35,795 nt of DNA from Oscillospiraceae bacterium. GTDB taxonomy: Bacteria > Bacillota > Clostridia > Oscillospirales > UBA929. Shown here in pieces: positions 1 through 35,795 of this stretch. A program made the position numbers and the translations under genes. The stretch lies in NCBI GenBank assembly GCA_031253545.1, contig JAIRWH010000096.1, positions 1 to 35,795 on the forward strand. Reading direction: 5' to 3'. Numbering within the stretch: position 1 is the stretch's first letter; every line of letters begins with the position of its first letter. Under the pieces are notes generated by a model, which was not told the origin of the DNA, did not search any database, and saw only the letters and a list, made by a program, of their open reading frames with translations.

Positions 1-210
1 CATAGACTGGCCAAATTTAACGGCATTTCAAAGGACGTTTTTGACCTCTATCTCAAAGAGTGCGAGTTTCGTTTTAATCTTCGCGGTGGCGGCGATGTGT
101 ATCATGAAATGCTGAAACTCTTCAGAGAAAACCCGCTGTTTCAGACTACTGAAAAAATGTCGAAAAAACCATTGATGGATAGGGCATTGGGTGCTATAAT
201 CAGCATATGA
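1..210 (+). CDS. IS1595-family transposase, C-terminal fragment
   Basis: This open frame enters from the left edge of the window and stops at 208-210, giving 69 residues with no start inside the window. The translated start, HRLAKFNGISKDVFDLYLKECEFRF, split here as HRLAKFNGIS then KDVFDLYLKECEFRF, resembles the C-terminal end of ISXO2/IS1595 transposases, where a conserved E-x-R/W-(F/Y)-N motif closes the catalytic region. Here that motif reads KECEFRFN near residue 20-27. The DDE residues would lie outside the window. The sequence is less GC-rich than the housekeeping genes to its right. The element probably continues to about 258, where the neighbouring lipoprotein frame reads into it. The family call rests on motif memory only. 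Confidence 0.7.
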   Translation, partial: HRLAKFNGISKDVFDLYLKECEFRFNLRGGGDVYHEMLKLFRENPLFQTTEKMSKKPLMDRALGAIISI

Positions 211-258
211 AGGGGCAATCAAGGGCGTATCATTTTGTGCCTGTGCTAGTCAAGCCCC
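211..258. mobile_element. probable right end of the IS1595-like element
   Basis: Between the transposase stop and 258 lies a short non-coding tail that starts with GGGGC at 212 and ends with GCCCC at 254-258, as expected for an element end with a terminal inverted repeat. Read on the minus strand from 258 it begins GGGGCTTGACTAG. The last eight codons of the minus-strand lipoprotein fall in this tail. The left end is outside the window, so neither the inverted repeat nor a target duplication can be confirmed. Confidence 0.4.
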
Positions 259-1330
259 TATCATAATCAAGACAATGTAGTTTTTCTATTATATAGTTGT
301 TTTGTTCATCGATCGCAAAATAGAAATTGTACGGCGTGTTATCGAGTTCTGCCAATATTAAAACCCCATCTGAAATATTGGGGTTTCTGTAAGGACGTAA
401 TGCTATGTCTTCTGATGCGTATTTTCTTGCTGTTTCTTCTTCATATCCAAGCGATACAATTCTTGCAGTTTCGTACTCTATCAATGCGCTCTTGTCTATC
501 GCATTTATTGCCTTGTCAGTATATGGAAAAGCAGAAATTATGTTAATACTCGGCATTTTTACATTGAATAAGTCAATGTACATGAAACCCGCGCCGCCGT
601 TGTTTAGAGCTTCCATATAATGTTCTCTGTTGTAACTAACGGTATCAAGCGTGGCATTGAAGTCGTTTCTGTTGTTTATAATATAGTCATGTACATAAAG
701 ATGAGCATTCAAGGGAATTGAAATACCGTTAAAATAAACTTGGGGACCCAAATATGTAATGCTACCGGGGGATTGCCTGACATACTTGTTGTAGTTATCA
801 AGTACGTCAACCGCGCCCCTTATGTACTCATGTTCAGAGGAATGCATGCCCATGTATTTGTCATATTGGTACTTGTATTTACCGTAAATAATATCATAGA
901 GTTTGTCTTCGTTTAACTCTACTCCGAATGTATTGTATATCTCCGCAAAACTTTTTTCATTGATATTTTTCAATTCTTCCAGACTAATGTCATTAACAAA
1001 AAAGGTAGTCCATATTAACGCATCACCAATTATCATTTCTATCTGCGTTGTCCTTGGATCTTCCGTCAATGTAGACTGCGCCCTAAACTTGCCGTCCTTC
1101 GAGAGGGCGGGGTCTATGGACGGAGAAGGCTCGGCTTCCGACGGCGACGGAGAGGGTGAGGGCGACGGAGAGGGTGAAGGGGAATCGCTCGGCGATGCCG
1201 GGGTGCTCGGCGTGGATTGCGAGGGCGAGGGGGAATTGGCGGGGGCGCTTGGGGACGGCAAACCGCCCGCGCAAGCGGCGAGGGCGAGCAACAAGGAGAG
1301 GATAAGGGCGAATATGACGGTCTTTTTCAT
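230..1330 (-). CDS. Ser/Pro-linker lipoprotein, copy 1 (3' end probably altered by IS)
   Basis: The protein is 366 residues long and probably exported and lipid-anchored: a signal peptide (MKKTVIFALILSLLLALAAC) ends in a lipobox with Cys20. A low-complexity Ser-Pro linker follows at about residues 24-72, then a mixed alpha/beta domain of about 290 residues that I do not recognise. I chose the ATG at 1330 because AGAAGG lies about 10 bases upstream; an in-frame ATG 24 bases further up lies ahead of that site. A paralogue lies at 33294-34292 (+). The two are nearly identical through the linker and the segment SIDPALSKDGKFRAQSTLTE, then drop to partial similarity with shared blocks such as YQYDKYMGM and NVKMP. 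The last residues, GLTSTGTK, are encoded by what looks like the end of the neighbouring IS, so the natural C-terminus was probably lost. The C-terminal coding DNA is clearly more AT-rich than the 5' cassette. Function unknown. Confidence 0.8.
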   Translation of the reverse strand: MKKTVIFALILSLLLALAACAGGLPSPSAPANSPSPSQSTPSTPASPSDSPSPSPSPSPSPSPSEAEPSPSIDPALSKDGKFRAQSTLTEDPRTTQIEMIIGDALIWTTFFVNDISLEELKNINEKSFAEIYNTFGVELNEDKLYDIIYGKYKYQYDKYMGMHSSEHEYIRGAVDVLDNYNKYVRQSPGSITYLGPQVYFNGISIPLNAHLYVHDYIINNRNDFNATLDTVSYNREHYMEALNNGGAGFMYIDLFNVKMPSINIISAFPYTDKAINAIDKSALIEYETARIVSLGYEEETARKYASEDIALRPYRNPNISDGVLILAELDNTPYNFYFAIDEQNNYIIEKLHCLDYDRGLTSTGTK

Positions 1331-1373
1331 TACAAGGTACCTTCTTTCGTGCAATTTGAGTATGACCGTACAG

Positions 1374-1403
1374 AGTGTAACACAAGGGCGAGGGGGTTGT
1401 CAA
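1374..1403 (-). promoter_or_regulatory. sigma-A promoter of lipoprotein copy 1
   Basis: TTGACA (1398-1403) and TACACT (1374-1379) are separated by 18 bases, with a TG one base before the -10 box (extended -10). The same arrangement is seen at 33221-33250 upstream of the paralogue. Confidence 0.75.
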
Positions 1404-1427
1404 GGGGGAGGGGGGAGGGGCTTCGGG
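1404..1427 (+). other. G-quadruplex motif abutting promoter
   Basis: Four G-runs of 5, 6, 4 and 3 are separated by A, A and CTTC, which fits the G3+N1-7 quadruplex pattern. The tract touches the -35 box of lipoprotein copy 1 on one side and lies 2 bases from the yigZ stop codon on the other. Confidence 0.6.
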
Positions 1428-1429
1428 TA

Positions 1430-2041
1430 TTACCCTTTCCACCGCAAGTCCGCCCGCCCCGACGTTATCCGCTCCAGCTCCGTTCGCAGCAGCGGCGCTT
1501 TTGCGCCGTCTAACAAAAAAACCATCGCAACAGTCTCTCCGAACTCGCTTTCCGCCGCCGACGCGCCCATGCGCTCCAACAGGCGCGAGACCTGCCCGTA
1601 AAATGTGTAGGGAAACGCGGCCTCGCAGCGCGCGGCGGCGATAATTTCCGCAAGGCCGCAGTTTTCCAGCGCGTCTTTGCCGCTTTTTGCGTAAGCGCGC
1701 GCGAGCGGACCCGCGCCTAATTTCACGCCGCCGAAATAGCGGGTGACCACGCAGCAGAAGTCATACACGTTGCGCTTGACGAATACGTCGAGCAACGGCA
1801 GACCCGCCGTGCCGCGCGGTTCGCCGTCGTCGCAGTGGCGGCAAAACCCGCCGTCTTTCAGGCGGTAGGCGTATACGTTGTGCGAGGCATCGCGGTGGGC
1901 CTCGCGCCGCAACCGCAAAAAGCCCAACGCCTCTTGCTCCGACAAAACGGGCGCTATGCGGGCAATAAACCGCGAGCGCTTTTCGGTATATTCCGCCTCG
2001 CCTTCGCGCGAAGGGCGGAAAGCAACCCCGGAATCGGCCAT
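1430..2041 (-). CDS. yigZ: YigZ/IMPACT family protein
   Basis: The product is 203 residues long, a usual length for the bacterial YigZ family. The N-terminal two thirds form the UPF0029/IMPACT domain, with the characteristic stretch containing ASHNVYAYRL, DDGEPRGTAG and VVTRYFGGVKLGAGPLARAY (about residues 52-120). The C-terminal third matches the place of the DUF1949 ferredoxin-like domain. The eukaryotic relative IMPACT modulates Gcn2 signalling; the bacterial role is poorly defined and a link to translation or RNA is only suspected. GGAGGTAA lies about 10 bases upstream of the ATG, which supports the start. The gene follows tRNA-Leu on the same strand with a palindrome between them (2083-2113), so shared transcription is possible. 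Confidence 0.9.
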   Translation of the reverse strand: MADSGVAFRPSREGEAEYTEKRSRFIARIAPVLSEQEALGFLRLRREAHRDASHNVYAYRLKDGGFCRHCDDGEPRGTAGLPLLDVFVKRNVYDFCCVVTRYFGGVKLGAGPLARAYAKSGKDALENCGLAEIIAAARCEAAFPYTFYGQVSRLLERMGASAAESEFGETVAMVFLLDGAKAPLLRTELERITSGRADLRWKG

Positions 2042-2082
2042 GACAGCATTACCTCCGAAGATAACGGCGCGACAGAGCGGGG

Positions 2083-2113
2083 CGTGTCTCTCCCTCGGAG
2101 GGGGAGAGACGCG
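2083..2113. repeat. palindrome with TCTCTC/GAGAGA arms
   Basis: GTCTCTCCC (2086-2094) and GGGAGAGAC (2102-2110) are perfect inverted arms around a 7-base loop, and pairing extends outward by three more pairs, one of them G-T. No T-run follows on either strand, so it does not look like a classical terminator. It resembles the palindrome at 3190-3220. Confidence 0.6.
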
Positions 2114-2130
2114 GGAAAAGCGCCGCCGTG

Positions 2131-2213
2131 TGGTGCGGATAAGAGGATTCGAACCTCCACGGTCGCCCGCCGGAACCTAAATCCGGTGCGTCTGCCAATT
2201 CCGCCATATCCGC
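2131..2213 (-). tRNA. tRNA-Leu (anticodon UAG)
   Basis: Read on the minus strand, the 7-bp acceptor stem is GCGGATA/TATCCGC, followed by discriminator A and an encoded CCA (2131-2133). The D-loop contains AATTGGCAGAC. The anticodon arm CCGGA-TTTAGGT-TCCGG gives anticodon TAG, which reads CUN leucine codons. A long variable arm with GC-rich pairing marks a class II tRNA (Leu/Ser), and the T-loop is TTCGAAT. The length of 83 with CCA is normal for leucine tRNA. Confidence 0.96.
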
Positions 2214-2226
2214 GCCGCGCGTACCA

Positions 2227-2255
2227 ATTATACCAACCCCCCTTGCTTTTTGCAA
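2227..2255 (-). promoter_or_regulatory. promoter of tRNA-Leu
   Basis: On the minus strand, TTGCAA (2250-2255) and TATAAT (2227-2232) are 17 bases apart, placing the transcription start a few bases before the tRNA 5' end at 2213. It overlaps the divergent promoter at 2243-2271. Confidence 0.7.
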
Positions 2256-2271
2256 GCATTGCGGTTATAAT
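2243..2271 (+). promoter_or_regulatory. promoter of the pyridoxamine kinase gene
   Basis: TTGCTT (2243-2248) and a perfect TATAAT (2266-2271) are 17 bases apart, about 22 bases before the start codon at 2294. The -35 region sits in a small palindrome, CTTGC-TTTTT-GCAAG (2242-2256), shared with the tRNA promoter. Confidence 0.7.
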
Positions 2272-2293
2272 CGCCGAATGGGGAGGGAGAGTT

Positions 2294-3106
2294 ATGGATA
2301 CCATGCCGAAAGTGGCGGCTATCCACGATATGTCCGGTTACGGCAAATGTTCGCTCACCGTGGCGCTGCCGGTGCTGTCGGTCATGGGCGCGCAGTGTTG
2401 CCCCGTGGCGGCGGCATATCTTTCCGCGAGCACACAGTACCCCGGTTTCACGTTTTGCGACATGACAAGCCAAATGCGCCCCGTGCTCACGCATTGGAAG
2501 GCGCTCGGCCTGACTTTCGACGCGATATACAGCGGCTTCCTCGGCTCGGAAGAGCAGATGGACATCGTGCTGTACGCCAAGGAGCTGTTTCCCTCCGCCA
2601 TGTTGGTGGTGGACCCGGTTATGGGCGACAACGGGCAGGTATACAAGACGTATACGGCGCGCATGTGCGAAAACATGACCCGCCTTGCCCTCGGCGCGGA
2701 CGTTATTGTGCCCAACCTCACGGAAGCGGCGATTATACTCGGCAAACCCTACTCGGAAGCGCCCGCCGACGGGCAAAGCGCGCTGCGGTGGTTAGACGCC
2801 CTCAGCGGCGGCAAGCGCAGAGTTATCCTCACGGGTCTGCGTTTTTCCGAGGGCAACATCGGCTACGGCTGGCAGGACTCCGCCTCGCGCGGCACGGCGC
2901 AGCTGCCGTTTTACGGCCACTGTTACCACGGCACGGGCGATATATTCGCGTCCGTGGCGGTGGGCTCGCTGCTACAGGGCGACACCTTGGCCCGCGCCGC
3001 CGAGCGCGCCGCGCTGTTTGTGGGTAAATGCGCCGAGGTCACCTTCAAGGCCGGGGACGAACCGCACGGCGGAGTGCGTTTCGAGGAATTGCTCAAACAG
3101 CTGTAA
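2294..3106 (+). CDS. pyridoxamine/pyridoxal kinase-like (PfkB/ribokinase fold)
   Basis: The 270-residue protein has the layout of the clostridial pyridoxamine kinase group (PF08543-like), which phosphorylates B6 vitamers to give pyridoxal or pyridoxamine phosphate. The N-terminus AAIHDMSGYGKCSLTVALPV is typical for this group. VVDPVMGDNG near residue 114, the VPNLTEA motif near residue 142 and the C-terminal GHCYHGTGDIFAS segment carry the family phosphate/ATP and catalytic elements; the Asp of GTGD is the expected base. I start at the ATG at 2294 because GGGAGGGAGAG stands just upstream and the promoter at 2243-2271 excludes starts further up. It lies alone, divergent from tRNA-Leu. Substrate preference within the B6 group cannot be read from sequence. 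Confidence 0.88.
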   Translation: MDTMPKVAAIHDMSGYGKCSLTVALPVLSVMGAQCCPVAAAYLSASTQYPGFTFCDMTSQMRPVLTHWKALGLTFDAIYSGFLGSEEQMDIVLYAKELFPSAMLVVDPVMGDNGQVYKTYTARMCENMTRLALGADVIVPNLTEAAIILGKPYSEAPADGQSALRWLDALSGGKRRVILTGLRFSEGNIGYGWQDSASRGTAQLPFYGHCYHGTGDIFASVAVGSLLQGDTLARAAERAALFVGKCAEVTFKAGDEPHGGVRFEELLKQL

Positions 3107-3111
3107 ACACG

Positions 3112-3130
3112 GCGCAAATGCCGTTTGCGC
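3112..3130 (+). terminator. stem-loop after the kinase gene
   Basis: GCGCAAA (3112-3118) and TTTGCGC (3124-3130) form a 7-bp stem with a 5-base loop, 5 bases after the stop codon. Only a broken T-rich stretch follows, so termination would be modest. Confidence 0.4.
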
Positions 3131-3189
3131 GCGGCGCGCGGTTGTGTTATTACTATTCCTGCGACAAACAGCCGCAACGGGAGCGGAAA

Positions 3190-3220
3190 GATGTCTCTCA
3201 CCGCCTTTGGGAGAGACATC
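3190..3220. repeat. palindrome with TCTCTC/GAGAGA arms, second copy
   Basis: GATGTCTCTC (3190-3199) and GAGAGACATC (3211-3220) are perfect 10-bp arms with an 11-base loop. The arms share TGTCTCTC/GAGAGAC with the palindrome at 2083-2113. No T-run follows. It leads into a short sequence (3244-3262) that recurs before the gene at 18697. Confidence 0.65.
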
Positions 3221-3243
3221 ACACAAAGCGTTACCGTTGATTA

Positions 3244-3262
3244 CCGAAGTAACGCAAAAGGA
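3244..3262 (+). repeat. CCGAAGTAAC leader repeat carrying a ribosome binding site
   Basis: CCGAAGTAAC followed by GCAAAAGGA occurs here and, as CCGAAGTAAC followed by ACAAAGGGG, at 18668-18686. In both places the A/G-rich end is the Shine-Dalgarno sequence of the gene that follows (starts at 3273 and 18697). Confidence 0.5.
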
Positions 3263-3272
3263 ACGGATTATC

Positions 3273-4307
3273 TTGGAAAAACCGGTCGCGTTGTGCCTGT
3301 GCCTGCTGCTCTTGGCGGGGTGCGCCGCCTCGACGCTCCCCGGCGAGCCTTCGCCGTCCCCGTCCGAACCAACCGCTTCGCCCTCGCCGCCCGACACGCC
3401 GGCGCAGCCGTCTCCGTCCCCGTCCGACCCGAAAGACGACGTGAAAGGAGAGGTTGACTTGGACGCTATCTTGCAAAGTTTCGCGGCGAAAACGGCCGAA
3501 GGGTTCACGCCGCGCGCGGGGTTTGACAAAAAACAGGAAGGCGTGGCCTACGGCGAAACAGCCGAGCTTGAGTATTACTCAAACACCACGGGAGCCACGC
3601 GCAAGTGTATCGTATACACCCCGCCGGGCTACGACCCCTCGCGGACATACCCCGTGCTTTACCTGCTGCATGGCATCGGCGGCATCCACACCGAATGGCT
3701 GGGCGGGGAGCCGAACAACATACTGAGCAACCTGCTCGCGGAAGGCGACGCTCCTCCCATGATTGCCGTCCTGCCAAACATAAGAGCCAAGCAAAACGAC
3801 GGTGTCGGCGGCGACATATTCGGCGCGGAAAGCATCGCGGCGTTTGACAATTTCATCAACGACCTCCGCGACGACCTCATGCCGTTTATCCGGGAAAACT
3901 ATTCCGTCTCGGACAAGCGGGAGGAAACCGCCGTGGCCGGGCTGTCCATGGGAGGCAGAGAGGCGCTGTTTATCGCGGTCTCAATGCCGGAAACCTTCGG
4001 GTTCGCGGGGGCTTTCTGCCCCGCGCCGGGGCTGATGTCGTCCAACCTCGGTATTCCGGGTCAGCTCGACCCCTCCGATATGACGCTCCCGGAAAAGTAT
4101 AAGCGCGATATGTTTATACTCATCAACGCGGGCAACCAAGACACCGTCGTCGGCGACAGCCCCTTGAATTACAGCGGCGCTTTTGCGGCAAACGGCGTTG
4201 AGCACGCCTATTACTCCATTGACGGCGGCCACGGTTTCGACGTCTGGAAAAACGGCCTGTACTGGTTTGCCGGGTGCATCTTCAAGCGCGCGGAAAGCGG
4301 TAATTAG
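3273..4307 (+). CDS. secreted esterase lipoprotein (alpha/beta-hydrolase, Esterase_D-like)
   Basis: The 344-residue product begins with a lipoprotein signal (lipobox LLAGC, Cys17), then a Ser/Pro linker at about residues 24-52. The rest is an alpha/beta-hydrolase of the putative-esterase family (PF00756), which includes enterochelin, feruloyl and S-formylglutathione esterases. The oxyanion region is LLHGIGG (131-137), the nucleophile elbow GLSMGG (223-228, Ser225), a candidate acid is Asp290 or Asp295, and the catalytic His is His320 in DGGHGFDVW. Many gut clostridial relatives act on feruloyl or acetyl groups of plant polysaccharides, but the substrate here is not known. I chose the TTG at 3273 because AAAAGGA stands 10 bases upstream and the signal peptide begins there; no ATG in this frame lies close by. 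The upstream leader carries dispersed repeats. Confidence 0.85.
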   Translation: MEKPVALCLCLLLLAGCAASTLPGEPSPSPSEPTASPSPPDTPAQPSPSPSDPKDDVKGEVDLDAILQSFAAKTAEGFTPRAGFDKKQEGVAYGETAELEYYSNTTGATRKCIVYTPPGYDPSRTYPVLYLLHGIGGIHTEWLGGEPNNILSNLLAEGDAPPMIAVLPNIRAKQNDGVGGDIFGAESIAAFDNFINDLRDDLMPFIRENYSVSDKREETAVAGLSMGGREALFIAVSMPETFGFAGAFCPAPGLMSSNLGIPGQLDPSDMTLPEKYKRDMFILINAGNQDTVVGDSPLNYSGAFAANGVEHAYYSIDGGHGFDVWKNGLYWFAGCIFKRAESGN

Positions 4308-4405
4308 CGGGCGGCGCGGTCAGCGCCCGGCAGGCGGCGCGGCGAACGGTGGGCTGCCCGCCGGGCTGCGAGGGTACCGTATTCCCGGAAGGAGAGAAAG
4401 AAAAG

Positions 4406-4738
4406 GTGCTGATTGATTTTGGCGCTATCCGTGAAACCGTAATAGGCAATTTCTACGGCGGGGAAAAAGAGACTGCGGCAAAAATGTTTTCCGACGGCCT
4501 AAACAACCGCGTCATGCTCGGAAGGCTGCCGCCGGGCGCGTCTATCGGGCTGCACTCGCACGAAAAAAGCAGCGAGGCCGTTTATATTTTACAGGGGACA
4601 GGCAAGGCGCTGTACGACGGCGAGGAGGAAGCGCTTTCGGCGGGGGTGTGCCATTATTGCCCCAAACACCATTCGCACAGCTTAATCAACAACGGCGGCG
4701 AGGACCTGCTCTTCTTCGCGGTCGTTGCGGAGCAGTAA
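4406..4738 (+). CDS. small single-domain cupin
   Basis: This 110-residue protein is a single conserved beta-barrel of the cupin_2 type. Motif 1 appears as G-x5-H-x-H-x4-E-x6-G in the stretch containing GLHSHEKSSEAVYILQGTG (about residues 48-66), and motif 2 contains P-K-H-H-S-H-S-L-I-N (about residues 88-97). The two His and Glu of motif 1 and the last His of motif 2 are the usual metal ligands. Function in this superfamily ranges from sugar isomerases to dioxygenases and small-molecule sensors, so no reaction is assigned. The GTG at 4406 is preferred: AAGGAGAG lies about 10 bases upstream, while earlier GTG codons lack a site. It follows the esterase gene after a 98-base GC-rich gap and may be co-transcribed with it. 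Confidence 0.85.
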   Translation: MLIDFGAIRETVIGNFYGGEKETAAKMFSDGLNNRVMLGRLPPGASIGLHSHEKSSEAVYILQGTGKALYDGEEEALSAGVCHYCPKHHSHSLINNGGEDLLFFAVVAEQ

Positions 4739-4759
4739 GGCGGCGGCGCGGCGCGGCGC

Positions 4760-4918
4760 TCACTCGTCCGCGTGCCTTGACATCAGCCTGTACAGCGAGG
4801 ACAAGCCTATGCCCAGTTCGGCGGCGGGTTGTTTCGCGGAGAGCGAACGTGAGCGGCGGGGAAACCGCGCAAGCATATCGCGAGGCGGAGGGGGATGCCC
4901 CTGCCCGGGCGGCGACAT
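4760..4918 (-). CDS. tiny HTH-like ORF, possibly a gene remnant
   Basis: A minus-strand frame of 52 codons ends in AAELGIGLSSLYRLMSRHAD. That segment looks like the helix-turn-helix found at the C-terminus of Fis-type and similar regulators, where the usual pattern is A-A-x-L-G-I-x-x-x-T/S-L-Y-R. The N-terminal part (MSPPGQGHPPPPRDMLARFP) is Pro-rich and unconvincing, and there is no clear Shine-Dalgarno site before the ATG at 4918. It may be a decayed regulator of which only the recognition helix survives, or chance. It lies between the convergent cupin and tsaD genes, just downstream of the DnaA-box-like cluster on its own strand. Confidence 0.35.
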   Translation of the reverse strand: MSPPGQGHPPPPRDMLARFPRRSRSLSAKQPAAELGIGLSSLYRLMSRHADE

Positions 4919-4949
4919 AATCCCGGCGGCATACGCGCACTACAAAGAG

Positions 4950-4979
4950 TTATGCACATTTTCCACTATTTTTTCCACA
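4950..4979 (+). other. cluster of DnaA-box-like 9-mers
   Basis: TTATGCACA (4950-4958) matches the TTATNCACA consensus and TTTTCCACA (4971-4979) matches the relaxed TTWTNCACA form. Between them lies TTTTCCACT (4959-4967), one base off the relaxed form. All three point the same way. No dnaA, dnaN or AT-rich unwinding region is nearby, so this is not proposed as the origin. Confidence 0.4.
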
Positions 4980-5058
4980 TGGGCGAACGCCTACGCGCAG
5001 GCCCATTTCCGCGCGAGCGGCCGTTTATTGCACCGCCTTGAAACGGAAAGACGGAGCC

Positions 5059-6066
5059 TCAGATAACGCGAGCGGTTTTACATAACGAAAGGCAGGATTC
5101 GCCGACGGGAAGGCTTGCCGAGGCGTTGAGGTCAAAGCCGGCAAGGTTTCCCGCCTTGTATTCGTAGAAAGCCTGCGCCGCTATCATCGCGGCGTTGTCG
5201 CCGCAGAGGTATACAGAGGGTATAATCGCCCCGTCAAGCGCGGCCCGCAGCCTTCGGTTGGCCGCCACCCCGCCGCACAGCACAATCGGTCCGTTTGCGG
5301 CCCGGCGCGCCCGCGAGGCGAGCGCCCGCACCACGGCTTCCTCAAACGAGGCGGCAAAGTCGCGCCTGTCTATGTGTTCGCCCGTTTGCGCGGCGCGGCG
5401 CAGGATATTGGCGGCGGCGGTCTTCAAGCCGGAAAAGCTCATGTCCAAAGGGTTATCGCCGCCCTTGCATTGGGGGAATGCATACGCCGAGCAGTCGCCG
5501 CCTTCCGCGTCCGCGCTCATTGCCGCGGCCCCCGGGTACGGGTAGCCGAGCATACGCGCCACTTTGTCTAAGGCCTCGCCCGCCGCGTCGTCGCGCGTCG
5601 CGCCCAGTACGCGGAAGCGCGTGTGGGTGTCCGCCGCTATTATCTGCGTGTGGCCGCCGGACACGACCGCGGCGGTAAACGGCGGGGCGAGAGCGGGGTG
5701 CTCCAAATAAGCCGCCGCGATATGCCCGCGCAGGTGGTGTACGGGGATGAGCGGCAGGGAGCGAGCCAAGGCCAGCCCCTTGGCGAAGTTGACCCCCACA
5801 AGCAGCGCCCCGATGAGACCCGGCGCGGCCGTGACCGCCACGGCGTGTATATCGTCCATCGTCAGCCCCGCGGCGCGCAGAGCGTCCGCGCAGAGCGGGT
5901 AAATGCGCTCGATGTGCGCGCGGGCGGCAATCTCCGGCACCACGCCGCCGTATGCCGCGTGGTATTCCGCCTGGCTGCTCACGAGATTTGAGAGCAGTTC
6001 ACGCCCGTCGCGCACCACGGCCGCGCATGTTTCGTCGCAGGAGGTCTCGAAGGCGAGTATATTCAC
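5059..6066 (-). CDS. tsaD: tRNA N6-adenosine threonylcarbamoyltransferase TsaD
   Basis: TsaD transfers the threonylcarbamoyl group to A37 of ANN-decoding tRNAs (t6A), working with TsaB and TsaE in bacteria. The 335-residue length is normal. Visible hallmarks are the N-terminal ILAFETSCDET, GGVVPEIAARAH (about 40-51), the metal-binding HHLRGH with His111 and His115, the substrate loop VVSGGHTQ (134-141), FSGLKTA (211-217) and CGDNAAMIA with Asp290 as the third metal ligand. The gene begins with GTG at 6066, and its GTGA overlaps the rimI stop. It is the last gene of the operon that starts at 15891. tsaB, often next to rimI and tsaD, is not in this window, so it must be elsewhere. Confidence 0.97.
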   Translation of the reverse strand: MNILAFETSCDETCAAVVRDGRELLSNLVSSQAEYHAAYGGVVPEIAARAHIERIYPLCADALRAAGLTMDDIHAVAVTAAPGLIGALLVGVNFAKGLALARSLPLIPVHHLRGHIAAAYLEHPALAPPFTAAVVSGGHTQIIAADTHTRFRVLGATRDDAAGEALDKVARMLGYPYPGAAAMSADAEGGDCSAYAFPQCKGGDNPLDMSFSGLKTAAANILRRAAQTGEHIDRRDFAASFEEAVVRALASRARRAANGPIVLCGGVAANRRLRAALDGAIIPSVYLCGDNAAMIAAQAFYEYKAGNLAGFDLNASASLPVGESCLSLCKTARVI

Positions 6067-6500
6067 AACGTCGCCTCCATAACCAAAGCGTCTTCCGTCG
6101 GTTTGCGGTAGTACCCTTTCCTGCGCCCTATGGCGGAAAAGCCGAGCTTCGCGTATAAACCCCTTGCCGCTTCGTTGCCTTCGCGCACTTCAAGCACCAT
6201 GCGCGCCGCGCCGCGCCGCGCCGCTTGCAGCATAAGCTCCCGCAGCATGGCCTCGCCCGCGCCGAGCCGCCGATAATCCGGCGCGGTGGCTATGGTGGTC
6301 AGTTCGGCGGTGTCGAAAAACACCCGTATGCCGCCGTAACCGACAAGCGCGCCGCCGTCTTCCCGCGCCGCCACGCAAAGGGCAAACGGGTGCGCCGCCT
6401 CGGCGGCGAGGGTCTCCTCCGACCACGGCACGGAAAAACAAAGCCGTTCGAGCTTTGCGGCGGCGGGAATATCCTGCGGCATAAGGAGGCGCAGCGTCAT
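6063..6500 (-). CDS. rimI: ribosomal protein alanine N-acetyltransferase RimI (GNAT)
   Basis: The 145-residue product is a GNAT acetyltransferase of the RimI type, which acetylates the N-terminus of ribosomal protein S18 in the best-studied case. The acetyl-CoA loop is visible as DYRRLGAGEAML (about residues 80-91), fitting R-x-x-G-x-G/A, and the C-terminal part contains EGNEAARGLYAKLGFSAIGRRKGYY, typical of the RimI branch; it is split here as EGNEAARGLYAKLGF and SAIGRRKGYY. The neighbourhood supports the call, because rimI commonly adjoins tsaD. Its ATG overlaps the polA stop (ATGA) and its TGA overlaps the tsaD GTG, so translation is probably coupled. No independent Shine-Dalgarno site is clear. 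Confidence 0.92.
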   Translation of the reverse strand: MTLRLLMPQDIPAAAKLERLCFSVPWSEETLAAEAAHPFALCVAAREDGGALVGYGGIRVFFDTAELTTIATAPDYRRLGAGEAMLRELMLQAARRGAARMVLEVREGNEAARGLYAKLGFSAIGRRKGYYRKPTEDALVMEATL

Positions 6501-8761
6501 TTTGCCGCAAGCCAGCTTTTGCCCGCGTGGGCTTGAGCCACGAGGGGCACGTCTAACGGGCAGGCGTTTTCCATCTCTTCGCGCAGCATGGCGGCCACGG
6601 CCTCGCTCTCGCTCTCCGGACATTCGGCTATCAGTTCGTCGTGTACCTGCAATATCAGCCGCGCCTGTGTGTTGCCGCTTTTTAGGCGGCGATGGAACGC
6701 CACCATGGCCTTCTTGATGATGTCCGCCGCCGTGCCCTGTATGGGGGCGTTGAGCGCGGCGCGCTCGCCGAAAGCGCGTATATTGTGGTTTTGCGAATAC
6801 AGTTCGGGCAGGTAGCGCCTGCGCCCGAAGAGGGTGGTCACATAGCCGCTCTCGCGCGCGGCGGCCACCACGTTGGCCATATACGCGCGCACCCCGGCAA
6901 ACTTTTCCAAGTAACTTTCCATATAGCGCTTGGCCTCGGACACGGGCACGCCTATGTCTTCCGCCAGCGAAAAAGGGGATATGCCGTATACAATGCCGAA
7001 GTTCACGGCCTTGGCGTGGCGGCGCAGGGTGGGGTTGCTCTCGCCGAAGACTTGCGTCGCCGTGGCGGCGTGGATGTCCTCGCCCCGCCGGAACGCCTCT
7101 TTCATGGCCCCGTCGCCGGCGATATGCGCCAGCACACGCAGCTCGATTTGCGAATAGTCCGCGTCTATGAGCACCCAATCCGGGCGCGAGGGTATGAACA
7201 TACCGCGCAGGAGCCTGCCCGTTTCCGTGCGCACGGGTATATTCTGCAGGTTCGGCTCCGAAGACGAAAGCCGTCCCGTGACCGTGGCCGTCATATGGAA
7301 GGTGCTCCGCACCCGCCCGTCGGTATCCATGACGCGCAACAGGCCGTCGGCGTAGGTGGATTTCAGCTTGGCGAGCGCCCTGTAATCGAGCACGGCGGGT
7401 ATTATGGGGTGGAAGCGCCTGAGCTTTTGCAGGGTATCCGCGTCCGTGACCCAGCCGATTTTGTTCTTTTTGCCTCCGGGCAGCATGAGCGTTTCATACA
7501 GCAGCTCGCCCAACTGTTTGGAGGAATTGATGTTGAAGCGCGCGCCGGCCAAGGCGTAAATCTCCTCTTCCAACGCGGCCATGCCGCGCGAGAGTGTGTC
7601 GCCGTATTCGGTCAGCTTTTGCCCGTCCACCGCCACGCCGTGGTGCTCCATAGAGGCCAAAACCTCGCACAGGGGCATTTCGATGTCCGCGAACACGCCC
7701 CAAAGCCCTAAGTCCGCAAGCTCTTGCTTCATTTGCTCCCAAGGACCCTCCGGCTTTTGCAGTAGCCAGGCGGCGAGCGATATATCCGCCTCGCAGGGCG
7801 TGAGCGGTCTGCCCGCGTCCATGTCCGCCTTCCAGAGCGCCTTCACATGGCGGTAAACGCCTTGCGGCAGCGGGCGTTCCTCAAGCGCCGCCGCGAAAGG
7901 GGAGTCTTTTTGCCCCGTTGACTCGCGCAGGCGGCGCGAGAACTGCGAACCAAACTCCAAGCGCGAGAGGAGCAGGTTCAGCGCGGCATCGTCCGGCTCC
8001 CGGCGCGCCGCGTCGTCGGGGCGGAAAACTATTGGCACGGCGGTGTTTATTCTGCCCAATTCTTGTGAAAGATAGGCCGAGTCCCTGCCGCTTTCCATCT
8101 TTTCGCGCAGCTTGCCCGTCAGGAGGTGCGTGTTGGCGTATACCGCGTCCAACGAGCCGTATTCGCGCATTAGGGCCGTGGCCGTCTTTTCGCCTACGCC
8201 CGGCACCCCGGGGATATTGTCGGAGCTGTCGCCCATTAAGGCTTTGAGGTCCACAAGTTGCGCGGGGGTAAGGCCGTATTTGGCTTCCACGGCCGCCTCG
8301 TTGTAAGAAACCGTGTCTTTGCTGCCGATGTAGATTACCCGCGTGTCGGCGCAAATAAGCTGAAAGCTGTCGCGGTCGCCGGTCACCACGGCGCAGCGCC
8401 AGCCCTCCCGCCCGCATACGCGCGACACCGCGCCCAGTATGTCGTCCGCCTCATAGCCGGGCATTTGCAGCACGGGCACGCACAACGCCGCAAGCGCTTC
8501 GCGCAGCAAGGGCAACTGGGCGGCCAAGTCTTCCGGCATGGGCCGCCGCGTGGCCTTGTAGCCGTCGTACATCTTGTGGCGGAATGTCTTCTCCGGCAGG
8601 TCGAACGCGGCGCAAAGCGCGGCGGGCTTATATTTGTCGAGCAAGGAACAGAGTATGGACAAAAAGCCGTATATCGCGCCCGTGGGCAACCCGTCTTTCG
8701 TGGAGAGCGGGCGCATGCCGTAAAACGCGCGGTTGAGCAGGCTGAGGGAATCGAGCGCCAT
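6497..8761 (-). CDS. polA: DNA polymerase I with greatly shortened 3'-5' exonuclease region
   Basis: PolA fills gaps and removes RNA primers. At 754 residues this one is shorter than the usual 870-930. The 5' nuclease domain (about 1-285) is intact, with YEADDILG (103-110), VTGDRDSF (126-133) and MGDSSDNIPG followed by the helix-hairpin-helix VPGVGEKTA. The polymerase domain (about 345-754) has motif A DYSQIELR (535-542), motif B RRHAKAVNFGIVYG (about 580-593) and motif C QVHDE (705-709). Only about 60-70 residues lie between the two domains, where a proofreading domain would take about 180, and no D-x-E exonuclease signature is seen, so proofreading is presumably absent. The ATG at 8761 overlaps the cysS stop as TAATG; another in-frame ATG lies 15 bases upstream. 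rimI follows with an ATGA overlap. Confidence 0.96.
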   Translation of the reverse strand: MALDSLSLLNRAFYGMRPLSTKDGLPTGAIYGFLSILCSLLDKYKPAALCAAFDLPEKTFRHKMYDGYKATRRPMPEDLAAQLPLLREALAALCVPVLQMPGYEADDILGAVSRVCGREGWRCAVVTGDRDSFQLICADTRVIYIGSKDTVSYNEAAVEAKYGLTPAQLVDLKALMGDSSDNIPGVPGVGEKTATALMREYGSLDAVYANTHLLTGKLREKMESGRDSAYLSQELGRINTAVPIVFRPDDAARREPDDAALNLLLSRLEFGSQFSRRLRESTGQKDSPFAAALEERPLPQGVYRHVKALWKADMDAGRPLTPCEADISLAAWLLQKPEGPWEQMKQELADLGLWGVFADIEMPLCEVLASMEHHGVAVDGQKLTEYGDTLSRGMAALEEEIYALAGARFNINSSKQLGELLYETLMLPGGKKNKIGWVTDADTLQKLRRFHPIIPAVLDYRALAKLKSTYADGLLRVMDTDGRVRSTFHMTATVTGRLSSSEPNLQNIPVRTETGRLLRGMFIPSRPDWVLIDADYSQIELRVLAHIAGDGAMKEAFRRGEDIHAATATQVFGESNPTLRRHAKAVNFGIVYGISPFSLAEDIGVPVSEAKRYMESYLEKFAGVRAYMANVVAAARESGYVTTLFGRRRYLPELYSQNHNIRAFGERAALNAPIQGTAADIIKKAMVAFHRRLKSGNTQARLILQVHDELIAECPESESEAVAAMLREEMENACPLDVPLVAQAHAGKSWLAAK

Positions 8762-10158
8762 TAGTTCTTTTTCCACTTCACGCCCTCTTTCGTGTCTTCA
8801 AGCGTTATGCCCATGCCTTGCAAAAGTTCGCGCAGCCCGTCGGCCCGCGCGTAGTCTTTGTTTGCCCTCGCCTCCTGCCGCAGCGCGAGCAGACGCTCCG
8901 CCTCCGCGTCCAAATGCTCCGCATTCGCGTCCGGCGCGTCGGCGGGCGGTTCGCGCAACGCTTCCCTAAGCCCCAAGCCGAGCGTATTGTCCATCTCCAA
9001 AGCGGCCGCGTATACATCGCGGCTTTTGTCTTCCCGGCGCAGCATGCCCCAAAACACGCCGAGCGCCTTCGGTATGTTCAGGTCGTCTCGCGCCGCTTCC
9101 GCGAACGCGGCCATGCGCGGCGCGGTGTCCGAGCGCGCCGCGCCGTCGGCGTGGGAGCGCAGCAGGGCGAGCAGCCTTTGGTAAGACGCCTTCGCGCCTT
9201 CCAAGGCTTCAAACGTGAAGTTGAGCTTGCTTCTGTAATGCGCCTGCGCGCAGAGCAGGCGGAAGTGGAGCGGCGAATAGCCTTTTGCCGAAAGGTCACG
9301 CAGCAAATATGTGTTGCCCTCGCTTTTGGCCATCTTCCCGCCGTTTACCAGCATAAACTCGCCGTGGAGCCAATAGCGGGCGGGGCGGCGGCCGAGCAGG
9401 GCCTCGCTTTGCGCGATTTCGTTCTCGTGGTGCACGGGTATATGGTCCACCCCGCCCGTGTGTATGTCGAACACATCGCCTAAGTATTCCCGCGCCATGG
9501 CCGAACATTCGATGTGCCAGCCGGGATAGCCCATGCCCCACGGCGAGGGCCATTGCATGATATGCTCGGGCGCGGCGAACTTCCAGAGCGCAAAGTCCGC
9601 CGGGTGGCGCTTTTCGCTGTTTACCTCCACGCGCGCGCCCGCCTGCTGCCGCTCGATGTCGGTGCCGCTCAGCGCGCCGTAGGCGGGAAAGCGCGATATG
9701 TCGAAATACACGCCGTCGCCGATGATGTAGCCGTAGCCCTTGTCGAGCAGCCCCTGCGTGAAGGCGAGCATTTGCGGTATATGCTCCGTGGCCTTAGGCG
9801 TTATCTCCGGGCGCGTGATATTGAGCGCGTCTATGTCCGCGAAGAACGCCGCCGTGTATTCGTCGGCAATCTCGCGCGGCGTTTTTCGCGCCTTGCGGGC
9901 GGAGGCGGCCATTTTGTCTTCGCCTTCGTCCGCGTCGCTCACAAGGTGGCCCACGTCGGTTATGTTCATCACGGTATACGGCGTGTAACCGCAAAGGCGC
10001 AGGCAGCGGCGCAGCCAGTCCATGAAGAGGTATGTGCGCATATTGCCGATGTGCGCGAAGCCGTATACGGTGGGGCCGCAGCAATACATCTTCGCTTTGC
10101 CCGGCTCGCCGGGGGCGAAAACCTCCTTGCGCCGCGTGAGAGTGTTATACAGCAGCAT
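8761..10158 (-). CDS. cysS: cysteinyl-tRNA synthetase
   Basis: CysRS charges tRNA-Cys. The 465-residue class I enzyme shows the HIGH-type motif as HIGN (36-39), the KMSKS-type motif as KMAKS followed by EGN, and the zinc ligands of this family: Cys27 in YCCGPTVYG, the Cys of [10 protein letters not shown], and the His/Glu of [16 protein letters not shown]. The C-terminal helical anticodon region ends with a short lysine-rich tail. Its ATG at 10158 lies 14 bases inside the end of cysE, and its TAA overlaps the start of polA. The cysE-cysS pairing is common in Bacillota and links cysteine synthesis to its use in translation. Confidence 0.97.
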
Positions 10159-10801
10159 CCGTATCCCCCTTCCCCGCCCTCGCCACTTGCCCTTTCTCCA
10201 ACGCGAATACGCGCATCCTCAGTTCGCAAAGCTCCTGCGCCACGGGGTCGGGCATATGCACCTGGTCGAGGTCGTCTATCCTTTGCCCGCGGAGGCGCAC
10301 CACGCGCGCGGGCACGCCCACGCAGGTGCAGTGCGGCGGCACTTCGCTCAGCACCACGGCGCCCGCCGCGATTTTGGAGTATTCGCCCACGGTAAACGGG
10401 CCGAGCACCCGCGCGCCCGCGCCCACCATCACGTTGTTTTTCAGCGTGGGGTGGCGTTTGCCCGTATCTTTGCCCGTGCCGCCCAGCGTGACACCTTGGT
10501 AGATTGTGCAATAATCGCCCACCACGGCCGTCTCGCCTATGACCACGCCCTGCCCGTGGTCTATAATCACGCCTTTGCCCAGCACGGCGCCGGGGTGTAT
10601 CTCAATGCCCGTCTTGCGGCGCGAGAGCTCGGAGATGAGGCGCGCGCGGAAATAGTGCCCCTTTTCATAATGCCTGTGCGCTTTGCGGTGAGCCCGCAGC
10701 GCCTTGAAGCCGGGGTAGAGGAAGAATACCTCCCACGCGCTTTTTGCGGCGGGGTCGCGCTCCAGATACGCCGCTATGTCTTCTTTGATGCCCTTAAACA
10801 C
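10145..10801 (-). CDS. cysE: serine O-acetyltransferase
   Basis: CysE makes O-acetylserine from serine and acetyl-CoA, the first step of cysteine synthesis. The 218-residue protein has the short N-terminal helical domain of the Gram-positive type (about 1-65), then a left-handed beta-helix of hexapeptide repeats (about 66-180). Catalytic and binding elements are visible: IHPGAVLG, IIDHGQGVVIGETAVVGD with the catalytic His, and YQGVTLGGTGKDTGKRHP, which binds substrate. The tail of about 35 residues after the helix is Arg/Lys-rich. It overlaps the pgsA stop by 8 bases and the cysS start by 14 bases. Confidence 0.95.
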   Translation of the reverse strand: MFKGIKEDIAAYLERDPAAKSAWEVFFLYPGFKALRAHRKAHRHYEKGHYFRARLISELSRRKTGIEIHPGAVLGKGVIIDHGQGVVIGETAVVGDYCTIYQGVTLGGTGKDTGKRHPTLKNNVMVGAGARVLGPFTVGEYSKIAAGAVVLSEVPPHCTCVGVPARVVRLRGQRIDDLDQVHMPDPVAQELCELRMRVFALEKGQVARAGKGDTDAAV

Positions 10802-11336
10802 GTATGTTTATTACCGCTCGGTTTTTATACAGGTAATCCGCGCACGACCAGGCGGACACGGCGGCCATGGCGGAGGCGGAGGCGGTGTTGATGGTTGGCA
10901 GCGGCCAGGAGGAGAAGAAGCGCGGCTGCAAGAGGAAAAACATGAGGAAGAAGGTGTTCAGCAATGTGCGCAGCTTGCCGGAAAAGTGCGCGCTCACCAC
11001 CTTGCCCGCCTCGATGGCCACAAGCCTGAGCGAGGTGACGATGAAGTCGCGGGCGAGTATTATCATGGCGACCCACACGGGCAACACGCCCTCGCGCGTG
11101 AACCACAGCACGGCCGAGCATATCAGCAGCTTATCGGCAAGCGGGTCTATCAGCTTGCCGAATGTGGTAATCTGGTTATACTTGCGGGCTATGAAGCCGT
11201 CTAAGCTGTCTGTGAGGCTTGCCGCCAAAAACAGCGCGGGCGCGGCGAGAGAACCGCCCCAATCATACGACAGCGACACCAAAAAGAACGGTATGAGCGC
11301 GATACGCGCTAAGGTGAGGATATTGGCAACCGACAT
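10794..11336 (-). CDS. pgsA: CDP-diacylglycerol-glycerol-3-phosphate 3-phosphatidyltransferase
   Basis: PgsA makes phosphatidylglycerol phosphate, the entry step to anionic phospholipids, in the cytoplasmic membrane. The 180-residue protein carries the full CDP-alcohol phosphatidyltransferase signature D-x2-D-G-x2-A-R-x8-G-x3-D-x3-D, starting at Asp43 (DSLDGFIAR ... GKLIDPLAD). Several hydrophobic segments flank it, starting with the N-terminal ILTLARIALIPFFLV. The C-terminus differs slightly from common PgsA in being Ala/Ser-rich before a basic end. It follows rimO with only 4 bases between, a pairing conserved in many clostridia and bacilli. Confidence 0.95.
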   Translation of the reverse strand: MSVANILTLARIALIPFFLVSLSYDWGGSLAAPALFLAASLTDSLDGFIARKYNQITTFGKLIDPLADKLLICSAVLWFTREGVLPVWVAMIILARDFIVTSLRLVAIEAGKVVSAHFSGKLRTLLNTFFLMFFLLQPRFFSSWPLPTINTASASAMAAVSAWSCADYLYKNRAVINIRV

Positions 11337-11340
11337 AGAA

Positions 11341-12642
11341 TCATTCCCCTTTGCCGCGTTTTTGCCGCGCGGCGACCTCGCCGAGCAGCCCCGCGCGCGT
11401 TTCCCCCGTAATCATAACATATGCGTAGTCGCCTACGCAAACGGGCTTGCGCGAGCTAAACCGGATAACGCCGTCCACATCGGGCGATTCGGCGTAACTC
11501 CTGCCGGTTTGCAGCCCGCGCCCGTCCGGTTCGCTTTCGCAGAGCACCTCGACGACGTTGCCGCGCATGGACGCGTGGTATTCGGCCAGCACGGCGTTTT
11601 GCACGGCCAAAAGCTGCCGGTAACGCCGCCGTTTTTCCTTTTGCGTGACCTGCCCGCTCATGGCGGCGGCGGCGGTGCCCTCCTCGCGGGAATACATGAA
11701 TATGCCGGCGCGGGGCAGGCGATGACGGGCAAGGAAGGCGCACAGCTCTTCGTGCCGAGCTTCCGTCTCCTGCGGAAAGCCCGTGATGACCGTGGTGCGG
11801 AGAGCCACGCCGGGCACGGCGGCCTTTATCCGAGCAAAGAGCGCGTCGGGCGTTTCCGCGCAGGCGCGACCCATGGCGGCGAGGATTTGCGCGTTGCAAT
11901 GCTGCACGGGCACGTCGAGGTACTTCACGATTTTCTCCTCGCTTGCCACAAGGCGCAGCAGCTCGTCGGTAATGCCGCCGGGGTGCAGGTAATGCAGCCG
12001 CACACGGCGCAGACCCTCTATTGCGACCATTTGCCGCAGCAACGGGAGCAAGCCGGGGTGCGCGGTAATATCCTGCGCGATTACGATAAGCTCCGAAACG
12101 CCCATGTCCGCCAGGGTGGCCGCCTCGCGCAATATGTCGCCCGGCGGCCTCGGCGTAAAATCGCCGCGCAGCGAGGGTATGCGGCAGTAGGCGCAACGGT
12201 GAGAACAACCCTCGGCGATTTTCAGATACGCCGCCGGCCCGCGGGTTATACGCGGTATCTCCCGCTCCGGCGCGCCCAAAGGGGCAAACAGGGCGGGCCT
12301 TTGACCCGCCAAGGCGCCGCGCGCGGCTTGCGCGATGTCGGCAAAGCTGCCGCAACCCACCAAGCCCGCCACTTCCGGCAATTCGCGGTATATTTCGTCT
12401 TTGTACATCTGCGCGAGGCACCCTGTGACCACAACCTTGCCGCGCAGGGCGCAAAGCTCGACGACACGGTCTATGGATTCCGCGCGGGCGCTTTCGGTGA
12501 ACGCGCAGGTATTGACGACGTTGAGGTCGCTTTCCGCCACGTCGCCGGTCAGCTCGTAGCCCGCCTCACGCAAAGACCAAAGCATCTGCTCCGAGCAGCA
12601 TTGGTTTTTCGCGCAACCCAGCGTGACCACCGCCGCTTTCAT
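11341..12642 (-). CDS. rimO: ribosomal protein S12 methylthiotransferase RimO
   Basis: RimO is a radical-SAM enzyme that methylthiolates an aspartate of ribosomal protein S12. The 433-residue length and three-domain layout fit: an N-terminal UPF0004 domain with cluster-binding Cys10, Cys46 and Cys75, a radical-SAM core with C-x3-C-x2-C at Cys146/150/153 (CSHRCAYC), and a C-terminal TRAM domain (about 370-433). One difference from the usual sequence is NQCCSEQM after LGCAK, where most relatives have N-x-x-D-S-E. MiaB is the main alternative; the RimO call rests on the LGCAKN start, IPSLRG after the radical-SAM motif, and the pgsA neighbour. It overlaps the recX stop by 4 bases. Confidence 0.93.
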   Translation of the reverse strand: MKAAVVTLGCAKNQCCSEQMLWSLREAGYELTGDVAESDLNVVNTCAFTESARAESIDRVVELCALRGKVVVTGCLAQMYKDEIYRELPEVAGLVGCGSFADIAQAARGALAGQRPALFAPLGAPEREIPRITRGPAAYLKIAEGCSHRCAYCRIPSLRGDFTPRPPGDILREAATLADMGVSELIVIAQDITAHPGLLPLLRQMVAIEGLRRVRLHYLHPGGITDELLRLVASEEKIVKYLDVPVQHCNAQILAAMGRACAETPDALFARIKAAVPGVALRTTVITGFPQETEARHEELCAFLARHRLPRAGIFMYSREEGTAAAAMSGQVTQKEKRRRYRQLLAVQNAVLAEYHASMRGNVVEVLCESEPDGRGLQTGRSYAESPDVDGVIRFSSRKPVCVGDYAYVMITGETRAGLLGEVAARQKRGKGE

Positions 12643-13061
12643 TCGTACTCCCCCGCGCCGAGGGCCGCGAGTATATCGTCGTGGTCGAAGCCCCGGCGCA
12701 GCAGGGCGGCGGATACGGCCCTATGGCTTTTGCCGCGCATCTTGGCAAGCAGGGCGGCGATGGCGGCCTTGGCATCGCCTTCCGCCCCCGCGTCTTCAAT
12801 GTATTCCTCCAAGCCTTCGCGCCGCAAGGCCTCGCGCACACGCCACTGCCCGTAATTGCGGGCGCGCAGCGATTCGGCAAGGTTGCGGGCGCGGCGGGCG
12901 TCGTTTATGTAGCCGCGCTCGGTCATTACGGCCACGGCGCGGGTTATTTCCTCGCAATCAAAGCCCTTTGCCGCGAGCTTCTCGCTTAGGGCGAGGGACG
13001 AATAGTCCCTGCCCGCGAGGAGCGCGGCGGCGGCGCGCACGGCATCAGTCTTCGTCGTCAT
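12639..13061 (-). CDS. recX: RecX regulatory protein
   Basis: RecX binds RecA filaments and limits or tunes their activity. The product is 140 residues long, short but within the family range. Three-helix repeats are visible: [31 protein letters not shown], split here as [11 protein letters not shown] and [16 protein letters not shown], then a central repeat around [16 protein letters not shown], and a C-terminal [21 protein letters not shown]. The gene starts 17 bases inside the end of recA on the same strand, the usual recA-recX arrangement, so translation coupling is likely. Confidence 0.92.
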
Positions 13062-14112
13062 CGGCGCTCACGGCCACCCCTTTTCCCGCCGGTTTCGCGG
13101 CAAACCTCCCCGGCTTTTTATTGACCGACGAGAGCCTTTCGGCACCGGCCTTTATGGCCTCTTCCAATTTATCGGCGGCGGCGGGGTTATCCTTGAAATA
13201 TTGCTTGGCGTTTTCCCTGCCTTGCCCCAACCTTATGTCGCCCAGGGAAAACCACGCGCCGCTCTTTTGCACAAGGTCCAAGCGGCTGCCGAGGTCCACA
13301 AGCTCGCCTTCGCGCGATATACCCTCGCCGTAGATGATGTCGAACTCCGCCTCGCGGAAGGGCGGGGCGGTTTTGTTTTTCACCACTTTCACGCGCGTGC
13401 GGTTGCCGATAACCTCGCCCGCCTCTTTCAGCGCCTCCACGCGCCGCACGTCGAGCCTGACGGACGAATAAAACTTCAAGGCGCGGCCGCCTGTGGTGAC
13501 TTCGGGGTTGCCGTATACCACGCCCACTTTTTCGCGGAGCTGGTTTATGAATATGGCCACGGTGTTGCCCCGGGCAAGCGCCCCCGCCAATTTGCGCATG
13601 GCCTGGCTCATGAGGCGCGCGTGCAGGCCCACCACGCTGTCGCCCATGTCGCCTTCGATTTCCGCGCGCGGCACAAGCGCCGCCACGGAGTCTATGACGA
13701 TGGTGTCTATCGCGCCGGAACGGATGAGCGCCTCGGCGATTTCAAGGGCTTGCTCGCCGTTATCCGGCTGAGCTACGAGCAGGTTGTCTATATCCACCCC
13801 CAGCGCCGCCGCGTAACGCGGGTCTAAGGCGTGCTCCGCGTCCACAAAGGCGCACTCGCCGCCGTGCTTCTGCGTTTGCGCGAGCACATGGAGCGCGAGG
13901 GTGGTCTTGCCCGACGCTTCCGGCCCGAAGATTTCCACGATTCTCCCTCTGGGCACCCCGCCTATGCCGAGCGCGATGTCTAAGCCAATCGAACCCGTGG
14001 GTATGGAACTGACCCGGAGCTTTGTGTTGTCGCCCAGACGCATAACCGAACCTTTGCCGTAGGTTTTCTCTATTTGCTCGATGGCTGTGCCGAGGGCTTT
14101 TTGCTTGTCCAT
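13045..14112 (-). CDS. recA: RecA recombinase
   Basis: RecA forms filaments on single-stranded DNA for homologous recombination and the SOS response. The 355-residue protein has Walker [10 protein letters not shown] (63-71; most relatives have GPESSGKTT), Walker B around IVIDSVAAL, and the DNA-binding loop L2 region after [11 protein letters not shown]. The C-terminus is acidic (SADDDED), as usual. I chose the ATG at 14112 because GGGAGG lies about 10 bases upstream and the protein then begins [16 protein letters not shown], the normal RecA start. No SOS box is recognisable directly upstream; the gene lies 19 bases after prmC inside the long operon. Confidence 0.98.
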
Positions 14113-14131
14113 TACGCCGTATCCTCCCTTA

Positions 14132-14986
14132 TTACGCCGGTCGCCGCGCCACAACGACCCGCTCGTAGTCTTGCAGGTCCCTGTGCGCGGACACTTCCGC
14201 GTAGCCGCTGTTTTGCAGAATCTGCGCCGTTTGCCGCGCTTGGTTGTAGCCCGTCTCCAACATCATATAACCGCCGGGCCTGAGCGCGAAATACCAATGC
14301 TCCGCTATGGCTCTTATGACATCCAAACCGTCCGCGCCGCCGCGCAGCGCAAGCTCCGGCTCGTGCTCCCTCACCGACGGCTCCAGCGCCATGTATTCGT
14401 CGTCGGAGACATACGGCGGGTTGGCGGCGATGACATTGAACTCCCCCAACGCCGGAGAGGGCGGCTGCTTGGCGCAGGCCTCCGTGATGATGATGATGTT
14501 GTGAAGCTCACGCGCGTTGCGCCGCGCCACCTCCAACGCCTTCACCGATGTGTCCGCGAGCACCACTTTCAGCTCCGGCAGCTCGGAGGCCACGGCAAGC
14601 CCCACGCACCCGCTGCCGCAGCATAAATCCAAAAAGCGCCCGTCGGGGGCGTGTTCGCGCAGGGTGGATATGGCAAGGTCCGCGAGTACCTCCGTGTCCG
14701 GGCGGGGAATGAGTACGTCCGGGGTGACCTCCAATGTAAGCCCGTGGAAGTCCCATTGGCCCAACACATAGGCCAGCGGCATCCCGTGTTCGCGCTTTTG
14801 GGCAAGCGAGAGCGCCTTTGCGGCCGTGCGGTCTTCCACGTATTGGTGTATGTCGCGCATGAACGAGCTTACGTCTTTGCCCACGAGCACCCGCAGAATC
14901 TCGCGCGCCTCAAACTCCGGCTGCTCGATAAGCGCCTTTTTGAGGTATTTCCGCAGCTCCAAGTATACGTCGTTGAGCGTAGGCAT
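14132..14986 (-). CDS. prmC: peptide chain release factor N5-glutamine methyltransferase
   Basis: PrmC methylates the glutamine of the GGQ motif in release factors RF1 and RF2. The 284-residue protein has the N-terminal helical release-factor-binding domain (about 1-90) and a Rossmann methyltransferase domain with [14 protein letters not shown] as the SAM-binding loop and NPPYVSDDE carrying the N-P-P-Y catalytic motif. I start at the ATG at 14986, which overlaps the yqhQ stop as TAATG; another ATG 15 bases upstream is possible. The yqhQ-prmC pair is common in Bacillota, though prfA, which often accompanies prmC, is not here. Confidence 0.94.
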
Positions 14987-15891
14987 TACCCGCGCCCCCA
15001 TTCGTCGGCACCTTTTTGCGGCGGCACCACGCGGGAAAGGGCATCTATGCCCACCTCAATCATGGATTCGTCGGGCTCGCGCGTGGTGATACGCTGGAGC
15101 CACAGCCCCGGAGCGCGCAACACGAACGTGAGGGCGTTGTCGTGCCGCCCGATTAGTCTGTTGACCTCGTATGCCGCGGCGACCACTATGGGGAGCATTG
15201 CCAGCCTAAGCGCCACGCGCACGAAGAGGTTATTGAAGCTGACCCACATAAACGCCAACAGGCTGATGAGCACCACCATGAGCAAAAAACTCGTGCCGCA
15301 GCGGGGGTGGAAACGGGAATATTTTTTCACGTTGTCGGCGGTGAGCTCTTCGCCCGCCTCGTAGCAGGCGATGGTTTTGTGTTCCGCGCCGTGGTAGGCG
15401 AACACGCGCCGTATGTCTTTCATCCGCGACACGGCGAGCATATACAGGATAAGCACCGAAAGGCGCAAACCCGTCTCCGTGAGGTTGCGGAGCACGCCGT
15501 CGCCCGTGCGGGGCGAAAGCAGCCCGCCGATGAACGACGGCAACACGGTGAACAGCCCTATGGCAAGCGCCAATCCTAGCAACACGCCCGCCGCCATGAC
15601 GAGCTTGGAGCCGGCGCTTTCTTTCTCTTCTTCCTCCACGGCTTGCTCGGCGCTCCATGTGAGCGCCTTCATGCCGTCGTACATGGAAAGCGAAAAGTTT
15701 GCCACCCCGCGTATGAGCGGGAAGCCGAGGATTTTGTTTTTTTCTTTGAGCGGCGTATACTCTTTCTCTTCCGCCACAATGCCTGCCGGCGTCCGCGCGA
15801 CCATGGCCGTCTTGCCCGGCCCGCGCATGAGTATGCCCTCTATCAGCGCCTGGCCGCCGATGGCGGTGCGAAACTTATCTTTGCCTGACAC
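14986..15891 (-). CDS. yqhQ: YqhQ-like membrane protein (DUF1385)
   Basis: The 301-residue protein is a DUF1385/YqhQ membrane protein. The N-terminal AIGGQALIEGILMRGP is the family signature, followed by four or so hydrophobic segments (near residues 98-125, 140-160, 200-225 and 230-245) and the conserved YHGAEHKTIACYEAGE and FHPRCGTSFLL motifs. The reaction or transport role is unknown to me. The GTG at 15891 is chosen because a near-perfect AAGGAGGT lies 6 bases upstream and family proteins start at this point. It is the first gene of the eleven-gene operon, right after the promoter at 15925-15954. Confidence 0.88.
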   Translation of the reverse strand: MSGKDKFRTAIGGQALIEGILMRGPGKTAMVARTPAGIVAEEKEYTPLKEKNKILGFPLIRGVANFSLSMYDGMKALTWSAEQAVEEEEKESAGSKLVMAAGVLLGLALAIGLFTVLPSFIGGLLSPRTGDGVLRNLTETGLRLSVLILYMLAVSRMKDIRRVFAYHGAEHKTIACYEAGEELTADNVKKYSRFHPRCGTSFLLMVVLISLLAFMWVSFNNLFVRVALRLAMLPIVVAAAYEVNRLIGRHDNALTFVLRAPGLWLQRITTREPDESMIEVGIDALSRVVPPQKGADEWGRG

Positions 15892-15924
15892 GGGCGACCT
15901 CCTTCGCTCATTACCGTTACGGTG

Positions 15925-15954
15925 ATTATAGCAAAAAGCCGCGCCCGCCGTCAA
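15925..15954 (-). promoter_or_regulatory. promoter of the yqhQ-to-tsaD operon
   Basis: On the minus strand, TTGACG (15949-15954) and a perfect TATAAT (15925-15930, with extended TG) are 18 bases apart. The start codon at 15891 lies about 27 bases beyond the predicted start site. A small palindrome ACCGT-A-ACGGT (15912-15922) falls at the start of the transcript. Confidence 0.8.
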
Positions 15955-15967
15955 GCCCGCGAGAATA

Positions 15968-15990
15968 TTTACCTTGCCGGCATAGGTAAA
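15968..15990 (-). terminator. weak stem-loop after the chemoreceptor gene
   Basis: TTTACCT and AGGTAAA form a 7-bp stem directly after the chemoreceptor stop codon. The following bases, TATTC, are only mildly T-rich, so any termination would be partial. Readthrough into the downstream operon is possible. Confidence 0.35.
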
Positions 15991-15991
15991 G

Positions 15992-18388
15992 CTATCTTTC
16001 CGCGCCCGGATGTGTGTCGTCATCGCGCGGCGGCGCGGGCGCGAAGGCGGCGGAGCCGCCTATGACCTTTACGCCGCGCGCGGGGTCGTCGTCGGTGCTC
16101 TTATACTGGTCCACAATGTTTTGCATCACGTCGGTGATTTTGAGCAATTCCTCGCTGGTTTGCTTGGTGATGTCGGCGCTTTGCAGTATCTCGCTCGTTT
16201 CCTCGTCAATGAGCTGTATGTTCTTCGATATGTCGGCAAGGCCGAGGTTCATTTCCTTTGTGGCGCTGTCTATCTCGCTGATGTTGTTAGACGCGCGTTC
16301 GGAGTTCATGGCTATATCCTGTGTGCCCACCACGAGCTCGGCTGTGGAGCGCGCGATTTCGTTCATGCCCTTAGAGGATTCCACAACCGACTTTGTGACC
16401 CCGGCGGCGCTTTCGGTGATAATCTTTATCTCCGCCGTAATCTCGTTCATGTTTTGCGCGGCGGTGGCGGATTCGCCGGCTATCCGGTCGCTTCGGTCGC
16501 CTTGCGATTTTATTTCCTCCGTGAGCGAAGCGAGGAAGTCCGCCATGCTGCTGATGATTTGGGTAATCTCCGACACCGCGCCCACGGCTTCCGGCACGTT
16601 TTGCTGAATGTCGGCTATTTGCTCGGCTATCTCGTCGGTGGCTTCGGCAGTCTGCTTCGCGAGCTCCTTCTCCTCGTTTGCCACCACCATAAAGCCCTTG
16701 CCCGCTTCGCCCGCGCCCGCAGCCTCGATGGCCGCGTTGAGGGCGAGCATATTGGTCTGGTCGGCGATGTCGCTGATGACCGTGACGATTTTGCCGATTT
16801 GCCTGCCGGACGACTCTAACCTGCGGATAATGGCGTTGGTGTTGCGGGTCTTTTCGTCCGCGCCGAACATCTTGCTCATGGTGGCCGTGCAATGCTCGCT
16901 TACGTTGGAGAGCGACTTGTTGATGTCGTCCACGCTTGAGGCCACTTTGTTAAACGCGCCGGATATGAGAACCACTTGATTGGAGGCCTTTGATATGCTC
17001 TGGCGTATGTTGTCCACGAGCGCGCTGGATTGCTCCACTCTCGTGCTTGTCTCCTCGGCTGCCGCCGCCACTGTGCCGATGGTGGTGTTGACCTGCTCGA
17101 TGGAGGAGGCCACGGCCGAGATATGGGAGCTTGCCGTGGAAAGTGAGGCGGACGACTGTGTCATTCCCGCGTAGAACTCCTCCACGGAGGAGCTGACCGA
17201 CGAGGTCTGCTTTGTGAGCATTTTGCAGTTGGAGGCCATCTTGGAGGATATGGCGAGCATCTGCCCGGCGGATTGCAAAAGTTTTTTCTGCGTGGCCTTC
17301 ACGTTGTTTACGTTTTCGTTGTTATAACTGAGCAGTTTGTTGCAGGCGTTGAACAGCTGGCCGATTTCGGAGCTGTTGCCCTCCGGCAACCGCACGGTGA
17401 AGTCACCCGCCACGGCTTCGTCTATGAACGCGGAAAGCGTATGCAGAGGGCGGCTGATTGAGCGCGCCACGACCGAGGCGGCGATGATGGCCGCCGCAAT
17501 GAGCGCTATGGCGATAAACACGCCGCGCAGCACCAAATCGAACACGACTTTGTCTGCCGCTTCCTTGTATATGCCGAGGAACAGCATGCCGATGGGCGTG
17601 CCGTCCGGCCCCTTAATGGGCAGATACGACACAAAGGCGTCGCGGTTTAGCACCTTGACCACGCCCACGTATTCGCTGCCCTGCCGGAGCACGTGTTCCT
17701 CTATCTCCGGGGCGACCGTGGTGTTTACGGCGCGGAGGCCGTATTCGTCGGTCACGGTGGTGGCAATCCGTTTATCGCCGAGGAATACGGTGACCTCCGT
17801 GCCGAGTTTGGCTTTCATGTTGTCTACGAAACCGTCGGTGTCAAGGCGGGTGCCCGTGAATACCGAACCTATAATGCTCCCGTCTTCGGCGCGGAGCGGC
17901 ACGGACGAGATGACGGAAAGGAGCACAAGCTCACCGGAGTCTATGTCGGAAAAAGTGCGGCCGGCGAGGGCCTCCGCCACGAAGTAGCTGTCGGCAAGCG
18001 AGTCGCCGTATACGGAGGGTTCGTGGAAACGGTACAAGACCACGCCGCGCTCGTCGGTAACGGTGCAAAAGTCCGTATCAAACGCGTCCACATAGGACGC
18101 GGCGCTCTCGCGGAGCGCGTCTCTGTTCTTTTCCGCTGCGGCCGACACGAATGTCGGGTCGCTTGACATAAGGCGCGAGCAGTGGTTGGCGATGGTCTTC
18201 TTTGACTCGATTTCGTCGAGCAGCACCTGGGTGCCCGTAATGAGCTGGTGCCTGTAATTGTCTACGACGGTGGTGGAATAGGCGGTGATGAGCATGGAAA
18301 GGATGAGCACAGCCGTGAGCACGGGGATAAGTATCATGGGCACGAGGATACCCGTGCGGATTTTCATGTTCCCGGTCAACAGATACAT
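15992..18388 (-). CDS. methyl-accepting chemotaxis protein
   Basis: The 798-residue receptor has a first membrane helix near residues 14-36, an extracytoplasmic sensor of about 240 residues of the single-Cache type, and a second membrane helix near 285-310. A HAMP domain follows (around [15 protein letters not shown]), then a long coiled-coil signalling domain. The signalling tip contains [27 protein letters not shown], shown here as [18 protein letters not shown] then GAGEAGKGF; it matches the CheA/CheW contact consensus with Gly where Arg is usual in AARAGE. The stretch after it, [17 protein letters not shown], is a variant of the common VADEVRKLAE. The C-terminal tail is unstructured and has no CheR-binding pentapeptide. 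GGAGG lies 9 bases before the ATG. No other chemotaxis genes are in the window, so the ligand and partners are unknown. Confidence 0.93.
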
Positions 18389-18411
18389 TCGTTATCGCCT
18401 CCTCTCTTCCC

Positions 18412-18417
18412 ATTATA
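18412..18417 (-). promoter_or_regulatory. extended -10 box of the chemoreceptor gene
   Basis: TATAAT with TG one base upstream stands about 24 bases before the start codon at 18388. No good -35 box is seen at 16-18 bases, which fits an extended -10 promoter. Confidence 0.5.
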
Positions 18418-18526
18418 ACACATCACCCGGAAAAACACCACCCCGCAGCGGACAGTTTGCCCGCAGGGCGGTTTCCGTCGCAAATTGCCCGGCCGCCGGG
18501 GATTTCGCGATTTGCGCAAAAAAGAC

Positions 18527-18555
18527 TTGACCGTGCGCGGGAGCGGGTGTATCCT
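18527..18555 (+). promoter_or_regulatory. promoter of the DUF5050 gene
   Basis: TTGACC (18527-18532) and TATCCT (18550-18555) are 17 bases apart on the plus strand. They leave a leader of about 135 bases before the start at 18697. That leader includes a GC-rich stretch and the CCGAAGTAAC repeat at 18668-18686. Confidence 0.55.
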
Positions 18556-18667
18556 GTAAAAGTGAGGCTTTTGCGGTTATTGTCCCGGCAGAGAATCGCG
18601 GGAAAGCCGAGCCCGGAAGTTTCACTCCCCGGGAAGGGATGGGGCGAAAACTTTCCGCATACGGTTT

Positions 18668-18686
18668 CCGAAGTAACACAAAGGGG
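18668..18686 (+). repeat. CCGAAGTAAC leader repeat, second copy
   Basis: CCGAAGTAAC followed by ACAAAGGGG, matching 3244-3262. The AAAGGGG end serves as the Shine-Dalgarno site for the gene starting at 18697. Confidence 0.5.
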
Positions 18687-18696
18687 TTTTCGGAGC

Positions 18697-19572
18697 ATGG
18701 CGTCTGCAAACTGCTCGGAGCGCGGCAATACCGCGGGCAATATTATTAACCGCGGGCATGCCGCCGCGCAAGGCGACAGAATATATTACCGCGACGCGGG
18801 CGACGGCGACAGGCTCTGCTCGGCAAAGCTCGACGGCACAGACAGGCGTGTGCTGAGCGACGATAAGCCGGAGTTTATCAACGTGGCCGGCGACAGGGTC
18901 TATTACAGCAACGCCGGCGGGGACTTCCGCCTCTATTCCGTAAAACTCGACGGCTCGGACAGGCAAATGCTGTGCGAAGACGAGTCCTACCATGTCAACG
19001 TGGTGGACGGCACCGTTTACTACCAAAGCGGCAACGACGTCATGCGCGCCGTGAATACCGACGGCACGGGAGGCCACAGCATAACGGACGGCCTGCCGGG
19101 CGAAGATATGCCGGTATTTGTAAACATAGAGGGCGGCAGGCTCTATTACAGCGACTTCAACAACGACAGCAAACTCTGCTCAGCAAAACTCGACGGCACA
19201 GACAAACAGGTTCTCTGCGAAGATGTGTCAATGTTTATAAACGTGTACGGCGGCAGAGCCTACTACTCCAACGGCAGCGACGGTTGGAAGCTCTGTTCGG
19301 TGAAGCTCGACGGCACGGACAGGCAAGTGCTTTGCAACGACAACTCGCGATACCTCAATGTGGCGGGCGACAGCGTGTATTACCGAAACGAGGACGACGA
19401 CGGCAAACTCTATTCCATAAAGCTCGACGGCACCGGCAGACGCCGCCTGAACAACGACGCGTCTATGTTCATAAACGTGGTGGGCGACGTAATTTTTTAC
19501 AAAAACCGCAACGACGGCTACAAACTTTACAGAATGAAGACCGACGGAAGCGACAACAAGCGGGTGGGGTAA
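18697..19572 (+). CDS. DUF5050 tandem-repeat protein, no signal peptide
   Basis: The 291-residue protein is built almost wholly of tandem units of about 39-41 residues; I count six complete units and one partial unit from residue 25 onward. The unit reads roughly G-D-x-V-Y-Y-x-N-x-x-D-x-x-K-L-Y-S-x-K-L-D-G-T-D-R-Q-V-L-x-x-D-x-x-x-F-I-N-V, as in DUF5050 (PF16472-like) proteins, which are thought to form beta-propeller-like folds. Unit three is irregular (VYYQSGNDVMRAVNTDGTGG). Relatives are often secreted or carry an N-terminal enzyme or anchor domain. Here the first 25 residues (MASANCSERGNTAGN) show no signal sequence, so the protein should stay in the cytoplasm unless the start lies elsewhere. 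AAAGGGG stands 10 bases before the ATG. Function unknown. Confidence 0.85.
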   Translation: MASANCSERGNTAGNIINRGHAAAQGDRIYYRDAGDGDRLCSAKLDGTDRRVLSDDKPEFINVAGDRVYYSNAGGDFRLYSVKLDGSDRQMLCEDESYHVNVVDGTVYYQSGNDVMRAVNTDGTGGHSITDGLPGEDMPVFVNIEGGRLYYSDFNNDSKLCSAKLDGTDKQVLCEDVSMFINVYGGRAYYSNGSDGWKLCSVKLDGTDRQVLCNDNSRYLNVAGDSVYYRNEDDDGKLYSIKLDGTGRRRLNNDASMFINVVGDVIFYKNRNDGYKLYRMKTDGSDNKRVG

Positions 19573-19610
19573 CCGTCGCGCGCCGAGGGCAGCCAACGGC
19601 CCGCCCGCTC

Positions 19611-20753
19611 TCAGTCGCCGTATAAAACATACACTACGCACTTGCGTTTGCCGAAGTTTATACATTCATCATAAGTGTCGAAGTAGAGGTCCACATGGTT
19701 GCCCCGGAAACCGCCGGAGTCTTCCACGCGCGCCACGCCGTATTCCCACTTGTTGTTGGCCGCCACCACGTAAACCATGCTCCTGTATGGGATAACCTTA
19801 GGGTCTGTGGCAATCGTGCCGACCCTGGCTATATTGCCGAGGGCGTTGGTTTTCTTGGTCCAACGCTCCGTGGTGTAGGCCGTGGCGGTACATTCGAGCC
19901 TGCGCGAGTAGGCGAGAACGGTGCCGTCGAAGGTTTTTACCGTGCCGCGGGTACCCACTTCCACAATTTCGCTCACCGGCTCCACATAGCTTGTGCTCAC
20001 GAGCTCGCGCAACACGACTTTGTTATCCACGGTAATAACCTCGTAAACGCTGATGACACTGCCCGGCTCACCTTTTTGCAATACCACGCTTGTGCCGGCG
20101 TTCATGTTGTGGTTTTCGCGGGTGATTGTGTCGTAGTCAATGGATTCGGTAACGGTGTCGAAGGCGGATATGCTCCGAAGCACGGTGATTTCCATATCGG
20201 CGTAGGTCGCCGTGTCGGGTCGGGGCGCGATTCTGTCGCCCACGCGGGACTCAAAACCCGTGCGGGCGAGGACGGAAGCCACGGTCTCGCCCGCGGTGGA
20301 AACGGAAAAGTGCCTGCCGTCGTAACGCACGGTGACATCGTAGACTCTGTCTATGATAATCTCGGCGAGCGAACCGCGTATGGGCGCGAGCGAGCCTTGG
20401 AGGTAATCGAGGCCGCCGATGTATATACCGGCTTCTTTCATGGCTTCAAGCGGGGAAGTGGCGTAAGTTTCGTGTACAATCATTCGCCCGTCGTCGTAAA
20501 AAACAAAGAAGTTGAGTTGCGTGATATATTTGCCGTAGAAAACGCACAAGAGCGCCGCAAGGCACAGGAGGGACACGGCGCGGCTGCCGACCACGCTGCG
20601 GGCATAGCGAACAGCGCGCCCTCCCCGCCGACACACAGCGGCAAAGAAAAGACGCGACTTCTGCGCGAAACGCCGCACTCGAAACAAGTAACGCCCACCC
20701 GAGTGAACGATATATGGCAGCGAAAAGCGCAGCTGCGCGAGATAACCCCGCAT
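19611..20753 (-). CDS. YabE-like cell-wall protein (DUF348-G5-3D domains)
   Basis: The 380-residue protein has a basic N-terminus, a membrane helix near residues 59-77 acting as an uncleaved anchor, and then extracellular domains in order. These are two DUF348-type segments (about 80-190), a G5 domain (about 195-270, ending in EIVEVGTRG), and a C-terminal 3D domain (about 285-380). The 3D domain shows ECTATAYT, TIATDPKVIPYRSMVYV, ARVEDSGGFRGNHVDLYFDTYDE with the conserved Asp residues, the last split here as ARVEDSGGFRGN and HVDLYFDTYDE. The family relates to YabE/YocH/Rpf-like wall-active proteins that cut peptidoglycan during growth, sporulation exit or remodelling; activity here is inferred from family. 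I use the ATG at 20753, with GGAAGGTG upstream and the promoter at 20793-20821 fixing the region. Confidence 0.9.
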   Translation of the reverse strand: MRGYLAQLRFSLPYIVHSGGRYLFRVRRFAQKSRLFFAAVCRRGGRAVRYARSVVGSRAVSLLCLAALLCVFYGKYITQLNFFVFYDDGRMIVHETYATSPLEAMKEAGIYIGGLDYLQGSLAPIRGSLAEIIIDRVYDVTVRYDGRHFSVSTAGETVASVLARTGFESRVGDRIAPRPDTATYADMEITVLRSISAFDTVTESIDYDTITRENHNMNAGTSVVLQKGEPGSVISVYEVITVDNKVVLRELVSTSYVEPVSEIVEVGTRGTVKTFDGTVLAYSRRLECTATAYTTERWTKKTNALGNIARVGTIATDPKVIPYRSMVYVVAANNKWEYGVARVEDSGGFRGNHVDLYFDTYDECINFGKRKCVVYVLYGD

Positions 20754-20792
20754 ATCGGTCACCTTCCCGCCTGCGGTCACCACCGCGGGTAT

Positions 20793-20821
20793 ATTATACG
20801 GTAAAGCGCGGGGTTTGTCAA
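20793..20821 (-). promoter_or_regulatory. consensus sigma-A promoter of the 3D-domain gene
   Basis: A perfect TTGACA (20816-20821), a 17-base spacer and a perfect TATAAT (20793-20798) stand on the minus strand, about 40 bases before the start codon at 20753. It is the closest match to consensus in the window. Confidence 0.88.
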
Positions 20822-20944
20822 GTGTTTTGCGCGGGGGCGCGTCCACACAACGCAGATTACAAAAAATCCGATACCGGGAACGGCAACCCATGAGATTTCG
20901 GGTCACGCCCGCGCCGAAGAGTTTGCCCTCCTCTCTTCGTCCCC

Positions 20945-20977
20945 GTAAGGGTGGTTGTCCTCAACCGCCGGCGTAAT
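20945..20977. repeat. REP-like stem-loop, copy 1
   Basis: The sequence CGTAAGGGTGGTTG-TCCT-CAACCGCCGGCGTAA, broken here at the loop, folds into an 8-bp stem with a TCCT loop. A near-identical copy with a 9-bp stem stands at 33172-33204. Confidence 0.6.
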
Positions 20978-21009
20978 CCCACGCCTCTCCGTCCCCGCCT
21001 CTCCGTCCG

Positions 21010-21058
21010 CTAACCACTAACCACTAACCACTAACCACTAACCACTAACCACTAACCA
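21010..21058. repeat. 7-bp tandem array (CTAACCA x7)
   Basis: Seven exact, uninterrupted copies of CTAACCA (TGGTTAG on the other strand), followed by a degenerate run of CTAAC and CTAACAACT words as far as about 21178. It lies between the divergent 3D-domain gene and rnfC. Confidence 0.9.
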
Positions 21059-21178
21059 CTACCACTAACTAACTAACAACTGTATTCCCGCTCACGCGGC
21101 ATGCTATTGCGCTTCGCGTAATAGATTCCCCCGTCCACTAACTACTGACGACTAACAACTAATCGCTGACAACTAACC

Positions 21179-21207
21179 TTGACATGCGGGCGCGTTTCTG
21201 CCACAAT
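21179..21207 (+). promoter_or_regulatory. promoter of rnfC
   Basis: TTGACA (21179-21184) and CACAAT (21202-21207) are 17 bases apart. This places the transcript start near 21214 and argues against any start codon upstream of that, including the ATG at 21184. Confidence 0.6.
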
Positions 21208-21255
21208 TACCGCATAGGCCGCTCGAATCCCGCGGCGCGAAAGGCGGTGACCCGC

Positions 21256-22596
21256 GTGGCGCTGACGTTCAAGAGGGGCATACACCCGAAAGAGCAGAAG
21301 CAGTATACGGAGGATGTGCCCATCAACCTGCTTTCCCACGGGGAAGGCAGCGAAATGGTCTACCCCATGGCGCAGCACCTCGGCGTACCCTGCGAACCCG
21401 TGGTGTCGGTGGGTTCGCGGGTGCTGCAGGGGCAGAAGATAGGCGACAGCCTCGCCTTTGTGTGCGCGCCAATACATTCGAGCGTGTCCGGCACGGTGAA
21501 GGACATACGCCGCCACATGACGGCCTCGGGCAACATGGTAAAGTCCGTAATCATAGAAGACGACGGCAAATTGGAGCAGCACCCCGACATCAGGCCGAGG
21601 AGCGGCTTCGACGACCTCTCGCGCGAGGTGCTGCTCACAGTCATACGCGAAGCGGGCATCGTGGGCCTCGGCGGGGCGGGGTTCCCCACCCACGTGAAGC
21701 TCTCGCCGCCGCCGGACAAACCCGTGGACACCATCATCGTAAACGGCTGCGAGTGCGAGCCTTACCTCACCACAGACAACAGGGTAATGATAGAGGAACC
21801 GGACCGCATAGTCCTCGGCCTGCGCATAATGCTGAAAATCATACCCGGCGCGCGCGGCGTGGTGGCCGTGGAAGACAATAAGCCCGAAGCCATACGCGCG
21901 CTGCGGCCGTTTTGCGCGGAAACGCCGGGCGTGGAGCTTGCCGTGGTAAAGACCAAGTACCCGCAAGGCGCGGAGCGGCAGCTTATTTACGCCGTCACAA
22001 AGCGGGAGGTGCCGTCGGGCGGGCTGCCAATGGATGCCGGTTGCATCGTAAACAACGTGGATACCGTCATCGCCATACACCGCGCCGTGTTTCGCGGCAG
22101 GCCGCTCATGCGCAAGGTGGTCACCCTCACGGGCGGCGCGGTGAAAAACCCGGGCAATTATAAGGTGCGGCTCGGCACCAAGGTGGGCGACCTCGTGGAA
22201 ATGGCGGGCGGCTTTTGCGCCGAGGCCGCCAAGGTGGTGGTGGGCGGCCCCATGATGGGAGTGGCGATTTTCGACATAGACGTGCCGGTGGTAAAGACCA
22301 CCTCCGGCGTGCTGTTTCTCACAAGTGAGGAGGCGCGCATACCGCCGGAGCGCGCCTGCATACGCTGCGGCCAATGCGTGACGCATTGCCCGGCGGGGCT
22401 TGTGCCCATCGAGCTGTACACGGACGTGCTGCGCGAAGACGGCGCGCGCTTTGTGCGGCACCACGGTCTTGACTGTATCGAGTGCGGTAGCTGCTCGTAT
22501 ATCTGCCCGGCAAAGCGGCGGCTGGCGCAGGCTATCCGCACCGTGCGGCGCGTGGAGCTGGCAAAGAAAGCGGAGGCGGCGAAGGGCAGGGAATAG
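21256..22596 (+). CDS. rnfC: RnfC-like electron transport subunit (orphan)
   Basis: RnfC is the NADH-binding peripheral subunit of the Rnf complex, which couples ferredoxin-NAD electron transfer to ion pumping. The 446-residue length is normal. The start TFKRGIHPKEQKQYTED corresponds to the usual F-x-G-G-I-H-P. GIVGLGGAGFPTHVKL and NGCECEPYLTTDNRVM form the flavin/NADH-binding part, and there are two 4Fe-4S motifs, CIRCGQCVTHC (368-378) and CIECGSCSYIC (407-417). The GTG at 21256 is chosen because AAGGCGGTGA, close to the anti-16S consensus, lies 5 bases upstream; the earlier ATG at 21184 lies inside the promoter. The next gene is an unrelated oxidoreductase, not rnfD, so the rest of the complex must be elsewhere or absent. 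Confidence 0.92.
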   Translation: MALTFKRGIHPKEQKQYTEDVPINLLSHGEGSEMVYPMAQHLGVPCEPVVSVGSRVLQGQKIGDSLAFVCAPIHSSVSGTVKDIRRHMTASGNMVKSVIIEDDGKLEQHPDIRPRSGFDDLSREVLLTVIREAGIVGLGGAGFPTHVKLSPPPDKPVDTIIVNGCECEPYLTTDNRVMIEEPDRIVLGLRIMLKIIPGARGVVAVEDNKPEAIRALRPFCAETPGVELAVVKTKYPQGAERQLIYAVTKREVPSGGLPMDAGCIVNNVDTVIAIHRAVFRGRPLMRKVVTLTGGAVKNPGNYKVRLGTKVGDLVEMAGGFCAEAAKVVVGGPMMGVAIFDIDVPVVKTTSGVLFLTSEEARIPPERACIRCGQCVTHCPAGLVPIELYTDVLREDGARFVRHHGLDCIECGSCSYICPAKRRLAQAIRTVRRVELAKKAEAAKGRE

Positions 22597-22629
22597 GGCG
22601 CGGCAAGGCTCGCGAGGGAGGATACCCAT

Positions 22630-23721
22630 ATGGACGAAGTGAGACTCGGCGTTATCGGGGTGGGCAATATAGGCTCCATGCATTGCCGCAATATAGCGCA
22701 AGGCAAGGTGCCGGGCATGACGCTCACCTGCGCGGCGGATACAAACGCCGAACGGCGGGGTTGGTGCGAGGAAACCCTGCCGCGCGGCGTGAAGGTCTTC
22801 GGAAGCGGCGGCGAGCTGTGCGCGTCCGGCTGCTGTGACGCCGTGCTGATTGCCACGCCGCATTACTCGCACCCGGAGCTGGCCGTCAAGGCGTTTTGGC
22901 AAGGGCTGCATGTACTCTGCGAAAAACCGGCGGGGGTATATTCGCTGCAAGCGCGCGATATGAACGCGGCGGCGGAAAAGAGCGGCAAGGTGTTTGGCAT
23001 GATGTTTAACCAGCGCACGAACTGCATATACAGGAAAATGCGCGAAATTGCCCGAAGCGGGCAAATGGGCGCGATTAAGCGCGTGAACTGGATAATCACC
23101 GACTGGTACCGCACACAGCGCTATTACGACCAGGGCGCGTGGCGCGCCACATGGCGCGGCGAGGGCGGAGGCGTGTTGCTCAACCAAGCGCCGCACCAAT
23201 TGGACCTGCTGCAATGGATATGCGGCAAGCCTTCCGCCGTCAGGGCGTTTTGCCATGTGGGCAAATGGCACGCCATTGAGGTGGAAGACGACGTGACCGC
23301 CTACTTAGAATACCCCAACGGAGCCACGGGCGTATTCGTCACCACCACGGGCGACGCGCCCGGCACCAACCGTTTTGAGATAACCTTCGACATGGGCAAG
23401 TTGGTGTGCGAAAACGATAAGCTCACGGCGTGGAAGCTCGACACGAGCGAGCGGGAGTTTTGCAAAACGTCGCAGGGCACCCCGGCGCACACGGTCTATG
23501 ACGTGGAGACCGACGGCGAAAACGGGCAGCACATAGGTGTGCTGAAAGCGTTCGCGGGCGCGGTGCTGCGCGGCGAAGAGCTTGTGGCCGAGGGCGCGGA
23601 AGGCTTAGACAGCCTGCTGCTCGCTAACGCCATGTACCTGTCCGCGTGGTTGGGCGAGACCGTGGCAATGCCCTTCGACGAGCAACTGTTCCTGCGCGAG
23701 CTTGACGCGCGCAGAAGCTGA
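22630..23721 (+). CDS. Gfo/Idh/MocA family oxidoreductase
   Basis: The 363-residue protein has an N-terminal NAD(P)-binding Rossmann fold with GVIGVGNIGSMH (about 7-18) and the family signature EKP in LCEKPAGVYS (about 97-106). The C-terminal GFO_IDH_MocA alpha/beta domain contains RGEGGGVLLNQAPHQLDLLQW, broken here as RGEGGGVLLNQ and APHQLDLLQW, with the His-Asp pair typical of the active site. Relatives oxidise or reduce sugars, inositols and related alcohols; the substrate is not predictable. GGGAGG lies about 10 bases before the ATG. It follows rnfC after 33 bases and is probably co-transcribed, which would pair an NADH-linked flavoprotein with an NAD(P)-linked dehydrogenase. Confidence 0.92.
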   Translation: MDEVRLGVIGVGNIGSMHCRNIAQGKVPGMTLTCAADTNAERRGWCEETLPRGVKVFGSGGELCASGCCDAVLIATPHYSHPELAVKAFWQGLHVLCEKPAGVYSLQARDMNAAAEKSGKVFGMMFNQRTNCIYRKMREIARSGQMGAIKRVNWIITDWYRTQRYYDQGAWRATWRGEGGGVLLNQAPHQLDLLQWICGKPSAVRAFCHVGKWHAIEVEDDVTAYLEYPNGATGVFVTTTGDAPGTNRFEITFDMGKLVCENDKLTAWKLDTSEREFCKTSQGTPAHTVYDVETDGENGQHIGVLKAFAGAVLRGEELVAEGAEGLDSLLLANAMYLSAWLGETVAMPFDEQLFLRELDARRS

Positions 23722-23750
23722 CCCTGCCGATACCGAAAACCCCTCGCCCG

Positions 23751-25457
23751 TCACGTTATATTCAGCTCTTGCCTCATCTTTTCCATAAACTCGCAGCACT
23801 TCATGGCGCCGAGGTCGCCCCCGGAGCGCGAACGCACGGCCACAGTACCGTTTTCTTCCTCTTTGTCGCCGAGCACGAGCATATAGGGTATCTTCTGCAC
23901 TTGCGCCTGCCGTATCTTGTAGCCGATTTTCTCGCTCCGCGCGTCAAGCTCCGCGCGGAATCCCGCGTCTTGCAACGCGGCAAAGACATCGCGCGCGTAT
24001 TCGGCGTGCCTGTCCGTGAGGGGCAGCACGATTGCCTGCACGGGCGAGAACCGAAGCGGAAACGCCCCGGCGTAATGCTCCGTGAGTATGCCGATGAAGC
24101 GCTCAAGTGAGCCGAGTACCGTGCGGTGAATCATCACGGGGCGGTGCGCCGCGCCGTCCGGGCCGATATATTCCAACTCGAAACATTCCGGCATCTGGAA
24201 GTCCAACTGCAAAGTGGCGCATTGCCAGGAACGGCCGAGGCTGTCCACAAGGTGGAAGTCTATCTTCGGGCCGTAAAACGCGCCGTCGCCGGGGTTCACG
24301 CGATAGTTGACGCTCTTTGCGATAAGGGCGTCTTCAAGTATTCGCTCGGCTTTATCCCATGTGGCAATCTCGCCCATGTAGCTTTCCGGGCGCGTGGAAA
24401 GCTCCACGCGGTACTCAAAGCCGAACACCTTGTATATGCGGTCCACAAGCTCGATAACGCCCACAATCTCCGAGGGTATCTGCTCCGGCGTCATATACAG
24501 GTGCGCGTCGTCTTGCGTGAAGCTCCTCACGCGCATTAAGCCGTGGAGCGCGCCGGACAGCTCATGCCTATGCACCACGCCCAGCTCCGCCATGCGCACG
24601 GGCAGCTCGCGGTAGCTCCACATACGCCGCTTATAGGCGAGCATACCGCCGGGGCAGTTCATGGGTTTGATTACAAAGCCCGAATCATCTATGTTTGTGA
24701 AGTACATATTGTCTTTGTAATGCTCCCAATGGCCGGAGCGGTGCCACAATTCCTCGCGCAGTATGAGCGGGGTGCTGATTTCCTCATAGCCCGCCCTTTT
24801 GTGCTCCTGCCGCCAGAAGGCCAACAGTTCGTTGCGCAGTATCATGCCTTTCGGGAAAAAGAAGGGGAAGCCCGGCCCTTCGTCGTACAGCGCGAACAGG
24901 TCCAGTTCGCGGCCGAGCTTGCGGTGGTCGCGCTTTGCCGCTTCCTCCAGGGCGGTAAGGTGCGCTTGCAGCTCCTCTTTGGTGAAAAACGCCGTGCCGT
25001 ATACGCGGCAGAGCGTTTGGTTGCGCGCGTCGCCGCGCCAGTAGGCGGCCGTGGCGCTTGTGAGCTTAAACACCTTAACCCTGCCCGTGTGGTCCACATG
25101 CGGCCCGGCGCACAAGTCGGTAAACTCGCCCTGCTTATAGAAGCTGATGGGTTCGCCCTCCGGCAGGGCGCAAATCAGCTCCCGCTTATACGGTTGGGAA
25201 CGCACGGTCTCCAAGGCCTGCTCGCGTGGCAGCTCAAAGCGTTCGATGCGGTACCTTTCACGCGCGATTACCTTCATCTCGGCCTCGATGGCTTCGAGGT
25301 CCTCCGGCGTAAACGGCTTTTCCACGTCGAAGTCGTAATAGAAGCCCTGCTCTATGGCGGGCCCTATGGCGAGCTTCGCGTCCGGGTAAAGGCGCGTCAC
25401 GGCTTGCGCGAGGATATGGGACGCGCTGTGGCGCAACGCGCGCAGTTGGTCGTCCAT
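23751..25457 (-). CDS. thrS: threonyl-tRNA synthetase lacking the TGS domain
   Basis: ThrRS charges tRNA-Thr and edits mischarged serine. At 568 residues it is about 70 shorter than usual: the N-terminal TGS domain is missing and the protein begins directly at the editing domain, with HSASH (about residues 10-14) and CAGPHVDHTG as the second editing motif. The class II catalytic core follows, with MNCPGGML (zinc Cys), a motif 2 region containing RHELSGALHGLMRVRSFTQDDAH, shown as RHELSGALHG and LMRVRSFTQDDAH, and MIHRTVLGSLERF (motif 3, zinc His nearby). The C-terminal anticodon-binding domain ends at about 568. The ATG at 25457 has AAAAGGGG about 11 bases upstream. No T-box leader is visible; the gene follows the response regulator after 41 bases. 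Confidence 0.95.
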   Translation of the reverse strand: MDDQLRALRHSASHILAQAVTRLYPDAKLAIGPAIEQGFYYDFDVEKPFTPEDLEAIEAEMKVIARERYRIERFELPREQALETVRSQPYKRELICALPEGEPISFYKQGEFTDLCAGPHVDHTGRVKVFKLTSATAAYWRGDARNQTLCRVYGTAFFTKEELQAHLTALEEAAKRDHRKLGRELDLFALYDEGPGFPFFFPKGMILRNELLAFWRQEHKRAGYEEISTPLILREELWHRSGHWEHYKDNMYFTNIDDSGFVIKPMNCPGGMLAYKRRMWSYRELPVRMAELGVVHRHELSGALHGLMRVRSFTQDDAHLYMTPEQIPSEIVGVIELVDRIYKVFGFEYRVELSTRPESYMGEIATWDKAERILEDALIAKSVNYRVNPGDGAFYGPKIDFHLVDSLGRSWQCATLQLDFQMPECFELEYIGPDGAAHRPVMIHRTVLGSLERFIGILTEHYAGAFPLRFSPVQAIVLPLTDRHAEYARDVFAALQDAGFRAELDARSEKIGYKIRQAQVQKIPYMLVLGDKEEENGTVAVRSRSGGDLGAMKCCEFMEKMRQELNIT

Positions 25458-25498
25458 TGTAATCGGTTACCCCTTTTCTTCCCGGCTTTCGGCGCGGC

Positions 25499-25939
25499 TT
25501 ACGCCTTGCCCTTCATCTCGGTAATTACGCCTTTGAGCCGCTCTATGAGTTTCCTTTGATTGATAAACTGAAACTCGCGGCTTACCCTGTGCCGCAGTAT
25601 ATGCTCGTTCACGGGTTTTGCCATAAAATCGTCGGCTCGCAGCGCGAACCCCTTCTCTATGTCTTCGCCGCCGTCTAAACCCGACATGAAGACAACGGGT
25701 ATATCCGCAGTGGCATCGGATTCTTTCAGCGCGGCGAGTACCTGAAAGCCGTCTATGCCGGGCAGCACGATGTCGAGCAATATCAAGTCCGGGAGCAGGC
25801 GGGCCGCTTGCTCCAAGGCGCTCTCGCCGTCGTCGCAGATGTGCAGCGTGTAATCCTCGCCCAGTATATGGCTTATAATCCGCTGGTTCAACCTGTCGTC
25901 CTCGCAGATAAGCACGGCGCCTTTTTTGTCAGTGTCCAT
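25499..25939 (-). CDS. single-domain response regulator (CheY-like)
   Basis: The 146-residue protein is one receiver domain with a short helical tail. The acidic pocket is Glu13-Asp14-Asp15, the phosphorylation site Asp56 (LILLDIVLPGIDG), the switch residue Ser86 (VVFMSG) and the conserved Lys108 (AKPV). There is no DNA-binding or enzymatic output domain; the last 25 residues (FINQRKLIERLKGVITEMKG) look like one amphipathic helix. Such proteins act by phosphorelay or by binding a partner. No histidine kinase is in the window. GGGAGGATGAT precedes the ATG at 25939. It lies between a Cys/His-rich secreted protein gene (65 bases upstream) and thrS (41 bases downstream), all on the minus strand and possibly one transcript. 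Confidence 0.92.
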   Translation of the reverse strand: MDTDKKGAVLICEDDRLNQRIISHILGEDYTLHICDDGESALEQAARLLPDLILLDIVLPGIDGFQVLAALKESDATADIPVVFMSGLDGGEDIEKGFALRADDFMAKPVNEHILRHRVSREFQFINQRKLIERLKGVITEMKGKA

Positions 25940-26004
25940 ATCATCCTCCCGAATAAGCGCGCGGCGGTATTCACAAACGCCGCGACCCCGCGCGCGGCCA
26001 AGGG

Positions 26005-26625
26005 TCAATGATGCCCGCGCCCGTGGTGGCCGCCGTCGCGCGCGTGGCCGTGCGCGTGGCTCGCGGCAATGTCGCAGCCGCTCACGCCGCAGGTGTGGTA
26101 CGCATGGCCGTCGCCGCCGCGGTGGCCGTAATAATAGGTGCCGCCGTGCCCATGACCGTTCGTCACGGCGCAACCCGGCAACGCGCACAGCGCGTGGCCG
26201 TGCTCTTGGGCGATGGGGCAGGCATCAATGTCACACACATACGCGGGCGATACGGCGGAGGGTATACCTTCCGGCGAAGGCGAAAGCGAGGGCGAGGGTG
26301 AAGACGAAAGCGAAAGCGAAGGCGAAAGCGAGGGCGAGGTTGGCGGCGGAGGCGGCGCGGCGGATACCGTAGGCGCGGCGATGTGGTAGTAATGACCGTC
26401 GAGGGCAAAGTGGGCAAAGTAGATAACGCCGCCGTGCCTGTGGTAATCGGGCAACGCGCAACCTTCAAGGGCGCAGACATCGTGCGTGTGGCTCGCGGGT
26501 TTTTCGCAGGAGGGAACCTCGCAGGCATAGGCGGTCAGACTGCCTTGCGGCGCGAAGAGCAGGAGCGAACCGCCGATTGCGAGAACCGGCGCGCACACCG
26601 CCACGCCCAAAAACAGTTTTTTCAT
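26005..26625 (-). CDS. exported protein with five C-x4-C-x5-H-x-H modules
   Basis: The 206-residue protein starts with a signal-like hydrophobic segment (residues 3-25, MKKLFLGVAVCAPVLAIGG). After it come two copies of the motif C-x4-C-x5-H-x-H (Cys35/40-His46/48 and Cys51/56-His62/64). A linker rich in Pro and Ser (about 85-125) follows, then three more copies (Cys131/136-His142/144, Cys147/152-His158/160, Cys179/184-His190/192). Each pair of modules is followed by a GG-x-Y/I-Y ... DGHxYH segment (about 65-81 and 161-177), and the C-terminus is His-rich. The regular spacing suggests five metal sites, or Cys-pair disulphides with His clusters. I do not recognise a named family. The ATG at 26625 is preferred because AAAAGGG lies just far enough upstream; an ATG at 26637 directly abuts that site. 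Confidence 0.75.
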   Translation of the reverse strand: MKKLFLGVAVCAPVLAIGGSLLLFAPQGSLTAYACEVPSCEKPASHTHDVCALEGCALPDYHRHGGVIYFAHFALDGHYYHIAAPTVSAAPPPPPTSPSLSPSLSLSSSPSPSLSPSPEGIPSAVSPAYVCDIDACPIAQEHGHALCALPGCAVTNGHGHGGTYYYGHRGGDGHAYHTCGVSGCDIAASHAHGHARDGGHHGRGHH

Positions 26626-26724
26626 CGCTTGCACCATCCCTTTTCGTTTATGTGCCGGGCGCGCACCCGGCACGGAACAGAACGCCGCGCGCTTTGCCGG
26701 GAGTATCGCGCGTTCACCTGTTTG

Positions 26725-26753
26725 AGTATAACACACCTCTTCGGGTGTTTCAA
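26725..26753 (-). promoter_or_regulatory. promoter with palindromic spacer for the Cys/His-module gene
   Basis: On the minus strand, TTGAAA (26748-26753) and TATACT (26725-26730) are 17 bases apart. The spacer holds the inverted repeat ACACC-CGAAGA-GGTGT, which extends into both boxes (AAACACC/GGTGTGT). That is a good position for a repressor or metal-sensor operator; the regulator is unknown. Confidence 0.65.
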
Positions 26754-26849
26754 GGTTTTTGACCCTATGTCGAATCCGATTTATCGCCCCTCGTCCCCCG
26801 TCCGGCCGTGGACCGTTTAGCGCCAATTCTTTGCAATCCGTCGGAACAC

Positions 26850-26878
26850 TTGCTTTAGATGCCGTTCTCTGCTATGCT
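26850..26878 (+). promoter_or_regulatory. promoter of the DUF6273 lipoprotein gene
   Basis: TTGCTT (26850-26855) and TATGCT with extended TG (26873-26878) are 17 bases apart, about 34 bases before the proposed TTG start at 26912. Confidence 0.45.
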
Positions 26879-26911
26879 GTAATCGCTCTCTCGGAGCGGG
26901 GGGTTGATTGT

Positions 26912-27769
26912 TTGGTTGTCCGCTGTATATCACTAATTGTTATATTAACGGCGCTCACGGGGTGCGGGCGCTCGCCTTCCGGCGGCACCGCTTCTTCGCC
27001 TTCGCTAGGCGCGCACACCGTCACCCCACCCGTCTCCACTTCCGCGCCGCCGGTTTCCCCGCCCGTGTCTCCGCCCGTGTCTCCGCCCGCGAGCGCAGAC
27101 GAACCCGCCCCCGGAGCTTCGTCGGACGGCGTGCCGCCGCCTGCGGAGACAGGCGAAACGCTGACATTCGGGGCTTATGTGTGGCGTGTCATTGACAAAA
27201 ACGACAACATGACACTCATCATCACGGACGAGGTAATTGAGTTTCGTCCTTACCACGATGTGTTTGACTTTGTGACATGGGAACAAAGCGACCTGCGAAC
27301 CTGGCTCAACGGAGAGTTTTACATGAGCTTTTCCGAAACGGACAGGGGGAGAATACGCGAAACGAATATTGAAAACAAAAATAACCCGTGGTATTACGCC
27401 GAATACGAGGGGAGCGAATGGGCGCCGCGAGGCGGCAATGACACGCGCGACCGTATCTTCCTGCTTTCGATAGAAGAGGCGTTGCGCTACTTCGGCAACG
27501 GCGGGCAACTGCCCGCGCCCTCGCCGGAGATGTATGTGACCGGCGGTTTTTCCGACGCGTATGACCGCGCGCGCGTGGCGTACTCGGCGCGCCCGACACC
27601 CTGGGGCGCGCCGGAGGGCACACCGTGTACATGGTGGCTGCGCTCGCCCGGCGGCAACGCCGACTACGCCGCCATAGTCTACGGCGACGGCGACGTGCAG
27701 GTCTACGGCGACGGCGTATACCGGGGCGGGCGCGGTGTGCGCCCGGCCATGTGGATAATCGGCGGTTAG
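26912..27769 (+). CDS. DUF6273-domain lipoprotein
   Basis: The 285-residue product has a very short lipoprotein signal ending in LTGC (Cys18). A Pro/Ser linker with PPVS repeats (about 35-75) follows, then a domain of about 200 residues. The domain starts FGAYVWRVIDKNDN, contains W-x-x-S-D-L-R-T-W-L-N-G near residue 128, and ends WWLRSPG ... GVRPAMWI, which is the layout of DUF6273 proteins common in gut Bacillota. The middle has DRIFLLSIEEALRYF. These are extracellular proteins of unknown function. I start at the TTG at 26912: a GGGGGG-rich Shine-Dalgarno-like stretch stands about 8 bases upstream and the signal peptide begins here. No ATG in this frame suits. It is divergent from the Cys/His-module gene. 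Confidence 0.8.
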   Translation: MVVRCISLIVILTALTGCGRSPSGGTASSPSLGAHTVTPPVSTSAPPVSPPVSPPVSPPASADEPAPGASSDGVPPPAETGETLTFGAYVWRVIDKNDNMTLIITDEVIEFRPYHDVFDFVTWEQSDLRTWLNGEFYMSFSETDRGRIRETNIENKNNPWYYAEYEGSEWAPRGGNDTRDRIFLLSIEEALRYFGNGGQLPAPSPEMYVTGGFSDAYDRARVAYSARPTPWGAPEGTPCTWWLRSPGGNADYAAIVYGDGDVQVYGDGVYRGGRGVRPAMWIIGG

Positions 27770-27784
27770 CCGCGACCGCGCCCG

Positions 27785-29095
27785 TCAACCTTTCGCGGTA
27801 TTCGCGGTATTGACCTTCCTCTTCGTGGTGGAGGTGTATAGGTACTTGTCGTCGGAATTGCGCAGCTTGAAACCGCCCGGGGGTATGTAGTTATCCGCCG
27901 CCCTCGCGGTCACCGCCGTCTTCATCTGCCCCCTCCATATAAGGCACAGTATGAGCGCGAACAGCAACGCGAACACCATGCCGCCGATAATGAAAAACAT
28001 ATCGCCCGCGAGCAGGTACAACACGGGGGCGAGCACGGCGGAAACGATGAGGAACAGGGCGAAGAACCAGGCCCAGAACTTGCCCCTTGACACAGGCAGG
28101 TCGCCGGCCAATTTGCCCGTCTGCCCGTTTACGGCAAAGAGGTAGTTTGCGCCTTTCCACCTTGAGGTGAGCAACCAGATGGGCATGAGCGAATAGTAGA
28201 CGGCGTTCTCTTGCAGATTGATAGTGGAGTGCTCCACGCTGAAAGAGGTGTAGCCCTTCACCGTCTCGGCGAACTTCCTTTCCGTGCTGGTTTTGATGCG
28301 CGTGTTCACGCGCGGCGCCACGGCGGCGGCATCTTCGTCGTATTTTTCCGCCATGAAGCCGGGCAGGTACGCCGTGGAGAAGGGCTTCAATTCTTCGTAT
28401 TTGAAGGGTTCCACGGAATCCATGTGCGCGTCGGGGATATTCTTGGAGCCGTCGGCCGGCACCTTTTGGAACGCCACCGAGCCTTCGCGCGTGACGCGGT
28501 AATGCTTTGTTTCGGTAATCTCGTAGTCGCCCTGGCGATATGTGCGCTCTTGCTTGGCCTTGTAGCGTATATACGCGTCGGTGTTCGCGTCGAAGAGCCA
28601 AAACGGCGTGTAGACCCCCTTGACCTCCTCGATGTGCGATGTGCTCGCAAAGCCGCGCGGCAGGAACTTTTTACCCTTGTAATACCCCGCGAGCGCCTTT
28701 TCGGCGGCTGTTTTGTCGTGCTTAAATGGTATGACGTAATCGGGCTTCAGTTCGCCGGAGAGCTGCCCGGGCACCACCGTGGGGTTGCCGCAGTAGGGGC
28801 AGGAGGTGGCCGCCGTGGTGCTGTGGCAGATGAGGGCGGCAAGGCACGACGGGCAGGTGTAGCCCTTCATGGTTTGCGCTTCCTCCTCGGTGAAGCCCTC
28901 CGTGTGGGTGAGGTCCCAGCGCGGCTCCGTGCCGGCCGAGGCGGCGGCCTCCTCCTTGTCGGCATAGAGCTGCTCTATGACGGAAAGTTCGAAGGTTGTG
29001 CCGCAATGGTCGCACTCTATCTTGCCCGAACCGCTGCCGAATCGCAATGTGCCCAAGCAGTTGGGGCAGGTGTAGTTAGTAACTTGAGCGTTCAT
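27785..29095 (-). CDS. zinc-ribbon membrane protein, YdjG-like
   Basis: The 436-residue protein opens with two zinc ribbons, CPNC ... CDHC (about 10-32) and CPSC ... CPYC (about 81-104), of the TFIIB/rubredoxin-like type. A long soluble region follows, with GVYTPFWLFDANTDAYI and Y-x-L-M-P-I-W-L-L. Two membrane helices near the C-terminus (about 340-365 and 368-390) precede a short basic tail. This is the architecture of Bacillus YdjG, which works with the SPFH-type protein YdjI in membrane-stress responses linked to PspA. The SPFH partner lies 3 bases upstream, making a two-gene operon. No ribosome binding site is clear, which suggests translation coupled to the upstream gene. The exact role here is inferred from the family. 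Confidence 0.8.
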   Translation of the reverse strand: MNAQVTNYTCPNCLGTLRFGSGSGKIECDHCGTTFELSVIEQLYADKEEAAASAGTEPRWDLTHTEGFTEEEAQTMKGYTCPSCLAALICHSTTAATSCPYCGNPTVVPGQLSGELKPDYVIPFKHDKTAAEKALAGYYKGKKFLPRGFASTSHIEEVKGVYTPFWLFDANTDAYIRYKAKQERTYRQGDYEITETKHYRVTREGSVAFQKVPADGSKNIPDAHMDSVEPFKYEELKPFSTAYLPGFMAEKYDEDAAAVAPRVNTRIKTSTERKFAETVKGYTSFSVEHSTINLQENAVYYSLMPIWLLTSRWKGANYLFAVNGQTGKLAGDLPVSRGKFWAWFFALFLIVSAVLAPVLYLLAGDMFFIIGGMVFALLFALILCLIWRGQMKTAVTARAADNYIPPGGFKLRNSDDKYLYTSTTKRKVNTANTAKG

Positions 29096-29098
29096 AGG

Positions 29099-30361
29099 TC
29101 ACACGGTGTCTTTGTCGTCGAACGCGTCGCCGCATTCGGGGCAGAACTTCGGCGGAGAGAGCGGGTCCGGCGGCACAAAACCGCATTTGTCGCAACGGTA
29201 GAGCGGCGCGCCCTTCGGCTTGGGCTTGGCGCACTCCGAGCAAAACTTGCCTTGGTTGAGAGCGCCGCAGGCGCATTGCCAGCCCGCCGCCGCGGGGGCT
29301 GCGGGAGCGGGCGGTGCGGCGGGGGCCGCGGCTTGCTGCGGCGGGGGCACGGGCTGACCCATTTGGAAGAGGCTTTGGGCGTTCATGCCGCCCGCCGCCT
29401 GCGCCATGCCCAGACCCATGAAACCCATCATCGCGCCGCCTTCGTTGTTGGCCGCGGCGAGCATCGCGTCGGCCTGAGCGCCCACAAGGGTGGCGGCCGC
29501 CATTGCGGGGTTGGTGAGCATGGCCTTCTCCTGCCATTTTGTAATCCTTTGGAGGTCCTCGTCGGAGATGGCGGCGTTGGGCATGGTGAAGGAAACCATC
29601 TCTATGCCGCGCAGGTTGCGCCACTTTTCGCTCATCAGCTCGTTGAGCGTGTCGCGCAGCTGCTCCTCGTGGAGCGGCAGCTCCGAATAGCGTATGCCGA
29701 GGGCGGAGATTTTGGCGAGCGCGGGGCGCAGGGCGGAGATAAGCTCGGACTTAATCTGGCTGTCTATCTTGTCGCGCGTGTAGTCGGCTTCCACGTTGCC
29801 GCATACGTTGGTATAGAAGAGTATGGGGTTTTGCAGCTGGTAGCTGTATTCGCCGGAGCAACGGATTGAGATGTCGAGGTCAAGGCCGATGCGAGTATCC
29901 ACCACGCGGAACGGCACGGGGGAGGGGGTGCCGTATTTGTTGCCCGGCACCTCTTTTGTGTTGAAGTAATACACGCGCGTGTCTTTGCCGGGGCTGCCGC
30001 CGAACTTGAAACGGTCCCAGGCGCTTTTGAGCGAGCCGAGCGCCCCCGCGCCGAGACCCGCGCCGGCGAACAGCGACGGCTCGCCCCCCGCGCTGAATGT
30101 GAAAGCGCCGGGTTCGGCGCACACGTCGAGCACCCTGCCCTGCTCCACCACAATCATGCACTGACCGTCCGCCACGGCGATGACCGAGCCGGTGGTGATG
30201 ATGTTTTCCTCGCCCTTGGTGTTGCTCGAACGGCCGGAAACGCGCTTTGCGCCTTTCGACACCAACACGTTGGCGCTCAGAGCCTCGCAGTAAAAGTATT
30301 CCTTCCACTGGTCGGCGAGCACTCCGCCCACGGCGCCGGCGGCGGCCTTAATCAATCCCAT
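29099..30361 (-). CDS. SPFH-domain protein with C-terminal zinc ribbons, YdjI-like
   Basis: The 420-residue protein has an SPFH/band-7-like domain (about 20-290) of the group once labelled virion core protein. It contains VYYFNTKEVPGNKYGTPSPV (about 129-148) and a helical C-terminal part with ISDEDLQRITKWQEKAML. An Ala/Gly/Pro/Gln-rich stretch (about 300-365) then leads to two zinc ribbons, CACGALNQGKFCSEC and CDKCGF ... CPEC. There is no membrane helix, so it probably associates with the membrane through partners, as Bacillus YdjI does with YdjG. AAAGGGG lies 9 bases before the ATG. A promoter stands just upstream and a terminator of the preceding gene beyond it, so this starts an operon of two genes. 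Confidence 0.85.
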   Translation of the reverse strand: MGLIKAAAGAVGGVLADQWKEYFYCEALSANVLVSKGAKRVSGRSSNTKGEENIITTGSVIAVADGQCMIVVEQGRVLDVCAEPGAFTFSAGGEPSLFAGAGLGAGALGSLKSAWDRFKFGGSPGKDTRVYYFNTKEVPGNKYGTPSPVPFRVVDTRIGLDLDISIRCSGEYSYQLQNPILFYTNVCGNVEADYTRDKIDSQIKSELISALRPALAKISALGIRYSELPLHEEQLRDTLNELMSEKWRNLRGIEMVSFTMPNAAISDEDLQRITKWQEKAMLTNPAMAAATLVGAQADAMLAAANNEGGAMMGFMGLGMAQAAGGMNAQSLFQMGQPVPPPQQAAAPAAPPAPAAPAAAGWQCACGALNQGKFCSECAKPKPKGAPLYRCDKCGFVPPDPLSPPKFCPECGDAFDDKDTV

Positions 30362-30391
30362 TACGACATACCCCTTTCGCGGTTTTTTGCG

Positions 30392-30420
30392 ATTATATCA
30401 CAAACGCGGCGCGCGCGCAA
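30392..30420 (-). promoter_or_regulatory. promoter of the SPFH/zinc-ribbon pair
   Basis: A perfect TATAAT with extended TG (30392-30397) stands 31 bases before the start codon. A weak TTGCGC (30415-30420) lies 17 bases further up. Confidence 0.6.
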
Positions 30421-30421
30421 G

Positions 30422-30465
30422 AGAAAACCGCCCGCGCCATTGACGCGCCGTACAAGCGCGGGCGG
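30422..30465 (-). terminator. intrinsic terminator of the DUF3592-like gene
   Basis: CCGCCCGCGC and GCGCGGGCGG (30456-30465 and 30428-30437) form a perfect 10-bp stem with an 18-base loop. On the minus strand the stem is followed by TTTTCTC. It lies after the stop at 30500 and before the next promoter. Confidence 0.7.
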
Positions 30466-30499
30466 GGCGTTTGCTTATACCGCCGCGGCAGGCTGATTG

Positions 30500-30892
30500 T
30501 CAGGAAAACGCTTGGCGGCAGACGGCAAATATCCCTGCCGCCATGAACAGGATGTCTATCAGGAAAAATGCCTTGACCGAATCGGGCAATACAATCTTCC
30601 GGGGGTTTTTGATATAGCAGTATATGCGGCAAACGCTCCCCGGCTCATAGGTTTTTCTCATATTGGCCGTCATCGAGCCTCCGAGAAAGACCCTCTTCTC
30701 GTATTGGCGCCCGCCCACGGCATACCGAAGGACGACATGATATTCATCCCCCTCCCCGAAGCCCATGTACTCTTCCTCAACCCTCAGCACGTCCGCGTCA
30801 ACCTCTATGCTGTTGTTCATCTTGTGGCGACGGGAAAAATAATCCGACAGCGATATTACGACGCAGGCGCAACCAACGATATACCAGTACAT
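30500..30892 (-). CDS. small membrane protein, DUF3592-like
   Basis: The 130-residue protein has a membrane helix at each end (about 2-18 and 107-125). Between them lies a basic stretch (FSRRHKMNNS) and a soluble beta-rich domain that contains Y-H-V-V-L-R-Y-A-V-G-G and the phrase YEPGSVCRIYCYIKNP. The layout and the phrase fit DUF3592 proteins, in which the domain between the two helices carries similar V-x-Y-x-P-x-N-P motifs. Function unknown. I start at the ATG at 30892 because GGGGTG lies 8 bases upstream; an ATG 27 bases further up has no such site. The gene has its own terminator downstream (30422-30465) and stands alone. Confidence 0.7.
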   Translation of the reverse strand: MYWYIVGCACVVISLSDYFSRRHKMNNSIEVDADVLRVEEEYMGFGEGDEYHVVLRYAVGGRQYEKRVFLGGSMTANMRKTYEPGSVCRIYCYIKNPRKIVLPDSVKAFFLIDILFMAAGIFAVCRQAFS

Positions 30893-31224
30893 ATTATTAC
30901 ACCCCAATGAAACAGTCATGGTTATTCTGTCGCTACCGGCAGACGGCGAATCCGCGCATATCCGCCGAGAATCTCATCACGCGCCCTCACAGGCAAGCGT
31001 TTGCTCGCTTGCCGTCCACGACGCATACTTGAGAGCCCTCCTGATGTCCTCCTCCGCCCGGCACCGCCGTTCCGGGCAGCCCGCGCCCATTGTATCACGC
31101 CTGCGCGGAGTCGCAAATAGGGATTTCCCGTTAGCGCGGCGCGTATTGCGCGGGCGGGGCGTTTGGTGGTGTAATACGCGCTGCGGGTAAAGAAACCCGC
31201 CGGATTACGGGAAAAAGGGGCGCG
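30893..31224. other. intergenic region between DUF3592-like and CDF genes
   Basis: These 332 bases hold the DUF433-like remnant (30977-31090), a stem-loop GGCAAGCG/CGCTTGCC (30992-31013), a possible minus-strand promoter (TTGCGA-16-TACAAT, -10 at 31089-31094) and a pair of 9-base inverted arms GCGCGTATT/AATACGCGC (31139-31147 and 31173-31181). An 18-base word beginning GCGCGGGCGGGGCG is shared exactly with 30456-30473. No sound gene is seen. Confidence 0.5.
30977..31090 (-). pseudogene. 37-codon ORF resembling the end of a DUF433 protein
   Basis: A short minus-strand frame reads MGAGCPERRC then RAEEDIRRALKYASWTASEQ and ends about seven residues later. The piece E-E-D-I-R-R-A-L-K-Y-A resembles the conserved C-terminal end of DUF433 antitoxin-like proteins, where D-I-R-A-A-L-x-Y-A is typical. 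The N-terminal half of the family is missing. A TACAAT box overlaps the ATG, so a transcript starting there would not include this start. It is best read as a remnant, with chance similarity as the alternative. Confidence 0.3.
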
Positions 31225-32217
31225 TTATTCTTCCCCGGTGAGCATATCCTCCATATCCCCCTCGTCCAAGCCGTATGTTTCCGCGGACTTGTCCCCACGC
31301 GGCTCTATGTGTACCATTATGTCGTATACATGCTCTAACCGTTTCTTTATCTCGGCTTCCACGCGGCAGGCTATGGCGTGGGCTTCCGACACGGCAAGCC
31401 CGGGGTCTACCTCTATGTCAAGGTCAATGTCCCAAAACCCCGCGATTTTCCTCATCCGCGCCCTGTGCGGGTTATCCGCGCCCTCTGTGGCTTCCACGGC
31501 CTCCAAGATTACGCGGTATTGCGCCATGCCACCGCCGCCGTCCATGAGCTCCATATTTGCCTCGCGAAATATCCCCACGGCGGTTCCGGTTATCCATAGG
31601 CCGATTGCAACCTCCACCGCCGCGTCCGCGTGAGCCGAGCCCGTGAGCGCCGACACGCCGAGACCGGCGAGTACCCCCACAGACACCATCACGTCGCCTG
31701 CCATGTTTTTTGCGTTTGCCTTCAGCAACGGCGAGTCGGCCTTTTTTCCCAAGAAGTACTGGTTGAGCGCCAACAGCAGCTTGCAGGCGACAGACACCCC
31801 GGCCGCCGCCGCGGCGGCCGCTCCCGGTGTGTCGAGGTTCTCGCCGCTCATCAGCGCCCTTACCGCGCTGATGATGATTTCCGCGCCCATGAAGAATATG
31901 AGGAACGACAAAAACGCCGTGGCCACGGTCTCCGCCCGCCCGTGACCCCACGGGTGCTCCGCGTCGGCGGGCTTTGATATTACGCCCACCACAAACAGTG
32001 TGACCGCGGAAATCAGCACATCCCCAACGGAATCAATGCCATCGCCCACGAGCGCCCCGCTGCCCGCATACAATCCCGTCGTGATTTTTAACGCGGCGAG
32101 AACGGCGTTGACCGAGGCGGCCGTCACGGCGGCGCGGCGAATGGTTCTTGTTTTGTCCGCCGCAGTCGCGGCTCCGCTCGCGGGCGCGCCGACAGCCTTC
32201 ACCCCGTTGCGTTTCAT
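31225..32217 (-). CDS. cation diffusion facilitator (CDF) family metal transporter
   Basis: The 330-residue protein is a CDF antiporter that exports divalent metal ions in exchange for protons. Membrane helices occupy about 30-210, and a C-terminal cytoplasmic domain (about 225-305) contains IDLDIEVDPGLAVSEAH and VYDIMVHIEP. The transport-site residues are Asp62 and Asp66 (GIDSVGDV) in helix 2, and Asn171 and Asp175 (NMAGDV) in helix 5. The position of Asn171 is His in the zinc transporter YiiP, so metal preference may differ (manganese or iron are candidates). HPWGHGRAE is the usual loop motif. The ATG at 32217 overlaps the DUF368 stop as ATGA, with GGAGG 7 bases upstream, so the two are co-expressed. 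An acidic tail ends the protein. Confidence 0.9.
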   Translation of the reverse strand: MKRNGVKAVGAPASGAATAADKTRTIRRAAVTAASVNAVLAALKITTGLYAGSGALVGDGIDSVGDVLISAVTLFVVGVISKPADAEHPWGHGRAETVATAFLSFLIFFMGAEIIISAVRALMSGENLDTPGAAAAAAAGVSVACKLLLALNQYFLGKKADSPLLKANAKNMAGDVMVSVGVLAGLGVSALTGSAHADAAVEVAIGLWITGTAVGIFREANMELMDGGGGMAQYRVILEAVEATEGADNPHRARMRKIAGFWDIDLDIEVDPGLAVSEAHAIACRVEAEIKKRLEHVYDIMVHIEPRGDKSAETYGLDEGDMEDMLTGEE

Positions 32218-33095
32218 TTCCCCGCCTCCGTTTCTTTCCCCGTCATCACCCTTTTCAGCCCCGTAAACAGCAGGCCCGCGGCAAAGCCCCCCGCGCACAG
32301 CGCCGCCGCCGCAAGGGGCGAAAAACCGCCGCCGCCGGGCATATTTAGGGCCTGTATCGTCACGGTCGCGAGCGAACCGACGATAAACCCGAGCACCACG
32401 GCGTAGGCGTAAGCCGGGCACTTGGCAAAAACAAGGCGCAGCAACGCGGACACGGCCATAAGCCCGACCACGGCGCACAAGGTAAACAGCGCGAACAGCG
32501 GCAAATAGGTGAACCGCATACGCATTATTTCGTTCGCTATGTGCAGTAGCTGGCCATACAGCTTCATGAGCATAAGCACCAACGAAACGCTCATACCCGG
32601 CACGAGCGCGCTCACCCCGCCGGCAAAACCGCCCAACGCAAACAGCGGCGCGGGCGAAAATACGCCCGTTTCGCCTACGGGTTGCGCCGGCACGAGCAAC
32701 CCAAAGGCCGCCACCGCCAACCCCACCGCCGCCGCCGTGAGCAAATGGCGCTTTGCGGGTTTGCTTGCCCCCATCTCCCCGAATACCGCCGGGAGGTTGC
32801 CGGCTATCAGGCCTATAAACAAAAACGAAGTGAGCTTTTCGTGCGCCTCAAACAGATAGCCGAAAGACAATGCGAACAGCACGGCGGCGACGGCCGCGCC
32901 CACGAGCAGCGGGGCGCAAAACACCGCGTTTTTGCGAAAATCCCTGAAAGGGTTCGCGATAACGCGCAACAAGTCTTGGTACACGCCCATGCCAATGGCC
33001 ACCACGCTCCCGCTCAAGCCCGGGGCGAACACGCTCAGGCCTAAGAAGAAGCCGCAGAATACGCGGTAGAGGAAGCGAAACAGAATCTTACGCAT
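32214..33095 (-). CDS. DUF368 membrane protein (polyprenyl-phosphate transporter family)
   Basis: The 293-residue protein has eight or so hydrophobic segments and the paired family signature, FLGLSVFAPGLSGSVVAIGMG (shown split as FLGLSVFAPGLSG, SVVAIGMG, about 14-34) and FAGGVSALVPGMSVSLVLML (about 163-182). This inverted repeat is typical of DUF368 (PF04018) proteins. Some relatives are reported to recycle polyprenyl phosphate lipid carriers across the membrane; assignment here is by family only. I start at the ATG at 33095, where the family N-terminus begins. The promoter's -10 box ends only 9 bases before it, so the transcript would have almost no leader and there is no Shine-Dalgarno site. 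It is co-transcribed with the CDF gene. Confidence 0.85.
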   Translation of the reverse strand: MRKILFRFLYRVFCGFFLGLSVFAPGLSGSVVAIGMGVYQDLLRVIANPFRDFRKNAVFCAPLLVGAAVAAVLFALSFGYLFEAHEKLTSFLFIGLIAGNLPAVFGEMGASKPAKRHLLTAAAVGLAVAAFGLLVPAQPVGETGVFSPAPLFALGGFAGGVSALVPGMSVSLVLMLMKLYGQLLHIANEIMRMRFTYLPLFALFTLCAVVGLMAVSALLRLVFAKCPAYAYAVVLGFIVGSLATVTIQALNMPGGGGFSPLAAAALCAGGFAAGLLFTGLKRVMTGKETEAGK

Positions 33096-33104
33096 AACGG
33101 TAAC

Positions 33105-33134
33105 AGTATACACCAACCGGCGCGGGCAAGTCAA
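33105..33134 (-). promoter_or_regulatory. promoter of DUF368-CDF operon, nearly leaderless
   Basis: On the minus strand, TTGACT (33129-33134) and TATACT (33105-33110) are 18 bases apart. The ATG at 33095 begins 9 bases after the -10 box, so the start site would be within a few bases of the start codon. Confidence 0.65.
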
Positions 33135-33171
33135 TCTTGATTGCGCGGCGAAGCTCCGCGCACCCCGTCCT

Positions 33172-33204
33172 CGTAAGGGCGGTTGTCCTCAACCGCCCGC
33201 CGTA
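33172..33204. repeat. REP-like stem-loop, copy 2
   Basis: GGGCGGTTG (33177-33185) and CAACCGCCC (33190-33198) form a perfect 9-bp stem with a TCCT loop, flanked by CGTAA on both sides. It matches the copy at 20945-20977 and lies just before the C-tract and promoter of lipoprotein copy 2. Confidence 0.65.
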
Positions 33205-33207
33205 ACT

Positions 33208-33220
33208 CCCCCCTCCCCCC
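33208..33220 (+). other. C-tract (G-rich on minus strand) next to promoter
   Basis: Two runs of six C are separated by one T and lie directly against the -35 box at 33221. It corresponds in position to the G-quadruplex motif beside the promoter of copy 1. Confidence 0.5.
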
Positions 33221-33250
33221 TTGACAATCCCCACGCCCTTATGCTACACT
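33221..33250 (+). promoter_or_regulatory. sigma-A promoter of lipoprotein copy 2
   Basis: TTGACA (33221-33226) and TACACT (33245-33250) are 18 bases apart with an extended TG, matching the promoter at 1374-1403 almost base for base. Confidence 0.75.
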
Positions 33251-33293
33251 CTTTACAGTCATACCCAAATTGTATGAAAGAAGGTACCTTACA

Positions 33294-34292
33294 ATGAAAA
33301 AGACCGTCATATTCGCCCTTATCCTCTCCTTGTTGCTTGCCCTCGCCGCCTGCGCGGGCGGTTCCTCCCCGTCCCCAAGCGCCCCCGCCGCTTCCCCCTC
33401 GCCCTCGCAATCCACGCCGAGCAACCCGGCATCGCCAAGCGATTCCCCCTCGCCCTCCCCCTCACCGTCGCCGTCGGAAGCCGAGCCTTCTCCGTCCATA
33501 GACCCCGCCCTCTCGAAGGACGGCAAGTTTAGGGCGCAGTCTACATTGACGGAAGACCCAAGGAGCAGAAAAATCGGCTACGGTGATGCTCTAATAGATA
33601 GTTTTATGCTTAACGAAAAAAGTTTCGAACAATTAAAAGAGTTTAACGAAAGAAACTTTGCGGAATTATACGACGTATATGGCATTGAACTGAACGAAGA
33701 TATATTGTATGATATTCTCTATAATAAGTTTGAATACCAATATGATAAATATATGGGTATGTTTGCCTCCAAGCATAAGCACGTCAGGGATATAGCCACA
33801 TTGTTTGATAACCTTGATTGGGAAAGCTACTTTGCAAGTGACTACCGATACAAAATTAACGGACATAGTATAGGCAGTACAAAGAGTAGTGCACTAATAC
33901 GGGATTACATTAATAATGATAGGGATGATTTCGATTTCAGTATATTGGGAGACCCAAGTAGCTTTGATGTTAGAGCGTGGGCTGAAAAACAGACAGGCAG
34001 AAACTTTATGTATATTAATCTTCTAAACGTAAAAATGCCAACGATTGAAATAATTACTGCCCGTGCATATACGGCTGAACTTCTTGCAATGTTTCCTTTT
34101 CTAAGATATAACGAGGAAGAACAAATACTTATTATAGCAGAATTGAACAGCATACCTTATTGCTATACATTTACAATAGATGAACACAACGATTTTGTTG
34201 TACAACGTGCTAGATTACTTAGCGAAGAAATCAACCCCGGCGAATCAGAATTCATGACAGAATTTTCGATATCCGGAAATCAAATAATCTAA
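33294..34292 (+). CDS. Ser/Pro-linker lipoprotein, copy 2
   Basis: The 332-residue lipoprotein has the same signal peptide as copy 1 (lipobox LAAC, Cys20), the same Ser-Pro linker with small changes in repeat number, and the same segment SIDPALSKDGKFRAQSTLTE. After that the two differ: blocks such as ELNEDILYDILY, YQYDKYMGM and NVKMPTIEIITA are shared, but much of the rest is not. It keeps a longer C-terminal tail (EEINPGESEFMTEFSISG) that copy 1 seems to have lost at the IS junction. GC content falls sharply after the shared cassette, from GC-rich linker to AT-rich domain. AGAAGG lies about 10 bases before the ATG. A perfect 20-bp hairpin follows the gene. The function is unknown; the repeated cassette suggests that the surface domain is the variable part. 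Confidence 0.8.
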   Translation: MKKTVIFALILSLLLALAACAGGSSPSPSAPAASPSPSQSTPSNPASPSDSPSPSPSPSPSEAEPSPSIDPALSKDGKFRAQSTLTEDPRSRKIGYGDALIDSFMLNEKSFEQLKEFNERNFAELYDVYGIELNEDILYDILYNKFEYQYDKYMGMFASKHKHVRDIATLFDNLDWESYFASDYRYKINGHSIGSTKSSALIRDYINNDRDDFDFSILGDPSSFDVRAWAEKQTGRNFMYINLLNVKMPTIEIITARAYTAELLAMFPFLRYNEEEQILIIAELNSIPYCYTFTIDEHNDFVVQRARLLSEEINPGESEFMTEFSISGNQII

Positions 34293-34313
34293 CTAAAGCA
34301 AAAAGTATCATAA

Positions 34314-34356
34314 CACAACAACTCCCTTATGTCTTAGACATAAGGGAGTTGTTGTG
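34314..34356. repeat. perfect 20-bp inverted repeat with 3-base loop
   Basis: CACAACAACTCCCTTATGTC (34314-34333) and its exact complement (34337-34356) surround TTA. It lies 21 bases after the lipoprotein stop and about 50 bases before the next gene. No T-run follows, so it could be a terminator without a tail, a processing site, or the trace of a mobile element. Confidence 0.85.
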
Positions 34357-34406
34357 CGTTCTCTTGCAAGGTATCACAAACATCAAAAACAAAGGAGGGC
34401 AAAACA

Positions 34407-35687
34407 ATGTTGGCAAAAATAGTGAAAAAAGCGGCAAGCATAGCGTTGACCGCTATAATGCTCATAAATGTTATGGGCATAGTATTTAATGCGGAAACAT
34501 CGGCGAATCCATTTACAATAACGGGACATACGGGATATACCCCTCCCCCGTCGCGCACGGGGCAATACCATTGTTGGAAGATGGACAATACTTGGGCTTC
34601 CTCGTTGCCAAATAGTGAATTGCACTTGTCTAGTGCCAAACTAACAAAAAGAAGTACGGGCATTGTCAGTTGGCCGGATGTCGTTAGCCCGGTAGGTAGA
34701 TACACTTGGTATGTTACGGGCTGGGTAGAAGATTATGAAAGAATGCCGGATGTAGCCACAATCGCAGAGATAGAGGCATACGGGAATTCTACCATAAAGT
34801 TCAATAGCCCTTACTATAAATTTACCATATCATATACTTTCACATATTCCGGTACTGCGGGGAAAATTAAATATACTATTAATTATACGGGCTTAGATGG
34901 TGTAACTGGAGTTGCAGGCGAAGGGGAGTATAATGGCTATTATAGAGACGGTTCTTTTTGGGAAAAAATAGATGAAATCGACGGTCCCAATGGCGCACAA
35001 AGCCCGCTTCCTGCGTTTACAGGCAGCGCCTCGCTCAGTAACTGGAGTTATGACAGCACAGTCGCGCAGATTCTTGCTAATCAATCACAGTACAGCACCG
35101 CTATCACTACCGCTAACAATAATATAAGCTCGCTAATCAAACAGTATAAAGACAATCCCTCAACACCTTGTTCGATAGATTTAGCGGCGGTGTTAAACGG
35201 TGTTACGTTAGTATCGCAAAAACCCAAAATTACAGTATCGTATTCATGCAATAATTGCAATCTCGCCCAAAACAATATTGACTGCGGTTCGCCAAGTTCC
35301 ACACCCGGCCTGTCGTTCGAAAGGGGGAGCGGGGCAAATCCGTCATATAGCGCCGAAGCGAACAACGGCACATACACAATCAACGCTCCGAGCGCCCCGT
35401 CGGGGCATGAATGGGTAGGCGGCACAAACAAATCAGTAACCATAAGCAACAATCAATCAAACGGTGTTACATTCGTCTTGAAACATACTACCACCACCAC
35501 AGCCACAATCAATGTCACAATAAATCATTGCACAAGCTGTACCGTAAAGGGCGGTGCGCCAAGTGGAGCGAATTTCACACAAACAAGCAGCTACGCAAAC
35601 AGTACATCATATACGGCAACGGTTGCTTCCGGCTATTACACGGTATCCCCTTCCAATCCGAGTAATCCCCCGCAATACCACGCTTAG
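34407..35687 (+). CDS. AT-rich secreted protein with Ig-like repeats, probably truncated
   Basis: The 426-residue protein begins with a signal peptide (MLAKIVKKAASIALTAIMLI, cleavage near residue 30). Then comes a Thr/Ser/Tyr-rich region of about 250 residues that I do not recognise, and at least two related beta-rich units. The first (about residues 275-330) contains SYSCNNCNLAQNNIDCG and GTYTINAPSAPSGHEWVGG; the second (about 365-420) contains NVTINHCTSCTVKGGAPSG and ends with YYTVSPSNPSNPPQYHA. Both units have a C-x2-C motif and the G-Y/T-Y-T-V/I pattern of bacterial surface repeats. The stop comes in the middle of what looks like a second unit, so the protein is probably cut short. AAAGGAGGGC stands 6 bases before the ATG. 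GC content is much lower than in the core genes, which suggests transfer. Confidence 0.7.
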   Translation: MLAKIVKKAASIALTAIMLINVMGIVFNAETSANPFTITGHTGYTPPPSRTGQYHCWKMDNTWASSLPNSELHLSSAKLTKRSTGIVSWPDVVSPVGRYTWYVTGWVEDYERMPDVATIAEIEAYGNSTIKFNSPYYKFTISYTFTYSGTAGKIKYTINYTGLDGVTGVAGEGEYNGYYRDGSFWEKIDEIDGPNGAQSPLPAFTGSASLSNWSYDSTVAQILANQSQYSTAITTANNNISSLIKQYKDNPSTPCSIDLAAVLNGVTLVSQKPKITVSYSCNNCNLAQNNIDCGSPSSTPGLSFERGSGANPSYSAEANNGTYTINAPSAPSGHEWVGGTNKSVTISNNQSNGVTFVLKHTTTTTATINVTINHCTSCTVKGGAPSGANFTQTSSYANSTSYTATVASGYYTVSPSNPSNPPQYHA

Positions 35688-35795
35688 CCACCCGCAAGCA
35701 CACCCGCTCCTCCGCGCTCTCGTCCGCTGACAACTCACCACTACCCCCGAGCCCCCCCGCGGCCCGGCGCGCCGCCCCGGCGCCGGGGGGCGGGC
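35688..35795. other. contig-end region with GC-only stretch
   Basis: No gene is visible. Bases 35717-35745 resemble the CGTCCGCT-(G)ACAACT-CACCACTA words of the repeat region at 20990-21178. The final stretch, about 35750-35795, is almost only G and C with short palindromes such as CCCCGGCGCCGGGG, and may be an assembly artefact. Confidence 0.5.

Follow-up and report, generated by a model that had tools for sequence, protein, structure and literature searches.

A Cys/His module protein with an export-type N-terminus from an Oscillospiraceae bacterium, and the sigma/anti-sigma operons of its relatives

The Cys/His gene and its surroundings

We examined a 35,795-nucleotide stretch of DNA from an Oscillospiraceae bacterium (hereafter the window). 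On its minus strand, an open reading frame running from an ATG at 26625 to a last codon at 26008 and a stop at 26005-26007 encodes a protein of 206 residues. The translation contains five exact copies of a C-x4-C-x5-H-x-H module, starting at residues 35, 51, 131, 147 and 179 just as the first-pass annotation of this DNA had placed them, along with the Pro/Ser linker, the two DGHxYH segments and the His-rich C-terminus that it described. The signal peptide it proposed is also recognisable, on reading the sequence, as an export-type N-terminus. The gene, its parts and its immediate neighbours are as follows.

25499..25939, minus strand: stand-alone response-regulator receiver, 146 aa (PF00072, Pfam)
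26005..26625, minus strand: gene for the Cys/His module protein with export-type N-terminus, 206 aa (open reading frame, coordinates including the stop)
26524..26625, minus strand: predicted signal peptide, residues 1-34, with MKK, a hydrophobic stretch and AYA ahead of Cys35 (sequence reading; putative cleavage site)
26482..26523, minus strand: module 1, CEVPSCEKPASHTH, residues 35-48 (pattern search)
26434..26475, minus strand: module 2, CALEGCALPDYHRH, residues 51-64 (pattern search)
26383..26433, minus strand: module 2 extension, GGVIYFAHFALDGHYYH, residues 65-81 (sequence reading; conserved in the family)
26242..26379, minus strand: Pro/Ser-rich linker, residues ~83-128 (sequence reading)
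26194..26235, minus strand: module 3, CDIDACPIAQEHGH, residues 131-144 (pattern search)
26146..26187, minus strand: module 4, CALPGCAVTNGHGH, residues 147-160 (pattern search)
26095..26145, minus strand: module 4 extension, GGTYYYGHRGGDGHAYH, residues 161-177 (sequence reading; conserved in the family)
26050..26091, minus strand: module 5, CGVSGCDIAASHAH, residues 179-192 (pattern search)
26008..26049, minus strand: His-rich tail, residues 193-206, ending GGHHGRGHH and common to the family (sequence reading and tail counts)
26725..26753, minus strand: putative sigma-A-type promoter, TTGAAA-17-TATACT (consensus match)
26915-27769, plus strand: DUF6273 lipoprotein gene on the other flank of the Cys/His gene (PF19789, Pfam)

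Modules 2 and 4 each carry a 17-residue extension with a DGHxYH end. Apart from Cys11 in the signal peptide, every cysteine of the protein belongs to a module, giving ten in the mature chain. The two halves on either side of the Pro/Ser linker represent an internal duplication (43% identity over ~53 aa, E 4e-11). Shuffling residues 34-206 200,000 times produced zero, one or two modules per shuffle and never three or more. Across the organism's own genome, the DNA pattern of the module matched ten times: five matches lie in the gene, and the other five are singles scattered over other contigs.

The gene order is DUF6273 lipoprotein, Cys/His protein, response regulator and then thrS (named by translation). 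The response regulator, predicted at first pass to follow the gene, lies 65 nt downstream on the same strand, and the Pfam/NCBIfam search found no output or DNA-binding domain in it. Querying the nearest relative genome (G014) with this regulator returned weaker homologues only, the best at 34% identity. Co-transcription with the Cys/His gene is possible, and any functional link would be hypothetical. Upstream, the promoter proposed earlier stands as a consensus match, whereas the palindrome reported in its spacer does not exceed chance: when the stretch was shuffled, a palindrome with 5-bp arms arose in 14% of trials, and it therefore means little.

Several other features of the window were recorded. 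A cation efflux gene of the CDF type (PF01545 and ZT_dimer; 31228-32478, minus strand) lies 4.6 kb away from the Cys/His gene, a distance at which we do not regard the two as linked. At 32217-33134 (minus strand) there is a VCA0040-like (undecaprenyl phosphate translocase-like) gene, and a DUF5050 protein gene (PF16472) occupies 18457-19572 (plus strand). Inverted repeats of 107-155 nt, 89-96% alike and ~32 kb apart (1051-1415 and 33209-33564), sit in paralogous genes for Ser/Pro-rich, lipoprotein-like proteins that had no Pfam match (230-1354, minus strand; 33270-34292, plus strand).

A patchy family of relatives

Relatives were sought in a single scan of 84,980 GTDB species genomes, using a degenerate DNA pattern for one extended module. 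Of the 67 stretches returned, 59 were judged to be real relatives and eight to be chance matches, on the basis of reading frame and, where the start was present, an export-type N-terminus. The hosts are mostly Lachnospiraceae, Oscillospiraceae and other Clostridia MAGs, many of them of gut origin by isolate name or lineage. Enterococcus raffinosus, one Treponema and one Coriobacteriales MAG also carry a relative, as do two bins labelled Muribaculaceae and Alistipes, which may be mis-binned. The proteins range from 76 to 386 aa, with two fusions of 664 aa and some members clipped at contig ends, and contain 1 to 16 exact modules. The window protein shares the traits that define the family: exact modules, at least one of them with an xG-x5-H-x4-GH extension, and an N-terminal export signal and His-rich C-terminus, judged from hydropathy in the relatives, from tail counts and from our reading of the window protein. 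The module unit is not confined to the window genome and marks a patchy, mostly Firmicutes family.

A profile search with the module, the check put forward at first pass, was run on 391 genomes of the class without imposing the spacing. The carriers it recovered were G104 (whose sequence is that of locus L088), G416 (the L046 locus) and the window genome itself. Since this spacing-tolerant profile recovered three carriers only, the family is rare as well as patchy. A protein search of 18 genomes of the taxonomic family and 394 of the order gave one real relative, again in G104; those weak matches that were read out lacked modules and were mostly out-of-frame or low-complexity. With a shorter DNA pattern, eight of the 391 class genomes matched, the real cases being G000 and G104, and the remaining matches were rejected as no commoner than in a reversed-pattern control. 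No relative was confirmed in the viral contigs searched, phages queried with the L088 protein and plasmids queried with the window protein gave no match, and PADLOC reported nothing for the window protein.

The earlier statement that the unit belongs to no named family held in Pfam, NCBIfam and PDB sequence searches. The window protein had no match in Pfam or among PDB sequences, and two weak NCBIfam matches both fell far below their cut-offs. Searching it together with 41 relatives against Pfam/NCBIfam gave scattered weak matches, at most four members hitting any one family, and none of these proteins reached the curated cut-off of a named metal-binding family (zinc fingers, metallothioneins, YHYH and others). 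As far as these libraries and a limited search of open papers go, the wider family seems to be undescribed.

Sigma and anti-sigma genes beside the relatives

Clustering of neighbouring genes placed an ECF-type sigma gene directly downstream (+1) at 12 of the 59 loci, RsgI-like genes near 15 and, at four, an adjacent SigI-like sigma gene. About a dozen relatives show the order Cys/His gene, ECF sigma, RsgI-type anti-sigma. Individual loci differ in detail. At L109 the clustered sigma gene is unlike the others and the next gene, when the sequences were read, is not RsgI-like; at L050 the sigma gene is absent from the gene calls, yet an RsgI gene stands as far away as it usually does; at L082 and L093 no complete RsgI gene is reached before the contig or locus runs out. 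RsgI_M, RsgI_N, sigma-70 region, Peptidase_M56 and Penicillinase_R domains were confirmed for example neighbours. Across the order, RsgI_N itself turned up in just 14 of 295 genomes. For part of the family, the genomic association with sigma/anti-sigma genes is strong. Among the 25 Pfam families listed for 68 neighbours, no recurrent metal transporter or metal gene was found beside the relatives.

A motif, TGAAAGGW-N15-CGTRT, with a constant length of 28 nt, precedes the Cys/His gene at 12 of 12 ECF-type loci examined (L046, L050, L051, L058, L060, L068, L072, L082, L085, L090, L093 and L100) and at L102, and has no other occurrence in the 1.39 Mb of strand that was scanned. Because the same 12 loci served both to derive the motif and to count it, what supports it is the unvarying spacing together with its absence elsewhere. 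The SigI-type loci L088, L107, L071 and L089, and L054 with no sigma gene in view, have CCC...TCGTAT stretches instead. Sigma-I promoters carry CGWA at -10 (PMC10575876).

The RsgI proteins linked to the family have short tails, with no recognised domain past RsgI_M in the two proteins tested. Their last 60 residues contain 4-10 histidines (14 proteins), against 0-1 in RsgI controls from the order, of which there were only five. In known RsgI proteins, signalling runs through C-terminal sensor domains that are divergent, with carbohydrates sensed (PMC12203970); we found no literature on RsgI with histidine-rich tails. Metal sensing by these tails is what we infer from the association.

These operons resemble the SigI/RsgI intramembrane proteolysis systems of Clostridium thermocellum and Bacillus subtilis: the relatives' anti-sigma genes encode RsgI_M (PF23750) and in some cases RsgI_N (PF12791), and the relatives show the DxNPS stretch and, ahead of the Cys/His gene, -10 motifs of the CGTA type. 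They differ in the sensor: in known systems it is a carbohydrate-binding, a hydrolase-like or an unknown domain, whereas the outer tail here is short and His-rich. In its working, the arrangement recalls CnrYXH of Cupriavidus metallidurans, where an extracytoplasmic metal-binding protein is encoded beside an anti-sigma and an ECF sigma factor (PMC7689651). That likeness is one of working, no sequence relation having been seen; CnrX is a helical, membrane-anchored sensor, and its system acts on an RND efflux pump, whereas in the relatives the target would be the Cys/His gene itself.

A second type of signalling gene accompanies a few members. L073 and L105 join five modules to a BlaR1-type M56 sensor in one protein, and a Penicillinase_R (BlaI-type repressor) gene stands just upstream, an arrangement like that of BlaR1/MecR1 (Peptidase_M56) with a BlaI-type repressor. 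L045, which is cut, is the tail of such a fusion, L098 is a version split over two frames, and in L053 the Cys/His gene directly follows a BlaR1-type M56 sensor gene. The fusion was seen in only a few Lachnospiraceae loci that closely resemble one another, and the window gene is unfused.

No ECF sigma and membrane anti-sigma genes adjoin the window gene, no ECF (TGAAAGGW-N15-CGTRT) or SigI motif was found upstream of it, and the window genome, unlike those with known SigI/RsgI systems, gave no RsgI_N match. The window member is thus a stand-alone copy, to which the circuit does not apply directly.

Module chemistry and the proposed function

The spacing of the module is rigid. The window and its 59 relatives contain 305 exact modules, and where a histidine follows a C-x4-C pair within 11 residues, the next one falls at exactly +5 in 304 of 310 cases. 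Leaving out the modules that the search pattern had selected, the figure among the relatives is 229 of 235 C-x4-C sites with a histidine within 11 residues. Residues between the Cys and His positions vary. At nine sites in four relatives (L049, L081, L108 and L111) the module reads C-x4-C-x5-C, cysteine replacing HxH, which by its pattern is a ligand-type swap. In 15 relatives (L046, L050, L051, L056, L057, L058, L060, L068, L072, L079, L082, L083, L085, L090 and L102) HG[HG] stands right behind the AxA-type site, so the predicted mature chain may begin with histidine. Some proteins bind copper through an N-terminal His, and these relatives may resemble them.

Taken together, the strict spacing, the ligand-type swaps and the His-rich tails are more readily explained by a metal site than by a plain disulphide, and metal binding outside the cell is likely, judging from sequence features. 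The metal-binding array outside the membrane that was suggested at first pass is therefore still the best reading of the rigid spacing, the H-to-C swaps and the His-rich tails of both this protein and the linked anti-sigma factors, metal binding itself being what we infer from them. Two AlphaFold models agree on a beta-hairpin beginning at HxH; their pLDDT values of 65 and 64 make them too weak to judge a metal site. Foldseek with a low-confidence model found no PDB match.

The same hairpin would suit a disulphide-stabilised surface repeat, in which the C-x4-C disulphide pins a small beta-hairpin, the histidines serve pH response or polymer or mucin binding, and any metal is incidental. Extracellular cysteines of an exported protein could be disulphide-bonded, the cysteines nearly always come as C-x4-C pairs, and variable repeat numbers of up to 16 units recall surface adhesins. 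We nevertheless consider this unlikely: HxH at its fixed +5 is kept almost as strictly as the cysteine pair, the H-to-C swaps look ligand-like, the hosts are largely anaerobes, and His-rich tails recur on both the Cys/His protein and the linked anti-sigma factor. Less probable again is a reporter of envelope stress or redox state, whose thiols rather than any metal would be read by RsgI or BlaR1-type proteins. The repeated tie to signalling genes (ECF or SigI with RsgI; the BlaR1 fusion) speaks for such a reporter, but the window gene and most Lachnospiraceae members have no signalling link, the His ligands go unexplained, and, given the upstream motif, the protein is probably made by the circuit and is not a sensor alone. 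A host- or polysaccharide-binding surface protein under RsgI sensing of extracellular polymers, as in cellulolytic clostridia, would agree with carbohydrate sensing by the C-terminal domains of known RsgI (PMC12203970) and with the many gut hosts, but is very improbable given the short, His-rich tails with nothing recognised beyond RsgI_M (two tested) and the lack of a carbohydrate-active module in the Cys/His protein by Pfam. Among known secreted metal binders, IbpS-type iron-binding proteins are small, secreted and metal-binding (PMC6813330), as is predicted for the Cys/His protein; the window protein and 41 relatives gave no consistent Pfam match to any family of this kind.

We favour, with moderate confidence, an exported metal binder or buffer built from Cys2His2 modules, tied in many relatives to sigma/RsgI autoregulation, with the window copy outside that circuit. 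The protein would be exported to the cell envelope or secreted, each module forming one small metal site outside the cell and the DGHxYH extensions and tail supplying further His ligands. From Cys2His2 chemistry, zinc would be the first guess and most likely metal, with copper(I) or nickel next. The metal may be buffered or captured at the cell surface, thiols being able to stay reduced there in an anaerobe. In many relatives the gene comes first in an operon with an ECF sigma gene, or stands beside a SigI-type sigma gene, together with a gene for an RsgI-type anti-sigma factor whose outer tail is His-rich; metal, or some related signal from the envelope, would set the sigma factor free and so lead to more Cys/His protein. 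The window gene would be driven by its ordinary sigma-A-type promoter without such a circuit.

More tentatively, and with rather less than even confidence, these loci may amount to an undescribed metal system of gut Firmicutes, with the secreted Cys2His2 array as a main product of an autoregulated ECF/SigI regulon and the RsgI His-tail sensing metal, the window gene again lying outside the circuit. Alongside the operon and its constant motif, short, expressible members, among them a 117-aa protein of Eisenbergiella tayi and others from Anaeromassilibacillus senegalensis and Acetatifactor muris, make the family testable. If true, this reading would add a new kind of signal for RsgI-type anti-sigma factors, metal instead of polysaccharide, and a secreted metal-binding repeat of gut bacteria that is unnamed in the family libraries searched.
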